From Lawsonibacter sp. (GTDB lineage: Bacteria; Bacillota; Clostridia; Oscillospirales; Oscillospiraceae), in NCBI GenBank assembly GCA_022791995.1, contig JAAWAD010000005.1, positions 1-58,934 of the forward strand: 58,934 nt of DNA, given 5' to 3'. Within the stretch, counting starts at the first letter, position 1. The number at the start of each line of letters is the position of its first letter. Made by a program: the position numbers and the translations under genes. The notes beneath the pieces are model-generated. The model ran no database searches. It had not been told where the DNA came from and saw nothing but the letters and a program-made list of their open reading frames with translations. Shown in pieces: positions 1-58,934 of the stretch.

Positions 1-342
1 CTCGTTCAGGCCCAGGTTCAGGATGGTGTCCATCATGCCGGGCATGGAGGCCCGGGCACCGGAGCGGACGGAGACCAGCAGAGGATTCTCCTGATCGCCG
101 AATTTCTTGCCGGTAATCTCCTCCAAGGTGGTCACATAGCGCATGATTTCGGCCTGGATCTCGTCATTGATCTTCTGACCGTCCTCATAGTACTGGGTGC
201 AGGCCTCTGTGGTGATGGTGAAGCCCTGGGGAACCGGCAGGCCGATGTTGGTCATCTCAGCCAGATTGGCCCCCTTGCCTCCCAGCAGCTCACGCATGTT
301 GGCGTTGCCCTCGGAGAAGAGGTACACATATTTGGTTGCCAT
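1..342 (-). CDS. ppdK: Pyruvate, phosphate dikinase, N-terminal part (cut by window edge)
   Basis: The 114 visible residues start [12 protein letters not shown] and contain the [12 protein letters not shown] and [12 protein letters not shown] segments typical of the start of the nucleotide-binding domain of pyruvate, phosphate dikinase. Further on, [17 protein letters not shown] is the family's conserved nucleotide-site signature. The enzyme interconverts pyruvate, ATP and phosphate with phosphoenolpyruvate, AMP and pyrophosphate in the cytoplasm, and in anaerobic Clostridia serves glycolysis or gluconeogenesis. The ATG at 342 is preceded by AAAGGAA, which supports this start. The catalytic His domain and C-terminal barrel lie outside the window. 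PEP synthase is less likely because the N-terminus matches PPDK closely. Confidence 0.93.
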
Positions 343-514
343 TTCACTCATTCCTTTCTTCATTTGCGGCGGCATCCCCCGCCATTCGCTTCCAACGTGT
401 ATACTCCCCAGCCCTGGAGAATAAACCGTATGGGTCATTATACCAATTCTTTGGCGGTATTGCAAGATTTTTCCGGGGATTTCCACAGAGTTTTTCCAAA
501 GCTGCGGGTGCGTT
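343..514. other. Intergenic region between ppdK and the integrase
   Basis: No gene, tRNA or clear terminator was found. The stretch contains the ppdK leader and one weak DnaA-box-like 9-mer near 478-486. No duplicated att-like core was recognised next to the integrase. Confidence 0.5.
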
Positions 515-1630
515 TTATTTCAGCGCGTCGGACACCCGCATCAAAGTTTCCTCGTGGGTACGGTCAATCAGGTGGGTGTAGATCCGCCCGGTGGTGGCGG
601 GGGTGGAGTGGCCCAGCGCTTTTCCGATATCGAAGAGGGACACCCCCTGGAAGGAGGCGATTGTGGCAAAGGAGTGGCGCAGTCCATGGAGGGTGACACG
701 GGGCAGGTCATGCTTGCGCACAAACCGGGTGAAGGCCAGAGAGAGGGCGTTGGGGGAATAGGGCTGCCCCTTCTGATCCAGCACCACATGTCCGGTGGGC
801 TTGGTCAGCTCCAGCTCCTGGCGCTGCTGCTCCTGGGTGAGGAGCTGGTACACGTCCTCGGGCATATACAGGGTGCGGACAGAGGCGCGGTTTTTTGTCT
901 CCTTCTGGACGATAGTAGCGCCATAGGCGGTGCGGGCCTCCCGGATGTAGACCACCCGGCGCGGGAAGTTCACGTTTTCCCATTTCAGACCGCAGATTTC
1001 CTCCCGGCGCAGGCCCAGACTGCCGGCCAGCTTGACAGGTAGCTCCAGCCACCGCCCCTTCACCAGGGAATAGAGCCGCTTCAGCTCCTCCGGGTTGTAG
1101 AAATCCGCCTCGTACTGCTTGGAGCGCGGGGGTTCCACCCGGTCCATCGGGGATACACGGAGCATATCCTGACGCACCGCCGTCCGCAGGGCGGAGGACA
1201 GCAGGTCATGATGCCGCCGCATAGTGTTGGAGGACAGGCCGCACTCCCGCTGGACCTGGGTATAGTACTGCTGAATGACCTTGGGGGTTAGCTTCAGCAG
1301 AGGCGTGTCCCCCAGGGCGGGCTCCAGGTGGTTGTCAATGATTTTCTGATAGGCGTACACCGTGGTCTCTGCCCGGTTGGGGCGGACGATGGTGTCCATC
1401 CAGTACTCCAGCCACTCGGACAAGGTGAGCTGGTGATGGGGGGCCTGACGTTCCTCCTCCCGTTGAGCCAGAAAGTTCCGAAGCCCCGCCCGGGCGGCAG
1501 GCAGGGTGCGGAAGGTGCGATACTGTTTGATTCGCTTCCCGTTTTCATCCACGCCCAGGTCCATGTTGACGTAGTACACGTTCCGCACGTCGTCATAGGA
1601 GATGTTCCGTTCCACTACTTTTCTTGACAT
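515..1630 (-). CDS. Tyrosine recombinase / phage-type integrase (orphan)
   Basis: A 371-residue site-specific recombinase. The N-terminus (about 1-60) resembles the arm-DNA-binding module of Tn916/phage integrases. A SAM-like core-binding domain follows (about 65-165, [11 protein letters not shown]...). The catalytic domain shows the full set: R208 (LGLRREEI), K246 (ETKNRAS), H315-x2-R318 (LHGLRHSF), H341 (LGHS) and nucleophile Y351 (RIYTHL). The protein should therefore be active. The start at 1630 has a perfect GGAGGT (1639-1644) 8 nt upstream; the frame is open further upstream but without a ribosome site. No excisionase, relaxase, replication or phage gene is adjacent, so this is an orphan integrase or the end of an old element. 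It could also be the edge of an element extending past ppdK, but ppdK looks like core genome. Confidence 0.93.
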
Positions 1631-1946
1631 GTTTTTGTACCTCCATTTTATATTTTTGGGGGCCGGTTCAGGCCGGACCCGGGGCCCTGCCGCGCCGAAA
1701 TTGGGCGGGGGGTGCGTGTGCGCGGCTTCCCCTTCACAGACGAGAATACGGAGGAGAAAAGCGCAGAGCAAGAGATTGGAAGAAATTCCCTGAAAAAAGT
1801 TGGAAAAACGGGAAAATAAGGGAAAAAAGTCGAGGTTTGTCGAGAAATAAACCTTTTCCTTTTCTTTTTTTCCACCCTGTGCTACAATGAAAACAAAACA
1901 AAAATCCAAGAGAGACGGCCCTGGAGCCGTCTGGTGAGGAGTTCCT
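1631..1946. other. Divergent intergenic region with phased A-tracts
   Basis: This 316-nt gap has no gene. It holds four A-tracts (1793-1798, 1804-1808, 1813-1816, 1823-1828) at about 10-bp spacing, each preceded by TG/GG, then a direct repeat GTCGAG (1829-1834 and 1839-1844). Helically phased A-tracts predict bent DNA. Directly before the FAD gene is a 7-bp hairpin AGACGGC/GCCGTCT (1913-1932). Confidence 0.6.
1883..1888 (+). promoter_or_regulatory. Possible -10 element for the FAD-dependent dehydrogenase
   Basis: TACAAT lies 59 bp upstream of the ATG. The expected -35 position is only T-rich and matches poorly, so this is a tentative promoter. Confidence 0.3.
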
Positions 1947-3527
1947 ATGATTCAAATTGGAAGCCTGCCCCTCCCCATTGGCGGCGGCCTGGAACAGTTG
2001 AGGAAGAGAGCCGCCAGGGCTCTGGGTGTACGCCCTAGCTCCCTGGGGGAGATGACCATTCTCCGCCAGTCCATCGACGCCCGAAACAAATACGACGTCC
2101 ACTATGTGTACACCGTGGGGGTCTCGCTGCCCAACGAGGCTGAGGCGGTGAAGCGGGCGCCGGGACGGAATGTGACCTTGCTGGAGCGCCGGCCCTACCG
2201 GTTCCCCGCTGTGGCGCGCCGGTCCGGCCTGCCGCCGGTGGTGGTGGGAATGGGTCCGGCAGGGCTGTTCGCCGCCCTGTTTCTGGCCCGAAATGGCCTG
2301 CCCTGTATCCTTCTGGAGCGGGGACAGGACGTGGACCGGCGGACACTGGATGTGGGGGACTTCTGGGCGTCCGGGGGGCTGGATGGAGAGTCCAATGTCC
2401 AGTTTGGGGAGGGGGGCGCAGGGACCTTCTCCGACGGCAAGCTGACCACCGGCACCCACGATTCCCGCATTGGGGTGGTGCTGGAAACCTTTGTACAGGC
2501 GGGAGCCCCCGCTGACATCCAGTATTCCCACAAGCCCCACATTGGAACCGATATTCTCCGAAAAATTGTAAAAAATATCCGCCAGGAACTCCTGTCCCTG
2601 GGGTGTGATATCCGATTTGGCCACAAGCTTACCGGTTTGACGGTGAACAGCGGCGCACTGGCCGGCATTCAGGCGGAGGGGCCCCAGGGAACTTATCTGC
2701 TGGGCGCTGACGCTCTGGTGCTGGCCCCGGGCCACTCCGCCCGGGACACCTTCGCTATGCTGCGGAACGCAGGGGTGCCCATGGAGCAAAAAAGCTTCGC
2801 CATCGGGGTGCGGATTGAGCACCGGCAGCGGGACGTCAGCTTCCGCCAATACGGCGGAGCCTGGGAGCGGCTACCCCCTTCGGATTATAAGCTGGCCTGC
2901 CACATGCCCGGAGGCCGGTCTGCCTTCACCTTTTGCGTCTGCCCCGGGGGACAGGTGGTGGCTGCCGCTTCCCAGGCTGGAGGCGTGGTCACAAACGGCA
3001 TGAGCCTGCGGGCCCGGGACGGGGAAAATATCAACGGCGGCCTGTTGGTGGGGGTGGGGCCGGAGGATTTTTCCGGGAACGACGTCCTCGCCGGCGTCCG
3101 CTTTCAGGAGCAGTGGGAGCAGGCGGCCTTCCGGCTGGGGGGCGGAGGGTTTCGCGCCCCCGTTCAGCGGGTGGAGGATTTCCTCCGGCACCGGCCCTCA
3201 GAGGGGCCGGGAGGCATTCTGCCGACCTACCGCCCCGGGGTGGTCTGGACGGATCTGTCCGCCTGCCTGCCTGGCTGTGTGACAGACACTTTGGCCCAGG
3301 CCCTGCCCCTGCTGGATCAGAAGCTTCACGGCTTCGCCGCTCCCGATGCCGTCCTTACCGGGGTCGAGACCCGGTCCTCCTCTCCGGTGCGTATCCTGCG
3401 GGATCAGAGCCTCCAGTCCGCCCTGCGGGGGCTATACCCCTGCGGAGAAGGAGCGGGCTACGCCGGCGGCATTGTCTCCGCTGCCGTGGATGGTATCCGG
3501 GCAGCAGAGGCGGTGGCCCAACGGTGA
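1947..3527 (+). CDS. FAD-dependent dehydrogenase of the COG2509 type
   Basis: A 526-residue cytoplasmic flavoprotein. Around residues 95-105 the motif VVGMGPAGLFAALFLA is a dinucleotide-binding GxGxxG, followed by ILLERG, where the acidic residue after the second strand binds FAD ribose. Residues about 145-165 (NVQFGEGGAGTFSDGKL) and the C-terminal GLYPCGEGAGYAGGIVSAAVDG are hallmarks of the uncharacterised FAD-dependent dehydrogenase family found in most Firmicutes and Bacteroidetes. The N-terminal 90 residues form the small family-specific domain (IDARNKYDVHYVYTV). The substrate is not established. The ATG at 1947 follows GAGGAG. The gene is monocistronic, bounded by a hairpin leader upstream and a strong terminator downstream. 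Confidence 0.92.
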   Translation: MIQIGSLPLPIGGGLEQLRKRAARALGVRPSSLGEMTILRQSIDARNKYDVHYVYTVGVSLPNEAEAVKRAPGRNVTLLERRPYRFPAVARRSGLPPVVVGMGPAGLFAALFLARNGLPCILLERGQDVDRRTLDVGDFWASGGLDGESNVQFGEGGAGTFSDGKLTTGTHDSRIGVVLETFVQAGAPADIQYSHKPHIGTDILRKIVKNIRQELLSLGCDIRFGHKLTGLTVNSGALAGIQAEGPQGTYLLGADALVLAPGHSARDTFAMLRNAGVPMEQKSFAIGVRIEHRQRDVSFRQYGGAWERLPPSDYKLACHMPGGRSAFTFCVCPGGQVVAAASQAGGVVTNGMSLRARDGENINGGLLVGVGPEDFSGNDVLAGVRFQEQWEQAAFRLGGGGFRAPVQRVEDFLRHRPSEGPGGILPTYRPGVVWTDLSACLPGCVTDTLAQALPLLDQKLHGFAAPDAVLTGVETRSSSPVRILRDQSLQSALRGLYPCGEGAGYAGGIVSAAVDGIRAAEAVAQR

Positions 3528-3551
3528 GTGATAGGGCCCCGATGAACAGAA

Positions 3552-3597
3552 AAGGCGGCCGCCCGTAATGGGCGGCCGCCTTGATGGCTCTGTTTTT
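3552..3597 (+). terminator. Rho-independent terminator after the FAD gene
   Basis: A perfect 13-bp stem (3552-3564 with 3570-3582), loop GTAAT, then a T-rich tail at 3591-3597. The T-run is displaced by about 9 nt. Confidence 0.8.
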
Positions 3598-3648
3598 GCG
3601 CATGATTCCCCCGCCCGGCGCATAGGGTAGCCGAGAGGGGGGATTGTA

Positions 3649-5187
3649 TTGTCTGAACGGGTACTGTCTGCCGGGCAGGGGGCCCTGCTGCTGACAGGGC
3701 TGGGGGCGGCGTCGCAGGTGCTGAGCTTTCTCTACCGGGTAGCGCTGTCCCGGCTGGTGGGTGCGGAGGTTATGGGTCTGTACCAGCTGGTGATGCCGGT
3801 GCAGGCGGTGATGATGTCCCTCACAGCGGTGGGATTTACCTCGGCGGTGTCCAACCTGACCTCGCAGCATCTGGCGCTGGGAAACCGGCTGGGGGCCGCC
3901 CAGACACTGCGAATTTGCCAGGGGCTCTTTTTTCTTCTGCTGCTGCCCATAGGAGCGGTGGTGATTCTGGCCTCGGATGCCATTTCCACTGGGATTTTAG
4001 GGGACGCCCGGACCCAGCTGGGGCTGATCCTGCTTGTCCCGTGTATTGCGCTGATGGGGGTGGAGAACTGTCACAAGCAGTTCTTCTATGGGGCCGGACT
4101 GGTGCGGGCCCCGGCGGTGGTGGAGCTGCTGGAGCAGTTGGTGCGTACCGTTGCGGTGCTGGGGCTGCTTCTGGTTTTTCTTCCCCAGTATCCCGAGCGG
4201 GTGGTGGGGCTGATTGTAGGGGGGATGGTGGTGTGCGAGGTGTTCTCTGCCAGCACCCTTGTCCTGCTGTACCGGCGGCATATGGCCCGCACGCCCCTGT
4301 CCGGCCCCGGGGAGTCGGTTCCGGTCCGCTGCCGCCGGGTGTTCGCCATTGCGCTGCCGGTGGGGATGAACGCTCTGCTGGGCAATCTGATGGGTGCGGC
4401 CAACTCCACGCTCATTCCCCGGAAGCTGGTAGAGGGAGGGATGGCCCGGGAGGCGGCGGTGTCACAGCTGGGGGTGGTGTGTGGTATGACGCTGCCTATG
4501 CTGGCCCTGCCCACCGTCTTTCTGGGGGCACTGAATCTGGTGCTGATGCCCCGGCTGGCCCGGGCTGCGGCTCTGGGCCGGCCGGCGGAGGTCCGCCGTC
4601 TGACCGGCCGGGCCATATCGGCGGTGGCGGTGCTGGCTCTGCCCTCTATGGCCTGGATGGCGGTGCTGGGGCCCGATCTGGGCCAGACTATGTTCCACCA
4701 GGAGGGCGTGGGGGAGTATCGGATTCCCTTGGCCGCCATGATGGCTATGAGCTGCTTCTGCTCGGTACTGGCCTCCACGCTGAACGGTGTGGGCCGGCAG
4801 AGGGAGGTGGCAGCGGTATCTCTGCTGGGGGGCGGGACGCAGCTGGTCTTCACCCTGCTTCTGGTCCCGCTGCCCGGCGTGGGAATGGGGGGATATGTAG
4901 CGGGGGCGGTGGTTTCCACTGCGTTGGAGACCGGTCTGTGCCTGGCTTTGGTCGCCCGGCACACCGGTCTGCGGCTCCAGTTTTTCCAGTGGCTTACGGC
5001 GCCTGGTCTGGCAGCACTGCTGTCTGCCCTTACTGCGAACCTGCTGCTTCGGAATTTGAAGGAGCGCGGCCTGCCGCCGCTGGCGGCCTGCGCTGCGGTT
5101 CTGCTCTTCGCGCTGGTCCTCTACCTGACCGCCCTGGCCGCCCAGGGAGTACGGCTGGGGCAGATTCTCCGGGTCAAGGGGAAGTAG
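3649..5187 (+). CDS. SpoVB/MurJ-like polysaccharide flippase (MOP superfamily)
   Basis: A 512-residue integral membrane protein with many hydrophobic segments. The N-terminus, GALLLTGLGAASQVLSFLYRVALSRLVGAEVMGLYQLVMPV, is typical of the stage V sporulation protein B branch of the MOP exporter superfamily, and the length is close to SpoVB (about 518). Members flip lipid-linked saccharides such as lipid II; SpoVB is needed for spore cortex synthesis. Its place beside sigF and spoIIAB supports a sporulation role but does not prove it. The start is a TTG at 3649 with a GAGGGGGG ribosome site at 3635-3642; no ATG fits better. It is convergent with sigF, only 4 nt away. Confidence 0.85.
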   Translation: MSERVLSAGQGALLLTGLGAASQVLSFLYRVALSRLVGAEVMGLYQLVMPVQAVMMSLTAVGFTSAVSNLTSQHLALGNRLGAAQTLRICQGLFFLLLLPIGAVVILASDAISTGILGDARTQLGLILLVPCIALMGVENCHKQFFYGAGLVRAPAVVELLEQLVRTVAVLGLLLVFLPQYPERVVGLIVGGMVVCEVFSASTLVLLYRRHMARTPLSGPGESVPVRCRRVFAIALPVGMNALLGNLMGAANSTLIPRKLVEGGMAREAAVSQLGVVCGMTLPMLALPTVFLGALNLVLMPRLARAAALGRPAEVRRLTGRAISAVAVLALPSMAWMAVLGPDLGQTMFHQEGVGEYRIPLAAMMAMSCFCSVLASTLNGVGRQREVAAVSLLGGGTQLVFTLLLVPLPGVGMGGYVAGAVVSTALETGLCLALVARHTGLRLQFFQWLTAPGLAALLSALTANLLLRNLKERGLPPLAACAAVLLFALVLYLTALAAQGVRLGQILRVKGK

Positions 5188-5191
5188 CCGC

Positions 5192-5905
5192 TTACCCAAG
5201 GGCCTGCCGCAGGCGATCCAGGGCCCGGCGCTCCAGGCGGGAGACCTGCACCTGGGAGACCCCCAGAACCCGGGCGGTATTCATCTGGGTCATCCCCCGG
5301 TAGTAGCGCAGGAGGAGGACCTGCTGCTCCCGCTCTGGCAGGTCAGCGATTGCAGAGCGGAGGGTGAGGCGCTCCAACAGGGCCTCCTCCTCGCCGCCAG
5401 CGGTGAGCAGGCCCTCCAGGGTGAGGCCTGTGTCCCCCGCTGCCGCCTGAAGGGAGACGACAGGCTCCACGGCGGTCTCGGCGGCGGCAATCTCCTCCGG
5501 GGAAAAGCCGGTGTCCTCTGCCAGCTCGGATAAGGTGGGCTCGCGGCCCAGAGAGGCGGCCAGACGGCTCCGGGCGCCGCGGATGCTGACGCCCCGCTCC
5601 TTCAGCCCCCGGCTCACCTTCACCGGGCCGTCGTCCCGGAGAAAACGGCGGATTTCTCCTGCGATTTTGGGGACCGCATAGGTAGAAAATTGGGTGCCAT
5701 ATTCCGGGTCAAAGCCCTGGACTGCCTTCAGAAAGCCCATGCACCCTAGCTGGTACAGGTCGTCAGGCTCCACGCCCCGGCCATAATACCGGCGGACCAC
5801 GCTCCAGATCAGACCGTTGTTTTCCTGAAGAACCTGCTCACAGGCCTGGCTGTCCCCCCTCCGGGCGGCCTCCAGCAGGGCGGAGGAGGAGGGCGTTCCG
5901 CTCAC
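5192..5905 (-). CDS. sigF: RNA polymerase sigma factor SigF (forespore-specific)
   Basis: A 237-residue sigma-70 family protein. Region 2 spans about 31-91, with the core-binding and -10-recognition helices (DDLYQLGCMGFLKAVQGFD, TYAVPKIAGEIRRFLRD). Region 3 spans about 95-150. Region 4 spans about 189-234, a helix-turn-helix in LGVSQVQVSRLERRALDRLR. It is identified as SigF rather than SigG by synteny: the gene is last in spoIIAA-spoIIAB-sigF and overlaps spoIIAB by 4 nt (ATGA). SigF is the first forespore-specific sigma factor, held inactive by SpoIIAB until septation. No spoVAA-type genes follow; instead a spoVB-like gene is convergent. Confidence 0.96.
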   Translation of the reverse strand: MSGTPSSSALLEAARRGDSQACEQVLQENNGLIWSVVRRYYGRGVEPDDLYQLGCMGFLKAVQGFDPEYGTQFSTYAVPKIAGEIRRFLRDDGPVKVSRGLKERGVSIRGARSRLAASLGREPTLSELAEDTGFSPEEIAAAETAVEPVVSLQAAAGDTGLTLEGLLTAGGEEEALLERLTLRSAIADLPEREQQVLLLRYYRGMTQMNTARVLGVSQVQVSRLERRALDRLRQALG

Positions 5906-6339
5906 CGTCCTGCGCGGCGGGCGATATTCCGCCGCATGGTGACGGTGGTTCCTTTTCCCAGCTGGGAGCGCACCTTCAAGGTATCCATGAAGCTCTCCAT
6001 GATGGTGAAGCCCATGCCGGAGCGCTCCTCCCCTCCGGTGGTGAACAGGGGGGCCCTGGCCTGGTCCACATCGGTGATGCCCACCCCCCAGTCCCGCACG
6101 ATAATTTCCAGGGAGTGATCGTCCCGGATTCGCAGCTTCATCACGATTTTCCCCAACGTATCCGGGTAGGCGTGGACAATCGCGTTTGTTACAGCCTCGC
6201 TGACAGCGGTCTTCACGTCGTTGATCTCCTCCAGGGTGGGATCCAGCTGGGCGGCGAAGCAGGCCGCCGCCGACCGGGCAAAGCCCTCGTTAGCTGAGGC
6301 GCTGGGGAACTCCAGACTGACGTGGTTTTCCACTTTCAT
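5902..6339 (-). CDS. spoIIAB: Anti-sigma F factor and serine kinase SpoIIAB
   Basis: A 145-residue GHKL-fold protein. It has the N box E48-AVTN52, the G1 box D83-WGVG and the G2 box SG108-MGF that bind ATP-Mg. It binds SigF and blocks it, and phosphorylates SpoIIAA on serine. Length and motifs match the family (about 146 residues). The ATG at 6339 follows GAAAGGACC. The stop overlaps the sigF start (ATGA), so the two products are made by coupled translation, consistent with a fixed ratio of sigma to anti-sigma. Confidence 0.96.
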   Translation of the reverse strand: MKVENHVSLEFPSASANEGFARSAAACFAAQLDPTLEEINDVKTAVSEAVTNAIVHAYPDTLGKIVMKLRIRDDHSLEIIVRDWGVGITDVDQARAPLFTTGGEERSGMGFTIMESFMDTLKVRSQLGKGTTVTMRRNIARRAGR

Positions 6340-6402
6340 ATGTATCGGTCCTTTCTTGCCAAAATGGCGTAGTCTGTGCCGGGCAGGGGCAGAGCCCCTG
6401 CC

Positions 6403-6708
6403 CTATTCAAACCGAATGATTCGCCCCAGGCCGGCGGCCTGGAACACCTTCCCCGCCTGGGCGGGGGTGTTCACCACCCGCATGGCCCCCTGAAGCTGGC
6501 CCATCCGCCGCCAGCTCCGAAGCAGCACCGCAATACCGGAGCTGTCTGTAAAGGTAAGTCCCTTCAAATCCAGTGTCAGCTCCCGGGGCATGGCGGCGTC
6601 AATCTGCCGGTCCAGCTCCTCCATCACTGCCCGGGCGCCGTGGTGATCCAGCTCCCCGGCCACAGCTGCCGTCAGGTGACGGCCCTCCTCCACACAGGTC
6701 ACAGGCAT
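6403..6708 (-). CDS. spoIIAA: Anti-sigma F factor antagonist SpoIIAA
   Basis: A 101-residue STAS-domain protein. The motif FTDSSG includes S56, equivalent to the regulatory Ser58 of Bacillus SpoIIAA, which SpoIIAB phosphorylates and the SpoIIE phosphatase dephosphorylates. The GELDHH motif near residue 19 and the C-terminal KIIRFE-like GRIIRFE match the family. The dephosphorylated form frees SigF from SpoIIAB. I chose the ATG at 6708 because GAAGGAGGGG lies just upstream and the resulting N-terminus aligns with the family. The frame is open to 6771, but those extra residues are not conserved. Confidence 0.95.
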   Translation of the reverse strand: MPVTCVEEGRHLTAAVAGELDHHGARAVMEELDRQIDAAMPRELTLDLKGLTFTDSSGIAVLLRSWRRMGQLQGAMRVVNTPAQAGKVFQAAGLGRIIRFE

Positions 6709-7063
6709 ACCTGCCCCTCCTTCTCCGGGATAGGCTTTCCCGGGCTGTTTTTCTGCCCCATTATAGGACAAGCCTTCGGCCTATTCTGTCGCTTCCTGTC
6801 ACCAAAGTATTTTTTACCGAAAAAGCGGGGAGCGGCGGCCTTCTGACGGGCGGTACGGAATAACGCGCCGGACGGACGGAACCCCTGTTTCGACACATTT
6901 TTGCGGCCCTGCGGTGTATGATAAAAAGAGTGCCTGTCCCATCCAGGAGTAGAAAAAAATACCGGCAGGTACAGCCGCATAGAACAGTTTCTTCCTCCAC
7001 ATCCTGATACTGCCGAAGGAAACATACTTGTATCTATCACTTGTATCAGGAGGAACCATTGCT
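6709..7063. other. Divergent intergenic region between spoIIAA and dacF
   Basis: This 355-nt gap contains no credible gene. It holds the putative spoIIAA promoter and a TATGAT hexamer (6917-6922) without a good -35. Before dacF a 9-mer ACTTGTATC occurs twice (7026-7034, 7039-7047). I could not identify a clear sigma-F or sigma-H promoter. Confidence 0.5.
6760..6765 (-). promoter_or_regulatory. Possible -10 element for the spoIIA operon
   Basis: A consensus TATAAT on the minus strand, about 52 bp upstream of the spoIIAA start. The -35 position is not a good sigma-A match, and a sigma-H-type promoter would be expected from Bacillus, so the assignment is weak. Confidence 0.3.
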
Positions 7064-8209
7064 ATGAAGCGTATTGCCACATGTTTGCTGGCGGCAGCTC
7101 TGTTGGCTGCTGTACCTGCCGCCGGTGCGGCAGGGGAGGAGCCCGGCCTGGAGTTGTCCTGCCCCTCCTCCATTTTGATGGAGAAGGAGACAGGAACCGT
7201 TCTCTATGAAAAGGATGCCCACGCCAGGCTAGAGCCAGCCAGCGTCACCAAGGTCATGACGCTGCTGCTGGTGATGGAGGCGGTGGACAGCGGCCGCATT
7301 GCTCTGGAGGATATGGTGTCCGTCTCCGCCCGGGCAGCGGGGATGGGAGGCTCTCAGGTCTATTTAAAGGAGGGGGAGCAGCTGTCCGTGTCTGAGATGC
7401 TCAAATGTGTCACTGTGGTCTCGGGGAACGACTGCGCTGTGGCCCTGGCGGAATTTCTGGCCGGGAGCGAGTCCGCCTTTGTCTCCCAAATGAACCAGCG
7501 GGCGCAGGAGCTGGGCATGGAGGATACAACCTTTGTCAACTGCACTGGTCTGCCGGCGCAGGGCCACCTGACCTCTGCCTATGATATCGCCCTTATGTCC
7601 CGTGAGCTGATTTTGCACCACCCGTCGATCCGGAAGTACACCACCATTTGGATGGATTCCATTCGGGATGGAGCGTTCGGCTTGACCAACACCAACCGTC
7701 TGGTTCGGTTCTATGAGGGAACCACCGGTCTGAAAACAGGCTCCACCGACGCGGCTGGATACTGTATGTCGGCTACGGCGGAGCGAGATGGTATGGAGCT
7801 GATTGCCGTGGTGATGAAGGCGACCTCTACCGCGCAGCGCTTTGAGGACGCCAAGGCCCTGTTGGATTACGGCTTTGCCGGCTATGCGCTGACAAACGTA
7901 TACCCGGACACGCCGCTTGCTCCGGTGGATGTGCTTCTGGGTACGGCAGCGCAGGTTCAGCCGCAGCTCCAGCGGGACTGCCGCTTGCTGGTGCGCAAAG
8001 GGGAGGAGAGCCAGGTGTCCACCCGGCTTACCCTGCCACAGGATCTGGAGGCTCCGGTGGAGGAGGGACAGGTGTTGGGGCAGCTGGAGGTCTATGTGGG
8101 GCAGGAGCTGCGGGATACCATCCCCATTGTCTCCGCCCAGGGAGTGGAGCGTCTCACCGTTCCTGGCATTTTTACCAGGATGCTCCGCCAGCTGCTGATG
8201 GCTGGATAA
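7064..8209 (+). CDS. dacF: D-alanyl-D-alanine carboxypeptidase, DacF type (PBP5 family)
   Basis: A 381-residue secreted penicillin-binding protein. The signal peptide is about 1-24 (MKRIATCLLAAALLAAVPAAGAAG). The serine peptidase S11 active-site triad is complete: S60-VTK63 (SxxK), S120-GN122 (SxN) and K224-TG226. A PBP5-like C-terminal beta domain and a hydrophobic/amphipathic tail (FTRMLRQLLMAG) for membrane anchoring follow. It removes the terminal D-Ala of the peptidoglycan stem peptide and so limits cross-linking. The ATG at 7064 has AGGAGG at 7048-7053. The DacF assignment rests on its position next to spoIIA; in Bacillus dacF is upstream in the same direction, here it is divergent. Confidence 0.9.
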   Translation: MKRIATCLLAAALLAAVPAAGAAGEEPGLELSCPSSILMEKETGTVLYEKDAHARLEPASVTKVMTLLLVMEAVDSGRIALEDMVSVSARAAGMGGSQVYLKEGEQLSVSEMLKCVTVVSGNDCAVALAEFLAGSESAFVSQMNQRAQELGMEDTTFVNCTGLPAQGHLTSAYDIALMSRELILHHPSIRKYTTIWMDSIRDGAFGLTNTNRLVRFYEGTTGLKTGSTDAAGYCMSATAERDGMELIAVVMKATSTAQRFEDAKALLDYGFAGYALTNVYPDTPLAPVDVLLGTAAQVQPQLQRDCRLLVRKGEESQVSTRLTLPQDLEAPVEEGQVLGQLEVYVGQELRDTIPIVSAQGVERLTVPGIFTRMLRQLLMAG

Positions 8210-8216
8210 CGGCGAG

Positions 8217-8237
8217 GGCCGGGCTGTTTGCCCGGCC
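8217..8237 (+). terminator. Hairpin after dacF
   Basis: A perfect 8-bp stem GGCCGGGC/GCCCGGCC with loop TGTTT, directly after the stop. No long T-run follows, so termination may be partial. Confidence 0.5.
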
Positions 8238-8314
8238 TACATAGGCATAATTTGTCAAGTGTTCCCGGAATTCTGTTTTTTCTTCCAGGATATTGCAGGA
8301 TTTGGAGATTTCTC

Positions 8315-8343
8315 TTGACTATGCCAGCCCGATGTTGTATAAT
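8315..8343 (+). promoter_or_regulatory. Sigma-A promoter of the glgBCDA operon
   Basis: TTGACT (8315-8320), 17-bp spacer, TATAAT (8338-8343). This predicts a leader of about 80 nt before the glgB ATG. Confidence 0.85.
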
Positions 8344-8429
8344 TTATATGAATTTCCCCTGGTGTGTTTTGGAACACATTGTGCGTTTTTGCTCTTTTCC
8401 GGCGTATAAGCTACCTTGAGGTGATCAAT

Positions 8430-10571
8430 ATGTCCAAATATCAAGAGAAAATCCCCGAGTATGACCGCTATTTAGAGTTGGAAGCCTTCTCCGAGGGCCG
8501 TTCCACTCATGCTTGGCGCTGCTTTGGCTCCCATCCTGTGGTGCAGGAGGACGGAACAGAGGGCTGGCTGTTCCGGGTGTGGGCTCCCAACGCCCCTTTG
8601 GTGTCTGTGATTGGCGACTTCAACGGCTGGGATCCCCAGGCCAACCCGATGGAGAAACTGGACAACGGCATTTGGGAAGTCTTTATCCCCGGGCTTCAGC
8701 GCTATGATGCCTACCAGTACGCTGTTCACGACAGAGAGGGCGGCTTTGTGGGGAAGGCGGATCCCTTCGCCTTCCACGCAGCTACCCGGCCTCTGGTCTC
8801 CTCCAAGCTGTACGATCTGGCGGAGGAAAATTACCAGTGGGGCGACCAGGCCTGGCTGGAGTATCGGGATAAAAATGCGCCCTACCGCCGTCCGATGAAC
8901 ATCTATGAGTGCCACCTGGGCTCCTGGCGGCGCACAGGGGAGGGGGAATTTCTCAGCTATCGGGATATTGCCGGCTATCTGGTCCCATATGTGAAGGAAA
9001 TGGGCTTTACACATGTGGAGCTTCTTCCTGTGACGGAACACCCCCTGGATGCCTCCTGGGGCTATCAGTGTACCGGATACTTTGCCGCCACCAGCCGCTT
9101 CGGCGTGCCGGGAGACCTGAAATATCTGATTGACCAGCTCCACCAGGCGGGCATCGGAGTCATTATGGACTGGGTTCCTGCCCACTTCCCCCGGGACTCC
9201 TTTGGCCTGCGCAACTTTGACGGCACCCCCACCTATGAGTACGCCGACCCGAGGAAGGGAGAGCACAAGGAGTGGGGGACCAACGTCTTCGACTTTGGAC
9301 GGGCAGAGGTCCGCTCCTTCCTCTTCTCCTCGGCCATGTTCTGGCTGGAGGAGTACCACATGGACGGCCTGCGAGTGGATGCGGTGTCCTCCATGCTCTA
9401 TCTGGACTATAACCGGAGGGATGGAGAGTGGATGGCCAATGTCAACGGAGGCCATGAGAACCTGGAGGCCATCGACTTCCTCCAGAAGCTGAATACCGCC
9501 ATTTTTGGGGCCCACCCCGGTGTGCTGATGATTGCTGAGGAGTCCACTGCCTGGCCCAGCGTGACCAAACCGGTGGGAGAGGGGGGCCTGAACGGCGGCC
9601 TGGGCTTCAATTTTAAGTGGAATATGGGCTGGATGAACGACATCTGCCACTATATCAAGCTGGATCCCTACTTCCGCCAGTTCAACCATAAGGATATCAC
9701 CTTCTCTCTGATGTATGCCTTCTCCGAAAACTATGTGCTGCCCCTGTCCCACGATGAGGTGGTCCACATGAAGGGCTCCTTCTTCGGGAAAATGCCGGGG
9801 GACGACGCGGAGAAATTTGCCGGCGTCCGGGCTTTCTATGCCTATATGATGACCCATCCGGGCAAAAAGCTCACCTTTATGGGGGCGGAGTTGGGCCAGT
9901 GGAACGAGTGGCACTTTGAATACTCACTGGATTGGCACCTGCTGGAGAATGAGGCCAACCGCCAGACCCAGGACTTTGTGAAGGCCATGAACGCCTTCTA
10001 CCTGGAGAACTCCCCCCTGTGGGAGCAGGACGACTCCTGGCAGGGCTTCCAGTGGCTGTGTGCCGACGACGCCCAGGCCAACACCGTTTCCTTCCTGCGG
10101 TGGGACCGGAAGGGTACCCCCCTGCTCGTGGTCTGCAACTTCTCCCCAGTACAGCGGGGGGGCTACCGGGTGGGCGCCCCCATTGCCGGAACCTGGAACG
10201 CTGTGTTCAGCTCCGATGAGAGCCGCTTTGGCGGACAGGACCGAGGAGACCTGGAGCCGCTGAAAACCGAAAAGGTCCCCTGCCACGATCAGCCCCAGTC
10301 CATGGTGATCAATCTGCCTCCTATGTCGGCGGTTATCTATCGCTGTACCCGGAAGAACCCGGTCCGTCGGGCCAAGGGAGAGAAAGAGACCAAGGATACG
10401 AAGGCTGTCTCCGCCGGAGAAAAGCCTAAGACCCGCACCCGGAAGGCAAAGGCGGAGACCGCCCCCGCCGGAGAAAAGCCCAAGACCCGCACCCGGAAGG
10501 CAAAGGCGGAGACCGCTTCCGCCCAAGAAAAGCCGAAGCGCCGCACCCAGAAGGCGAAGGCAGAATCCTGA
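8430..10571 (+). CDS. glgB: 1,4-alpha-glucan branching enzyme with a repeated basic C-terminal tail
   Basis: A 713-residue GH13 branching enzyme. It has an N-terminal CBM48 module (about 45-130, FRVWAPNAPLVSVIGDFNGWD) and a TIM-barrel catalytic domain with nucleophile D317 (GLRVDAVS), acid/base E370 (MIAEES) and the H441-D442 pair, plus a C-terminal beta domain ending near residue 645. It cuts alpha-1,4 glucan chains and makes alpha-1,6 branches. The last about 70 residues are unlike the usual family: Lys/Arg-rich and containing an 18-residue unit (AGEKPKTRTRKAKAETAP) nearly three times. The ATG at 8430 has TGAGGTG at 8417-8423; an earlier in-frame ATG at 8364 lacks one. First gene of the operon. 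Confidence 0.96.
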   Translation: MSKYQEKIPEYDRYLELEAFSEGRSTHAWRCFGSHPVVQEDGTEGWLFRVWAPNAPLVSVIGDFNGWDPQANPMEKLDNGIWEVFIPGLQRYDAYQYAVHDREGGFVGKADPFAFHAATRPLVSSKLYDLAEENYQWGDQAWLEYRDKNAPYRRPMNIYECHLGSWRRTGEGEFLSYRDIAGYLVPYVKEMGFTHVELLPVTEHPLDASWGYQCTGYFAATSRFGVPGDLKYLIDQLHQAGIGVIMDWVPAHFPRDSFGLRNFDGTPTYEYADPRKGEHKEWGTNVFDFGRAEVRSFLFSSAMFWLEEYHMDGLRVDAVSSMLYLDYNRRDGEWMANVNGGHENLEAIDFLQKLNTAIFGAHPGVLMIAEESTAWPSVTKPVGEGGLNGGLGFNFKWNMGWMNDICHYIKLDPYFRQFNHKDITFSLMYAFSENYVLPLSHDEVVHMKGSFFGKMPGDDAEKFAGVRAFYAYMMTHPGKKLTFMGAELGQWNEWHFEYSLDWHLLENEANRQTQDFVKAMNAFYLENSPLWEQDDSWQGFQWLCADDAQANTVSFLRWDRKGTPLLVVCNFSPVQRGGYRVGAPIAGTWNAVFSSDESRFGGQDRGDLEPLKTEKVPCHDQPQSMVINLPPMSAVIYRCTRKNPVRRAKGEKETKDTKAVSAGEKPKTRTRKAKAETAPAGEKPKTRTRKAKAETASAQEKPKRRTQKAKAES
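10413..10568 (+). repeat. 54-bp in-frame tandem repeat coding the GlgB tail
   Basis: Three units at 10413-10466, 10467-10520 and 10521-10568 (the last 48 bp). Units 1 and 2 are nearly identical; unit 3 has diverged (KPKRRTQKAKAES). Each encodes a positively charged, alanine-spaced segment. Confidence 0.9.
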
Positions 10572-10646
10572 TTGGGAATTACAGGGCACCGCTCCCAGGC
10601 GATGTGCCTGCTTCCATAGAGCCGAAACAAACGAAGAGGTGACAGT

Positions 10647-11855
10647 ATGAAAAAAGAAGTTGTGGCCATGTTGCTGGCCGGAGGACAGGGCAGCCGCCTC
10701 TACGCCCTGACCAGCCACGTGGCAAAGCCCGCCGTTCCGTTCGGCGGCAAGTACCGCATTATTGACTTCCCCCTATCCAACTGCGTCAACTCCGGCATCG
10801 ACACAGTGGGCGTACTGACGCAGTACCGCCCGCTGGAGCTGAACAGCTACTTAGGCAACGGGCAGCCCTGGGACCTGGACCGGTCCGACGGCGGCGTCCA
10901 TATTCTGCCCCCCTATATGCGGGAGGGGGACCAGGGCACCTGGTACAAGGGTACCGCCAATGCCATCTATCAGAATATCGGCTTTCTGGATCTGTATGAC
11001 CCGGAGTATGTAGTCATCCTGTCCGGCGACCACATCTACAAGATGGACTATGCCGAGATGGTGGACTACCACAAGAAGATGGGTGCGGCCTGCACCATCT
11101 CCGTGCTGGAGGTCACAATGGAGGAGGCCACCCGCTTCGGCATCATGAACACCGACGAGAATGACCGGGTCTATGAGTTCGAGGAGAAGCCCAAGCAGCC
11201 CAAGAGTAACCTGGCCTCCATGGGCATCTATGTGTTCACCTGGTCCAAGCTGCGCCAGTACCTCATTGACGATGAGGCGGACCCCAATTCCTCCAATGAT
11301 TTTGGAAAGAATATCATCCCCAATATGCTGAACGCAGGCGAGACACTGATGGCCTACCGGTTCCACGGCTACTGGAAGGACGTCGGGACCATCAACTCCC
11401 TGTGGGATGCCAACATGGATATGCTGGCCCGGAACAGCGGCCTGGATATGTATGACGACAACTGGCCCATTTATGCCCGGACGCCCATCCGTCCCCCCCA
11501 TATCACCGGCCCCAAGGGAGAGATTTCCCACTCTCTGGTTACAGGCGGCTGTGTGGTCAACGGCAGTGTAGCCAATTCGGTCCTGTTCCACTCCGTCACA
11601 GTGGAGGAGGGCGCCGATGTTCAGTACTCCATCCTCATGCCCGGCGCAGTGGTGAAGGCAGGGGCCAAGGTGTCCTATGCCATTCTGGCAGAGAACGCCG
11701 TGGCTGAGGCCAACTGCGTGGTGGGCGCTCCCCCCGATGGAGACCCCAACTGGGGCATCGCTGTGGTGGCCGGCGGCATCACCGTGGGCGAGGAGGCCAC
11801 TGTCTCTCCCAGTGCCATGATTCGGGAAGATGTAAAAGGAGGTGAGCGGGCATGA
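10647..11855 (+). CDS. glgC: Glucose-1-phosphate adenylyltransferase, catalytic subunit
   Basis: A 402-residue enzyme that makes ADP-glucose from glucose-1-phosphate and ATP, the committed step of glycogen synthesis. The nucleotidyltransferase signature AGGQGSRL (11-18) is intact, followed by [30 protein letters not shown] carries the metal-binding Asp, and about 295-395 is a left-handed beta-helix of hexapeptide repeats. The ATG at 10647 follows GAGGTGAC. It overlaps glgD by 4 nt (ATGA). In Firmicutes, GlgC and GlgD form a hetero-oligomer, and this gene order is typical. Confidence 0.96.
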
Positions 11856-12967
11856 ATGACCTTCACGGCATCCTCTTTGCCTACCGCTCTGACGCCAATC
11901 TGGGCGAGCTGACCCGCCCCCGAAACACCTGCTCCCTGCCCTTCGGCGGCCGGTACCGTCTGATTGACTTTATGCTGTCCAACTATGTCAACGCGGGCAT
12001 CAACGATGTGGGCCTGGTGGTCCACCAGAGCTATCAGTCCCTGCTGGACCATGTGGGTTCCGGTAAGGACTGGGAGCTGAGCCGTAAGCACGGCGGCCTG
12101 CGTATCTTGCCCCCCTTCAGCTTTGCGGAGCTTGGCCACGGGGAGTACCGGGGCACAATGGACGCCCTGGCCGGGGTGACCGACTATCTGGAGAATATCC
12201 GTCAGGACTATGTGATTATGGCCTGGGGAGACGTGGCGCTCAACCTGCCGGTGTCGGATGTCTTTGCACAGCACCTGGCCTCCGGGGCGGACATCACAGT
12301 GGTATGTACGCCCATTCTTCACGGCGCGCCCCAGTACTCTGAGTATGTTGAGGTAAGCGCGGACGGTCGGATTACGGACCTGTCGATTCACCCCACCGCT
12401 GCGGATAAGGCGCTGGAGTCCCTGGAGATCTACATCCTGTCCAAGCGTCTGCTGATGGATATGACGGATTACTGCGCCGCCCATGACATCGCCAACTTCA
12501 GCCGGGGCGTCCTTCAGCCCAGACTGAAAAGCCTGAAGATGGTGCCCTATGTCCATAAGGGCTATGTGGCCCGGTTCCAGTCGGTAAGCGACTACTATCA
12601 GCGGTCTATGGACCTGCTGGACGCCTCTATCCGGGCTGACCTGTTCAACCCCATGCACCCCATCCGCACAAAGGACCAGTCCAACCCCTCCACCTATTAT
12701 GGTCCCAGCGCCGTGTCCAGATGCTCGCTGGTGGCCGATGGCTGCTACATTGAGGGCGAGGTGGAAAATTCCATCCTGAGCCGGGGCGTGATTGTGGAGA
12801 AGGGGGCCAAGGTGGTCAACAGCGTTCTGATGCAGGGCACTGTGGTAAAGGCAGGAGCTTCGCTGTCCTATGTGATTGCCGATAAAAATGTACAGATTAA
12901 CGAGGACCGGATGTTGATGGGCCATCAGACCTATCCTCTGGCGATCGCAAAGGAATCTGTGGTCTGA
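11852..12967 (+). CDS. glgD: Glucose-1-phosphate adenylyltransferase regulatory subunit
   Basis: A 371-residue GlgC paralogue. It keeps the sugar-side segment [21 protein letters not shown] and the C-terminal beta-helix. The N-terminal nucleotide loop GGxGxRL is degenerate ([13 protein letters not shown]), so it is not expected to catalyse the reaction. In Bacillus and relatives GlgD increases the activity of the GlgCD complex. The start overlaps the glgC stop (ATGA) with AAAGGAGGTGAG just upstream, giving coupled, roughly equimolar synthesis. Confidence 0.94.
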
Positions 12968-12987
12968 TCACGTTTTCAAACTCCAGC

Positions 12988-13017
12988 GGTTGGGTTGCCG
13001 GAAGGGGTGGCCCAACC
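12988..13017 (+). other. Hairpin between glgD and glgA
   Basis: The arms GGTTGGG (12988-12994) and CCCAACC (13011-13017) can pair in the 94-nt gap. No strong T-run follows, so an mRNA-processing or partial-attenuation element fits better than a full terminator. Confidence 0.45.
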
Positions 13018-13061
13018 TCTTCTGCACTGAAATTACTGATCTTTTGGAAAGGGGATCTCCC

Positions 13062-14498
13062 ATGAAAATCTTATTTGCTTCCTCTGAGGTGGCTCCCTTC
13101 ATCAAAACCGGCGGGCTGGCCGATGTGGCCGGCTCCTTGCCCCAGGCCCTGGCTGAGGCAGGACATGAGGTGAAGGTTATCCTGCCCTTGTATGAAGGGA
13201 TCGGGGAGGAGTGGCGGGCCCAGATGACCTTCCGCAGCTACTTCAACGTTACTCTGGCCTGGCGGCAAGTCTACTGCGGCATCTTTGAGCTGGAGCGGGA
13301 GGGTGTCACTTACTGGTTTGTGGACAACGAGTACTATTTTAAGCGCTGGCAGCTCTATGGTCACTTTGATGACTGCGAGCGGTTTGCTTACTTCTCCCGG
13401 GCGGTGATCGAGACTCCCGGACAGTTGGACTGGGCTCCCGACGTCATTCACTGCAACGACTGGCAGACCGCATTGGTGCCCATCTATCTGCTGGAGGAGC
13501 AGTACCGCATCCCGCAGCTGTCAGGCGCCAAGACAGTCTTCACTATCCATAACATTGAGTATCAGGGCCGGTATGGCGATCAAGTGCTCCAGGATGTGGT
13601 GGGGCTGAGCAAGAGCTACTTCAACGAGGGGATGCTGGCCTACCACGGGGATGTGAACCTGATGAAGGGGGCGATTATGGCCTCCAACTTTGTCACCACC
13701 GTCTCGCCCACCTATGCCCAGGAGCTGCGCACACCCTTCTATGCTCATGGCCTGGACGGAGTCATCAACCAGCAGAGCGGCAAGCTGGAGGGAATCCTCA
13801 ACGGTATCGACACCAAGCTCTACGACCCGGCGACCAACCCCGGTCTGGCTGCGAACTTTACCGTCAAGGCCCCCGAGAAGGGCAAAGCGGCCTGTAAGTT
13901 GGCCCTTCAGCAGGCGGTGGGACTCCAGGAAAACCCGGATGTGCCTATCATCGCCTGCATCTCCCGGCTGGTGGGGCATAAAGGCTTCTCTCTAGTCACA
14001 GACGCCATCCACGATATTATGGATATGAATGTACAGATGGTGGTGCTGGGTACCGGCGACTGGCGGTATGAGGAGGCCTTCCGCCACGCGCAGCGGCTCC
14101 ACCCCGGCCGGTTTGCCGCTCAGATCACCTACTCCGCCCCCTTGTCAACTATGATTTACGCCGGAGCAGACCTGTTCCTGATGCCCTCCGTGTCTGAGCC
14201 CTGCGGCCTGTCCCAGATTATCGCCATGCGCTTCGGTACCATTCCCGTCGTGCGGGAGACCGGCGGTCTGAAGGATACCGTCACTCCCTACAACAAGTTT
14301 ACCAGCGAGGGCCGGGGCTTCACCTTTGCCAATATCAATGCCGGGGATATGACTTGGGTTCTGCGGGAGGCTGTGGAGCTGTATTACAACGACAAAAAAG
14401 CTTGGCGCGGCCTCCAAAAGGCGGGCATGACCGCTGATTTCTCTTGGGCCAACTCCGCCAAGCAGTATCTGGATATCTACCAGCGTATTCAGGGCTGA
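13062..14498 (+). CDS. glgA: Glycogen synthase (ADP-glucose type, GT5)
   Basis: A 478-residue GT-B fold glycosyltransferase, the standard length for bacterial GlgA. The ADP-glucose-binding K15-TGGLADV motif is near the N-terminus, HCNDWQTAL and TIHNIEYQG mark the first Rossmann domain, and E379 in SEPCGLSQI is the conserved donor-binding glutamate of the second. It adds glucose from ADP-glucose to growing alpha-1,4 glucan. I chose the ATG at 13062 (MKILFASSEVAPF), which has GGAAAGGGGATC upstream; the frame is open earlier but without conservation. It is the last gene before a strong terminator. Confidence 0.96.
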   Translation: MKILFASSEVAPFIKTGGLADVAGSLPQALAEAGHEVKVILPLYEGIGEEWRAQMTFRSYFNVTLAWRQVYCGIFELEREGVTYWFVDNEYYFKRWQLYGHFDDCERFAYFSRAVIETPGQLDWAPDVIHCNDWQTALVPIYLLEEQYRIPQLSGAKTVFTIHNIEYQGRYGDQVLQDVVGLSKSYFNEGMLAYHGDVNLMKGAIMASNFVTTVSPTYAQELRTPFYAHGLDGVINQQSGKLEGILNGIDTKLYDPATNPGLAANFTVKAPEKGKAACKLALQQAVGLQENPDVPIIACISRLVGHKGFSLVTDAIHDIMDMNVQMVVLGTGDWRYEEAFRHAQRLHPGRFAAQITYSAPLSTMIYAGADLFLMPSVSEPCGLSQIIAMRFGTIPVVRETGGLKDTVTPYNKFTSEGRGFTFANINAGDMTWVLREAVELYYNDKKAWRGLQKAGMTADFSWANSAKQYLDIYQRIQG

Positions 14499-14512
14499 CA
14501 CTGCCTCTTTTT

Positions 14513-14556
14513 CAGGCCCCCGCCCTTCGGCGGGGGCCTGTTTGATATGTTTTTTG
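14513..14556 (+). terminator. Strong terminator after glgA
   Basis: A 12-bp stem CAGGCCCCCGCC/GGCGGGGGCCTG (14513-14524, 14529-14540), loop CTTC, followed by T-rich sequence. It separates glgBCDA from glgP. Confidence 0.93.
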
Positions 14557-14575
14557 AGATTTTTTTGGAAGGCTA

Positions 14576-14604
14576 TTGACAGCTTTTTTTGAAGTTGGTA
14601 CAAT
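14576..14604 (+). promoter_or_regulatory. Sigma-A promoter of glgP
   Basis: Consensus TTGACA (14576-14581), 17-bp spacer, TACAAT (14599-14604), just after the glgA terminator. glgP can therefore be expressed separately from the synthesis genes. Confidence 0.88.
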
Positions 14605-14721
14605 AATTCAGCACGAGGGATGAAAATCTGTCCCAAATATGTATGGACGCCGTTTGGCGGTGTCCTGGGCCCGGTGTTCCTGTTGCTTCCGTCCGAGGCC
14701 CTTTATAAGGGAGGCTAATAT

Positions 14722-17187
14722 ATGGCAGTCGAATATACAAAAGAACAGCTTACTGAAATGATTATCGGTCGGCTTCTGCGCAGCTATGGACGTACTGTAG
14801 AGGAGGCCACGAATATCCACATGCTGGAGTCCTGTGCTTTGGTGCTGCGGGACATTATGGCCCGCCACCAGGTGGAGACGAACAACAAAGTGCTGAAGGG
14901 CAAACAGCGGCAGGTTCACTACCTGTCTCTGGAGTTTCTGATGGGGCGCTCCCTGGAGAAGAATGCCTCCAACCTGGGCCTGTTGGAGCCTTTGACGGAG
15001 GCCCTGGAGGGGCTGGGATTTAATGCCTCCGACCTGTTCGAGTGCGAGCCTGACGCCGGTCTGGGTAATGGCGGCCTGGGTCGTCTGGCTGCCTCCTTTA
15101 TGGAGGCTATGACCACGTTGGAGATTCCTGCAACTGGCTATTCCATCTGCTATGAGCTGGGTATTTTCAAGCAGAAGATTGTGGACGGCCAGCAGGTGGA
15201 GCTGGCGGATGACTGGCTCTCACTGGGCGAAGCGTGGCTGATTCAGAAGCTGGACAAGGCCGAGGAGGTCCACTTTGGAGGCCGGATTGTGGACCGCTGG
15301 GACGAGAACGGCCGCCACTGCCCGGAGCATGTGGATTATGACACGGTTCTCGCCATCCCCCGGGATATGGAAATCGCCGGCTATCAGACCCGGCACACCA
15401 ACAAGCTTCGCCTGTGGGATGCCAAGAGCCCGGTCCCGGTGGACATGTCTCTGTATTCTCAGGGCAAATATCTGAAGGCGGTGGAGCAGCAGGCCATGGC
15501 TGAGGTCATTGCCAAGGTCCTCTACCCCGACGACAACCATTATGAGGGGAAATCCCTCCGGCTGAAGCAGCAGTACTTCTTTGTTTCTGCCACTGTCCAG
15601 TCCATTGTCCGAAAGCACAAGGCCCAGTATGGCACTCTGCGTAATTTCCACGAGATGCACGTCATCCAAATCAACGACACCCACCCCACTCTGGTCATTC
15701 CTGAGCTGATGCGTATCCTGCTGGATCAGGAGGGCTACAACTGGGACGAGGCGTGGCATATTGTCACCAATACCGTGTGCTATACCAACCACACCGTTCT
15801 GGCCGAGGCGCTGGAGCGTTGGCCCCAGACCATGATTGAGACTATTCTGCCTCGGATCTGGCAGATCCTCAAGGAGATCGCTGGCCGTTACCAGGGCGAG
15901 CTGGAGCGCCGTTACGGCGGCGACACAGGCAAGGTGGGGCATATGGCCATCATCTGGGGGGGCGAAGTGCGCATGGCCAACCTGTGCGTCTGCGCCTGCC
16001 AGGCGATCAACGGCGTGTCTGCGCTCCACTCAGAGATTTTGAAGCGGGATGTCTTCCATGACGCCTACCTGGCCCAGCCCAACAAGTTCAAAAATGTGAC
16101 CAACGGGATCGACCACCGCCGCTGGCTGTCTCAGATTAATCCCAAGCTCCACCGCTTGGTGCAGGAGTGTACTGGCGGAGACCGGTACCTGCTTCAGCCT
16201 GACGTTCTCCGGGAGTTGGAGGCCTATAAGGACGACAAGTCTGTGCTGGACCAGCTGGAGGCCATCAAGGGGGAGAACAAGCGCCGCTTTGCCGCCTGGG
16301 CCGCCCGGGAGTCGGGAACGATTCTGAACACCAACGCCATCTTCGATGTGCAGGTAAAGCGGCTCCACGAGTATAAGCGGCAGCTGCTCAACGTACTCCA
16401 TATCGTTCACCTGTATAACCAGCTGCGGGATAACCCCAATATGGATTTCACCCCCCAGACCTACCTCTTTGGGGCCAAGGCCGCGCCGGGCTATCAGGTG
16501 GCGAAACGGATTATCCAGCTGATTAACTCCCTGGCCGACCAGATCAACAACGATCCGGTGTGTAAGGACCGGCTCCAGGTGGTCTTCCTGGAGAACTATC
16601 GGGTGTCCCTGGCGGAGAAGCTGATGCCTGCATCGGAGATTTCAGAGCAGATTTCGACGGCCGGCAAGGAGGCCAGCGGCACCGGAAACATGAAGTTTAT
16701 GATTAACGGCGCGCTGACCATCGGCACCCTGGATGGAGCCAACGTGGAGATGCACCAGCAGCTGGGGGATGAGAATATCTTCCTCTTCGGTCTGACCACC
16801 GAGCAGGTGAACCAGCGCAAGCGGGAGGGCTATCGTTCCCTGGAGTATTATCAGCAGAATCAGGCTCTGAAACGGGTCATTGATCAGATTTCTGCCGGCT
16901 TCCGGGATGGGGTGTCCTATGAGGATTTGACCCGCCGCCTGCTGTTCGGCGTTAATGGGGCACTGGCAGACGAGTATTTGCTGCTGGCCGACTTTGACAG
17001 CTACTGTGCCGCCCACCAGCGGGCGATTGCGACCTACCACGACCGGCAGCGCTGGAACCAGATGTCTCTGCTCAACATTGCCCGGTCTGGCATTTTTGCC
17101 GCTGACCGCTCCATCAACGATTATGCCCGAGATATCTGGCGTGTTCCCACCCGTACCAATCCCGCACCCATTCGATTTGAATATTAA
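14722..17187 (+). CDS. glgP: Glycogen/maltodextrin phosphorylase (GT35)
   Basis: An 821-residue phosphorylase, the usual length for bacterial GlgP/MalP. It releases glucose-1-phosphate from the non-reducing ends of glycogen using pyridoxal phosphate. The PLP-lysine site EASGTGNMKFMING is intact with K658. The N-terminal LSLEFLMGRSLEKN and the glycine-rich DAGLGNGGLGRLAA segment are also typical. AGGGAGG (14708-14714) precedes the ATG. It is transcribed from its own promoter after the glgA terminator, so synthesis and breakdown can be regulated apart. Confidence 0.96.
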   Translation: MAVEYTKEQLTEMIIGRLLRSYGRTVEEATNIHMLESCALVLRDIMARHQVETNNKVLKGKQRQVHYLSLEFLMGRSLEKNASNLGLLEPLTEALEGLGFNASDLFECEPDAGLGNGGLGRLAASFMEAMTTLEIPATGYSICYELGIFKQKIVDGQQVELADDWLSLGEAWLIQKLDKAEEVHFGGRIVDRWDENGRHCPEHVDYDTVLAIPRDMEIAGYQTRHTNKLRLWDAKSPVPVDMSLYSQGKYLKAVEQQAMAEVIAKVLYPDDNHYEGKSLRLKQQYFFVSATVQSIVRKHKAQYGTLRNFHEMHVIQINDTHPTLVIPELMRILLDQEGYNWDEAWHIVTNTVCYTNHTVLAEALERWPQTMIETILPRIWQILKEIAGRYQGELERRYGGDTGKVGHMAIIWGGEVRMANLCVCACQAINGVSALHSEILKRDVFHDAYLAQPNKFKNVTNGIDHRRWLSQINPKLHRLVQECTGGDRYLLQPDVLRELEAYKDDKSVLDQLEAIKGENKRRFAAWAARESGTILNTNAIFDVQVKRLHEYKRQLLNVLHIVHLYNQLRDNPNMDFTPQTYLFGAKAAPGYQVAKRIIQLINSLADQINNDPVCKDRLQVVFLENYRVSLAEKLMPASEISEQISTAGKEASGTGNMKFMINGALTIGTLDGANVEMHQQLGDENIFLFGLTTEQVNQRKREGYRSLEYYQQNQALKRVIDQISAGFRDGVSYEDLTRRLLFGVNGALADEYLLLADFDSYCAAHQRAIATYHDRQRWNQMSLLNIARSGIFAADRSINDYARDIWRVPTRTNPAPIRFEY

Positions 17188-17190
17188 AGA

Positions 17191-17234
17191 AATCGCGTCT
17201 CCCTTCACTTGGGAGACGCGATTCTTTTAAATTT
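17191..17234 (+). terminator. Terminator after glgP (probably bidirectional)
   Basis: A 13-bp stem AATCGCGTCTCCC/GGGAGACGCGATT (17191-17203, 17211-17223), loop TTCACTT, followed by T-rich sequence. It also abuts the 3' end of the small minus-strand gene. Confidence 0.9.
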
Positions 17235-17358
17235 TTTTCCCTGGCTTGTATTGTTCCTCTCCGGTTTCGATAAAAAGCAGAAAATCGTTGATTTTCTTTT
17301 CGTCCCAGCCGTCTGCCCGAAGACCTAAAAGAAGCCTTGCAATCTCTGTCATATTCAT
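17227..17358 (-). CDS. Small conserved-looking protein, 43 residues
   Basis: The minus strand encodes a 43-residue protein that starts MNMTEIARLLLGLRADGWDE and ends in QYKPGKKI. It has a good ribosome site (AAAGGAG) upstream of the ATG at 17358 and its own promoter, and its end coincides with the glgP terminator. The first half is a likely amphipathic helix with a turn (LRADGWDEKKINDFLLFIE) similar to small unannotated helical proteins seen beside metabolic genes in Clostridia. No signal peptide, membrane segment or metal motif is present. Function unknown; the case for a gene rests on ribosome site, promoter and terminator. Confidence 0.75.
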   Translation of the reverse strand: MNMTEIARLLLGLRADGWDEKKINDFLLFIETGEEQYKPGKKI

Positions 17359-17387
17359 GTTGAACGCTCCTTTCCTGTGATGCTTTT

Positions 17388-17416
17388 ATGATAGCATAGC
17401 TTTGGGGGAATTACAA
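17388..17416 (-). promoter_or_regulatory. Promoter of the 43-residue protein gene
   Basis: On the minus strand: TTGTAA (17411-17416), 17-bp spacer, TATCAT (17388-17393), about 30 bp from the ATG. Confidence 0.65.
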
Positions 17417-17460
17417 CGTCTTTTTTCCTCCGTGAAATTTTCAATTGGTTTGAAATTCCG

Positions 17461-18333
17461 TCAGCGCTCTACGCCCACATAGAACAGGGCGACCGTGCCG
17501 GGTCCGGCGTGGGCGCCGATGACTGGACCCACATAGTTTAAGTATACCTGCTTGACGCCCAGGCGGTCCTTGACCATTCGCCCCACCATTTTGGCGTCCT
17601 CCAGACAGTCTCCATGGCTGACAAAGACCGTTTGATCGGCTGGGTCGATGGCGGTAAGCTCCATTTTATCCACCAGGGCCTGAAGGGAAGCCCGGCGGCC
17701 CCGGGCCCGGCCCGCACTGACCAGCCGGCCCTCGTTGTCCACATGGAGCAGCGGCTTCAGCTGAAGTATAGAGCCCACCATGGCAGTGGCGGCAGAGATG
17801 CGTCCCCCACGTTTCAGAAAGAGGAGGTCGTTCACAGTAAACTGGTGGCACAGGGACAGCTTATGGCTCTCCACCCAGCTGCGCACCTCCTCAATGGAGC
17901 GCCCCATGGACCGCAGGCGAGCGGCCTTCCAGACCAAAAGGCCCTGGCCCAGGGAGGCGCACAGGGTGTCCACCGTGTAAATTTTCCGGCTGGGGTAGCA
18001 CTCCCGCAGCTCCTGTACCGCTGCGGCTGAGGTGCTGTAGGTGGAGGACAGGGCGGAGGAGAAAGACAGGATCAACACGTCCTGTCCCATGCGGAGCACG
18101 GGGCTCAACGCCCCGATGTATTGGGCCAGATTCACCCCGGCAGTAACTGCCCCCTCTCCCGCCCGAAGGAGGTCGTAAAATTGGTGCAGGTCCATGTCCC
18201 GGTGGTCCGGGTAATTGTAATAGCTCTTTCCCTGGATAGTGAAGCTGAGAGGGAGAACATGGACATTCAGCCGCTGAACCAGCTCAGCACCCAGGTCGGC
18301 GGAAGAATCGGTGAAAATGGCAAAATCGGACAA
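17461..18333 (-). CDS. DegV family fatty-acid-binding protein
   Basis: A 290-residue DegV-domain protein (PF02645). The N-terminal FAIFTDSSADLGAELV contains the family DSxxDL motif, and later LILSFSSALSSTYSTSAAA is the conserved fatty-acid-head-group loop. DegV proteins bind fatty acids; FakB members hand them to the FakA kinase for membrane phospholipid synthesis. No fakA is visible here. The gene lies 39 nt downstream of the DUF1836 gene in the same direction and is probably co-transcribed. Confidence 0.9.
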   Translation of the reverse strand: MSDFAIFTDSSADLGAELVQRLNVHVLPLSFTIQGKSYYNYPDHRDMDLHQFYDLLRAGEGAVTAGVNLAQYIGALSPVLRMGQDVLILSFSSALSSTYSTSAAAVQELRECYPSRKIYTVDTLCASLGQGLLVWKAARLRSMGRSIEEVRSWVESHKLSLCHQFTVNDLLFLKRGGRISAATAMVGSILQLKPLLHVDNEGRLVSAGRARGRRASLQALVDKMELTAIDPADQTVFVSHGDCLEDAKMVGRMVKDRLGVKQVYLNYVGPVIGAHAGPGTVALFYVGVER

Positions 18334-18372
18334 TGGGAACGCTCCTTTTCAAAAAACTGGATGCAGAGAGGC

Positions 18373-18906
18373 TCAAGTCCTGCTCCGCTTCTTTTTCTCC
18401 TCTCCGGCGGGCTGGAGGATGTCCAGAACGCGGGCGCAGGCCAGCTGATTGGCATAGCTGCGCAGAGCCAGGGTCAGGGCAATCCGGGCCAAGTCCTCCT
18501 GCTGGGCGTCCTCCTCCAGGGTCTGCGCTGTGTCCTTCAGGGCCTGGTCCAGCGCCCGGCAGAAATAGCTGTACAGCTCCTGGTCGTTTTTTCCGGTGGC
18601 CTTCCCGGCGGAAATTAAAACCCCGGTGTCCCGGACGGACAAAATTTTTTTCAGAGCCGATACGGCGGTAAGGTAGCCCAGGTGGACCGGGCCGTACCGC
18701 TTTCCCTCTGCCCGGGGCACCAGACCGTCTTTGATGTAGTTGTTGACCATGGCAGAGGTGAGGGCCTCTCTGTTATCAAAGTGGATCAGCTGACGGGGCA
18801 TATACGAAATCAGCTGGTCCATGTACAGGGCGAGGTCAGGCAGCTCCTCCCAGGGCGAGGGCCGCTCCTGCTCCATACGGGCCTTTAAATCGCGCAGTTC
18901 TTCCAT
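18373..18906 (-). CDS. DUF1836 domain protein
   Basis: A 177-residue protein. Residues about 35-85 (MPRQLIHFDNREALTSAMVNNYIKDGLVPRAEGKRYGPVHLGYLTAVSALKKILS) match the DUF1836 pattern: a MerR-like winged helix-turn-helix followed by helices. The C-terminus EEKKKRSRT is basic. The family is common in Firmicutes, often next to degV, and is presumed regulatory. The start at 18906 is chosen because GGAGGG lies 9 nt upstream; the earlier ATG at 18927 would put that ribosome site inside the coding region. A promoter lies just upstream, making this the first gene of DUF1836-degV. Confidence 0.82.
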   Translation of the reverse strand: MEELRDLKARMEQERPSPWEELPDLALYMDQLISYMPRQLIHFDNREALTSAMVNNYIKDGLVPRAEGKRYGPVHLGYLTAVSALKKILSVRDTGVLISAGKATGKNDQELYSYFCRALDQALKDTAQTLEEDAQQEDLARIALTLALRSYANQLACARVLDILQPAGEEKKKRSRT

Positions 18907-18939
18907 GGGACGAATCCCTCCTTGCAAATTGTTTCTAGT

Positions 18940-18968
18940 ATGCTACCATGCCATGCACAAAATTGCAA
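18940..18968 (-). promoter_or_regulatory. Promoter of the DUF1836-degV operon
   Basis: On the minus strand: TTGCAA (18963-18968), 17-bp spacer, TAGCAT (18940-18945). Confidence 0.6.
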
Positions 18969-19054
18969 GAGGTTTCTGATTGTCCCATCGTGGAAGATAC
19001 CTGGCTTTTTCTATTTCTGCCCCTTGCGGGAGTAAGAACAGCGTCAGAATAAGG

Positions 19055-19954
19055 CTACCGCCGGTCCATGCGGCGACGCAGACGCTCCAGCGCGCTGGTG
19101 TGGTCCAGAGAACGCAGTCTCGGAAAGGCCCGGAGGATCCGGCGCTGGCCGAAAGTTTCCTCTGTCAGCAGTGCCTTCCACTCTGCCAAGTGGTTGTGGA
19201 GGGCGGTGTGCCGGCTCTCCCGCTGCGCCAGAAGAATCGCTCGATGCTGTGCCATACTGTTACGCAGATCGTCCATCCGCTCCCGCTGCTCCTCCAGTTC
19301 GGCGGTAAAGGCTTCCCGGCGCTCATCCAGAACTTTTTTCCAATCCTGGCCCTTCTCTGCGGCCTCCAGAACCCGCTCCGCCAGATCCTCGCCCAGCTCG
19401 TCCGAGAGCTCTCGAATGCAGCCAGCCAGTTCGTCGATTCGCTGAAGACGGCGGTTCATATGAGAAATGGTGCGCAGAGTGGCGGTCAGATCCAAAGTCA
19501 TGACAGCCCCCAGCAGAGCCAGCAGTCCCCAGCCAAGCCCTTGAGATAACCAACGAATGAGAAAGAGAATGGAGGGGTGAAGGACCTTTATCACAAACAG
19601 GCAGGCCAGTCCCCAGGCAGCGGAAAAGCGCAGGCAGATATAGCCCCCTAGATTGAAGGGTCTGTCGGAATAGTCCCACCAGCGCTGGTGAAACAGTTTT
19701 TCCAGCGCAAAGCCGGTGAGCCATTCCAGCAGCGAGGTGAGGAACACAGACCCGAGATATAGCGCAACCAGGTTGGATTGAAGAGGGAGCAGGCAGCCCA
19801 AGGCGATCACGACACCGAAACCGTAAATAGGACACACTGGGCCGTTGAGAAAGCCGCGGTTGACAAAGCCTCCTGTAACCAGGGCAGCATAGCCTACCTC
19901 GACACACCAGCCGAAAAAGGAGTAGACAAAAAATATCCACAAGGTAAAATACAT
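19055..19954 (-). CDS. PF06541-type membrane protein (putative ABC transporter permease)
   Basis: A 299-residue protein. About four to five membrane segments occupy residues 1-165, with the family start LWIFFVYSFFGWCVEVGYA and the motif GFVNRGFLNGPVCPIYGFG that defines PF06541. The C-terminal 130 residues form a charged, probably coiled-coil cytoplasmic region (EELGEDLAERVLEAAEKGQDWKK...). The family is named a putative ABC-transporter permease, but its transport role is not established and no ATPase gene is adjacent. Start ATG at 19954 follows AGGAAAGGGG. Confidence 0.85.
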   Translation of the reverse strand: MYFTLWIFFVYSFFGWCVEVGYAALVTGGFVNRGFLNGPVCPIYGFGVVIALGCLLPLQSNLVALYLGSVFLTSLLEWLTGFALEKLFHQRWWDYSDRPFNLGGYICLRFSAAWGLACLFVIKVLHPSILFLIRWLSQGLGWGLLALLGAVMTLDLTATLRTISHMNRRLQRIDELAGCIRELSDELGEDLAERVLEAAEKGQDWKKVLDERREAFTAELEEQRERMDDLRNSMAQHRAILLAQRESRHTALHNHLAEWKALLTEETFGQRRILRAFPRLRSLDHTSALERLRRRMDRR

Positions 19955-19978
19955 AAGCGGAGCCCCTTTCCTGGGACG

Positions 19979-20007
19979 AGTATACCCTGTTTTTGAAAAA
20001 AAGTCCA
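19979..20007 (-). promoter_or_regulatory. Promoter of the PF06541 gene
   Basis: On the minus strand: TGGACT (20002-20007), 17-bp spacer, TATACT (19979-19984). Confidence 0.6.
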
Positions 20008-20061
20008 GGGGAAGGGGTCGAATTTCGAGGCAGGGGTGGGAGATAGGGCCTGCGCTTTGCC

Positions 20062-20092
20062 TTGACGCGGCATGGAATTTGTGGTATATAAT
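20062..20092 (+). promoter_or_regulatory. Promoter of the chromate transporter pair
   Basis: TTGACG (20062-20067) with either TATATA (20085-20090, 17-bp spacer) or TATAAT (20087-20092, 19-bp spacer). Confidence 0.65.
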
Positions 20093-20127
20093 GAACAGAA
20101 AACTAAGACCATATGAGGTGAAGCGAT

Positions 20128-20685
20128 GTGAATATCTATGCAGACCTGTTTTTGACCTTCGCCAAAGTGGGAGTTTGCACCTTCGGCGGCGGTTATGCCA
20201 TGCTCCCCATCCTCCAGCGCGAGGTGGTAGAGGGCAAGGGATGGGCTAAGGACGAGGAGCTGACCGACTACTTTGCCGTAGGCCAGTGTACTCCGGGCAT
20301 CATTGCGGTGAATACCGCTACATTTATTGGGTTTAAGTTCAAAAGCTATCCGGGTGCAGTGGTGGCTACGTTGGGACTGGTCTTTCCTTCCCTGGTCATC
20401 ATCACGGCGATTGCCGCCTTTTTATCCAACTTTGCGGATATTCCTGTGGTTCAGCACGCTCTGGCAGGGGTAAACGCCTGTGTAGTGGCCCTGATTGCCT
20501 CCAGTGTGTTGAAGCTGGGGAAATCCACCCTGAAAGATGGGATATCTGTTGCCATTTTTCTGGTGGTGCTGGGGCTGGCCTTTTTTGTTGGGCTGTCTCC
20601 TGTGCTCCTCATTGTGGGGGCGGGGCTTGTGGGATATGTAGCCCGTTGCCTGGCCGGCATGAAGCAGGGGGGTGAGGGCAAATGA
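20128..20685 (+). CDS. Chromate transporter, N-terminal-type half protein
   Basis: A 185-residue membrane protein of the CHR family (PF02417). The start FAKVGVCTFGGGYAMLPILQREVV and the later YFAVGQCTPGIIAVNTATFIG are the family's conserved FGGG and TPGP-like motifs. Single-domain CHR proteins work as a pair with the next gene, in contrast to fused ChrA. Known members export chromate, but the true substrate of Clostridia short CHR pairs is not established. The start is a GTG at 20128 with GAGGTG at 20115-20120; the nearby ATG is followed at once by a stop. Overlaps the next gene by 4 nt. Confidence 0.88.
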   Translation: MNIYADLFLTFAKVGVCTFGGGYAMLPILQREVVEGKGWAKDEELTDYFAVGQCTPGIIAVNTATFIGFKFKSYPGAVVATLGLVFPSLVIITAIAAFLSNFADIPVVQHALAGVNACVVALIASSVLKLGKSTLKDGISVAIFLVVLGLAFFVGLSPVLLIVGAGLVGYVARCLAGMKQGGEGK

Positions 20686-21245
20686 TTCTTCTGCGCCTGT
20701 TTTTTGCGTTTGCTAAGGTAGGTCTCTTCGCTGTGGGGGGCGGCCTGGCCACCATTCCGTTTTTGCAGAACATGGGGATAGCCACGGGCTGGTTTACCGA
20801 CGCTGACCTGACTACCATGATCGCTGTGTCTGAGTCCACACCTGGCCCTATGGGAGTCAATATGGCCACCTATGTGGGCTTCGAGACCGCTGGTTTGCCT
20901 GGAGCAATCGTGGCCACCCTGGGGTTGATTGCGCCCTCTGTCGTCATTATTGTTGTGATTGCTGGCTTTTTGCAGAAGTTTCGCCAGTCCAAGACCGTGG
21001 ATGCCGTCTTTTCTGGTCTGCGTCCTGCCTCTACCGCGCTGATTGCCTCGGCGGGGTTGTCTGTGGCTGTCTCCGTTTTCCTGGTTCTGGGCGGAACAGA
21101 GGATCATACCCTGTCAGTTCATTGGATCAGCCTAGCGCTGGCGGCTGTTGTATTCCTGTGTATGCAGATCAAACAGCTGAAAAAGCTCCATCCCATTGTG
21201 TTTATTGCCGCTGCGGCCGTGGTTGGCGCGCTGCTTCAGCTCTAA
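20682..21245 (+). CDS. Chromate transporter, partner half protein
   Basis: A 187-residue CHR-family protein with five or six membrane segments and the motifs FAKVGLFAVGGGLATIPFLQN and SESTPGPMGVNMATYVGFE. It starts by ATGA overlap with the previous gene, so the two halves are translated together and probably form an antiparallel heterodimer. A strong terminator follows directly. The pair shares one promoter and no regulator is adjacent. Confidence 0.88.
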   Translation: MILLRLFFAFAKVGLFAVGGGLATIPFLQNMGIATGWFTDADLTTMIAVSESTPGPMGVNMATYVGFETAGLPGAIVATLGLIAPSVVIIVVIAGFLQKFRQSKTVDAVFSGLRPASTALIASAGLSVAVSVFLVLGGTEDHTLSVHWISLALAAVVFLCMQIKQLKKLHPIVFIAAAAVVGALLQL

Positions 21246-21305
21246 CAGATACACCCCGCTGTCTTCTCAGGCAGCGGGGTGTATCTGCGTTGGGGGAATT
21301 TTGTT
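21246..21305 (+). terminator. Terminator after the chromate transporter pair
   Basis: A perfect 16-bp stem (21246-21261 with 21272-21287) followed, after a few bases, by a T-rich tail. Confidence 0.85.
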
Positions 21306-21332
21306 TTACATAACCATGTTGAATAACCGAAG

Positions 21333-21375
21333 TTATCCACATTGTCCACAGAGTTTTCCACACCCCTGTGGATTT
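21333..21375. promoter_or_regulatory. Cluster of DnaA-box-like 9-mers
   Basis: TTATCCACA (21333-21341, consensus), TTGTCCACA (21342-21350, directly adjacent), TTTTCCACA (21354-21362) and, inverted, TGTGGATTT (21367-21375). Four boxes in 43 bp between the terminator and tsaD. No dnaA, dnaN or gyrB gene is in the window, so this is not the classical origin; it may titrate DnaA or control neighbouring genes. Confidence 0.6.
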
Positions 21376-21481
21376 TTTGGGGCAGGACCCCTTCTTCTTT
21401 GCCAGAAGAGGAACCTATGTCCGTTTGATTACAGGGCGTTGGGTAACATAATGTGGTATCTATCCCCCTGAGGATGGGAAC

Positions 21482-22492
21482 CTACCCTAGGGAGATGTCC
21501 CTGGTGGCGTAAGAGTTCAGCTCTGGCCCGGCCCGGTGCCCGGACAGGTATTCATAGTACCCCTGGCAGCCGATCATAGCGGCATTGTCGCCACAGTACC
21601 GAAGTTCTGGAAGGTAGAGAGCAATTCCGTTTTCTGTGCAGGACCGCTGAAGATCGGCCCGGATACGCCGGTTGGCGGCCACACCGCCGGCTACTGCCAG
21701 ACGGCCATAGCCTGTCCGGCGGATAGCCTCCAGCGTGCGGGGGACCAGCGCATCGCTCACGGCCCGGCTGAAGCTGGCGGCGAAGCTGGGCAGCTCCAGG
21801 TTCTCGCCCTTTTGCTGTGCGTTGTGAATCAGGTTCAGGCTGGCTGTTTTCAGACCGGAAAAGGACAGATCCAGCTCTGCTCCCTGGACATGGGCCAGAG
21901 GAAGGGAATAGCGGCTGTCATCTCCACCCTCGGAAAGGCGGTCCAGCGCTCCGCCTCCAGGGTAGCCCAGTCCCAGGACCCGGGCTACTTTGTCAAAGCA
22001 TTCTCCGGCGGCGTCGTCCCGAGTGCCGCCCAGAACAGACATGTCGGTGTAGCCCCTCACATCCACAATGGCTGTGGTTCCCCCGGAGACGCACAGACAG
22101 ACAAAGGGAGGCTCCAGCTCGGGGTGGGTAATATAGTTGGCGGCAATGTGTCCCCGGACATGGTGAACAGGGATCAGAGGGACGTCCAGGGCAAGTGCGG
22201 CTCCCTTGGCAAAATTCACCCCCACCAGCACCGCTCCAATCAGGCCAGGGGCATAGGTCACCGCCAGGGCGTCCAAGTCGGCCGTTTCCATCCCGGCCTG
22301 AGTCAGTGCCTGGCTGCACAGGCTGGAGATTGTCTCAATATGCGTCCGGGAGGCCAGCTCCGGCACCACGCCGCCATATATGGCGTGCATTGCAGTCTGG
22401 GAGGAGACGCAGTTGGACAGTACCCGACGGCCGTTTTGGACTACAGCGGCAGCGGTGTCGTCGCAGGAGGATTCGATGGCTAAAATATTCAC
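21482..22492 (-). CDS. tsaD: tRNA N6-adenosine threonylcarbamoyltransferase TsaD
   Basis: A 336-residue ASKHA-fold enzyme. With TsaB and TsaE it moves the threonylcarbamoyl group from TC-AMP to A37 of ANN-decoding tRNAs. The metal ligands H111 and H115 (PVHHVRGHIAAN) and the phosphate loop CVSGGTT are present, as is the N-terminal LAIESSCDDTAAAV. The start is a GTG at 22492: AGGCAGGA lies just upstream and the length then matches the family. The frame is open to 22591, but the extra residues are not conserved. tsaB and tsaE are not adjacent here. Its 5' region overlaps the codB promoter region. Confidence 0.95.
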   Translation of the reverse strand: MNILAIESSCDDTAAAVVQNGRRVLSNCVSSQTAMHAIYGGVVPELASRTHIETISSLCSQALTQAGMETADLDALAVTYAPGLIGAVLVGVNFAKGAALALDVPLIPVHHVRGHIAANYITHPELEPPFVCLCVSGGTTAIVDVRGYTDMSVLGGTRDDAAGECFDKVARVLGLGYPGGGALDRLSEGGDDSRYSLPLAHVQGAELDLSFSGLKTASLNLIHNAQQKGENLELPSFAASFSRAVSDALVPRTLEAIRRTGYGRLAVAGGVAANRRIRADLQRSCTENGIALYLPELRYCGDNAAMIGCQGYYEYLSGHRAGPELNSYATRDISLG

Positions 22493-22525
22493 AGTGGAGT
22501 TCCTGCCTTTCTCTGAAAAAACTGG

Positions 22526-22554
22526 TTGAAAAAAGGGCATATTTCCTCTATAAT
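22526..22554 (+). promoter_or_regulatory. Sigma-A promoter of codB-codA
   Basis: TTGAAA (22526-22531), 17-bp spacer, TATAAT (22549-22554). The predicted transcript start leaves a leader of about 55 nt that folds as described in the next entry. Confidence 0.88.
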
Positions 22555-22571
22555 AGCGAATGATGCGGCGT

Positions 22572-22610
22572 GTATTGCCACGCCCTGTCAAAAAAAGAAG
22601 ATAGGGAGGC
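22572..22610 (+). promoter_or_regulatory. Two-hairpin leader of codB, second stem covering the ribosome site
   Basis: Hairpin 1 is GGCGTG/CACGCC around loop TATTGC. Hairpin 2 is CCCTGTC/GATAGGG around an A-rich loop; its 3' arm runs into the GGGAGG ribosome site of codB. The length and location are those of a small translational switch, but it matches no riboswitch class I know. Confidence 0.45.
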
Positions 22611-22616
22611 GGTTCT

Positions 22617-23858
22617 ATGGCACAGCAGACAAGCGTCCGGCGGGGCGCAGACGACGACTATTCCCTGGAGGCGGTCCCAACGGAAGCGCGCAAAGGCTTC
22701 TGGAGCATGTTCGTGGTGATGATGGGGTTCACCTTTTTCTCTGCCAGCATGAGTGTGGGGGCCAAGCTGGGCAACGGCCTGGATCTGAGCGGCTTTGTGT
22801 GGGCAGTGGTCATTGGGGGCGTGATTCTGGGGGCCTATACCGGCGGTTTGGCATACATCGGCTGTGACACCGGGCTGACCCTGGATCTGCTGGCCCGGCA
22901 CTCCTTCGGCGCCGCGGGCTCTAAGCTGGCCTCGGTGCTGATTGCCTTCACGCAGATTGGCTGGTTCGGCGTGGGAGTGGCCATGTTTGCCATCCCGGCG
23001 GCGGAGCTGCTGGGGGTTCCGCCTATGGTACTGGTCCTGCTTGCCGGGGGATGTATGACCGCCTCTGCCTACTTTGGCATCAGGGCCCTTACGGTGGTCA
23101 GCGCCATTTCGGTTCCCCTGATTGCCGCTTTGGGCATCTACTCCATGGCCTTGTCCACTGTGGAGGGAGGCGGTCTGGCAGCCATCTTCTCCAAATCCGC
23201 TGGAAGCCTGACGGTGATGGCCGGGGTGGGGCTGGTGATTGGTTCCTTTGTCAGCGGCGGCACCGCCACCCCCAACTTTGTCCGGTTCGCCAAAAATAAT
23301 GCTGTGGCGGTGTCCACCACTGTCATCGCCTTTTTCCTGGGAAATTCTTTGATGTTTGCCTTTGGGGCGGTAGGGGGTGCCTTTACCGGCAAGGATGACA
23401 TTTTTTATGTGATGATTGCCCAAGGGCTGGCCATTCCGGCCCTGGTGGTGCTGGGGGCCAACATCTGGACCACCAACAACAATGCCCTGTACACCGGCGG
23501 TCTGGGTTTGACCAATATCACCGGCCTGCGGCAGAAGCCCATGACCCTGGTCTCCGGCGCGGTGGGTACGCTGGCGGCCATCTGGCTGTATAACAACTTT
23601 GTGGGCTGGCTCAATTTCCTCAACGCCACCCTGCCGCCGGTGGGTATCATTGTTATGCTGGACTATCTGCTCCACCGTGCCGATTACCGGGCGGGGGCCG
23701 CTCCGGCCCGCACGGTACACTGGGGGGCCATCGCCGGGGTGGTTGTGGGAGCGTTGGTGGGCAATTTTGTTCCCGCAGGCATTGCCTCCCTCAACGCTAT
23801 GTTGGCCGCCAGCCTGTGCTATCTGGCGGCGGACAGGCTGGTGTATTCCAGGGGATAA
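22617..23858 (+). CDS. codB: Cytosine permease (NCS1 family)
   Basis: A 413-residue integral membrane protein with about twelve hydrophobic segments. GFTFFSASMSVGAKLGNGLDLSGF and the glycine-rich second segment match NCS1 cytosine permeases (E. coli CodB, 419 residues). It imports cytosine by proton or sodium symport. Downstream codA, 44 nt away, encodes the deaminase, which fixes the substrate assignment. The ATG at 22617 follows GGGAGG. Expression is probably controlled by the strong upstream promoter and the hairpin leader. Confidence 0.92.
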   Translation: MAQQTSVRRGADDDYSLEAVPTEARKGFWSMFVVMMGFTFFSASMSVGAKLGNGLDLSGFVWAVVIGGVILGAYTGGLAYIGCDTGLTLDLLARHSFGAAGSKLASVLIAFTQIGWFGVGVAMFAIPAAELLGVPPMVLVLLAGGCMTASAYFGIRALTVVSAISVPLIAALGIYSMALSTVEGGGLAAIFSKSAGSLTVMAGVGLVIGSFVSGGTATPNFVRFAKNNAVAVSTTVIAFFLGNSLMFAFGAVGGAFTGKDDIFYVMIAQGLAIPALVVLGANIWTTNNNALYTGGLGLTNITGLRQKPMTLVSGAVGTLAAIWLYNNFVGWLNFLNATLPPVGIIVMLDYLLHRADYRAGAAPARTVHWGAIAGVVVGALVGNFVPAGIASLNAMLAASLCYLAADRLVYSRG

Positions 23859-23902
23859 CCTCCCTGTTCTGCGGCAAATGAAATGATAAGGAGTAAATCA
23901 CA

Positions 23903-25138
23903 ATGCTGATTCAAAACGTGTGGATCGAAAATGCCACAGAAGTCTCTGATATCCGGGTGACGGATGGCAAATTCGAGGAGATTGGACCAGATCTGACGCC
24001 ACGACCGGGGGAGGAGGTGCTGGACTGCACTGGTACGCTGGTTCTGCCCCCCTTCATTGAGTCCCATGTCCACCTGGACACCTGCCTGACAGCAGGGGAG
24101 CCGGTATGGAACCAGTCGGGCACTCTCTTCGAGGGGATCCAGTGCTGGGCGATGCGGAAAGAGATGCTGTCCAAGCAGGACGTGAAGGACCGGGTCCGCC
24201 GGGCTGTGCGGATGCAGGCCCAGAACGGGGTGCAGTTTGTGCGCACGCATGTGGATGTCACCGACCCCAAGCTGACTGCCATGGAGGCCCTGCTGGAGCT
24301 GCGGGAAGAGCTGCGGGATACTGTGGATATCCAGGTGGTGGCCTTTCCCCAGGAGGGAATCGACTCCTACCCCAACGGCCGGCAGCTGATGGAGGACGCG
24401 GTAAGGATGGGGGCTGACGCAGTGGGGGCCATCCCACACTTTGAGTTTACCCGGGAGTATGCCGTGGACTCGGTGAACTTCGCAATGAAGCTGGCGGAGC
24501 GCTACGACAAGCTGGTGGATGTCCACTGCGACGAGATTGACGACGAGCAGAGCCGCGGCCTGGAGGTGCTTGCCGCCCGGGCCTATGAGTCGGGGCTTAC
24601 CGACCGTGTCACCGCCAGCCATACCACCGCCATGCACTCCTACAACAACGCCTATGTGACCAAGCTGATGCGGCTGCTGAAGCTGTCCAAAATCAACTTT
24701 GTCTCCAACCCCCTGGTGAACACCCACCTCCAGGGCCGGATGGACACTTACCCCAAGCGCCGGGGAATCACCCGGGTGAAAGAGCTGCTGGCAGAGGGGA
24801 TCAACGTCTCCTTTGGCCACGATGACATCTTTGACCCCTGGTATCCTCTGGGCACCGGCGATATGAGGGATGCGGTCTTTATGGGGCTTCATGTCTGTCA
24901 GATGATGGGGTATCAGGAGATCATGGACTCCTATAAGCTGATTTCCACCAACGCCGCCAAAACCCTCCATTTGGGGAGCTGCTACGGCGTCCGGGTTGGA
25001 AACCCGGCCAGCTTCCTTGTTCTGGACGCGGATAATTTCTACAACGCCTTGAACCGGAAAAGCGAGATCCTCTACTCCTTCAAAAACGGAAGGCTGATCG
25101 CCAAAAGCGCACCTGCCCAGCGGGAGGTCCTGTTTTAA
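23903..25138 (+). CDS. codA: Cytosine deaminase (amidohydrolase superfamily)
   Basis: A 411-residue metal-dependent hydrolase that deaminates cytosine to uracil and ammonia. The metal-binding H55-V-H57 (ESHVHLDTC), the catalytic HCDEIDDEQSR segment (its glutamate is the proton shuttle), SHTTAMHSYN and GHDDIFDPW are all nearly identical to E. coli CodA motifs, which separates it from isoguanine or creatinine deaminases. Start ATG at 23903 follows AAGGAG. In operon with codB; together they salvage exogenous cytosine for pyrimidine and nitrogen supply. Confidence 0.95.
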   Translation: MLIQNVWIENATEVSDIRVTDGKFEEIGPDLTPRPGEEVLDCTGTLVLPPFIESHVHLDTCLTAGEPVWNQSGTLFEGIQCWAMRKEMLSKQDVKDRVRRAVRMQAQNGVQFVRTHVDVTDPKLTAMEALLELREELRDTVDIQVVAFPQEGIDSYPNGRQLMEDAVRMGADAVGAIPHFEFTREYAVDSVNFAMKLAERYDKLVDVHCDEIDDEQSRGLEVLAARAYESGLTDRVTASHTTAMHSYNNAYVTKLMRLLKLSKINFVSNPLVNTHLQGRMDTYPKRRGITRVKELLAEGINVSFGHDDIFDPWYPLGTGDMRDAVFMGLHVCQMMGYQEIMDSYKLISTNAAKTLHLGSCYGVRVGNPASFLVLDADNFYNALNRKSEILYSFKNGRLIAKSAPAQREVLF

Positions 25139-25161
25139 CCAGACCTGAGCACGGGCGGTGT

Positions 25162-26208
25162 TTAGCCCTGTCTGCTGGAGAAGCGGTACACCGTCTGGCT
25201 GGCGTACCGCTCCCCGGTCCGCAGAATGGGGGAGGGGAAGTGAGGCTGGTGGGGGGAGTCAGGGAAACACTGGGTCTCCAGGCAGAAGCCCCAGCGCTTG
25301 GCATAGGGGGCGCTGCCCTTTCCGGCAGGGCAGTTGTCCAGATAGTTGCCCGAGTAGAATTGGACTCCGGGCAGGGTGGTCAGCACCTCCATCTGAATGG
25401 CCGTATCTGGTGACCAGGCCCGAGCAGCGGGGCAGAGGGCGCCGTCCCAGCCGTCAATGATCCAGTTGTGGTCAAAGCCGCCGGCCTGGACCAGTTGAGG
25501 AAAGTCGCTGTCCCACTGGCTGTCCATACGAATGGGATTGCGCAGGTCCATGGAGGTGCCTTCTACAGGGGCGATCTCTCCGGTGGGGATAGAGCCATTG
25601 TCCGTGGGGGTGTACTGGCTGGCGAAAATTTGGATCGTCTGCCCCCCTACCGGACCGCTTGCGTGGCCAGACAGGTTGAAGTAGGCGTGGTTGGTCAGAT
25701 TGCACAAAGTATCCCGGCTGCATTCCCCCAGGTAGAGGATGGAAAGCCCGTTCCGTTCCAGGGTATAGGTGGCCTGAACGTGCAGTGTACCGGGGTAGCC
25801 CTCCTGTCCGTCTGGGCTGGTGAGGGACAGGGTGAGAAAGTTATCCCCTGCCATCTCTGCCCGCCACACCTGCTTGTCAAAGCCAACGTCCCCTCCATGG
25901 AGATGGTTGGAGCCGTCGTTGGCTGCCAGAGGGAAGGTCTGGCCGTTGAGGGAGAAGCTCGCCCCACCGATACGGTTGGCGTACCGCCCCACCAGGGCCC
26001 CCATATACTTGTCCTGCCTGCGGTAGTCCTCCAGGCTGTCAAAGCCTAGAAGCACGTCCACTGGTGCCCCGGCGGCGTCAGGGACCCGCAGAGCCCTCAG
26101 GGCTCCGCCATAGGTGAGGATATCGCAGGACAGCGCGCCTGCCCGCAGGGTATACTGTTCCACCGGGGAACCGTCGGGCATGACGCCAAACACTGTGGAA
26201 GTTGCCAT
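25162..26208 (-). CDS. galM: Aldose 1-epimerase (galactose mutarotase)
   Basis: A 348-residue beta-sandwich enzyme that interconverts alpha and beta anomers of aldoses such as galactose and glucose. Family features: the VGRYANRIGGASFSLNG segment, NHLHGG with a catalytic His, NLTNHAYFNLSG with the second catalytic His, and VQFYSGNYLD with the conserved C-terminal site. The ATG at 26208 follows GGGAGGAATTCTT; the earlier ATG at 26235 has no ribosome site. Convergent with codA, 23 nt away. No galactose operon is adjacent, so the main substrate is inferred. Confidence 0.92.
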   Translation of the reverse strand: MATSTVFGVMPDGSPVEQYTLRAGALSCDILTYGGALRALRVPDAAGAPVDVLLGFDSLEDYRRQDKYMGALVGRYANRIGGASFSLNGQTFPLAANDGSNHLHGGDVGFDKQVWRAEMAGDNFLTLSLTSPDGQEGYPGTLHVQATYTLERNGLSILYLGECSRDTLCNLTNHAYFNLSGHASGPVGGQTIQIFASQYTPTDNGSIPTGEIAPVEGTSMDLRNPIRMDSQWDSDFPQLVQAGGFDHNWIIDGWDGALCPAARAWSPDTAIQMEVLTTLPGVQFYSGNYLDNCPAGKGSAPYAKRWGFCLETQCFPDSPHQPHFPSPILRTGERYASQTVYRFSSRQG

Positions 26209-26261
26209 AAGAATTCCTCCCTTCTCCGGCTTCAAGGGGCCGGAGCTGCTTTTGTGGCACC

Positions 26262-26290
26262 ATTTTACCCCGGGAAGAGGGGAAAGTCAA
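26262..26290 (-). promoter_or_regulatory. Promoter of galM
   Basis: On the minus strand: TTGACT (26285-26290), 17-bp spacer, TAAAAT (26262-26267). Confidence 0.8.
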
Positions 26291-26338
26291 CAGGGCGGAA
26301 ATTGATTTCTTCAGACTGGATATAAATGCGTTGAAACA

Positions 26339-26370
26339 GGCGCTATGCCCCCTGCCGGGAGCATAGCGCC
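26339..26370 (-). terminator. Hairpin between the flavodoxin operon and galM
   Basis: A perfect 10-bp stem GGCGCTATGC/GCATAGCGCC around a 12-nt loop. It lies downstream of the flavodoxin genes and probably ends their transcript, though the T-run is short. Confidence 0.55.
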
Positions 26371-26494
26371 GTCGGTTTTCAAACGTGAAATCAAAAAGAA
26401 TTCCCTTGAGCTGATATCCTGGAAGAATGAATGGCTTGTCACAGAGATTGATTACCATGTATCAACAACGATTTGTGTATGGTTTCCCCTCCTG

Positions 26495-27055
26495 TCAGGG
26501 CATGGATTCGATGGATTGCCCCAGCGCATAGGCTTCCTGAAGTTCCGGTTTCCCCTCAATATCGCCCACATCGCCATTGCCGCCAGCCAACACATGGCCG
26601 AGATTTTTCCATTTCAGATGCTCCATCAGATGGTCGTAGTACAGGAGAACATCCTCAAATCCATGTCCCTCTGCGGCCATCAGCAGGGCGGATGCCCGTC
26701 CGTGTCCTCTGAGAAGGTTTCCATCGCTCTCCTCCAGTGCAAACAAGCGGTCAACCGCAGTCCGGATCTGCCCACTCATATTCCAGTAATACAGTGGGGT
26801 GGCCAGCACGACCACATCACTTTCTTTTACCGCGGGATAGATCTTGTCCATGTCATCCCGCTGGACACAGGGATACTCTCTGCTGCTATGCCCGCCGAAG
26901 CAGCCCCGGCAGCCGTGGATGTCCATGCCGCTCAGAAAAAATTCTGTAACCGTATGGCCGCTGCTTTCCGCACCCTTTGTAAACGCCTGGACCAGTGCGG
27001 AGGTGTTGCCTTTTCTTCTGGGACTGCCGTTTAAAATAACGATGTTCTTTGCCAT
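26495..27055 (-). CDS. Flavodoxin-like NAD(P)H-dependent oxidoreductase 1
   Basis: A 186-residue flavodoxin-fold protein. The FMN-phosphate loop is LNGSPRRKGNTSAL at residues 8-21, and the isoalloxazine loop is TPLYYWNMSGQIRTAVDRLF. A Cys-bearing loop (GCRGCFGG...CVQRDDM) resembles that of the iron-sulfur flavoprotein/NADPH-FMN reductase group; whether a cluster is bound is not clear. Such enzymes reduce quinones, nitro compounds or FMN. Paired with the next gene (15-nt gap), divergent from an HxlR regulator. The C-terminus QSIESMP is short. Confidence 0.87.
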   Translation of the reverse strand: MAKNIVILNGSPRRKGNTSALVQAFTKGAESSGHTVTEFFLSGMDIHGCRGCFGGHSSREYPCVQRDDMDKIYPAVKESDVVVLATPLYYWNMSGQIRTAVDRLFALEESDGNLLRGHGRASALLMAAEGHGFEDVLLYYDHLMEHLKWKNLGHVLAGGNGDVGDIEGKPELQEAYALGQSIESMP

Positions 27056-27070
27056 GGCTCCTGTCCTCCT

Positions 27071-27616
27071 TTAGAATTTGTCGGCCAGTGCCGCCGCCTG
27101 TGCGCAGCCGTCTGTCCTGTTGACGTCCCCCTCATTCAGAACGCTGGGAATCAACACTTCTCCTACCATCTTCCATTTCATTAGTGAGGCGGACCGCTCT
27201 AAGGGAATGCGGACGCCGTCCATGACAGACAAGTCGTCCTCCTCGCAGCAGACGATCATGGCGCATTCTTTCCCGGAGATATCCTTGCCGCCCACCACAA
27301 AGGAGAACAGCTTGTCAATCACGCCCTTGATCTGCTCAGGAATCGAGTACCAGTAGACCGGCATGGTGAAGACAACGGCGTCAGCCTCCAGAATAGCCGG
27401 GGCAATCATGTTAAAGTCGTCGTCAAAGGAGCAGGCTTTCCCGGTCTTGAAGCAGGTTTCGCAGGCATGACAGCCACCCACGTTTTTCAGCGCGGCATCA
27501 AAGCGGGTGACCTCATGGCCTCTCGCCTCTGCCGCTTGAATGAAAGCGTCTGTCATGGCAAAACTGTTTCCATTTTTGCGTGGACTGCCGGTAATCACAA
27601 CTATTTTTTTGGACAT
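27071..27616 (-). CDS. Flavodoxin-like NAD(P)H-dependent oxidoreductase 2
   Basis: A 181-residue paralogue of the previous protein. The FMN loop is ITGSPRKNGNSFAM (about 8-21), the flavin loop MPVYWYSIPEQIKGVIDKLFS, and the Cys loop GGCHACETCFKTGKACSFDDDFN has four cysteines, as in the iron-sulfur flavoprotein relatives. Likely role: reduction of electrophiles such as quinones or nitroaromatics. The start at 27616 has an AGGAGG ribosome site; the longer frame lacks one and would cover the divergent promoter region. First gene of the two-gene operon controlled by the HxlR protein. Confidence 0.87.
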   Translation of the reverse strand: MSKKIVVITGSPRKNGNSFAMTDAFIQAAEARGHEVTRFDAALKNVGGCHACETCFKTGKACSFDDDFNMIAPAILEADAVVFTMPVYWYSIPEQIKGVIDKLFSFVVGGKDISGKECAMIVCCEEDDLSVMDGVRIPLERSASLMKWKMVGEVLIPSVLNEGDVNRTDGCAQAAALADKF

Positions 27617-27643
27617 ACAAACAACCTCCTGGATAAATGCGGG

Positions 27644-27731
27644 CTTGATTTTTCCCGCATGTGATAGTATCATCATAGCGGGAAGAAAGAAAAAATCAAG
27701 TACGCACATTCAAGTGCGATACTTACCCAAA
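27644..27731. promoter_or_regulatory. Overlapping divergent promoters and palindromic operators of the hxlR/flavodoxin region
   Basis: Plus-strand promoter: TTGATT (27645-27650), 17 bp, TATCAT (27668-27673), for hxlR. Minus-strand promoter: TTGATT (27694-27699), 16 bp, TATGAT (27672-27677), for the flavodoxin genes. The -10 elements overlap. Inverted repeats are present: CTTGATTTTTCCCGC against GCGGGAAG...ATCAAG around the promoters, and AAGTACGCAC/GTGCGATACTT at 27698-27724. Confidence 0.65.
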
Positions 27732-27743
27732 GGAGAGTGTAAC

Positions 27744-28076
27744 ATGACGGACCGCTGTATTTCTCAGGAGTGTCTTGGTGATACCGGCTTTAGCTATACC
27801 CTGTCGTTGATTCATGGCAAGTATAAAATGACAATCCTGTATACGCTCATGGAGTTCAGGGTGGTGCGCTTCAACGAAATAAAACGGTATATTAAGGATA
27901 TTTCCTATAAAACACTGAGCTCAACCCTGAAGGAATTGGAGGCCGACCAGTTGGTGCATCGGGAAGAGTATCCGCAGATCCCGCCCAAGGTTGAGTACAG
28001 TCTGACAGAACGCGGGAAGTCCCTGATTCCCATCTTGGACCGGATGTGCGAATGGGGGGAACAAAATCGTCTATAG
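27744..28076 (+). CDS. HxlR family transcriptional regulator
   Basis: A 110-residue winged-helix protein. The core SLIHGKYKMTILYTLMEFRVVRFNEIKRYIKDISYKTLSSTLKELEADQLVHREEYPQIPPKVEYSLTERGKSL is the HxlR pattern, including the wing. The N-terminus carries C5 and C10; redox-sensing HxlR proteins (YodB, CatR, HypR of Bacillus) use an N-terminal cysteine to respond to quinones, diamide or hypochlorite. Divergent from two flavodoxin oxidoreductase genes, so it likely represses them and itself until an electrophile modifies the Cys. The ATG at 27744 follows AAAGGAGAG. A terminator follows at 28137. Confidence 0.9.
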   Translation: MTDRCISQECLGDTGFSYTLSLIHGKYKMTILYTLMEFRVVRFNEIKRYIKDISYKTLSSTLKELEADQLVHREEYPQIPPKVEYSLTERGKSLIPILDRMCEWGEQNRL

Positions 28077-28136
28077 GTGTTTGGGGGACCTTTTGCGCTG
28101 CGCTGGTGTGATTCGGCTCCCAAATTTTAATGCAGT

Positions 28137-28171
28137 GAGAGCCGGTGCGGTCAAATGCCGCACCGGCTCTC
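28137..28171. terminator. Bidirectional terminator between hxlR and the SLH gene
   Basis: A perfect 14-bp stem (28137-28150 with 28158-28171), loop TCAAATG. On the minus side AT-rich sequence (TTAAAATTT) follows. Confidence 0.75.
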
Positions 28172-28191
28172 GTTATCAATATGCTGTCCCT

Positions 28192-29514
28192 TTATTGCCA
28201 GGGGAGCCAGCTGTCCTTCCGAGCGTCCATGACCTCCAGTGCGCCGTCCAGCAGCTCAGCGGCTTCCGCACGGGTGAGCTGGGTGGACAGGGCGGCAGCG
28301 TTGGCGGCATCCGGTCGAAGGATTCCCGAAGCAGTCAAGTTAGCTGCCGCCTGGGAGGCCCAGTGGGTCTCCGCTCCAGGGAAGAAGACCTCAGCAGGCA
28401 CATCGGCGATGTTCAGCAGGTTATTCAGCATGATGGTGGCCTCTGCCCGGGTGATGGGAGCCTCTGCACCGAAGACAGGGGCGCCAGCATCGTCTTGTCC
28501 TCCGCGAATGGCTCCAGCCCGCAGAGCAGAGGACACCGCTCCCTTGGCCCAGGTGGGGATAGCCCCATCGTCAGAGAAGCCGGTGAGGGTGACGCCCTCC
28601 AGGGGCTCCAGGCCAGAGACCGCCATGGCCATGGTCAGAAACTGGGAGCGGCTCACCTGGGCGTCGGGATCAAAGAAGTAGCGGCCGTCCATATACTGAC
28701 CCACATAGATCCCCTCTTCCGCCAGGCGGATGGCCGCCTTATGGGCGCTGTGGCCTTCCATATCGGCATAGGTGACTCGGGTGTCCGGCTTGTCAATGCG
28801 GATGGAGATTTTTGCCTCTGGGGAGACATTTCCAGCGGGATCCACCGCCACATAGGTGAAGGAGTCGCTGCCCGTTTTGTTCTCATAGGGGGTGTAGACG
28901 AATTGACTGGAGCCATCCTCCGCCAAGGTCACCGCCCCCCGGGCGGGGTTCGAGGTCAGCTGGAAGGTGAGGGTGTCTCCCTCGCCGTCCACTGCGTCAA
29001 ACCAGCCGGTGACTGCCACGTTTTTATAGGTGGTCAAATCCATGTTTCGGGCCACAGGGGCCTTGTTTTCCTCGGTAAGCAGGTAGAGCGTCACTGTAGT
29101 GGGGCGGCTTTTCTGCCCGGAGGAGAAGGAGGGAAGGAAGGTGAACGTGGTGGTGGTCACGGTGGGGCTCTGGGCGCTTTGGAAGCGAAGTCCGGCCAGG
29201 GCGGTGGCGTCCACCACGGTCCCCTGGGACAGGGGCTGCCCCCCGATGACCAAGGTTCCGGCGCCTGGGTCGGGAAGTGTTTCGATGGTAATGCTGTTCA
29301 GAGTGGCCTTGTTGTCCGTCTTGACCACGAAGTCCGCTGTGTCAAAGGCAATAATGGCGCCGATCTGGCCATTCTTGGAGAAGTCGGCCACGTAGGGGAC
29401 GTCATCCTCTTTTTTGTTCCAGAAGAAAGCGGACACGGGGGCAATCAGGGCACAGGCCAGGGCCGGGACCAGCAGCATAGCCAGGAGCCGGCGGAAAAAA
29501 TGCGGGCGATTCAA
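28192..29514 (-). CDS. Secreted S-layer-homology protein with a cadherin/Ig-like repeat
   Basis: A 440-residue exported protein. The signal peptide is about 1-29 (MNRPHFFRRLLAMLLVPALACALIAPVSA). A middle region of beta domains contains a cadherin-like/VCBS-type module (VDGEGDTLTFQLTSNPARGAVTLAEDGSSQFVYTPYENKTGSDSFTYVAVD). Three SLH modules end the protein (FDPDAQVSRSQFLTMAM; FGAEAPITRAEATIMLNNLL; QLTRAEAAELLDGAL); SLH modules bind pyruvylated cell-wall polymers. The start is a TTG at 29514: a perfect AAGGAGGT ends 8 nt before it, whereas no ATG nearby has a ribosome site or keeps the signal peptide. A surface-anchored scaffold or adhesin is likely. Confidence 0.85.
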   Translation of the reverse strand: MNRPHFFRRLLAMLLVPALACALIAPVSAFFWNKKEDDVPYVADFSKNGQIGAIIAFDTADFVVKTDNKATLNSITIETLPDPGAGTLVIGGQPLSQGTVVDATALAGLRFQSAQSPTVTTTTFTFLPSFSSGQKSRPTTVTLYLLTEENKAPVARNMDLTTYKNVAVTGWFDAVDGEGDTLTFQLTSNPARGAVTLAEDGSSQFVYTPYENKTGSDSFTYVAVDPAGNVSPEAKISIRIDKPDTRVTYADMEGHSAHKAAIRLAEEGIYVGQYMDGRYFFDPDAQVSRSQFLTMAMAVSGLEPLEGVTLTGFSDDGAIPTWAKGAVSSALRAGAIRGGQDDAGAPVFGAEAPITRAEATIMLNNLLNIADVPAEVFFPGAETHWASQAAANLTASGILRPDAANAAALSTQLTRAEAAELLDGALEVMDARKDSWLPWQ

Positions 29515-29599
29515 AATAGGATACCTCCTTGTTTGGTGGATGTACCTATAGTGTTTTGCCATTTCCCCCAGATTATGCGCCGGCGGGAAAAAAGCTGTC

Positions 29600-30022
29600 C
29601 TATTCCAGGTCCTGAAGGCGCATCTTCTCCAAATCGGCCAACGCATCCCGGCGGCCCTTATAGTGGAGCCAGATGCCGCCAAAGACGATGGTGGGGATGT
29701 TGTAGACCAGGAACAGCACACCCGCCGTAAGCAGACCGCCAGGGGATATGGTATGCCCGCCGGCGTGGTGCTCCTCCTGTAGGATTTCACCTGTCGTCTC
29801 ATTCCGCAAAGTGGATGTGCCCTCCGTGGGGCGGGTGAAGAGCGCCATGCTGAACACCAGCAGCAGGGACAGCACCAGGGAGATGCCCGGCAGAATCAGA
29901 CCCAGCCACTTGCCCTTTTTGCACAACCAGACCTGGAACAGAACCAGCAGGGCGATGGGGAGCAGCACCAGAAACAGGATAAACAGAAGGGAGAGCGGGC
30001 CAAAGATCATTGCAAACGCCAT
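29600..30022 (-). CDS. Small integral membrane protein of unknown function
   Basis: A 140-residue protein. Two N-terminal hydrophobic segments (SLLFILFLVLLPIALLVLFQVWLC and LGLILPGISLVLSLLLVFSMAL), a 35-residue polar loop with EEHHAGGH, then a third segment (LLTAGVLFLVYNIPTIVFGGIWLHY) and a charged C-terminus. I do not recognise a family. It lies 16 nt downstream of the DUF2089 regulator in the same direction, so the two likely form an operon; a role as a membrane sensor or stress protein linked to that regulator is inference. Confidence 0.72.
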   Translation of the reverse strand: MAFAMIFGPLSLLFILFLVLLPIALLVLFQVWLCKKGKWLGLILPGISLVLSLLLVFSMALFTRPTEGTSTLRNETTGEILQEEHHAGGHTISPGGLLTAGVLFLVYNIPTIVFGGIWLHYKGRRDALADLEKMRLQDLE

Positions 30023-30038
30023 AGAAATTCCTCCTTTT

Positions 30039-30350
30039 TCACAGAGCCTTGGGATCTTGTGCGTCCTTAGATGCCTTGTAGGCTGAAATCAGCAGTTTGG
30101 CCGTGTCAAAATCCAGCTTTTCGCTGACCACCAACCGCTTGATGGTGGCAATATAGGGGTCGGCAGCGGTATCCTCGCTGAGCTTGATCTTTTGAATCAG
30201 CCGGTCCAGCCGCAGACGTACGGTGGGGTAGGTGACTTGATACTGGGCAGCCATCTCCTTGAGAGAGCCGGAGGCAAGGATAAACTTTTTGATGAATACA
30301 GCGTCCTCCTCCAGGCCCGCCATCCAGTCCGGAACCAGTTCAATGGGCAT
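30039..30350 (-). CDS. DUF2089 family transcriptional regulator
   Basis: A 103-residue protein. PDWMAGLEEDAVFIKKFILASGSLKEMAAQYQVTYPTVRLRLDRLIQKI is a helix-turn-helix typical of the DUF2089 family; the family's N-terminal zinc ribbon is absent, as in the short Firmicutes forms. The start at 30350 (MPIELVPDW) has a GGAAAGGGGG site; the frame runs on to 30428, but that part lies over the promoter. It is the first gene of an operon with a small membrane protein. The promoter is covered by palindromes, suggesting autoregulation. Confidence 0.85.
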   Translation of the reverse strand: MPIELVPDWMAGLEEDAVFIKKFILASGSLKEMAAQYQVTYPTVRLRLDRLIQKIKLSEDTAADPYIATIKRLVVSEKLDFDTAKLLISAYKASKDAQDPKAL

Positions 30351-30399
30351 ACGGTTGCCCCCTTTCCTTGGAATTAAGAGAAGCTCCAGAGCTAATGTT

Positions 30400-30428
30400 A
30401 GTATATACTTTAATTTTATTAAAGTCAA
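30400..30428 (-). promoter_or_regulatory. Palindrome-covered promoter of the DUF2089 operon
   Basis: On the minus strand: TTGACT (30423-30428), 17 bp, TATACT (30400-30405). A perfect 19-bp inverted repeat, arms ACTTTAAT/ATTAAAGT with TTT between (30407-30425), fills the spacer and reaches into the -35. A second palindrome, AGTATATACT (30400-30409), covers the -10. The layout strongly suggests a repressor site. Confidence 0.78.
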
Positions 30429-30497
30429 TATTTTGTTTTATTTTTTATAATTTTAAACATATGAAGAGATTCTCCGAAGCTGTTCAAAAAAATGTAT

Positions 30498-30525
30498 TTG
30501 ACAAGAGTGGATTTTATGGTACAAT
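30498..30525 (+). promoter_or_regulatory. Promoter of the MATE-MarR operon
   Basis: TTGACA (30498-30503), 16-bp spacer, TACAAT (30520-30525) with an extended TGG just before the -10. Confidence 0.8.
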
Positions 30526-30577
30526 AAGAGGCAGATGAGACAGTTGTAGATAAGACGATTGAACGGAGGAGACCGGC

Positions 30578-31969
30578 ATGACAGAAGAAAAACAGACGCA
30601 TCAGGACCGGAGAGAGACAATGATGCTGGAGGAACCTCTGTCCAGAGTTATTTTGAAAATGTCCCTGCCTTCCATTGTAGCCTTTTTGATTACCTCCATC
30701 TATAACCTGGCGGATACCTACTTTGTCAGTGCTCTAGGCACCAACGCCACCGCGGCAGTGAGTGTCAACGCCTCTCTGGACCAGATTATCATGATGGCCG
30801 GCTCCATGCTGGCGGTGGGGGCGGCAAGCTATATCTCTCGCCTGTTGGGGGCCCGGAACCGGGAGAAAGCCAATCAGGTGCTGTCCACTGCCTTTTTCAC
30901 CGCTGTTTTCTTCGGAGCGGCTGTCACCGTGCTGGGCACTCTCTTTATGAACCCCATGGTCCGGCTGTTGGGGGCCACCGATACCTGTGAGCAGTACGCC
31001 AGGGAGTACGCCGCCTATGTGCTTCTTGTGGCGCCCTTCATGGCAGCAACCTTTGTGATGAACCAGTGCCTGCGTGCGGAGGGCAGCGCTATGCTGTCCA
31101 TGATTGGCATGGGCTTTGGTGGTATTCTCAACTGTTTTTTGGACCCTATCTTCATCTTCCAACTGGACCTGGGCGTAAAAGGGGCCTCTATGGCCACTGC
31201 GATCTCCAAGTTGGTGAGCTTTTCGATTCTGGTGTTTCCCTATTTGGCCCGCCGGAGCTTGCTACGTCTGTCCATCCGGGCTGTCCGGTACACCTGGGAC
31301 ATTATCTTCCAGGTGGTCAGTGTAGGCTCCTCCTCGATGTGCCGGTCGGGGCTGGCGGTGCTGTCCGCCATCGTCCTAAACAACATTGCGGGGAATATTT
31401 CAGACGCGGTGCTGGCAGGCATCGGGGTATCCACCAAGGTTATGATGTTCCCCTTTGGGATTATTTTGGGCTTTGGTACAGGCTTCCAGCCAGTAGCTGG
31501 CTTTAACTGGGGGGCCCGCAGGTACGACCGTGTGCGCAGTGGCTACCGCTTTGCGGCCTGGACCGCCATTCTGGGGGCGGCAGCCATGGGGCTGATTCTG
31601 GGAGTTTTTGCGGAGGAGACCATTCTTCTCTTTGCCAAGGACGACCTGGCAATGAAGGAGATCGGAACCCTGTGTATTCGCCTGCAATGCTTGGCTCTGC
31701 CGGTCCATGGCTGGGTGGCAGTGGTGAACATGTTCTGTGCCGGGTTGGGTGACGCCCGGGGAGCGCTGCTCTTATCCACCTCCCGGCAGGGCACTTGCTT
31801 TCTGCCCATTGTCTACCCCCTGGCGTGGCTGTGGGGCGCCTATGGCGTGGCCTCTGTCCAGGCGGTGGCCGACATTTTGACCATTCTGCTGGCGGTTCCC
31901 CTGATTCGCCAGGTCATGCGTCGTATCCAGGCGGCTGCCGAAGGAAGCGATGGACAACTGAAGGAGTGA
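30578..31969 (+). CDS. MATE family multidrug efflux pump
   Basis: A 463-residue membrane protein with about twelve hydrophobic segments in two halves. The N-terminal LEEPLSRVILKMSLPSIVAFLITSIYNLADTYFVSALGTNATAAVSVNASLDQIIMMAGSMLAVGAASYISRLLGARNREKA is characteristic of the MatE domain (PF01554). Family members export drugs or dyes using a sodium or proton gradient. The substrate is not known. The next gene, 4 nt downstream, is a MarR regulator, suggesting a self-regulated drug-efflux unit. The ATG at 30578 follows GGAGGAG. Confidence 0.92.
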   Translation: MTEEKQTHQDRRETMMLEEPLSRVILKMSLPSIVAFLITSIYNLADTYFVSALGTNATAAVSVNASLDQIIMMAGSMLAVGAASYISRLLGARNREKANQVLSTAFFTAVFFGAAVTVLGTLFMNPMVRLLGATDTCEQYAREYAAYVLLVAPFMAATFVMNQCLRAEGSAMLSMIGMGFGGILNCFLDPIFIFQLDLGVKGASMATAISKLVSFSILVFPYLARRSLLRLSIRAVRYTWDIIFQVVSVGSSSMCRSGLAVLSAIVLNNIAGNISDAVLAGIGVSTKVMMFPFGIILGFGTGFQPVAGFNWGARRYDRVRSGYRFAAWTAILGAAAMGLILGVFAEETILLFAKDDLAMKEIGTLCIRLQCLALPVHGWVAVVNMFCAGLGDARGALLLSTSRQGTCFLPIVYPLAWLWGAYGVASVQAVADILTILLAVPLIRQVMRRIQAAAEGSDGQLKE

Positions 31970-31973
31970 GAAG

Positions 31974-32393
31974 ATGAAGGACACTGTACTGTCCAGCCTT
32001 CTGCGAGTCAACCGGCAACGGATGCAGGCCTTGCGGCGGGCGTTGACCCCCTATCGGTATGTGGGGGTAATGCACTTGATTATTCTCTATACCGCCCGGA
32101 ATCCGGGTACCAGCCAGGAGGAGATTGCCGGTTTCTACGCAGTGGATAAGGCCAGCGTGGCCCGAGATGCCCGGCGTCTGGAGGATATGGGCCACATCTG
32201 CCGTACACTGGCCCCGGAGAACCGCCGGCAGTACCAGCTGGAGCTGACGGAGGCGGGGCAGGGTATGCTTCCGGTACTGGAGAGGGCCTATGAGGATTTT
32301 CAGCAAAAGCTGTCTGCCGGTCTCTCTCAGGAGGATTGGAACCAGCTGACCGTCTTATTAAAGCGCCTGGAGGAGAACGCCTGCGGGGCGTAA
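31974..32393 (+). CDS. MarR family transcriptional regulator
   Basis: A 139-residue winged-helix regulator. RNPGTSQEEIAGFYAVDKASVARDARRLEDMGHICRTLAPENRRQYQLELTEAGQGM shows the recognition helix (DKASVARDARRLE) and the beta-wing. The flanking helices that form the MarR dimer are present (LLRVNRQRMQALRR; YEDFQQKLSAGLSQEDWNQLTVLLKRLEENA). It sits directly after a MATE pump on the same transcript, so it probably controls that pump in response to a toxic ligand. GAAGGAGTG precedes the ATG. Confidence 0.92.
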   Translation: MKDTVLSSLLRVNRQRMQALRRALTPYRYVGVMHLIILYTARNPGTSQEEIAGFYAVDKASVARDARRLEDMGHICRTLAPENRRQYQLELTEAGQGMLPVLERAYEDFQQKLSAGLSQEDWNQLTVLLKRLEENACGA

Positions 32394-32403
32394 GTGATAG
32401 GAA

Positions 32404-32446
32404 GCGCGTCCCTACAGAAGCCAAACCTGTAGGGACGCGCCGTTTT
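32404..32446 (+). terminator. Terminator after the MarR gene
   Basis: A perfect 14-bp stem GCGCGTCCCTACAG/CTGTAGGGACGCGC (32404-32417, 32427-32440), followed by CGTTTT. The stem may also be a copy of a dispersed short palindrome. Confidence 0.75.
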
Positions 32447-32546
32447 GTGTCTGTATATGATCCGAAATTCCTGAGCATACCAAGAGAAGGGGCGGCCACG
32501 GCGGAGCTCATCCAAAAGGTGAAATCCCCCCGAATCAGGCCGGAAG

Positions 32547-32996
32547 CTATCGTTCTTTTCTCATAACATAGTTGGTAAGGGAAATGCCCTGTCGTTCCAC
32601 CTGTTGCTCCTGAATCACTTGATATCCTCTTTTTTCAAAAAATGGCCGCGCCGTAATAGAAGCATGGGTAACAATGGTTCCTTGGACGGCCTGTTCCAGC
32701 TGATTGCAAAGAGAGGCAGCAACCCCTCTTCTCTGATAATCTGCGTGAACAAATAGGCGGTCGAGATAACCTGTTTCGTCAATATCTCCAAAGCCGACAA
32801 TCATGTTATCCTCGATTGCAACAAGACTGAAATGCTGCTGAAATGACTGGTTCCATGTTTCCGAATCAATATGTCCGGTTGCCCATACGTCTAATTGTTC
32901 TTGGGAGTAATCCCTCGCATTGATGGTATGAACGGTATGGTAAAAAAGCGCTTCCAGTTCCTTGCAATCCGATGGCTGATACGCTCGAATAAGCAT
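32547..32996 (-). CDS. GNAT family N-acetyltransferase
   Basis: A 149-residue enzyme of the GNAT fold. LFVHADYQRRGVAASLCNQLEQ is the acetyl-CoA-binding motif A (Q/RxxGxA), preceded by NMIVGFGDIDETGYLDRL, with FFEKRGYQVIQEQQVERQGISLTNYVMRKE as the C-terminal beta strands, as in YafP-like acetyltransferases. The substrate is unknown. The start at 32996 (MLIRAYQPSDC) follows GGAGGG; the open frame further upstream is not conserved. The local sequence is more AT-rich than its neighbours, which may mean more recent acquisition. Confidence 0.9.
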   Translation of the reverse strand: MLIRAYQPSDCKELEALFYHTVHTINARDYSQEQLDVWATGHIDSETWNQSFQQHFSLVAIEDNMIVGFGDIDETGYLDRLFVHADYQRRGVAASLCNQLEQAVQGTIVTHASITARPFFEKRGYQVIQEQQVERQGISLTNYVMRKER

Positions 32997-33199
32997 GTTA
33001 TTTTCCCTCCAGACGGTTGTTTGATGGCGCTTTCGCCGCATGTTGAAATCCAATGGCCCATATCAATCATGCACGGCGTGAAATGGGAGAAGAAAAGCCT
33101 CTCGACGCGGCGGCAATGGTATGCTATATTGTAAAAGCGTGGTTTGGATTCCGGGCAAACCCGACGAATCATAAAGAGCGAAGAAGAAGGGTGTTTTCC

Positions 33200-33724
33200 A
33201 TGAAAAAGAAGGTTCTTCACAGTTTGGTATTCTTGTTTTATATTCTGCTGCTCAGCGGCTGCACCCTTGGGGCGGAGGGCAGCAGCTCCTCTTCCGCTGA
33301 GGTCAATCCAGAAAAGTGGGGGAAGATCCCGTTTGCCGATAACCAGCTCTATGCGGTGGCCTATCTGGGATACCAGCAGGTCACGGACTTGGATTTTTAT
33401 GTGGAGCAGTATCTGGACGGGGATCAAATTCCCGCGCACTACCTCTCCTCTGGAGAATACTACCTTGTCATCCCGCGGTACACCGGGATGACGCTGCAGC
33501 TGTATCAGAACGATATAGAGACCTCAGAGTCCATTTTGCGGTTTGAGGACCCGGACGGTCAGCCATTTCTCCTTCAGTGCAACGCCAGTGATATTTTTGC
33601 GGATGCTGTCATCCGGCTGTCCTATGCGGGAAAGGAGACAGAGTTTTCTCCGTTCATTTCCCTTAAGGATGGGTCGATAGAGATCGGGCCGGACGGGCTT
33701 GATCTTACGAAAACCGAACGCTAA
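33200..33724 (+). CDS. Putative lipoprotein of unknown function
   Basis: A 174-residue exported protein with a type II signal peptide: basic MKKKVLHSL, a hydrophobic core, then LLLSGC with the lipidated Cys at about residue 21. A serine-rich linker (GSSSSSAE) follows, then about 140 residues of predicted beta structure without a recognised family. The start at 33200 is chosen because the signal peptide begins there and AAGGGTG lies upstream; the frame is open to 33053 but does not encode a plausible N-terminus. Divergent from the GNAT gene. Confidence 0.78.
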   Translation: MKKKVLHSLVFLFYILLLSGCTLGAEGSSSSSAEVNPEKWGKIPFADNQLYAVAYLGYQQVTDLDFYVEQYLDGDQIPAHYLSSGEYYLVIPRYTGMTLQLYQNDIETSESILRFEDPDGQPFLLQCNASDIFADAVIRLSYAGKETEFSPFISLKDGSIEIGPDGLDLTKTER

Positions 33725-33761
33725 GGACCGGCGCGACATTCGACCGCGCCGGTCCTTTTAA
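33723..33761. terminator. Bidirectional terminator between the lipoprotein gene and folD
   Basis: A perfect 13-bp stem AAGGACCGGCGCG/CGCGCCGGTCCTT (33723-33735, 33745-33757), loop ACATTCGAC. T-run on one side and A-run on the other. Confidence 0.88.
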
Positions 33762-33780
33762 GCTGGTATCCAAGAACGCT

Positions 33781-34632
33781 TCAGCCAGGCTGTGTCCCGT
33801 GAGCCAGGGCGGCCCGCAAGGTATTTTCCATGAGGATTGCCCGAGTAACCGGTCCGGTTCCTCCGGGCACTGGCGTGATGTATGCGGCCTTCTGCTCCAC
33901 TGCGGGGTAGTCCACATCACCGCACAGCTTGCCGTCCGCCCCCTGGTTCATGGCCACGTCAATCACCACAGTCCCCTCCTGTACCATATCGGCAGTAATC
34001 AGGCCGGGGCGGCCCGCGGCGGAGATCAGAATATCCGCCCGGCGGCACTCCTCCGCCAAATCAGGGGTCTTGGAGTGGCAGATGGTGACGGTGGCATCCC
34101 TCTGGAGCAGGAGGAGGGCCTGGGGTTTGCCCACAATGTTGGATCGGCCCACAATGGTACAGCGTTTTCCTGCCGGATCGATTCCATATTCCTCCAGCAG
34201 GCGCATGACCCCCAGCGGCGTGCAGGGGCGCAGGCCGTCCACGCCCAGGGTCAGGTCCCCCAAATTAGACGGGTGAACGCCATCCACATCCTTATCCGGC
34301 CGAATGGCTAGCTGGGCTGCCCGAGTATCCAGGTGGCCAGGCAGGGGGAGCAGCAGGAGGATGCCGTCGATATCCTCTCGTTCGTTCAGCGTCTGAAGCA
34401 CATCCAGCAGCTCCTCTTGGGAGGTCGTCTCCGGCAGGCGGAAGGTGTCGCAGTAGACACCGCACTGCTGGCAGTCCCGCCGCTTGCCTGCCTCATAGGC
34501 CAGAGCGCCGGGATCCTCTCCCACCAGCACCACGGCCATTCCGGGTCTGCGTTCCAGCTGCTCCGCCTGATGCCGCACTTGCTCCTTGATGGCGGCAGCC
34601 AAGGCTTTTCCTTCCATTCTTACTGCGGACAT
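33781..34632 (-). CDS. folD: Bifunctional methylenetetrahydrofolate dehydrogenase/cyclohydrolase
   Basis: A 283-residue FolD, the normal length. It interconverts methylene-, methenyl- and formyl-tetrahydrofolate for one-carbon supply. The Y46-x3-K50 catalytic pair (LAYEAGK), LPLPGHLD, the NADP-binding VGRSNIVGKP and the C-terminal TPVPGGTGPVT are conserved. Last gene of the M16-M16-lgt-folD run, only 3 nt after lgt, so co-transcribed. The ATG at 34632 is preceded by the end of lgt, whose last codons (GAG GAG GAG) supply an SD-like sequence. Confidence 0.95.
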   Translation of the reverse strand: MSAVRMEGKALAAAIKEQVRHQAEQLERRPGMAVVLVGEDPGALAYEAGKRRDCQQCGVYCDTFRLPETTSQEELLDVLQTLNEREDIDGILLLLPLPGHLDTRAAQLAIRPDKDVDGVHPSNLGDLTLGVDGLRPCTPLGVMRLLEEYGIDPAGKRCTIVGRSNIVGKPQALLLLQRDATVTICHSKTPDLAEECRRADILISAAGRPGLITADMVQEGTVVIDVAMNQGADGKLCGDVDYPAVEQKAAYITPVPGGTGPVTRAILMENTLRAALAHGTQPG

Positions 34633-34635
34633 GGG

Positions 34636-35586
34636 CTACTCCTCCTCTTTTTCGGTATGTTCCGGCGCCTCTGTCTGAACGGCCAGCCGTTCCACATAGA
34701 GGGGACCGTGGTCTTTTTTTGCCAGCATCCAAAGCAGTGCGATTCCCGCCCCCAGGGCGGACACTGCCGCCAGCAGCTGGGAGGTTCGGATCGGAGCCCC
34801 AAAGATCTCCAGCCCGAAAAAGTACAGGCTGTCGGTGCGCAGGCCCTCGATCCAGGCCCGGCCCAGGCCGTACCAGAAGAAGTAAAACAGACAGCACTGG
34901 CCGTCAAATTTCCGCCGCTTTCCCATTTGATACACAAGCAGCAGTCCGGCAAAGTTCCAGGCGGACTCGTAGAAGAAGGTGGGGTGGACGCCCAGCGTGC
35001 CAGCCAGGATTTCCTCATATCCCGCCTGATCCACATAGCCCTGGGCCAGCAGGCCTTGGGCAATGGACTCCCCGCACATCCGCCAGGGCAGGGAGGTGGG
35101 CCCGCCATAGGCCTCCACGTTCATAAAGTTGCCCCACCGGCCGATGCACTGCCCGATGAACAGCCCGTGTACTCCCAGGTCGGCAAAGGACCAGAAGCTG
35201 ATTTTCCGAACACGGCAGAAGACACACAGGACAATGGCGGAGGAGATGATCGCCCCATAGATGGCCAACCCTCCGTCGCTGTACCGCAGGATGGCTCCCC
35301 AGTTCAGAGAGCCGTCCGCATTTTGATAGATCTCCAGGTTGAATATCACATAGTATACCCGTAGAGCCACCAGGGCGGCGGGGACAGCGAAGAGCATCAT
35401 GTCCAGGATCTGGTCCTCGTTTACGCCGAACCGGCTGCTCCACCGGCCGCAGAGGAACACCGCCAGAATCAGGCCGGAGACAATGATAATGCCATACCAG
35501 TAGATGGGCCGGCCCAGGATTGTGATTGCCACTCGGTTCAGTGTGAATTCCAATCCCAGGCCAGGAAATGAAATGGTGTGGATCAA
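34636..35586 (-). CDS. lgt: Prolipoprotein diacylglyceryl transferase
   Basis: A 316-residue membrane enzyme that attaches diacylglycerol from phosphatidylglycerol to the Cys of prolipoproteins. The Lgt signature GRWGNFMNVEAYGG is intact, as are FPGLGLEFTLNRVAITILGRPIYWYGIIIVSG (first segment), GVHPTFFYES and DSLYFFG. About seven membrane segments are visible. The start is a TTG at 35586: its last bases overlap the stop of the M16 gene (TTGA), giving translational coupling, and a G-rich ribosome site lies about 12 nt upstream. The longer open frame is inside the M16 gene. The charged C-terminus EAPEHTEKEEE is cytoplasmic. Confidence 0.93.
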   Translation of the reverse strand: MIHTISFPGLGLEFTLNRVAITILGRPIYWYGIIIVSGLILAVFLCGRWSSRFGVNEDQILDMMLFAVPAALVALRVYYVIFNLEIYQNADGSLNWGAILRYSDGGLAIYGAIISSAIVLCVFCRVRKISFWSFADLGVHGLFIGQCIGRWGNFMNVEAYGGPTSLPWRMCGESIAQGLLAQGYVDQAGYEEILAGTLGVHPTFFYESAWNFAGLLLVYQMGKRRKFDGQCCLFYFFWYGLGRAWIEGLRTDSLYFFGLEIFGAPIRTSQLLAAVSALGAGIALLWMLAKKDHGPLYVERLAVQTEAPEHTEKEEE

Positions 35587-36866
35587 GGCTTCTCTGCCCC
35601 CTTGGGCCAGATCACCGACAGAGCGGTGCGCTCCTCGACGGTCCAGCGGGCAAGCAGGTCCTCCGCCTCTTCCTTGGTCACAGTGGCGTACAGCTGGGCG
35701 AATTGGAGGTAGTTCACACCGGTGAAGAAGGATTGGGCCTGGTTGACACACAGATTCTCAAAGGAGTTCAGCCCCCGGACCCGGTTGCCATAGACCCCCT
35801 TCTTCAGCTGCTCCCACAGCGCTCCATCAATGCCCTCCCGGCCGATGCGGGCCGCCTCGCGGGCCGTGGCCTCCCGAACGGCGAAGGGGTCCTTGGACTC
35901 TCCCATAGCGCACAGGAAGGAGCAGCCGGGATCGCTCTCGTAACCGTAGGAGAATTCCTGGTTGATCAGTCCCTCCCGGTACAGCCTGGCATACAGGGGG
36001 CTGGAATTGCCCAACAGAGCTTCCAGCGCCAGATCGGCCACCAGCTGCTGGCGCAGGCCTGCCTCGCCCCGCTGGGGGGCGTCTCCTTTATAACCCAGAT
36101 AGAAGATGGGGGCGGACACCTCCATAGAGGTCTCTACAACCCGCTGGACAGCTTGCGGCGCCTCCTTCTCCCCATAGTCCTTCACGGCCACTGGACCGGC
36201 CTGCTTGGGCAGAATCTCCCGGGCGGCGGTGCAGATTCCCTCCGGGTCCACATTTCCTGCCACGCACAGCACCATGTTGGCCGGATCATAGAACGCCTTA
36301 TGGCAGGCGTACAGAGTATCCGGTGTGATGCGGGCGATGGACTCCACGCTTCCCGCCACGCTCACCCGGATGGGGTGGCTTTTATACAGGGCCTCCATCA
36401 GATTCATATAGACTCTCCAGTGGGGGTCGTCCTCGATCATGCCGATTTCCTGACCGATGATGCCCCGCTCCTTGTCCACGCTCTCCTGGGTAAACCAGGG
36501 GACGGAGACGAAGGACAGAAGGATCCGCAGGTTTTCCTCAAACTTCTCGGTGGAGTCAAAGTAGTACCCGGTGATGGCGTTGCTGGTAAAGGCGTTGGGG
36601 CTGGCACCGTTGGCTGCCAGGTCCTGGAGGGCGTTACCCTGCTGGGTGTCAAACATCTTGTGCTCCAGGTAGTGCGCCACCCCGGCCGGGGTGGTGTGCC
36701 ACTCTCCATCCAGGCAGAAGCGCATGTCCATACCGCCGTAGTTTGTGGCAAAAAAGGCGTAGCCCTTCTGAAAATCGGGCTTGGGGAAGACAAAGACGTT
36801 CAGGCCGTTTTCCAGGACCTGATGGAACATGGTTTCTCCCACCCGGTCAAATTTCAGCTGCTCCAC
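35583..36866 (-). CDS. M16 family metallopeptidase, catalytic partner (YmfH-like)
   Basis: A 427-residue pitrilysin-family protein. The inverted zinc motif H65-YLEH69 is intact, and GVAHYLEHKMF and NGASPNAFTSNAITGYYF match the YmfH subgroup. M16 proteins are clam-shaped peptidases; the pair YmfF/YmfH in Bacillus is associated with EF-P 5-aminopentanol modification. It overlaps the partner gene by 20 nt and is followed by lgt (4-nt overlap), so all are one operon. Whether EF-P is modified in this organism cannot be seen here. Confidence 0.88.
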   Translation of the reverse strand: MEQLKFDRVGETMFHQVLENGLNVFVFPKPDFQKGYAFFATNYGGMDMRFCLDGEWHTTPAGVAHYLEHKMFDTQQGNALQDLAANGASPNAFTSNAITGYYFDSTEKFEENLRILLSFVSVPWFTQESVDKERGIIGQEIGMIEDDPHWRVYMNLMEALYKSHPIRVSVAGSVESIARITPDTLYACHKAFYDPANMVLCVAGNVDPEGICTAAREILPKQAGPVAVKDYGEKEAPQAVQRVVETSMEVSAPIFYLGYKGDAPQRGEAGLRQQLVADLALEALLGNSSPLYARLYREGLINQEFSYGYESDPGCSFLCAMGESKDPFAVREATAREAARIGREGIDGALWEQLKKGVYGNRVRGLNSFENLCVNQAQSFFTGVNYLQFAQLYATVTKEEAEDLLARWTVEERTALSVIWPKGAEKP

Positions 36867-38154
36867 TGCTCAGCCCTCCTTTCCCTTTTAAGAAGTAGAT
36901 GGTATCCAGCTCCAGCTTTTGGGCTGCCGCTGCCGTCTGCTCCCGCGTAACCGTCTCCAGCTGAGCGGCCAGCTGTTCCGGGTTGGTTTCCAGTCCCGCT
37001 GCCGCCTGGCCCAGCCAGAACTCCTCCTGCCGGCCCTGGTCGTCCAGGGTGGACAGGCAGCTGTTGATCAGGGTGCGCCGGGCCCCCTCCAGTTCCCAGT
37101 CCTCAATTTCGCCCTGGCGGATGGCCTCCAGCTGGGCCAGGATCTCGTCCCGGGCGGTCTCGTATTTCTCAAACTCGATGCCGGAAGACACCAGCACCAG
37201 TCCCTTCATCTTCTCCAGGGTGGAGCTGGCGTAGTAGCACAGGGACAGCTTTTCCCGTACATTCATAAACAGCTTGGACAGGGTACACCCGCCAAAGAGG
37301 GCGTTGCACAGGTACAGCGCGGGATATTCCGCCTCCCAGCAGGTGAGGCCTCCGGTGCGGAAGCCCATGGCCAGCTTGCCCTGGGTTACATCCATGGACT
37401 CCGACACCACCCTTGGCTGGGCGTCCGCGTGGTCGATGACATGACAGCTGCCCCCGATGCGGTCCCGGCTCTCTGGAAGGGCAGACAGGGCGGCTTGCAG
37501 GGCCTCCGCCGCCCGCTCCGGGCTGGCGGAGCCACAGTAGTACACCTCAATCCTGGCTGTCTGCAACAGCGTCTGGTACTGCGCCCACAGGGAAGCGGGG
37601 GTGATGGCCTCTACACGGGCCTCGTCCCCCAGCTTGTCCACTGCAAAGGGCTCCCCCTGGCACATGAGCTGGGTCAGCCGGTGGCTGGCATAGATACGCT
37701 TGTCGTTGATCTGGGCCCGGATGCGGTCAATGAGGTTGGCCTTCTCTCCGGCGGTGTAGTCGGGGGAAAAGGCACCGTCTTGGGTAAGGGGCTTCAGCAG
37801 CAGCTCCCCCAGCAGGGCAGCAGCCGGCTCCAGAAGCCGTTCCCCCTCCAGGGTGTATGCGTCGTCCAGAAAGCTGGCCACGAAGCCCACGCACTGGGTT
37901 TCTCCTCGTTTCCGAACCACTGGCTCGATAGCCCCGCCGTACAGCTGGTCCAGAGCGGCGGACAGGCTCTCCATATCCGGGTGGACTGCTGTGCCCCGGC
38001 GCAGGACGTGGGGCAGCAGAGCGTTAACCGCCGCGGTCTCTTCCTTCAGAGGGAGCATCAGGGTGACGGACAGATAGGAGCTTTTGAACTTGTTTGTGTG
38101 GACCGACCGGAGCCACACCCCGGGAAACAGCTCCCGGCGGGTTGTCTGTGACAT
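36847..38154 (-). CDS. M16 family peptidase-like protein, partner subunit (YmfF-like)
   Basis: A 435-residue M16-fold protein. It has no HxxEH zinc motif (the equivalent region reads LPHVLRRGTAVHP), as expected for the inactive partner of a two-subunit M16 peptidase. Its pairing with the HxxEH-containing gene, gene order and size match YmfF/YmfH-type systems. The end overlaps the partner start by 20 nt. First gene of the four-gene operon; the promoter lies 60-90 bp upstream of the ATG at 38154. Confidence 0.86.
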   Translation of the reverse strand: MSQTTRRELFPGVWLRSVHTNKFKSSYLSVTLMLPLKEETAAVNALLPHVLRRGTAVHPDMESLSAALDQLYGGAIEPVVRKRGETQCVGFVASFLDDAYTLEGERLLEPAAALLGELLLKPLTQDGAFSPDYTAGEKANLIDRIRAQINDKRIYASHRLTQLMCQGEPFAVDKLGDEARVEAITPASLWAQYQTLLQTARIEVYYCGSASPERAAEALQAALSALPESRDRIGGSCHVIDHADAQPRVVSESMDVTQGKLAMGFRTGGLTCWEAEYPALYLCNALFGGCTLSKLFMNVREKLSLCYYASSTLEKMKGLVLVSSGIEFEKYETARDEILAQLEAIRQGEIEDWELEGARRTLINSCLSTLDDQGRQEEFWLGQAAAGLETNPEQLAAQLETVTREQTAAAAQKLELDTIYFLKGKGGLSSGAAEI

Positions 38155-38213
38155 ATGACCCTTCCTTTCATGGGGCTTTTCTGGAAGCCTCTGCCTACTG
38201 CTGCGATATGCTT

Positions 38214-38242
38214 ATAATACCAGAGGCTGGGGGAAAAGTAAA
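38214..38242 (-). promoter_or_regulatory. Promoter of the M16-lgt-folD operon
   Basis: On the minus strand: TTTACT (38237-38242), 17-bp spacer, TATTAT (38214-38219), with TGG before the -10. Confidence 0.7.
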
Positions 38243-38274
38243 GTGTTTTCCAAAGGCACCCGGCCCCCGCGCCG

Positions 38275-41200
38275 TCAAATGGTCACCTCCAGCCGGTGCG
38301 CTCCCCGCAGATCCTTCAAAGGAACGCCCTCCCCGGCAGGCTTTCCGTCCAGCGTGGCGGAGTAGGCCCCGGTGCGCTTTACGGCGATGTGCAGCGTGCC
38401 GCCAGGGAGCCTCCAGTTCGCTTCGTACCCGGGCCAGTGGGGGGGCAGGTTGGGTTCTACCACCAGGGCCCCCTCCCGGAGGGACAGACCCAGCAGCTCT
38501 CCCACCGCCGTCTGCCAGTACCACCCGGCAGCCCCGGTGTACCAGGTCCAGCCAGCCTGGCCCTCCCGGCCGGGGGCTGAGGACACATCAGCGGCAATCA
38601 CGTAAGGCTCTCCCCGGTATTTCTCCGTGGGGTGACCCTCCGGCAGAAGAGCACGAAGGACCTCCCAGCCCTCCTCCGGGCGATTCAGCCGGAAGCAGGC
38701 CAGAGCCAGCCAGACGGCGGCGTGGGTGTACTGTCCGCCATTTTCCCGAACGCCGGCGGGGTAGCCCTTGATATATCCCGGATCTTTTCCCCGCCCCCCG
38801 TCGAAGGCGGGGTCAAAGAGGCGGACCAGCTGCCTCTCCCGGTTGAAGAGCCGGTCCAGGGCGGCGGAAACCCCCTGGCTGGCCCGCTCCCGGTCGCTCC
38901 CCTGGGGCAGGGCGGCAAAGGATTGGGCGATGGAGTCGATCTGACAGGGGCCGCTCTGGGCGGAGCCAAGAGGGGTGCCGTCGTCATAGTATCCCCGGCG
39001 GTACCAGGCCCCATCCCAGGCCTTTTGGGCGGCATCCAGATAGCACTCCCCCTGAGCAGACAGCTCCTGTGCCGCGCCCTCTTCCCCCTGGCGGCGGCAC
39101 AGGGGGCCGAAGTCCTGAAGAACCAGAGCCAGAAACCAGGTGAGCCACACCGACTCTCCCCGCCCCTTGGCCCCCACCCGGTTCATTCCATCGTTCCAGT
39201 CCCCGCCTCCCATAAGGGCCAGGCCGTGAGGGCCGGCGCCCCGTTTCAGGACGCAGCGGACGGCGGCCAGGGCGTGGGCATAGAGGGTGTCAACCTTGCC
39301 GCTTACCTGGGGGACCTCATATCGCTCCATCTCCTCTGGCTCCAGGGGCCTGGAGGTGAGGTAGGGAACAGGCTCCTCCAGGACGGCCCAATCTCCAGTG
39401 GCACGGCAGTACCGGCACAGCACCCAGGGCAGCCACAGCAGGTCGTCTGTGATGCGGGTTCGTACCCCTGCGCCTTGGGGCGGATGCCACCAGTGCTGCA
39501 CGTCTCCCTCCTCAAACTGGCGGGAGGCGGCCAGAAGCAGCTGCTCTCGTGTGCGTTCCGGCCAGGTCCAAAGCAGGGCGGCGGCGTCCTGGAGCTGGTC
39601 CCGAAAGCCGAAGGCCCCGCCGTTCTGATATTGGGAGGTTCGGGACATCAAACGGCAGGCCGTCACCTGATACAGGCACCAGCTGCTGAGATAGCGGTCC
39701 AGGGCTGGCTCGGGTGTGGTGAAGGTAAGGCTGGACACCCGGCTGCGCCAGCTCTCTGCCGTCTCCTGGAAGCTTTTTTGGAATGCCTCCGGGGTGAAGC
39801 GGCAGGACAGTCCCTCTTCCCCTGTCTGAGTCACCAGCGAGAGGGGCAGCTGATCCGTCAGGGGGTGAGCCAGCGGCGGCGCCTCCCCCGAACGACAGGA
39901 CAGCCGCCCGGAGGCCCCGGACAGGGTGAAGGTGAGCACCCGCATATCCTCCCCCCAGGGGACGAAGGCCAGTGTCGTGAGGCGGGCTGTCCCCAGCTGC
40001 TTCTCCCAACGGGCGTAGCCAGGGCCATAGGTCACGGTACAGGGGCATCCGTCCCCGGAAGCAAAAACCGAATATACCCTCTCCTCAATCTCCAGGTTGA
40101 CGGTTTCCCAGCCCCCCACCGCCAGAGGATCGTTCGCCCAGGGGGACAGCCGCCCCTCCCGGGAATTTCCATCCGCCCAGAGGAAGCCGGCTCCTGTCTC
40201 GTCGGTGAGCCAGCCAAAGCGAGGGTTGCAGAGAAGTTGGCTCCAGCCCACCGGCGGTAAGCGGTCTCCGGTCTGGAGGATCATCTTGTCTCCCTCCATG
40301 CGCCAGGTGGCGGGGTCGGGGGCCAAACGGACAGGGGGTGGCGGGGCAATTTGCTCCATTTCAGAGAAAGGAGCCGCAGCGCTGTTTTCCAGGGGAAGAT
40401 GGGCCTTGGCCCAGGCGAAAACCGCTGGGGCGGCGGTAGGATCCGTCAGGTGGATGCCGCCCTTGGCCCCCAGAGCGGACTCCGCCCCCAGGGTTTTCAG
40501 CTCCTCTGCTAGAGCGGAGCGCAGCGGCCGGCGGTAGTCTCCTCCCTCTTCCAGTAGGATCACCAGGTCAAAGGAATATCCCCACCGGGTGAGCATCTGG
40601 TGCTGGCGGCACCACACAGCAGCCCGTTCTGCCTCCTCCGGGGTGGACAACTGCCCGACAGCAATCGGCAGATCCCCGGAGATGCCAAAGGCCCACAGAC
40701 TGGACTGCGGGGGGCGCGGAGAGGGCAGCTCCACCGCCGCCAGCCGGGCCAGAAGCGCAAAGCCCTCCAGCGCCTGGCGCTCTGACAGAGACAGCCGCCA
40801 GACCAGGGGGGCCAGGGCGCCTGGCTCCCCGCCCCGGCCCTCTAAAATGCGGCGGGCCCCTTCCGCGGCCACAGGAGCGCTGTCCCCTACTGCTAGAGCC
40901 AAAGCGAACACCGCACGTTCCCCCGGCTGAAGACAGACGGGGAACCGGACCAGTAAGCAGGGGTCGGTTCCCGTCCCCGGCTCCAAAGGCCCCGGTGCGC
41001 GGAAGGGCAGAGCCCGCAGACCGCCCCGGCCCAGGGCGGCTGCCCGGTCTACACAGGCAGTCCCCCCCTCCCAGGCGGCGGCCAGAACGCTGCCTTCCTC
41101 CCGGTCCCGTGGGCGGCGGCGGTACAGGGCCCCGTCTCCAGTGAGCTGACACTCCAAAAACAGACGGGAAAAGGCGGGGTGGGCGGAAAAGTCTTGGAGA

Positions 41201-44200
41201 GGGGACAGAACCGGCTCCAAGTAGAGGAGCAGCTCTCCCTCCAGCGGTTCTGCCCCCTGCCACACCAGCTCCACCCGCCGCAGCTCGCCGCTCTCCCGCC
41301 GGGGGACGGCCAGGGTTGTACGGGCGGACAAGCTGTTCCACCGGAATGTCCAGGCCGCCCCGGCGCTGTGGAATTCCCAGCCGTATTCTCCCTCTCCCTG
41401 GTACAGGGGAGCGGGAGTCAGGCCAAACAGCCCCTCCTGACACTGGAAAAAGGAGGAAACGCCAGACGGGGCATAGTACTCCCCCGGACAGGCCAGCGTG
41501 ATCTGCACCGACCCCATGCGGGCGGCGGTGAGACCGTTGTCACAGGCCAGCACGCAGTAGTCTCCATTGGACACCAGGTGACACTGGGGGGACAGCCGTC
41601 CAAAGCCCTCTCCGGCCCGGGCCAAAGCGGGGCCGGCGGAGCGCCGGGGCCGCTCGGGGGCCTCTCGCTCTCCCTGGCGCATCACCGGAGCCCCCACGGG
41701 CACCCGCTCCTGAAGCAGCTCCCGGAAGGCGGACATGTCACAGTCCTGCATAAACCGCGCCTGCATCACATTGTTCCGAAGCACGTTGTCAATAGCCACC
41801 AGACTCATGCCCAAATGGTGAGACATATAGGAGCGGACCACCTCGTATTCCTCACCGCCAGACAAGCGGGTGGGGGTGTAGTCTACCGCCTCATAAAGGC
41901 CATAGCGGCCCTCCAGCCCCATATCCCGCAGGCGGCGCAGGTTTTTCAGTGCGCTGCGGGGGGCCAGCAGCAGGGCCAGGAAGGAGGCATAGGGGGCGAC
42001 GACCAGCTCGGTATCCAGCCCTCGCTTCAGAGCCAGGGCCTGAACCCCGTGTGCTTTGTACTGGTAGTTCAGCCCCGGGTCGAAGGCATAAAAGCCAGAC
42101 TCAGAGATGCCCCAGGGGGTCCTGGTCCGGCTTCCCCGGCGCTTCTGGGCATAGACGCAGAAGGCCAGAGTCTCGTAGAGGAAGGAGTTGGGCTCGCAGG
42201 GGAGCAGCAGATTGGGCATAAAATACTCGAACATAGTTCCCGTCCAGGAGGCCATGCCGCTGTAGTCGTTGTCCCCCAGCAGCATCCGGCCCAGACGGCG
42301 CCAGTGGCGGGGGGGCACCTCTCCCCGGGCCACAGCGATAAAGCTGGTCTGCCGGGCCTCGCTGGCCATCAGGTCATAGCAGCCGTTGGTAAGCCGGTCC
42401 CGCTCCACCTCATACCCGATGGAGAACAGACGCCGCTTCCAATCATAGAGAGGGGAGCAGTCCATGGCGTCGGACAGGGCCTCCGCCCGGCGGGCCAGGG
42501 CGTCCTCCCCCCACTGGTACAGCCCTTCCCGCAGGGCGATAAGGCACCCCCGCAGATTGCCGCTGTCCACTGTGGACACATACCGGGGGTGAAGCGGCTT
42601 CTTTGTCGTGGTGTCATACCAGTTATACAAATGTCCGTTCCACTTCTCCAGCTCCTCCACCGTGTCCAGCGTATGGCCGATCAGCTCCACCGCCCTCTTT
42701 CGAGACAGCAAATCCAAATCGGCAGCGGCGATCACAGACAGCAGAGCCATACCGATGTTAGTGGGGGATGTGCGTCGGGCTAGACCGGGACTGGGTTGTT
42801 CCTGCCAGTTGTCCGGGGGAAGCCAGTGGTCTTCTTCCCGGAGGAAATCCTGGAAATACCGCCAGATCAGGGTGGCTTGGTGGAGGAGGAAGGCCCGGTC
42901 GGCAGGAGGGAGCTCCCGCTGTTGTCCGGCGGGCCGGCTGATGGCCCAGGCGACGGCGGGGGCAGCAATCCACAGCAGACCCACCAAAGCCCCAATACGC
43001 AGGCGCGCACCCAGCAGGGTGGCCAGCCCCACGGCCAGTGAGAACCAGCAGGTCCTGTAATAGGACAACAAGCCGTCCTTTCCCCGCTCCGTCTGGGCGG
43101 CTGTGACCCAGGCCAGCAGTTTTTTGTGGGAGACCGCCATCCGCCACAGGGCAGTACCCGCGGCCCCGGCGGAGATATAAGCCTGGTAGGGCAGAAAGAG
43201 CAGCTGCACCCCAGTCTGCAAAATTGCACCTGCCAGTCCGGCCACCACAGTGGAGTGGTATCGACGATGCTTTCCGCCGGAGCGACGGGCGGCCAGCTCC
43301 GCCCCGGACAGCAGCAGGTTGGATGCGGCAGCAACCACCGCCACGCCTCCGGCCCAGGCGAAGGACCGCCCGGACAAGCACAGACCCAGCACCAGAGCAG
43401 CCAGAGTAAACACAGGGGAGAGGGACCGCCTTAAATTATCGAAAATTTTCCACCGGGCCAGCAGCGGCAGGGGATTTTCCTCCCGCCCGCCCCGGCCATC
43501 GGGAACCTGGCGGCCCAGCCAGGGCAGAAGCTGCCAATCCCCCCGAATCCACCGGTGGAGGCGGGAAAAGTAGCTGGAGACCTTATAGGGGCAGCCGTCG
43601 GTGAGTTCCACCTCCCCCAGCAGGCCCGCCCGGAGATAGCTGCCCTCCAGCAGGTCGTGGGACAGGATTGCGTTGTCAGGAAAGCGCCGGTCCAGGCAGG
43701 TGTGGAAGGCGTCCACCTGGAAAATACCCTTGCCGGTGTAAGTCCCCTGCGCAAAGAGGTCATGGTATACGTCGCTGGCAGTGGAGCCATAGGGGTCCAC
43801 GCCCCCCAGCCCCCCGAAAACCCGGGAGAAGAAGGAGCGGTTGGCTGCCTCCAGCTCCACCGCCACCCGGGGCTGGAACAGGGCGTGGCCTTCCGTGACA
43901 ATCCGCCGCTTGGGGTCGATGCGGGGCTGGTTCAGGGGATGGAGCATAGCGCCCACCAGCTCCCGGGCGGTGCCAACATTCAGGCTGGTGTCCGCGTCCA
44001 GCGTGATGATATACCGGGTTTTCTTCAGAGCCTTGACGTTTCCGGCTTCTACCCGCAGGCTGCAGGCGCGTCCCTTCAGCAGGCGGACCAGCTCGGTGAG
44101 GGCCCCTCGCTTCCGTTCCCAGCCCATATACCGCTCATCCCGGGAGCTGAACGCCGGCTCCCGGAAGAAGAGATAGAAGCCGCCGCCATATTTTTTGTTC

Positions 44201-45453
44201 AGGCCTTGAATGGCCCGCCGGGCGCTGGAGACCCATTCCGCTCCCTCCGCCCCCATGGGCACATCCCTGTCCGGCAGGTCGGCCAGGATACCGAAGCGCA
44301 GCTCCTTCCCGGCATCCCGGTTGGCCAGACTGTAGCGCTCCAGCAGGGCAGCCAGCCGGAGGCCGCTGTCCTCCCCGGTGAGTAGGGAGACCACGACGCA
44401 CAGAGTACGTCCTTCCTGAGGAATGCCCTCCTTCAGCTCCATCCGGGGGACTGCGCGAGGCGGCACCAGGCGGACCAGAGCAAAGTCCAGGCTGTTTTTT
44501 ACAATATCAGACAGAGGAAACAGGAGGAGCAGGGCGGTCCACAGAGAGCCAGACAGCCACCACAGACCCCCGGCCAGCCCCAGAGAGGCCAGCAGGATAG
44601 CCGCCCCATAGCCCCCGCCAGAGGGCAGGGGGATTTCCTCCCCCAGCGGGCACCAGTAGAGGTACCAGCCGATGTGCCGCTGGGTCCCGGTTCCCCGCCG
44701 GGCCAGCTCCAGGGCCTGACGGGCAGCCTGACTCTCCTCCAGGCGGTACTGCCGGGCCAGACGGCATACCTGCTGCCGGTAGCGCCGGCGAGTACCCTCA
44801 TCCATCTGGGCATAGTGGCCGGAGGGGTCCTGGAGCAGCAGGGCCTCTACTTGACTGGCCCCCTCCAGCAGGGGGCCCCATTGGACAGCGGACAGGGCCC
44901 GCAGACCGGAGAACAGGGCTTCCAGCTCCCGAGGGTCTGCTTCCCCTCCCTGGAGGCGCTCCAGGCTCTGGCACAGCTCAGCTAACCGCTCCAGCAGAGC
45001 GGCGGCCAGAGCGGAGACAAAGAGGGACAGCTCTCGCTCCGTAAGGGGACACACCGACTGAAACCCCTCCAGATAACAGGCCAGCCGTTTGGAATCCAAA
45101 TCCGGCACCGCCCACAGCGCTCCCCGGGCACAGTCCAGCAGGAGCGTCTGTCCTCCTTCAACCGTCCGCAGAGGGCGGCCCCGGCAGAAGCTGCGCCGTG
45201 CCTCTTCGCCCTCCCGGAGGGCCATGTAGTGGTTGTCCAGAATCCACTCCACTGCCGGAGGCAGGGCGGACCGGCCCTCGCTCCAACAGGTCAGGCGGCT
45301 GTGAGTTTCCTCCACCCGAGTCAGGCTTTGCCGGATGGCCCGGGCTGTCCGGCGGGCGGGCTCCTGGCCCTCCAGCTTCAGCGCCCGGGCGGCGTTGGCT
45401 GCGTATTTGGTCAGGTGGGCGTCGTCCATGGGAATGTGGGGGGTGTTGGCCAT
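38275..45453 (-). CDS. Giant cyclic beta-1,2-glucan synthase-like protein (GT84 + glycoamylase-like + GH94)
   Basis: A 2392-residue membrane protein with the domain order of NdvB/Cgs. Residues about 470-650 are the GT84 glucosyltransferase, with LDADTS (around 484), the SHDLLEGSYLRAG acceptor region and RLHRWIRGDWQ (around 638). Hydrophobic segments lie near 285-320 and 675-840. A glycoamylase-like domain (PF10091) spans about 895-1215 (TSPTNIGMALLS; YMSHHLGMSL), followed by GH94-like phosphorylase domains from about 1350 to the end, with catalytic GGGDWNDGMNRVG near 2086. Known members make cyclic or linear beta-1,2-glucan from UDP-glucose and trim it by phosphorolysis. The start at 45453 has GGAGGTG upstream; an open extension to 45579 lacks a ribosome site. 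Confidence 0.9.
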   Translation of the reverse strand: MANTPHIPMDDAHLTKYAANAARALKLEGQEPARRTARAIRQSLTRVEETHSRLTCWSEGRSALPPAVEWILDNHYMALREGEEARRSFCRGRPLRTVEGGQTLLLDCARGALWAVPDLDSKRLACYLEGFQSVCPLTERELSLFVSALAAALLERLAELCQSLERLQGGEADPRELEALFSGLRALSAVQWGPLLEGASQVEALLLQDPSGHYAQMDEGTRRRYRQQVCRLARQYRLEESQAARQALELARRGTGTQRHIGWYLYWCPLGEEIPLPSGGGYGAAILLASLGLAGGLWWLSGSLWTALLLLFPLSDIVKNSLDFALVRLVPPRAVPRMELKEGIPQEGRTLCVVVSLLTGEDSGLRLAALLERYSLANRDAGKELRFGILADLPDRDVPMGAEGAEWVSSARRAIQGLNKKYGGGFYLFFREPAFSSRDERYMGWERKRGALTELVRLLKGRACSLRVEAGNVKALKKTRYIITLDADTSLNVGTARELVGAMLHPLNQPRIDPKRRIVTEGHALFQPRVAVELEAANRSFFSRVFGGLGGVDPYGSTASDVYHDLFAQGTYTGKGIFQVDAFHTCLDRRFPDNAILSHDLLEGSYLRAGLLGEVELTDGCPYKVSSYFSRLHRWIRGDWQLLPWLGRQVPDGRGGREENPLPLLARWKIFDNLRRSLSPVFTLAALVLGLCLSGRSFAWAGGVAVVAAASNLLLSGAELAARRSGGKHRRYHSTVVAGLAGAILQTGVQLLFLPYQAYISAGAAGTALWRMAVSHKKLLAWVTAAQTERGKDGLLSYYRTCWFSLAVGLATLLGARLRIGALVGLLWIAAPAVAWAISRPAGQQRELPPADRAFLLHQATLIWRYFQDFLREEDHWLPPDNWQEQPSPGLARRTSPTNIGMALLSVIAAADLDLLSRKRAVELIGHTLDTVEELEKWNGHLYNWYDTTTKKPLHPRYVSTVDSGNLRGCLIALREGLYQWGEDALARRAEALSDAMDCSPLYDWKRRLFSIGYEVERDRLTNGCYDLMASEARQTSFIAVARGEVPPRHWRRLGRMLLGDNDYSGMASWTGTMFEYFMPNLLLPCEPNSFLYETLAFCVYAQKRRGSRTRTPWGISESGFYAFDPGLNYQYKAHGVQALALKRGLDTELVVAPYASFLALLLAPRSALKNLRRLRDMGLEGRYGLYEAVDYTPTRLSGGEEYEVVRSYMSHHLGMSLVAIDNVLRNNVMQARFMQDCDMSAFRELLQERVPVGAPVMRQGEREAPERPRRSAGPALARAGEGFGRLSPQCHLVSNGDYCVLACDNGLTAARMGSVQITLACPGEYYAPSGVSSFFQCQEGLFGLTPAPLYQGEGEYGWEFHSAGAAWTFRWNSLSARTTLAVPRRESGELRRVELVWQGAEPLEGELLLYLEPVLSPLQDFSAHPAFSRLFLECQLTGDGALYRRRPRDREEGSVLAAAWEGGTACVDRAAALGRGGLRALPFRAPGPLEPGTGTDPCLLVRFPVCLQPGERAVFALALAVGDSAPVAAEGARRILEGRGGEPGALAPLVWRLSLSERQALEGFALLARLAAVELPSPRPPQSSLWAFGISGDLPIAVGQLSTPEEAERAAVWCRQHQMLTRWGYSFDLVILLEEGGDYRRPLRSALAEELKTLGAESALGAKGGIHLTDPTAAPAVFAWAKAHLPLENSAAAPFSEMEQIAPPPPVRLAPDPATWRMEGDKMILQTGDRLPPVGWSQLLCNPRFGWLTDETGAGFLWADGNSREGRLSPWANDPLAVGGWETVNLEIEERVYSVFASGDGCPCTVTYGPGYARWEKQLGTARLTTLAFVPWGEDMRVLTFTLSGASGRLSCRSGEAPPLAHPLTDQLPLSLVTQTGEEGLSCRFTPEAFQKSFQETAESWRSRVSSLTFTTPEPALDRYLSSWCLYQVTACRLMSRTSQYQNGGAFGFRDQLQDAAALLWTWPERTREQLLLAASRQFEEGDVQHWWHPPQGAGVRTRITDDLLWLPWVLCRYCRATGDWAVLEEPVPYLTSRPLEPEEMERYEVPQVSGKVDTLYAHALAAVRCVLKRGAGPHGLALMGGGDWNDGMNRVGAKGRGESVWLTWFLALVLQDFGPLCRRQGEEGAAQELSAQGECYLDAAQKAWDGAWYRRGYYDDGTPLGSAQSGPCQIDSIAQSFAALPQGSDRERASQGVSAALDRLFNRERQLVRLFDPAFDGGRGKDPGYIKGYPAGVRENGGQYTHAAVWLALACFRLNRPEEGWEVLRALLPEGHPTEKYRGEPYVIAADVSSAPGREGQAGWTWYTGAAGWYWQTAVGELLGLSLREGALVVEPNLPPHWPGYEANWRLPGGTLHIAVKRTGAYSATLDGKPAGEGVPLKDLRGAHRLEVTI

Positions 45454-45502
45454 AAGGCACCTCCAAAGGAGTTTTCCTCCAGTTTCCCCCCGAAAATGGC
45501 GG

Positions 45503-45531
45503 ACTATACCAACAACTCCCAACCCGGTCAA
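45503..45531 (-). promoter_or_regulatory. Promoter of the beta-1,2-glucan synthase-like gene
   Basis: On the minus strand: TTGACC (45526-45531), 17-bp spacer, TATAGT (45503-45508), with TGG before the -10. Confidence 0.75.
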
Positions 45532-45538
45532 AGGAGAA

Positions 45539-45568
45539 GAGAGCTGCGGTGTCTTATCCGCAGCTCTC
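45539..45568 (-). terminator. Terminator after the ABC-F gene
   Basis: A perfect 11-bp stem (45539-45549 with 45558-45568) around loop TGTCTTAT, just after the ABC-F stop, followed by a pyrimidine-rich tail. Confidence 0.75.
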
Positions 45569-45575
45569 CTCTTCG

Positions 45576-47057
45576 TCAATCTAAGGCAACTGTTCTGGTG
45601 GCAATAGCCTCCTGAAAGGCCTGGTCATGCTCCACAAAGACCATGGTAGAGCTGAAATCCGTTAAAAGCTGCTCCAGCTGGAGCCGGGAGTAGATGTCAA
45701 TATAGTTCATCGGCTCATCCCACAGGTACAGATGGGCCTCCTCGCACAGGCTCTTTGCCAGGTATACCTTTTTCTTCTGTCCCCAGGAGAAGTCTGCCAT
45801 ATCCTTTTCAAGCTGGCCGCGGGAAAAGTCCAGCTTCCGCAGGATGGTCTTGAATCGGGTCTCGTCCAGATGGTGCTCTGCGGCAAAGTCCTCCAGTGAG
45901 CCCTGGAGGCCGGAGGGGTCCTGGGGTACATACGAGATTTGCAGCCCTGAAGCCAGGCGAACCTGCCCGGTGTGGTCCAAGGGGCGGCCCAGCAGAAGCT
46001 GGAGCAGGCTGCTCTTCCCGCTGCCGTTCCCGCCGGTAAGGGCCAGCCGCTCCCCCTGCTCCAGGGTGAAGGAGACCGGCGGACATACCGGCCGGCCGCT
46101 GTAGTACACGGATACCTCTGTAAAAGCAGCCAGCGTGCGGCTGTGGTGGGACAGGGGGGTCAGCTTGAGCGAGTCTGCCCGCTCCGTGTTTTTCAGCAGG
46201 GCGGATTTTTCCTGGATCGCGCTCTGCTGCCGTGTCTCCAGATTTTTTGCCCGCTGCATCATCTTGGCGGACTTGTGGCCGAGAAAGCCCCGGTCCGGCC
46301 GCAGACCGGAATTTCGGGAGCCATACTTGCGCTGCTCTACCTTGTCCGACCAGCTGGAGGTCCGCCGGACTGCCTGCTCTAGACGGCGGATTTCCCCCTT
46401 CAGCTTCTCGTTTTGGGCCTGCTCCAGGTCCTGCTGGCGCTGGAAGTTCTCCAGGAAAGAGGAGAAAGTGCCTCTCTGCACCTGGATATCGGCCCGGTTC
46501 AGCGACAGAATATGATCCACACAGCCATCCAGGAAGCGGCGGTCGTGGGACACCAGAATAAAGCCCCTTTTCCGCCGTAAATAAGCGGACAGCAGGGCCC
46601 TTCCCCGCTGGTCCAGATGGTTGGTGGGCTCGTCAATCAGCAAAAAGTGTCCCCGGTTAAGGAACAGCGCCGCCAGCAGCACCTTGGTCTGTTCCCCGTT
46701 GGACAAGGTGTCAAACCCGCGCCACAGCACCCCGGCATCCACCTCCAGCAGGGACAGCTCCCGCAGCAGCTCCCACTCCTCCGCCTCTGGACAGACTTCC
46801 TGTAAAATGTCCCCCGTCCATCGGATCCGATCTGTCACCGGATAGGGGAAGCAGTCAAACTGCACTGAAGCTGTAATTCGGCCGCTGTACGGGTACTCTC
46901 CCATTAAAAGCCGGAGAAAGGTTGTCTTGCCCCGTCCGTTCCGGCCCACAAAGCCCAGCCGCCAGTCGGTGTCGATCTGAAAGCTGGTCCCATCAAAGAT
47001 GGTATCCTGTCCTCCGGGGTAGGAAAAGGTCAGGTTCTCCACTTGAATCATTGACAT
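45576..47057 (-). CDS. ABC-F ribosomal protection protein, Lsa/CplR-like
   Basis: A 493-residue soluble protein with two ABC ATPase domains and no membrane segments. Walker A sites: GRNGRGKTT and GGNGSGKSS. Signature motifs: LSNGEQTK and FSWGQKKK. Walker B: LLIDEPTNHLD and LYLWDEPMNYIDI. The linker between domains (about 190-270) is long and charged, as in antibiotic-resistance ABC-F proteins. DWRLGFVGRNGRGKTTFLRLLMGEYPYSG and LWDEPMNYIDIYSR.QLEQLL are closest to the Lsa/CplR group, which protects ribosomes from lincosamides, streptogramin A and pleuromutilins. Resistance here is inferred. GGAGGT lies 6 nt before the ATG. Its leader carries a short peptide gene and hairpins. Confidence 0.9.
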   Translation of the reverse strand: MSMIQVENLTFSYPGGQDTIFDGTSFQIDTDWRLGFVGRNGRGKTTFLRLLMGEYPYSGRITASVQFDCFPYPVTDRIRWTGDILQEVCPEAEEWELLRELSLLEVDAGVLWRGFDTLSNGEQTKVLLAALFLNRGHFLLIDEPTNHLDQRGRALLSAYLRRKRGFILVSHDRRFLDGCVDHILSLNRADIQVQRGTFSSFLENFQRQQDLEQAQNEKLKGEIRRLEQAVRRTSSWSDKVEQRKYGSRNSGLRPDRGFLGHKSAKMMQRAKNLETRQQSAIQEKSALLKNTERADSLKLTPLSHHSRTLAAFTEVSVYYSGRPVCPPVSFTLEQGERLALTGGNGSGKSSLLQLLLGRPLDHTGQVRLASGLQISYVPQDPSGLQGSLEDFAAEHHLDETRFKTILRKLDFSRGQLEKDMADFSWGQKKKVYLAKSLCEEAHLYLWDEPMNYIDIYSRLQLEQLLTDFSSTMVFVEHDQAFQEAIATRTVALD

Positions 47058-47078
47058 ATCTGCACCTCCGAAATCACA

Positions 47079-47137
47079 GCGGGGCGCTCCCCCCGCGCTC
47101 GGAACGCAAAATGACCGCAGGAGGTTCCTTCCCGCGG
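47079..47137 (-). promoter_or_regulatory. Hairpins between the leader peptide and the ABC-F start
   Basis: Two stems of the leader RNA. One has DNA arms at 47115-47122 and 47130-47137 (8 bp with one G-U in RNA) followed by UCAUUUUG, a possible intrinsic terminator. The other has arms at 47079-47084 and 47091-47096 just before the ABC-F ribosome site. They are candidates for the attenuator switched by the leader peptide. Confidence 0.55.
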
Positions 47138-47270
47138 CCTGTCACAGCAGAGCGGACTGCCCCCCTTGAGGGCAGCCAGACATCTTTGCATGGAGCGGTC
47201 AGATGGATTTCCTTCCTGCAATGGGCGCAACGGTCCCCTCAGCACAGGGCGCCGCCTTGCGTTCCACTTC

Positions 47271-47294
47271 TTATTTGCAGGAATTGATGCGCAT
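47271..47294 (-). CDS. 7-residue leader peptide upstream of the ABC-F gene
   Basis: On the minus strand, ATG at 47294 opens the peptide MRINSCK, stopped by TAA at 47271. A very good ribosome site, AAAGGAGT (47301-47308), sits 6 nt before it. The bases coding SCK (47275-47283) are exactly complementary over 9 bp to a segment 54 nt downstream in the leader (47213-47221). Short leader peptides with such pairing are typical of antibiotic-induced attenuation of ABC-F and erm genes. A stalled ribosome here would break that pairing. Confidence 0.75.
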   Translation of the reverse strand: MRINSCK

Positions 47295-47325
47295 CTTCCC
47301 ACTCCTTTCATTATCATTTGAAGTG

Positions 47326-47354
47326 AGAATAGCATAGCCTGACAAAAATGTCAA
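47326..47354 (-). promoter_or_regulatory. Promoter of the ABC-F transcription unit
   Basis: On the minus strand: consensus TTGACA (47349-47354), 17-bp spacer, TATTCT (47326-47331). It gives a leader of about 260 nt before the ABC-F start. TGACA/TGTCA forms a short inverted repeat within it. Confidence 0.82.
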
Positions 47355-47493
47355 GTGTATTCTGCGTTATCCCCGGCAGCTTATCACATCAGAGAAAATT
47401 GCGGAAAACAGGGGTAAAAACCCTTGCATTGTACCATACTCTTCTGTAGACCGCCCAAGCTGTGAAATCAGAATCAAAGGAGGCCACCGGAAC

Positions 47494-48516
47494 ATGAAAC
47501 CGCTTCGTACCGCTGCCGCCATGCTGTGCTCGCTCCTTCTGCTGACCGCCCTCTCCGGGTGTGCGCAGGGCGGCAGGCGCATGATACGCATCGGGCACAA
47601 CCAATCGGCCGATCACCCGACCAACCTGGCGCTGCTTGCGTTTGAGGCACATATTGAGGCCGCGCTGGGCGATCGGTACGAGGTAGAGGTATACCCCAGC
47701 GAGCTGTTGGGCTCTCAGACGGACATGGTTCAGCTGACCCAAACCGGGGCCATTGACTTCTGTGTTGCCAGCAACTCGATTTTAGAGACCTTTTCCGAGC
47801 GGTACACCCTGTTTAATCTGCCCTATCTCTTCGTCTCCAGAGATGCCTACCACCAAGCCATGGACGACCCGGAGATCACCCGCCCCATCTTTTCCTCCAC
47901 CCGGCAGGCCGGCTTCGAGGCCGTAACTTGGATTGACGCGGGGACCCGGAACTTCTATACGGTCAGTACCCCCATCCAGTCTCCCGCTGACTTGAAAGGC
48001 CTGAAGATCCGTGTGCAGCAGTCCCCAACCAACGTGACCATGATGCGTCTGCTGGGGGGCTCCGCCACCCCCATGGGCTTCGGTGAGGTCTATACCGCGT
48101 TACAGTCCAAGGTGATTGATGGGGCGGAGAATAACGAGCTGGCCCTCACCTCGAATGGGCATGGGGATGTCTGCAAATACTACTCCTACGATATGCACCA
48201 GATGATCCCGGACATTCTGATTGGCAACTGTGATTTTCTGGACAGTCTGTCGGAGGAGGAGCGGGCCGTGTTTGAGGAGGGGTTTCAGCTGGTCAACAGC
48301 GTGGAGCGCCAGGAGTGGGATAAGGCGGTGGATGCGGCTAAGGAGCGGGCAGAGAATCAGCAGGGCGTCACTTTCCTCTACCCGGACGTTCAGCCCTTCC
48401 AGACCATCTGCATCCCCATGCACCAGGATCTGCTTGACGACTGCCCTGACCTGGTCCCAATCTATGAGGGCATCCAGCGCTGGAACCGCCAATATCCCCA
48501 GAAAGGAGAGCAATAA
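47494..48516 (+). CDS. dctP: TRAP transporter solute-binding lipoprotein (DctP family)
   Basis: A 340-residue extracytoplasmic binding protein. It has a type II signal peptide with LSGC (lipid Cys about residue 23), then the DctP fold: IRIGHNQSADHP, EVYPSELLGSQTDMVQLTQTGAIDFCVAS, DLKGLKIRVQQSPTNVTMMRLLGGSATPMGFGEVYTALQSKVIDGAENN. Its conserved Arg in KIRVQQ pairs with the carboxylate of the ligand, so an organic acid such as a C4-dicarboxylate or sugar acid is likely. AAAGGAGG precedes the ATG. First gene of the TRAP operon. Confidence 0.94.
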   Translation: MKPLRTAAAMLCSLLLLTALSGCAQGGRRMIRIGHNQSADHPTNLALLAFEAHIEAALGDRYEVEVYPSELLGSQTDMVQLTQTGAIDFCVASNSILETFSERYTLFNLPYLFVSRDAYHQAMDDPEITRPIFSSTRQAGFEAVTWIDAGTRNFYTVSTPIQSPADLKGLKIRVQQSPTNVTMMRLLGGSATPMGFGEVYTALQSKVIDGAENNELALTSNGHGDVCKYYSYDMHQMIPDILIGNCDFLDSLSEEERAVFEEGFQLVNSVERQEWDKAVDAAKERAENQQGVTFLYPDVQPFQTICIPMHQDLLDDCPDLVPIYEGIQRWNRQYPQKGEQ

Positions 48517-48519
48517 GCT

Positions 48520-48996
48520 ATGTACGCACTTCGCACGCTTCTGACCCGTCTGCTGAACCTTCTGGCTGGATGCAGCTTTCTGGTGATGGTCAGTCTGACC
48601 TGCTGGCAGGTCTTTACCCGGTATATCCTGGAAAACCCCTCCTCCTGGTCGGAGGAGCTGGTCTCCTGCATGTTTGCCTGGATGAGTCTGCTGGGGGCCT
48701 CCATTGTCACCTCGGAAAGGGGGCACATGAATATCCCGATTCTGGCCGATATGGCCAGACCGGGGCTGAGAAAGCTGCTGCGCTGTCTGGGAGAGGCCAT
48801 CGCCTTTCTGTTTTCCCTGGTGATTCTGGTCTTTGGCGGAACACAGATTACGAAGCTGGCGATGGGGCAGATGACCTCCTCTCTGGGGGTTCCCATTGGG
48901 GTTTTTTATGGGATCCTTCCCCTGTGCGGCGTTTTGAATCTGGTGTTTACCCTGACAAATATCATCCATATTCTGAAGAACACGGAGGCAGCGTAA
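48520..48996 (+). CDS. dctQ: TRAP transporter small permease subunit (DctQ family)
   Basis: A 158-residue membrane protein with four hydrophobic segments. SLTCWQVFTRYILENPSSWSEELVSCMFAWMSLLGASIVTSERGHMNI is the DctQ signature. It stabilises the large permease. The gene begins 3 nt after dctP and ends directly before dctM, so the three are co-translated as one transcript. Confidence 0.94.
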   Translation: MYALRTLLTRLLNLLAGCSFLVMVSLTCWQVFTRYILENPSSWSEELVSCMFAWMSLLGASIVTSERGHMNIPILADMARPGLRKLLRCLGEAIAFLFSLVILVFGGTQITKLAMGQMTSSLGVPIGVFYGILPLCGVLNLVFTLTNIIHILKNTEAA

Positions 48997-50298
48997 ATGG
49001 CAATCCAATCCCTGTTCCTTATTTTGGTCGTCCTGCTGGTTCTGCTGGCGCTTGGAGTCCCCATCGCCTATTCCATCGGCATCGCCGCCCTGGTGGCCAT
49101 TCTGCCTACCATGCCTTTACGGGTATCGGTGGTCACGGCAGCCCAGCGCACATTTGTAGGCATGAGCAGTTTCAGCCTTACGGCCATCCCCTTTTTTATT
49201 TTGGCCGGTAACCTGATGAACCAGGGAGGAATTGCCAAACGGCTGGTGGATTTTGTCCTTGCACTGCTGGGAAAGCTGCCTGGGGCGCTGCTGGTCACCA
49301 ACGCCGGAGCTAATGCGCTGTTTGGGGCCATCTCCGGCTCTGCATCTGCTGCTGCGGCGGCGGTGGGCAGCATGGTCCGGGAGGGCGAGGAGGAGCAGGG
49401 CTATGACCCGGCCCTCTGCGCAGCCACCAACGGGGCCTCCGCCCCCTCCGGTCTGCTGATCCCGCCATCCAACGCGCTGATTACCTACTCCCTGGCCTCC
49501 GGAGGCACTTCTGTAGCCGCGCTGTTTCTGGGGGGCTATGTGCCAGGCCTGCTGTGGGCCCTCTTCTGTATTGTGGTGGGCGTTATCCTGGCCATGGAGA
49601 AGGGCTACCGGGGCACGCCGAGCCGGTACGATTGGGGCGGCTTGGGCTGCTGCACCCTGAAGGCCATCCCCGCCTTATCCCTTATTGTGGTGGTCATCGG
49701 CGGTATTGTAGGGGGAATTTTTACTGCCACGGAGGGATCGGCCATTGCGGTGGTCTATGCGCTGCTGCTGGGCATCTGTTACCGGAATATCACATGGAGT
49801 TCCTTCTGGAATATTGTAGTGGACAGCGCCAAAATGAGCGGGATGGTGGTTTTCCTCATCGGAGTTTCCAACATTCTGGGCTGGGTGATGTCCTTCCACC
49901 AGATTCCTCAGGCGGTATCCGCCGCTCTGTTGGGGCTGACAGAGAACAAATACTGGATTCTCCTCCTGATGAACGGCATCCTCCTGGCTGCGGGGACCTT
50001 TATGGACGTTACCCCCGCCATCCTGATTTTTACGCCCCTGTTTCTGCCCATTGTCAAAACCTTTGGAATGCACCCGGTCCATTTCGGTCTGGTTCTGGTC
50101 TATAATCTGTGTATTGGAAACATTACACCTCCTGTGGGCAACACCCTTTTCGTATCCATCAAGGTGGGGCGGACCACGCTGGTCAGGACCCTTCCCTATA
50201 TGCTCTGGTACTATGCGGCCATTCTGGTTGGTCTGATGCTGGTGACCTATGTGCCTGTTTTGAGCTTGGGGCTTCCGTCGCTGGCCGGTCTGCTGTGA
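48997..50298 (+). CDS. dctM: TRAP transporter large permease subunit (DctM family)
   Basis: A 433-residue permease of about twelve membrane segments that moves the solute with sodium ions. Motifs GNLMNQGGIAKRLVDF, NALFGAISGSASAAAAAVGSMV, ATNGASAPSGLLIPPSNALI and FMDVTPAILIFTPLFLPI are those of DctM. It starts in contact with dctQ. The transported acid cannot be fixed from the sequence. The operon lacks the usual two-component or GntR regulator next to it. Confidence 0.95.
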   Translation: MAIQSLFLILVVLLVLLALGVPIAYSIGIAALVAILPTMPLRVSVVTAAQRTFVGMSSFSLTAIPFFILAGNLMNQGGIAKRLVDFVLALLGKLPGALLVTNAGANALFGAISGSASAAAAAVGSMVREGEEEQGYDPALCAATNGASAPSGLLIPPSNALITYSLASGGTSVAALFLGGYVPGLLWALFCIVVGVILAMEKGYRGTPSRYDWGGLGCCTLKAIPALSLIVVVIGGIVGGIFTATEGSAIAVVYALLLGICYRNITWSSFWNIVVDSAKMSGMVVFLIGVSNILGWVMSFHQIPQAVSAALLGLTENKYWILLLMNGILLAAGTFMDVTPAILIFTPLFLPIVKTFGMHPVHFGLVLVYNLCIGNITPPVGNTLFVSIKVGRTTLVRTLPYMLWYYAAILVGLMLVTYVPVLSLGLPSLAGLL

Positions 50299-50312
50299 CA
50301 GCGGAAAGTAAT

Positions 50313-50341
50313 TTGACAGATTCCGTCGAGGCTGGTAAAAT
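50313..50341 (+). promoter_or_regulatory. Promoter of the unknown protein/radical SAM operon
   Basis: TTGACA (50313-50318), 17-bp spacer, TAAAAT (50336-50341), just downstream of dctM. Confidence 0.78.
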
Positions 50342-50412
50342 GGAGGGCACGAAGCAAAATCGGGCCCGGCGGCGTGCAGGCCGGAGCATCAAGTAGAAAT
50401 CAGGTGCAAAGC

Positions 50413-51618
50413 ATGTTTTGGCGGAAGAAAAAGATTGAGCACACGCCCCCGCGCCCCGCACTCCCCGCGCCCGAGCTGGCGCGCCCCCCTATGAAGCCTG
50501 CTCTTCCGGGGCTGGAGCCCACGCTGGAGGAGCGGACCCTGGGCATTGTGGCCGAGTGTACCCATGGAGCCCGGCTGGAGGGAGACAGCATCCGGTTCCC
50601 GGATTCCGGCCTGCGGCTGCACATCGCCTTTCCTGATGTGGACGGCCCCAATTTCCGAATGGTGGCCCGGCTGGAGCACCCCGACTTTTTCGGCCCCCTG
50701 GTGGAGACCGCCGCGGGCTACAGCGAGAAGGACAAGCAGAAGGCCCGCATCGCCTCCTATGAAATTTTGAACTGTGTGCTGGCCGTTCTCCTCCCGGCCT
50801 TGAAGGGGGAGGGGGAGGCGATGCCTCCCGTCTGTCTGTGGGGCCGGACCCACCGGTTTCGGGCATGTGTCTCCAATCTGCTGCTCCGGGGGGCCAAGGA
50901 GCCCCCGGACAACCAGGACCTGTGGAGCCGGATGAAGGAGGCCATTCTGCCCTATCTGGGCAGCAAATCGGTCTATTGGATCCGGCTGTACATGTCCAAC
51001 ACTGGGGAAGGCCCTGTCTGCGAGGCTCGTATCAACGGCCGGCTGGTTCCAGAGCTGACCGCAGATCTCACGGCTCGTGCAAGAGCGTGGCCCCTGGAGG
51101 GGGTGCCGATGAAAAGCGCCAAGCAGTATGCCGTTCTGGTTCAGGAGCGGGAGACCCGGGTGTCCTGTCCCTACACCTGGGAGGAGGCCCAGGATGTGAC
51201 CCGGAAGGCCATCCAGCTGTATGAGAGCGGGATGGAGTCCGAGCGCCTGCCTGAGGCGGTGGACTCCCTCACGGCGGTGCCCTCTCTGGCGGAGGATGTA
51301 ATAAATTTCATGCCCGAGCTGATGACAAAGGCCCTTCTGCCGGAGGCGAAGCTGGACAGCCGGTTCACCCTGCTGTCCAATGGGGGAGGAGAGCCGGTGG
51401 AGGTCCGGTTTACCCAGTGCCGGTCCTGGGACCCCATCTATGCTGCGGTGGACGCCCACCTCCGGGAGGACAACCCCAGCCGGGACAAGCTGATGACCAT
51501 TGTGGGCGCCAGTGCCATGACCCACGCGCTGCGCAGTGCCCTGCACAGCGGCAGCGAGGTAAAGGGTCTAGTCCTGTGCCAGTCCTTTGCAATCTCAGAT
51601 GGCTACCAGCTCTGGTGA
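50413..51618 (+). CDS. Unknown cytoplasmic protein coupled to a radical SAM gene
   Basis: A 401-residue soluble protein that I do not recognise. A short basic N-terminus MFWRKKK leads into a Pro/Ala-rich stretch (about 10-45). A globular region follows with no transmembrane segment or common catalytic signature (SVYWIRLYMSNTGEGPVCEARINGRLVPEL; TWEEAQDVTRKAIQLYESGM). The start at 50413 has AGGTG upstream; a GTG at 50374 is an alternative. The stop and the next gene's ATG share one base (TGATG), so the two proteins are translated together and probably act together. Own promoter upstream. Confidence 0.75.
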   Translation: MFWRKKKIEHTPPRPALPAPELARPPMKPALPGLEPTLEERTLGIVAECTHGARLEGDSIRFPDSGLRLHIAFPDVDGPNFRMVARLEHPDFFGPLVETAAGYSEKDKQKARIASYEILNCVLAVLLPALKGEGEAMPPVCLWGRTHRFRACVSNLLLRGAKEPPDNQDLWSRMKEAILPYLGSKSVYWIRLYMSNTGEGPVCEARINGRLVPELTADLTARARAWPLEGVPMKSAKQYAVLVQERETRVSCPYTWEEAQDVTRKAIQLYESGMESERLPEAVDSLTAVPSLAEDVINFMPELMTKALLPEAKLDSRFTLLSNGGGEPVEVRFTQCRSWDPIYAAVDAHLREDNPSRDKLMTIVGASAMTHALRSALHSGSEVKGLVLCQSFAISDGYQLW

Positions 51619-52523
51619 TGGGGGCGGATTTTGTGGAGTACATCCCCGCCAAACACCTGCTCCACCGGAGCCGGTCTGCCGAGTGGTTCGGCACGGACCA
51701 CACCATGAATCTGTACCGGGGGTGCTGCCACGGCTGTATTTACTGCGACAGCCGCAGCACCTGCTACCAGAATCCTGATTTCGACCAGGTAAAGGCCAAG
51801 GCAGATGCCCTGAAGCTGCTGCGGGATGACTTGGCCCGAAAGGTGCGCCCCGCTTTTGTGAGCATGGGCTCCATGAGCGATCCTTACAACCCCTTCGAGG
51901 CAGAGCTGGGCCTGACCCGGAACGCTTTGACTCTGCTGGACGCCTATCAGTGCGGAGTGGCTGTGGCCACCAAGAGCGACCTGATCTGCCGGGATATCGA
52001 CCTGTACCAGCTGATTCAGCGCCACTCCCCTGTGATCTGCAAGATTACGCTGACCACCCTGGACGACAGCCTAGCCGCCCGACTGGAGCCGGGAGCGCCC
52101 CCGCCCAGCCGCCGGCTGGAGGCGGTGCGGCAGCTGTCCCGGGCGGGGCTCTTCGCCGGTGTGCTGCTGATGCCGGTTCTCCCTTATGTGGAGGACAGCT
52201 GGGACAATGTGCGCGCCGTGGCCGAGGGGGCCGCAGAGGCGGGGGCCCGGTTTGTCTATGGAGCCTTCGGGGTCACAATGCGGGAGGGACAGCGGGAATA
52301 CTTTCTGGAACAGCTGGACCGGGCCTTTCCCGGCCAGGGGCTGGGGGAGCGGTACCGCCGGAGGTACGGTCTGCGCTACCAGTGTACCAGTCCCTGGGCG
52401 AGAGCGCTGTGGGAAGCGTTTTCCAGGCGGTGTGGAGAGCTGGGTCTGCTGTGCTCCATGGGGCATATCATCTCGGCGGCCACAGTCCCCTATGGGGACC
52501 GGCAGCTGTCCTTTTTTGACTGA
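51618..52523 (+). CDS. Radical SAM protein, SPL family (SplB/COG1533-like)
   Basis: A 301-residue radical SAM enzyme. C36-x3-C40-x2-C43 (LYRGCCHGCIYCDSRSTCY) holds the [4Fe-4S] cluster and SAM. The HGCIYCDSRS.CY pattern marks the SPL/COG1533 family, whose founding member SplB repairs spore photoproduct in germinating spores. True SplB has an essential C-terminal cysteine (Cys141 in Bacillus numbering); I could not match it with certainty, and the length is shorter than SplB (342). This may therefore be a relative with a different substrate. It is coupled to the previous unknown gene by a TGATG junction. Terminator follows. Confidence 0.87.
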   Translation: MGADFVEYIPAKHLLHRSRSAEWFGTDHTMNLYRGCCHGCIYCDSRSTCYQNPDFDQVKAKADALKLLRDDLARKVRPAFVSMGSMSDPYNPFEAELGLTRNALTLLDAYQCGVAVATKSDLICRDIDLYQLIQRHSPVICKITLTTLDDSLAARLEPGAPPPSRRLEAVRQLSRAGLFAGVLLMPVLPYVEDSWDNVRAVAEGAAEAGARFVYGAFGVTMREGQREYFLEQLDRAFPGQGLGERYRRRYGLRYQCTSPWARALWEAFSRRCGELGLLCSMGHIISAATVPYGDRQLSFFD

Positions 52524-52527
52524 AACG

Positions 52528-52570
52528 AAATCAGACGCCGGAAGCATTTACTTCCGGCGTCTGATTTTGT
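52528..52570 (+). terminator. Terminator after the radical SAM gene
   Basis: A perfect 17-bp stem (52528-52544 with 52551-52567), loop CATTTA, and a T-rich end. Confidence 0.9.
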
Positions 52571-52607
52571 TTACGGTCGATACAGTGAAAAATCAGAAAG
52601 TTTCGGG

Positions 52608-52670
52608 CCGCCCTTTTCCAAAGGGCGGTGGGTCCAGGGCGAAGCCCTGGTGGGTTTGGGCAAAGCCAAA
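52608..52670. repeat. REP-like triple hairpin element
   Basis: Three adjacent stem-loops: CCGCCCTTT/AAAGGGCGG (52608-52628), CCAGGGC/GCCCTGG (52634-52650) and TTTGG/CCAAA (52655-52670). They share a GGGC motif and lie between two 3' gene ends. Such hairpin strings are dispersed repeats in many Oscillospiraceae genomes; the copy number cannot be seen here. Confidence 0.5.
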
Positions 52671-52672
52671 GC

Positions 52673-54544
52673 TTACGATCCCTTCTCCTCAGCCACGAGG
52701 ATGCGGACCCGGCCGCCGTCCAGGTCGGCCTTGTCGTACCAGGCAGTGAGGGTGTAGCCGCCCTCCCGCACCCGGGCCAGGGTGGAGGGGTAGTAGGTCT
52801 CGTTCCGATACTCGTAGACAGCCACATGGTCCGACAGGGTATGGTTTTTTCCGCCGGCTGTCACCTGATTTTCGGCCAGGCGAACATCGTTCAGCTTGGA
52901 GAGGGCGCACAGCTTCTCCGGGTTTTGGACGGAACCCACAACCTGCACCGGCCCCTTGACCACGGGGTAACGGATGGTTGTCTGAGAGAGGGATCCCGAC
53001 ATACCTCCGGCCTCGAACTGATAGGTATAGTAGGTGGCATCCCCTCCCTCCATTGAGGTGGTTTTCTCCAGAATGCCGTACTGGTGCATATCTCCAGTGG
53101 CATCTTGAAGGATCAGCCGGTCAATCTGGCCGTCCCGGTTCAGGGAGTAGTATTTCACGTTGTCCCGGTCCAGCTTGATGCCGCCTAGACGGCTGGGGTA
53201 GATTCGGACGCCCAGCTCGCCGCTGACATCCAGGATTTCCACATCGTCGGCAAAGACATACCGCCCGGCCTTGGTGCCCCGGTCGTTTACCCGCTCGGTG
53301 AGATAGGAGGGGGAGACCGCCTTCAAAGACACTGCCCCGGTGGTCCCAGAGACTGTGACCCGGACGATACTGCCTGGGTGGAAGCCCCCCTTGGCCTCGT
53401 AGCGGTAGGTCTGGCCGTCAGTGGCCAGGACCACGACGGTCCGGGCGTCATAGGCCCCGCCCCGTCCGTCGGAGTAGGGGGACTCCTCCACTGCGGTAAC
53501 CACGCCCAGCAGCTCCATGGACCGGGAGGCAGCGGTACTGCCCGACACGGCGGCGACGGTCCCGTCACGGCCCAGCAGAAGGGTTACGGTGTCACCAATG
53601 CCATATTGCCCCAAATCAGACAGGGCATAGGCCGCGTCCGAGGTGCCAATGGTGCAGGTGCGGCCTGCCACTGTCACCGAGGTGGGACTGGCGGTGGAGG
53701 GGGACAGGGCCTGGATGGCGCCAGTGACCTTGTCGTCATAGATCCACAGGGTTTTCATATCTGCATTCCAGTAGATCACATCGTTGGTCTGAATGTCCGA
53801 CAGCTTGGCGGAGGCTCCCTTCCGATAGACGGTGGCGCGGGTTACCTCGAAGGGGATGGAGTCCCTCCAATTCCCCTGGGCGGCAATGGGGCCGTCCATA
53901 CCGTCGTTGAGGAGGTTCAGCAAATCCACCTCTCCGGCGGCGTTGGGCTGGTAGCCCAGGGCCGTCAGATAGAGTGTACCCCCCTGGGTTTTGGCGGTCA
54001 ACAAGTTATAGAACAGATACATGGCGTCCTGCCGCCGCATGGGAGCGGAAGGCGCGGTGACAGACACGCCCTGGTCCAGCCGCAGGCTGTGGTAAAGGGC
54101 CAACTGCCCGGTGGGGTAGGCGCCGGAGAACTCTGTATAGCCCAGCAGCTTCAGGGCAATGGTGGCCGCCTCGGCCAGGGTGACCGGGCTTCCGGGGCGG
54201 AAGGTGCCGTCGCTGTACCCCGATACAAGACCGGCGGCTACACCGGCCTCCACATAGCCAGAGGCCCAATGGCTCCGGGGTACGTCCGGGTAGGGGGAGG
54301 TGGCCGCCTGGCCGATCTGCTCCCCGCCGGCAGTGGCTTTCAGGGCCATGGTGACAAACTCCGCCCGGGTCACTTGGGCGGACAGGTTCATGTTGCCCTG
54401 GGCGTCTCCTTTCATGATACCCAGAATGTTCACCACTTGGGCGGCCTCTGACGCCGAGGGCGCCCGGGCCCCGGAGGCGGGCAGGGCCAGGGAGAGGGAG
54501 AGGCTCGCCGCCAAAAGCCCGGCGGCAAGGCGTTTGCTTTTCAT
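52673..54544 (-). CDS. Large secreted protein with N-terminal S-layer-homology modules
   Basis: A 623-residue exported protein. The signal peptide is about 1-26 (MKSKRLAAGLLAASLSLSLALPASGA). SLH modules follow in about 27-200: ILGIMKGDAQGNMNLSAQVTRAEFVTMALK; DVPRSHWASGYVEAGVAAGLVSGYSDGTFRPGSPVTLAEAATIALKLLGY; and a third degenerate copy. They anchor it to the cell wall. The C-terminal two thirds are beta-rich with no known catalytic motif (STASPTSVTVAGRTCTIGTSDAAYALSDLGQYGIGDTVTLLLGRDG). Several ATG/GTG codons are possible at 54542-54550; the one at 54544 gives the best ribosome spacing (AAGGAAG, 8 nt). Confidence 0.85.
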   Translation of the reverse strand: MKSKRLAAGLLAASLSLSLALPASGARAPSASEAAQVVNILGIMKGDAQGNMNLSAQVTRAEFVTMALKATAGGEQIGQAATSPYPDVPRSHWASGYVEAGVAAGLVSGYSDGTFRPGSPVTLAEAATIALKLLGYTEFSGAYPTGQLALYHSLRLDQGVSVTAPSAPMRRQDAMYLFYNLLTAKTQGGTLYLTALGYQPNAAGEVDLLNLLNDGMDGPIAAQGNWRDSIPFEVTRATVYRKGASAKLSDIQTNDVIYWNADMKTLWIYDDKVTGAIQALSPSTASPTSVTVAGRTCTIGTSDAAYALSDLGQYGIGDTVTLLLGRDGTVAAVSGSTAASRSMELLGVVTAVEESPYSDGRGGAYDARTVVVLATDGQTYRYEAKGGFHPGSIVRVTVSGTTGAVSLKAVSPSYLTERVNDRGTKAGRYVFADDVEILDVSGELGVRIYPSRLGGIKLDRDNVKYYSLNRDGQIDRLILQDATGDMHQYGILEKTTSMEGGDATYYTYQFEAGGMSGSLSQTTIRYPVVKGPVQVVGSVQNPEKLCALSKLNDVRLAENQVTAGGKNHTLSDHVAVYEYRNETYYPSTLARVREGGYTLTAWYDKADLDGGRVRILVAEEKGS

Positions 54545-54564
54545 CATCACAGCTTCCTTTCCTG

Positions 54565-54738
54565 GTTCTTTTTCTTGAAAGAAAAAGAACCAAAAAGAAC
54601 TTTTTGCGCAAAACTGCGTTTTGCTTCCGGTATTTCCCGGGAAAACGCCGGGCGCCTTGAGAAGAGGAGAAAAAACGAAGTTTTTTCTGAAAGTTTTCCT
54701 TTGTTCCTTTCCTTTTTCAAAAGGAAAGAACAGCTCCG
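54565..54738 (-). terminator. AT-rich terminator region between the efflux operon and the SLH gene
   Basis: Three stem-loops: CTTTCCTTTT/AAAAGGAAAG (54707-54728), AGAAAAAAC/GTTTTTTCT (54668-54688) and GGTTCTTTTTC/GAAAAAGAACC (54565-54592). They follow the 3' end of the permease gene on the minus strand and should stop transcription. They are typical AT-rich hairpins seen repeatedly in this lineage. Confidence 0.7.
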
Positions 54739-55983
54739 TTAATCGTACCGCAGCGCGTCGATGGGGTTGAGCTTGGCGGCCTTGTTGGCGGGGAGGTAGC
54801 CGAAGAGAATTCCGATACCCACCGACACACCAAAGCTCAGCCCGATGGCTCCCAGCGTGGGGGTCGCGTCGAAGATGCCCCCTCCCATATTTTCCGAGAG
54901 CATTCCGCCCAACACCGAGCCGATGCCCTTGGCCAGCAGCCAGCCAAAGCCGATGCCAAGCAGGCCGCCGATGGCGGAGGTGGTGCCCGCCTCAATGACG
55001 AACTGGCTGCGGATATCCCGGCGCTTGGCGCCCAGAGATTTGCGGATGCCGATTTCCCGGGTGCGCTCGGTGACGGACACCAGCATGATGTTCATAATGC
55101 CAATGCCCCCCACCAGCAGAGAGATGGCGGCGATAGCCACGAGAACTCCCATCGCCACGCCCATCATGGCGTTGATCTGGTTGGCCTGTTCAGCCATGGT
55201 GGTGATGTAGAAATAGTCATACATGCCGTCGTCTGTCTGATAGAACTGGTTAAGGTAGGCCTCAATGACCTTTTTGGCGGCGTTGGCGGTCTCGCCGGAG
55301 GTGCTGGTGAAGATGTACAGGCCCGCCCACCGGTCACCGATGATCTCCATCACGGTGGTATAGGGCATATAAATCTGGTCGTCCTGGCTGCCAGGGAGCA
55401 TCTCCAGGTCGGCGTTGCGCTTGAGCACCCCCACCACGGTGAGAGCCCGGCCGTTCAGGGACAGCGTCTTACCCAGGGCGTCGCCCCCAAAGGCCTCTTG
55501 TTCCAGATAGGCGCCAACGACGCAGATATTTTCCCGGCGTTCTACATCCAGATAGCTGAGAAAGCGGCCTTTGGCCAGCTGTTCGCCGTCCATGGTGTAG
55601 TTGGTGGCGGGGTTGTACATGATCTCGCTGACACCGTATACGTGGGTCCGGTCGTACTTCTCATCCCCGTGGCGGACCACGGCGTTGGGGCTGATGTAGG
55701 GGGACACGCCGGTGAGAACCTCCGGGTTTTCCTCCACCAGGTCATAGAAATCATCCGAGTCTGGCATCATACCGTCTTCTGCATACCATAGCTGCGTCTG
55801 GATCATGTTGATGCCCAATTTGTCCACCTGCTGCTGAACCATGCCGGTCAGGCCGTTGCCCAGAGCGAGGATGACGATGACTGCCCCCACGCCGATGATG
55901 ATGCCCAGCATGGTGAGCAGGGAGCGCATCTTGCTGGTGGTGAGGGATTTGATGGCCAGACGGAAGGACTGTCCGAAGTTCAT
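54739..55983 (-). CDS. ABC transporter permease, MacB type
   Basis: A 414-residue FtsX-fold permease. One N-terminal membrane segment (SKMRSLLTMLGIIIGVGAVIVILALGNG), a large extracellular core domain (about 50-280), then three C-terminal segments (LVGGIGIMNIMLVSVTERTREIGIRKSLGAKRRDI; IGFGWLLAKGIGSVLG; SVGIGILFGYLPANKAAKLNPIDALRYD). The TREIGIRKSLGA and PIDALRYD motifs are characteristic. MacB-type pumps use ATP-driven lever motion to drive export of toxins, peptides or antibiotics. Last gene of the operon, overlapping the ATPase by 4 nt. Confidence 0.93.
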   Translation of the reverse strand: MNFGQSFRLAIKSLTTSKMRSLLTMLGIIIGVGAVIVILALGNGLTGMVQQQVDKLGINMIQTQLWYAEDGMMPDSDDFYDLVEENPEVLTGVSPYISPNAVVRHGDEKYDRTHVYGVSEIMYNPATNYTMDGEQLAKGRFLSYLDVERRENICVVGAYLEQEAFGGDALGKTLSLNGRALTVVGVLKRNADLEMLPGSQDDQIYMPYTTVMEIIGDRWAGLYIFTSTSGETANAAKKVIEAYLNQFYQTDDGMYDYFYITTMAEQANQINAMMGVAMGVLVAIAAISLLVGGIGIMNIMLVSVTERTREIGIRKSLGAKRRDIRSQFVIEAGTTSAIGGLLGIGFGWLLAKGIGSVLGGMLSENMGGGIFDATPTLGAIGLSFGVSVGIGILFGYLPANKAAKLNPIDALRYD

Positions 55984-56717
55984 GCGCCCACCTCCTCGTC
56001 TTCGCTGTGGGGCTGGACCACCGCCCGGGGATCGCGGGCGTCCCCGTCATAGATGATTTTCCCGTCCTGGAGACGGATGATCCGGTCGGCTTTCACAGCG
56101 ATGGAGTTGTCATGGGTAATCAGGACCACCGTGTCACCCTCCCGATTCAGCTGCTTCAAAAAGCCCAGCACCTCCCGGCCGGTGCGGGAGTCCAGTGCGC
56201 CAGTGGGCTCGTCGGCCAGAATGACCGAAGGGGTGCCCGCCAGGGCCCGGGCGATGGACACCCGCTGCTGCTGGCCGCCGGACAGCTGGGAGGGCAGGTT
56301 TTTCCCCTTGCCGCCCAGGCCCACCCGCTCCAGGGAACGCAGAGCCCGCTCTCTGCGCTCCTCGCCGGGAATGCCGGCATAGAGGAGGGGGAGCTCCACA
56401 TTCTCGACCACCGACAGCTTGGGAATCAGGTTGTACTGCTGGAAGATAAAGCCCAGCATTTTGTTGCGGATTTCCGCCTGCTGGTCGTCGTCCATGGTGG
56501 ACACATCCACGCCGCCCAGATGGTAGGTGCCCGAGGTTGGCACATCCAGACAGCCGATGATGTTCATGGCGGTGGATTTTCCTGAGCCGGAGGAGCCCAC
56601 GATAGCGACAAACTCCCCCCTGTCGATGGTCAGACTCACCCCGTCCAGGGCATGGACGGCCTCCGAGCCCATCTGATAGATCTTATAGACGTCCCTCAGT
56701 TCAATCAGGTGTTCCAC
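55980..56717 (-). CDS. ABC transporter ATP-binding protein, MacB/LolD type
   Basis: A 245-residue ATPase with Walker A GSSGSGKST (about 41-49), signature LSGGQQQRVSIARAL, Walker B SVILADEPTGALDSRTG and H loop THD. The N-terminal IELRDVYKIYQMGSEAVHALDGVSLTI is typical of the LolD/MacB subfamily. Together with the permease and the adaptor it makes a tripartite-like efflux pump. ATGA overlap with the permease gene; 5 nt after the adaptor gene. Confidence 0.94.
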   Translation of the reverse strand: MEHLIELRDVYKIYQMGSEAVHALDGVSLTIDRGEFVAIVGSSGSGKSTAMNIIGCLDVPTSGTYHLGGVDVSTMDDDQQAEIRNKMLGFIFQQYNLIPKLSVVENVELPLLYAGIPGEERRERALRSLERVGLGGKGKNLPSQLSGGQQQRVSIARALAGTPSVILADEPTGALDSRTGREVLGFLKQLNREGDTVVLITHDNSIAVKADRIIRLQDGKIIYDGDARDPRAVVQPHSEDEEVGA

Positions 56718-56722
56718 GTCGC

Positions 56723-58354
56723 TCAGCCTCCCGCCATGCCGCCGTTCAGGTCCGCGCCCTGGGGCACCAGGACAATGTCCCCCTCCTCCAGGCCGGCGGT
56801 AATTTCGATGTAGTCCCCGTCGCTCTTGCCCAGAGTGACCGGCCGTTCCTCGATCTTTGTGGGGTCAAGGAGGGCGCTGCCGTCCTCTGAAAGGGCTCCC
56901 TCCAGAGGGACCATCACCGTGTCGCCCCGGTTGACAGCGGAAGTGGGGATGGTCAGGGCGTTTTTGACCCGGTCGATGATTATGTCGGCGGACACGTTCA
57001 TGCCCGGGTTCAATTCACCGTATTCGGTAAGGAGAATGGAGGCGGGATAAGTGGTGAAGCCGTTGGTGGTTGTGCCGTTGACGCTTATCTTCTCCACCCA
57101 GCCCAGGAAACTCTGACCGGGGAGCGCGTCAGCGGTGATTTCCACGTCCTGCTGGGCCTTCACCTGGTTCAGGTTCAGCTCGTTCACATTCATCTGGAGC
57201 TTCAGACTGCTCAGGTCATAGATGACCGCCAGATTACCCGATTCGATGCCGTCCACCTTGTCCCCAGCCTTTACGTTCTTTTCAATGACGGTGCCCGAGA
57301 TGGGTGCGGTGATGGTGTAGTTTTCCAGGGCGTCCTGAGCCCGCTGGAGGGCCAGCTGAGCGTTTTCCACCGCAATGGACAGGTCCTCCAGGCTGCTGGC
57401 AGCGGCGGTTCCGCCCAGCGTGACCAGGGCGGTGCCGGCGTACACCTGGCTGCCGGCTGTGACGTGGACGTTTGTTACCTCACCGCTGGCCTGCGCAGTC
57501 ACGGTCTGGTGCAGGTTTTCCTGGAAGTTTCCGCTGCCGGCGCAGGCCATATCCCCCACCACGGCGGTGGCAGAGAGGGCAGTGGTCAGAGCGCCGGGGT
57601 TGTTCACCCGCAGCTTGACCTGCCGCACCAGAGCCCCGCCCTTGCCCACCAGGTCAGCGGAGGAGACCGACTCCACTGTGGCGGGCAGGACCTCCATGGT
57701 GCCCTCCAGAGTGACCTGGGCGCTCTGCCCTAGGGAGAGGCGCTGGGCGTCGGCGGACTGGAAGGGGAGCGTCAGTGTCATGGTGGAGCTATCCGCAATC
57801 TCTGCAATGGGGGTGCCGGGACCCACGATGTCGCCCCGTTGGACCAGAACCTGCTGGACCACCCCGGGCGCGGAGGCCTTGGGGGTCAGATTGGCGGACA
57901 AGTCCTGGTAATTTTTCTGGGCCTGGCGTACCGACAGCTCCGCCTGACGGATGCTCATTTCTGCGTCCTTGGCGTTCAGCCGGCAGAGCAAGTCCCCCTT
58001 CTCCACCTGGTCTCCCTCCTCAAAGGGGGCCTCCAGCACCTCGCCGGAGACCAGGACCTTCACGTCATAGGCGTCGATAGGGGTGACGGTGCCTGTGCCG
58101 GATACGGACACCGTGAGGTCCCGGCGCTGGACGGCCTCCGGGGTGTACTGGAGCAGCGAGCCCGCTCCGGCACCCTGCCCGGGGCGCAGAACGAACCAGT
58201 ACACACCCAAACCGGCCACCCCGGCAATGACCAGTCGTCGAATCCACTTCTTCTTTTTCTTCAGAAGGGGAAAGCGGGGGAGCTTTCTCCCCCCGTTTTT
58301 CTGTTCGGATTCCTGTGTTTCCGCTGGTGTCTTAAGGGTTTGAGTCGCTTCCAT
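56723..58354 (-). CDS. Efflux pump adaptor protein (MacA/HlyD-like)
   Basis: A 543-residue membrane-fusion-type protein. An N-terminal basic cytoplasmic stretch (RFPLLKKKKKWIRR) is followed by one membrane segment (about 37-53), a lipoyl-like first domain (ISVSGTGTVTPIDAYDVKVLVSGEV), a helical hairpin (MSIRQAELSVRQAQKNYQDLSANL), beta-barrel domains and a second hairpin (LSIAVENAQLALQRAQDALENYTITAPISGTVIEKNVKAGDKV). In Firmicutes such adaptors link MacB-type permeases to the outside. The ATG at 58354 follows AAAAGGAG. First gene of the operon. Confidence 0.92.
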   Translation of the reverse strand: MEATQTLKTPAETQESEQKNGGRKLPRFPLLKKKKKWIRRLVIAGVAGLGVYWFVLRPGQGAGAGSLLQYTPEAVQRRDLTVSVSGTGTVTPIDAYDVKVLVSGEVLEAPFEEGDQVEKGDLLCRLNAKDAEMSIRQAELSVRQAQKNYQDLSANLTPKASAPGVVQQVLVQRGDIVGPGTPIAEIADSSTMTLTLPFQSADAQRLSLGQSAQVTLEGTMEVLPATVESVSSADLVGKGGALVRQVKLRVNNPGALTTALSATAVVGDMACAGSGNFQENLHQTVTAQASGEVTNVHVTAGSQVYAGTALVTLGGTAAASSLEDLSIAVENAQLALQRAQDALENYTITAPISGTVIEKNVKAGDKVDGIESGNLAVIYDLSSLKLQMNVNELNLNQVKAQQDVEITADALPGQSFLGWVEKISVNGTTTNGFTTYPASILLTEYGELNPGMNVSADIIIDRVKNALTIPTSAVNRGDTVMVPLEGALSEDGSALLDPTKIEERPVTLGKSDGDYIEITAGLEEGDIVLVPQGADLNGGMAGG

Positions 58355-58406
58355 ATACGTTCTCCTTTTCCAGATATGGTTGCCCCGTTAAGAGGTCTTG
58401 GAAATT

Positions 58407-58429
58407 CTGTATATATATTATATCTACAG
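58407..58429. promoter_or_regulatory. Palindrome over the start of the efflux operon
   Basis: A near-perfect 23-bp palindrome with outer arms CTGTA and TACAG, running from the predicted transcript start into the -10 of the macA-like gene. It is a candidate operator for an unseen repressor, for example a GntR/YtrA-type protein. Confidence 0.6.
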
Positions 58430-58455
58430 TATAACATGCGCCCGGGATTTGTCAA
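58428..58455 (-). promoter_or_regulatory. Promoter of the MacA/MacB-type efflux operon
   Basis: On the minus strand: TTGACA (58450-58455), 16-bp spacer, TATACT (58428-58433), with TGT before the -10 (extended). Confidence 0.82.
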
Positions 58456-58586
58456 GGGAATTTTCGCCTCAACTGGAACATGATTGTACCGTACATTTCT
58501 TACATCTTCTGAAAGAAAAGTTAAAATTTTCATTAAAATTTTTCCACCCTCTGCAAAATAAAGATCCGCCGCCGTTTTAAAAAAGG

Positions 58587-58630
58587 AAACGGAGACAGCC
58601 AACATTCATGCTGGTTGTCTCCGTTTTTTT
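58587..58630 (+). terminator. Isolated intrinsic terminator
   Basis: An 11-bp stem AAACGGAGACA/TGTCTCCGTTT (58587-58597, 58616-58626) with a run of seven T (58624-58630). No plus-strand gene ends here; on the minus strand a T-rich tract also follows, so it may end a transcript from the right or a small RNA. Confidence 0.75.
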
Positions 58631-58667
58631 AAAGAAAGCCGAATTAGAGCGATTTTACACGGTCTTT

Positions 58668-58815
58668 TTTGAAAAAGTGTACTCTTTCAAAGCTGGCTTT
58701 TTGCCGCTTTACCGCTGGTTACATCCATATAATCGGCACACTCTTTTGAAAAATAAGGGTTTTTTCAAATTTTTTTGGACGTACTTTTGACTTTGAAAAA
58801 GTACACTTTTTCAAA
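58668..58815. repeat. Three related 24-25-bp palindromes
   Basis: Copies at 58668-58691, 58745-58769 and 58792-58815. The outer two share 21 of 24 positions; all have arms TTTGAAAAA and TTTCAAA. They lie 110-260 bp upstream of the gene that begins at 58925. Confidence 0.65.
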
Positions 58816-58924
58816 TTTTGAGTGAAGCGCCGAAAATATATTGAAATAGTTGAGATATATTGCGGAACAACTCAAAAATACGGCTGGTTCTCTATTATAA
58901 AGTTTGCAGAATGGAGGGGCGAAT

Positions 58925-58934
58925 ATGGCGTACC
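58925..58934 (+). CDS. Start of a gene cut by the window edge
   Basis: ATG GCG TAC (M-A-Y...) follows a good ribosome site GGAGGGG, 6 nt before the ATG. Only three codons are visible, so nothing can be said about the product. Confidence 0.5.

Follow-up and report, generated by a model that had tools for sequence, protein, structure and literature searches.

Attenuators with short upstream open reading frames (uORFs) precede the ABC-F genes vmlR and cplR and the Streptomyces genes are5sc/tiaA, and such drugs have been reported or proposed to act there on ribosomes at the uORF start codon or close to it (PMC9226507, PMC10201436, PMC12421871). For vmlR and cplR, induction is stated there to require translation of the uORF (PMC9226507, PMC10201436). 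The consensus sequences listed for ABC-F uORFs in PMC10201436 are MIN, MR[I/M], MK[L/Q] and, for LsaA, MAGN, none of which is the Ser-Cys (‘SC’) form described here.

The leader considered below lies ahead of an Lsa-like ABC-F gene of Lawsonibacter sp., in contig JAAWAD010000005.1; ‘the window’ denotes the whole stretch of 58,934 nucleotides that was analysed. It is likened to the vmlR leader of Bacillus subtilis by layout, since both have an ABC-F gene, a short uORF within stem-loop 1, further hairpins, an intrinsic terminator and a hairpin that sequesters the Shine-Dalgarno (SD) sequence. However, the vmlR uORF is MIN, of three codons (PMC9226507), whereas the uORF of the Lsa type generally extends across the pairing segment, with Ser-Cys at its end. 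The cplR gene of Clostridioides difficile is likewise a clostridial ABC-F gene with its uORF in a 5′ hairpin, and the combined transcriptional and translational attenuation ascribed to its leader is counted here as a likeness, but it is of the ARE1 rather than the Lsa type and its terminator stem itself contains the SD sequence (PMC10201436). The truncated uORFs MRK, MRN and MR of some Lsa relatives look like the cplR consensus MR[I/M] given in the same source (PMC10201436). The leader of lsa(A) in Enterococcus is likened by its uORF alone: a short uORF precedes an Lsa-type gene, as in the window, but the consensus listed for homologues of at least 80% identity, MAGN, differs from the MRINSCK of the window (PMC10201436).

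Two closer comparisons come from the loci collected for this work (numbered with the prefix L). The lsa(E) gene of enterococcal plasmids (L143) has the same leader as the window, with the uORF MYNFSC, stem-loop 1 and a terminator, but the uORF is of the SC and not the SCK form and the protein is 55.9% identical. The proteins of lsa(B) and its relatives (L142, L144, L009) are nested among those of the SCK-type genes, but their leaders give no match at E 1 to the covariance model R1 described below and have a longer uORF with the motif TH..L[RC]I or one close to it. In erm leaders, the nascent chain itself is the arrest motif. The macrolide arrest motif of the erm type is given as Arg/Lys-x-Arg/Lys in PMC10314930, and MRINSCK is without it. 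Neither an SC-form uORF consensus nor an attenuator of lsa(E) was found described in open-licence full text, which is weak evidence given that scope; of six uORF strings sought there, only ‘misasc’ was matched, as the start of longer words. The layout of this leader is that of a known kind of ABC-F attenuator; its reach is wider than first thought, and its family separates the peptide from the RNA.

Results

The product of the gene would be a resistance-type ABC-F protein by its score against NF000355 (472 bits; cut-off 380). Its top PDB match is LsaA (E 1.7e-124), and it scores 714.7 bits over positions 1-492 against the NCBIfam Lsa profile NF000167, below the curated cut-off of 750; by profile, the gene is Lsa-like and is not filed as Lsa under that cut-off. 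At 45576-45579, the stop codon overlaps a possible TTG start of the next ORF on the same strand, of 2434 aa (45579-38275). A divergent set of three ORFs on the plus strand (47494-50298) looks, from reading it, like a TRAP-type transporter. A 95-codon ORF on the minus strand (47335-47048), in another frame, spans the whole leader and begins before the predicted transcript start; it was not taken as a gene.

The features of the locus are collected in Table 1. The sequence-only reading had claimed a promoter, a leader of about 260 nt, an SD-led peptide MRINSCK and a 9-bp exact complement, and all of these are confirmed on the minus strand, with the ABC-F start at 47057. The promoter has 10/12 matches and is the sole promoter-like site in 46500-49500, where shuffled sequences average 1.2, a background at which one such site carries no significance by itself. 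Among relatives, 90 of 131 distinct upstream regions have a site with at least 9/12 matches, against 13.3% of shuffles, and in 74 of those 90 the -10 element ends 25-34 nt ahead of the uORF start. It is on this conserved position in relatives that the significance of the putative promoter rests.

Table 1. Features of the ABC-F gene and its leader in the window
Feature	Position	Strand	Basis
Promoter, TTGACA (47354-47349), 17-nt spacer, TATTCT (ending 47326), with TG before the second hexamer	47326..47354	minus	pattern scan
uORF Shine-Dalgarno sequence, AAAGGAG	47302..47308	minus	sequence
Stem-loop 1	47192..47305	minus	fold, covariation, model R1
uORF MRINSCK, 7 codons (ATG CGC ATC AAT TCC TGC AAA TAA), containing segment 1, TTCCTGCAA (47283-47275)	47271..47294	minus	sequence and relatives
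Segment 2, TTGCAGGAA, pairs with segment 1	47213..47221	minus	complementarity and covariation
Stem-loop 2, 10 bp	47155..47177	minus	predicted fold
Terminator-like hairpin (segments 3 and 4) and tail ATTTTGCGTT	47103..47139	minus	scan, covariation
Hairpin over most of the ABC-F SD (47069-47065)	47059..47110	minus	predicted fold
Lsa-like ABC-F gene, 493 aa	45576..47057	minus	profile and PDB matches

Segments 1 and 2 are exact reverse complements, 53 nt apart. At least 8 complementary bases running through the Cys codon occur in 33 of 83 real leaders, against 1.2% of shuffled downstream regions. The window leader folds with z = -4.62, a value as low being reached by none of 200 shuffles, and stem-loop 1 also includes the uORF SD and start codon (GGAGTGG:CCGCTCC and AGATG:CATCT). 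Past the uORF stem lie three hairpins and not the two that had been claimed, though the two in question, one with a U-rich tail and one at the ABC-F SD, are both present. The terminator-like hairpin itself occupies 47139-47113; its tail is a short U run, and its 3′ arm, CCTCCTGCGGTC, resembles segment 1. In the predicted fold, four of the five bases of the ABC-F SD have an unpaired probability of 0-0.22 and the fifth one of 0.94; the hairpin that covers them is not conserved in the alignment of 20 SCK leaders described below. A terminator pattern scan gave 7 hits against a background of 2.9, only moderately higher, and an Rfam scan of the window at the gathering score gave no matches.

Loci of relatives were drawn from genome contigs (80 of 166 relatives) and from same-family genomes, 55 of 200 of which had a match at E 1e-50; 30 of these loci were taken and stretches from 24 more of the same genomes added. 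An SD-led uORF of 4-14 codons ending in Cys, or in Cys and one further residue, was found at 81 of the first 107 loci with at least 300 nt upstream. In 20 mononucleotide shuffles such uORFs numbered 5.15 on average and never more than 9, and the opposite strand had 2. The enlarged set held 134 Lsa loci, of which 3 had too little upstream DNA; the remaining 131, which include the window’s own locus and some near copies, comprise 64 of SC type, 28 of SCK type, 15 with a uORF of 2-3 codons and 24 in no class, at one of which (L030) MISASC was found further upstream. A uORF of 5-7 codons ending Cys or Cys-Lys/Arg is thus present at 92 of 131, a count in which conservation of Cys and frame is partly built in, since the filter demanded Cys near the end, and in which near relatives are counted repeatedly. 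Removal of leaders at least 85% identical left 87 of the 107 classed leaders (51 SC, 22 SCK and 14 truncated). Some hairpin of at least 6 pairs with a T-rich tail occurs in 74 of 83 leaders, a count without a shuffle control, and in at least 5 of the 74 (L059, L080, L082, L087, L112) the listed hairpin differs from the conserved one.

Covariation was followed in an alignment of 20 SCK leaders, for which the stems were drawn by hand from these same sequences and the shuffles are uncorrected for relatedness. Unguided, RNAalifold recovered the inner stem between the uORF and the downstream segment, the apical stem and the terminator. In the named stems, among them the base of stem-loop 1 with the SD and start codon, the paired share of cells is 87.6%, and two-sided changes are seen in 13 of 35 pairs (50 such cells, against 12-16 in slid versions). 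The column pair 31:99 is UA in 11 leaders, CG in 8 and UG in 1; since column 31 falls at the third position of the codon that precedes Cys, this change is silent in the peptide. When pairing was scored over 11 nt without gaps, 50 of 129 distinct SC/SCK leaders reached at least 8 (1.7% of shuffles) and 36 of 129 at least 9 (0.26%); at a cut-off of 4 the leaders (126/129) hardly differ from shuffles (88%). The search for exact complements under-counts pairing of the SC type, in part owing to G-U pairs and bulges, and the relaxed score has a high background. The comparison of related leaders that had been proposed as a check finds the uORF conserved among Lsa relatives, together with its predicted pairing to a downstream segment, with compensatory base changes, and the putative terminator.

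The consensus of the terminator 3′ arm, TTTCYTGC..., is a near-copy of the uORF segment, so that segment 2 can also pair with the terminator loop and 3′ arm (‘2:4’ pairing). The 2:4 pairing is available in 97.2% of cells over 9 core pairs and 87.8% over 14, and the duplex energies in the window are -16.7 (2:4), -14.2 (1:2) and -18.3 kcal/mol (3:4). This pairing follows in part from the likeness of segment 4 to segment 1, and its covariation is mixed, some measures being reached by 1-2 of 500 shuffles and others by 60-316. When the window leader was folded with a ribosome-sized block over either the start codon or the codon for Cys, the terminator was still the best structure and the SD was still covered, so a switch would need co-transcriptional kinetics.

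The covariance model R1 represents stem-loop 1 of the same 20 leaders, the window sequence included. In its own genome at E 0.01 it matches 47189-47310 only, and it matches 31 of 77 hand-picked loci (of 146), none of which was used in building it, at E <0.01. At E 0.01 or better, matches were found in 35 of 300 genomes of the family, 36 of 295 of the order and 20 of 398 of the phylum; the samples overlap, the 84 distinct genomes include its own and at least 12 that supplied rows for the model, and the fast filters used in these searches lose weak matches. By tblastn, an Lsa stretch aligned from residue 1 is present at 39 of the 43 order and phylum R1 loci taken up, which do not represent every match, and absent at 4 (L195, L199, L219 and L222). 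Of 13 further R1 stretches, 12 have an lsa match and one, L177, has none; L177 lies at a contig end, as does L178, whose match is just 53 residues long. Genes other than lsa were sought behind the leader in the inspected R1 loci, and no clear second target gene was found.

The 31 include lsa(E) on the Enterococcus faecium plasmid pY13 (L143, E 5.2e-8), a sequence not in the model, where the uORF reads ATG TAT AAC TTT TCT TGC TAA. A 399-base stretch with this leader has matches in 111 plasmid records, of which 106 are from Enterococcus and 102 match over 80% or more of the stretch, and the nearest locus to lsa(E) in the tree is L197, from another family of the phylum, with 95% identity over 419 columns. 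The peptide and structure had been thought specific to the lineage of the window; this is refuted, since the leader occurs across the Bacillota genomes that were sampled and on the lsa(E) plasmids of enterococci.

Several loci are unusual. At L195 and L199 (about 1501-1750), an intact-looking leader is followed by the first codons of lsa alone, and at L219, which looks decayed, by an internal lsa stretch only; these are probably leader remnants after loss of lsa. At L222 (1631-1340, minus strand), a leader with the uORF MIYVSC and a strong terminator-like hairpin has a very short ORF behind it and, beyond that, a gene for an ABC exporter; it may be what is left of an lsa locus or a switch put to new use. 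Tandem leaders precede lsa at L188 (3340-2960, minus strand) and also at L178, an MINFSCK attenuator being followed by a second uORF. In L188, this second uORF, read by eye, is MNSADQIVTHDSLRIVSVPFGEIYT; it is similar to the uORF of the lsa(B)-type leaders (L142, L144, L009) and has what we take to be a resemblance to macrolide-type leader peptides. At L024, the R1 match (1813-1936, E 3.4e-6) lies ~560 nt upstream of the lsa start, far beyond the distance in other leaders. Near-identical Lsa proteins with the same leader type occur at L092, L095, L186 and L209, which belong to several genera and, in part, to a second family of the order, a pattern that would be expected from recent transfer. 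By contrast, the copy in G039, a genome of the same genus as the window, is only 52% identical and has the uORF MRNTSC (L138).

The codons for the conserved Ser-Cys(-Lys) are the very ones that pair, and the leaders with truncated uORFs bear on which of the two, peptide or RNA, is conserved. In 11 of these 15 leaders, the motif T[CT][CT]TG[CT] lies untranslated at AUG+14 to +17, and in L123 at +19; L091, L114 and L126 have no match to it. In L127, L180 and L207, an in-frame stop lies ahead of TCC TGC. Since 11 of 15 truncated-uORF leaders keep the paired motif just past the stop, conservation looks to be mainly at the RNA level. Elsewhere, Cys is changed to Arg with the pairing retained (L064: uORF segment TTCTCGC, partner GCGGGAA, terminator arm TTTCTCGC) or with one mismatch kept in the partner (L026), and the uORFs of L134 and L135 run through segment 1 in a different frame. 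On a FastTree tree of 162 Lsa proteins, the truncated-uORF label (13 rows, the motif being required nearby) changes 8 times, at least 6 of them by starred branches, with gains and losses not distinguished and some long branches in the tree.

The residue before Cys in 129 distinct uORFs is Ser in 102, Thr in 11 and Ala in 9 (122/129). In 20 leaders with a scored partner this codon begins with a base other than T (8 of them form one MRKTTC/MRNTTC group), and in 14 of these 20 the pair at that base is broken. Leaving Ser and Phe aside, the residue is Thr or Ala in 20 of 22 cases and never Pro. This preference, with broken pairs and without Pro, leaves room for some selection at the peptide level. 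Cys is encoded by TGC in 128 of the 129 uORFs, Cys itself being required by the filter. We regard the Ser-Cys(-Lys) residues as mainly a by-product of RNA pairing.

Discussion

The leader is probably a ribosome-sensing attenuator of the Lsa-like ABC-F gene, in which a drug would stall the ribosome near the uORF start. Without drug, a ribosome would complete the uORF and segment 1 would pair with segment 2; the terminator (3:4) would then form and few transcripts would reach the ABC-F gene. A peptidyl-transferase drug would hold the ribosome at or near the uORF start, where its footprint would mask segment 1. Segment 2, left free, could then pair with the terminator loop and 3′ arm (2:4), and RNA polymerase would read through. 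For the window gene, the extra hairpin over the SD may add translational control. The sequences show the parts, their conservation and their covariation; the stalling, the drug class (lincosamide, streptogramin A or pleuromutilin), the role of 2:4 as antiterminator and the readthrough are what we infer. Against this reading stand the blocked folds that keep the terminator, the short U tract of the window, the modest share of leaders with a high ungapped pairing score, the mismatch in L026, the 24 of 131 loci in no class and the mixed covariation of 2:4.

The sequence-only reading had likened the locus to the ribosome-stalling attenuators of erm as well as of ABC-F genes. The attenuator layout is supported by the conserved and covarying uORF, pairing and terminator; the erm-like reading of the peptide is not, as the Arg/Lys-x-Arg/Lys motif is lacking, the paired motif is kept untranslated in 11 of 15 truncated leaders and L064 has lost the Cys codon. 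In a leader specific for the peptide, a chain ending Ser/Thr/Ala-Cys before a stop or a Lys/Arg codon would be the arrest motif, as in erm leaders. The uORFs that read through segment 1 mostly have Ser-Cys in frame, and the residues found before Cys are of the set that favours arrest by chloramphenicol and linezolid when at the -1 position (Ala, less so Ser and Thr), according to PMC8987054. The Thr and Ala codons that are used despite breaking a pair, with no Pro among them, also point this way. However, Lsa(A) is reported to give no rise in the chloramphenicol or linezolid MIC (PMC8987054); the constancy of Cys and frame is partly a product of the uORF filter and of counting near relatives many times; and the eight changes of the truncated label mean that the segment persists in leaders where the peptide is now present, now absent. 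With the silent-site covariation at 31:99, the retained pairing of L064, the other frame of L134 and L135 and the untranslated motif of the truncated leaders, arrest by the peptide alone was demoted and is considered unlikely. Stalling at or near the start codon, as reported for the vmlR, cplR and are5sc/tiaA leaders, fits better, but the peptide may be under some selection as well.

A leader indifferent to drugs, in which the uORF only couples translation to transcription and senses, for example, translation rate or amino acid supply through the Cys codon, would account for the near-constant TGC. But truncated uORFs have no Cys codon, nearly all inspected R1 loci have lsa or its remains downstream, and the described ABC-F leaders are drug-sensing, so this is very improbable. 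That the hairpins arose by chance in a G+C-rich intergenic region has in its favour the promoter scan at background (1 against 1.2) and the terminator scan moderately above it (7 against 2.9). This explanation, to which we give almost no credence, is refuted by the covariation in 20 leaders and by the R1 matches in 31 loci, from sources and genomes outside the model set.

A further reading is a doubly coded switch. The same ~nine bases would act as the pairing element, with a copy in the terminator 3′ arm, and would also encode Ser/Thr/Ala-Cys followed by a stop or Lys/Arg codon, a codon pair adapted to drug-dependent arrest while the ribosome terminates or nears the end of elongation; where the peptide has been lost, arrest would revert to the start codon. 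We hold this to be rather unlikely. If true, it would mean that a wider set of drugs is sensed.

The leader family ties the plasmid-borne lsa(E) of enterococci to attenuators spread through Clostridia and other Bacillota, which suggests that the lsa gene and its switch moved together. Because related leaders differ in whether they translate the paired codons, the family also provides a natural test that may separate reading of the peptide from stalling at the start codon.
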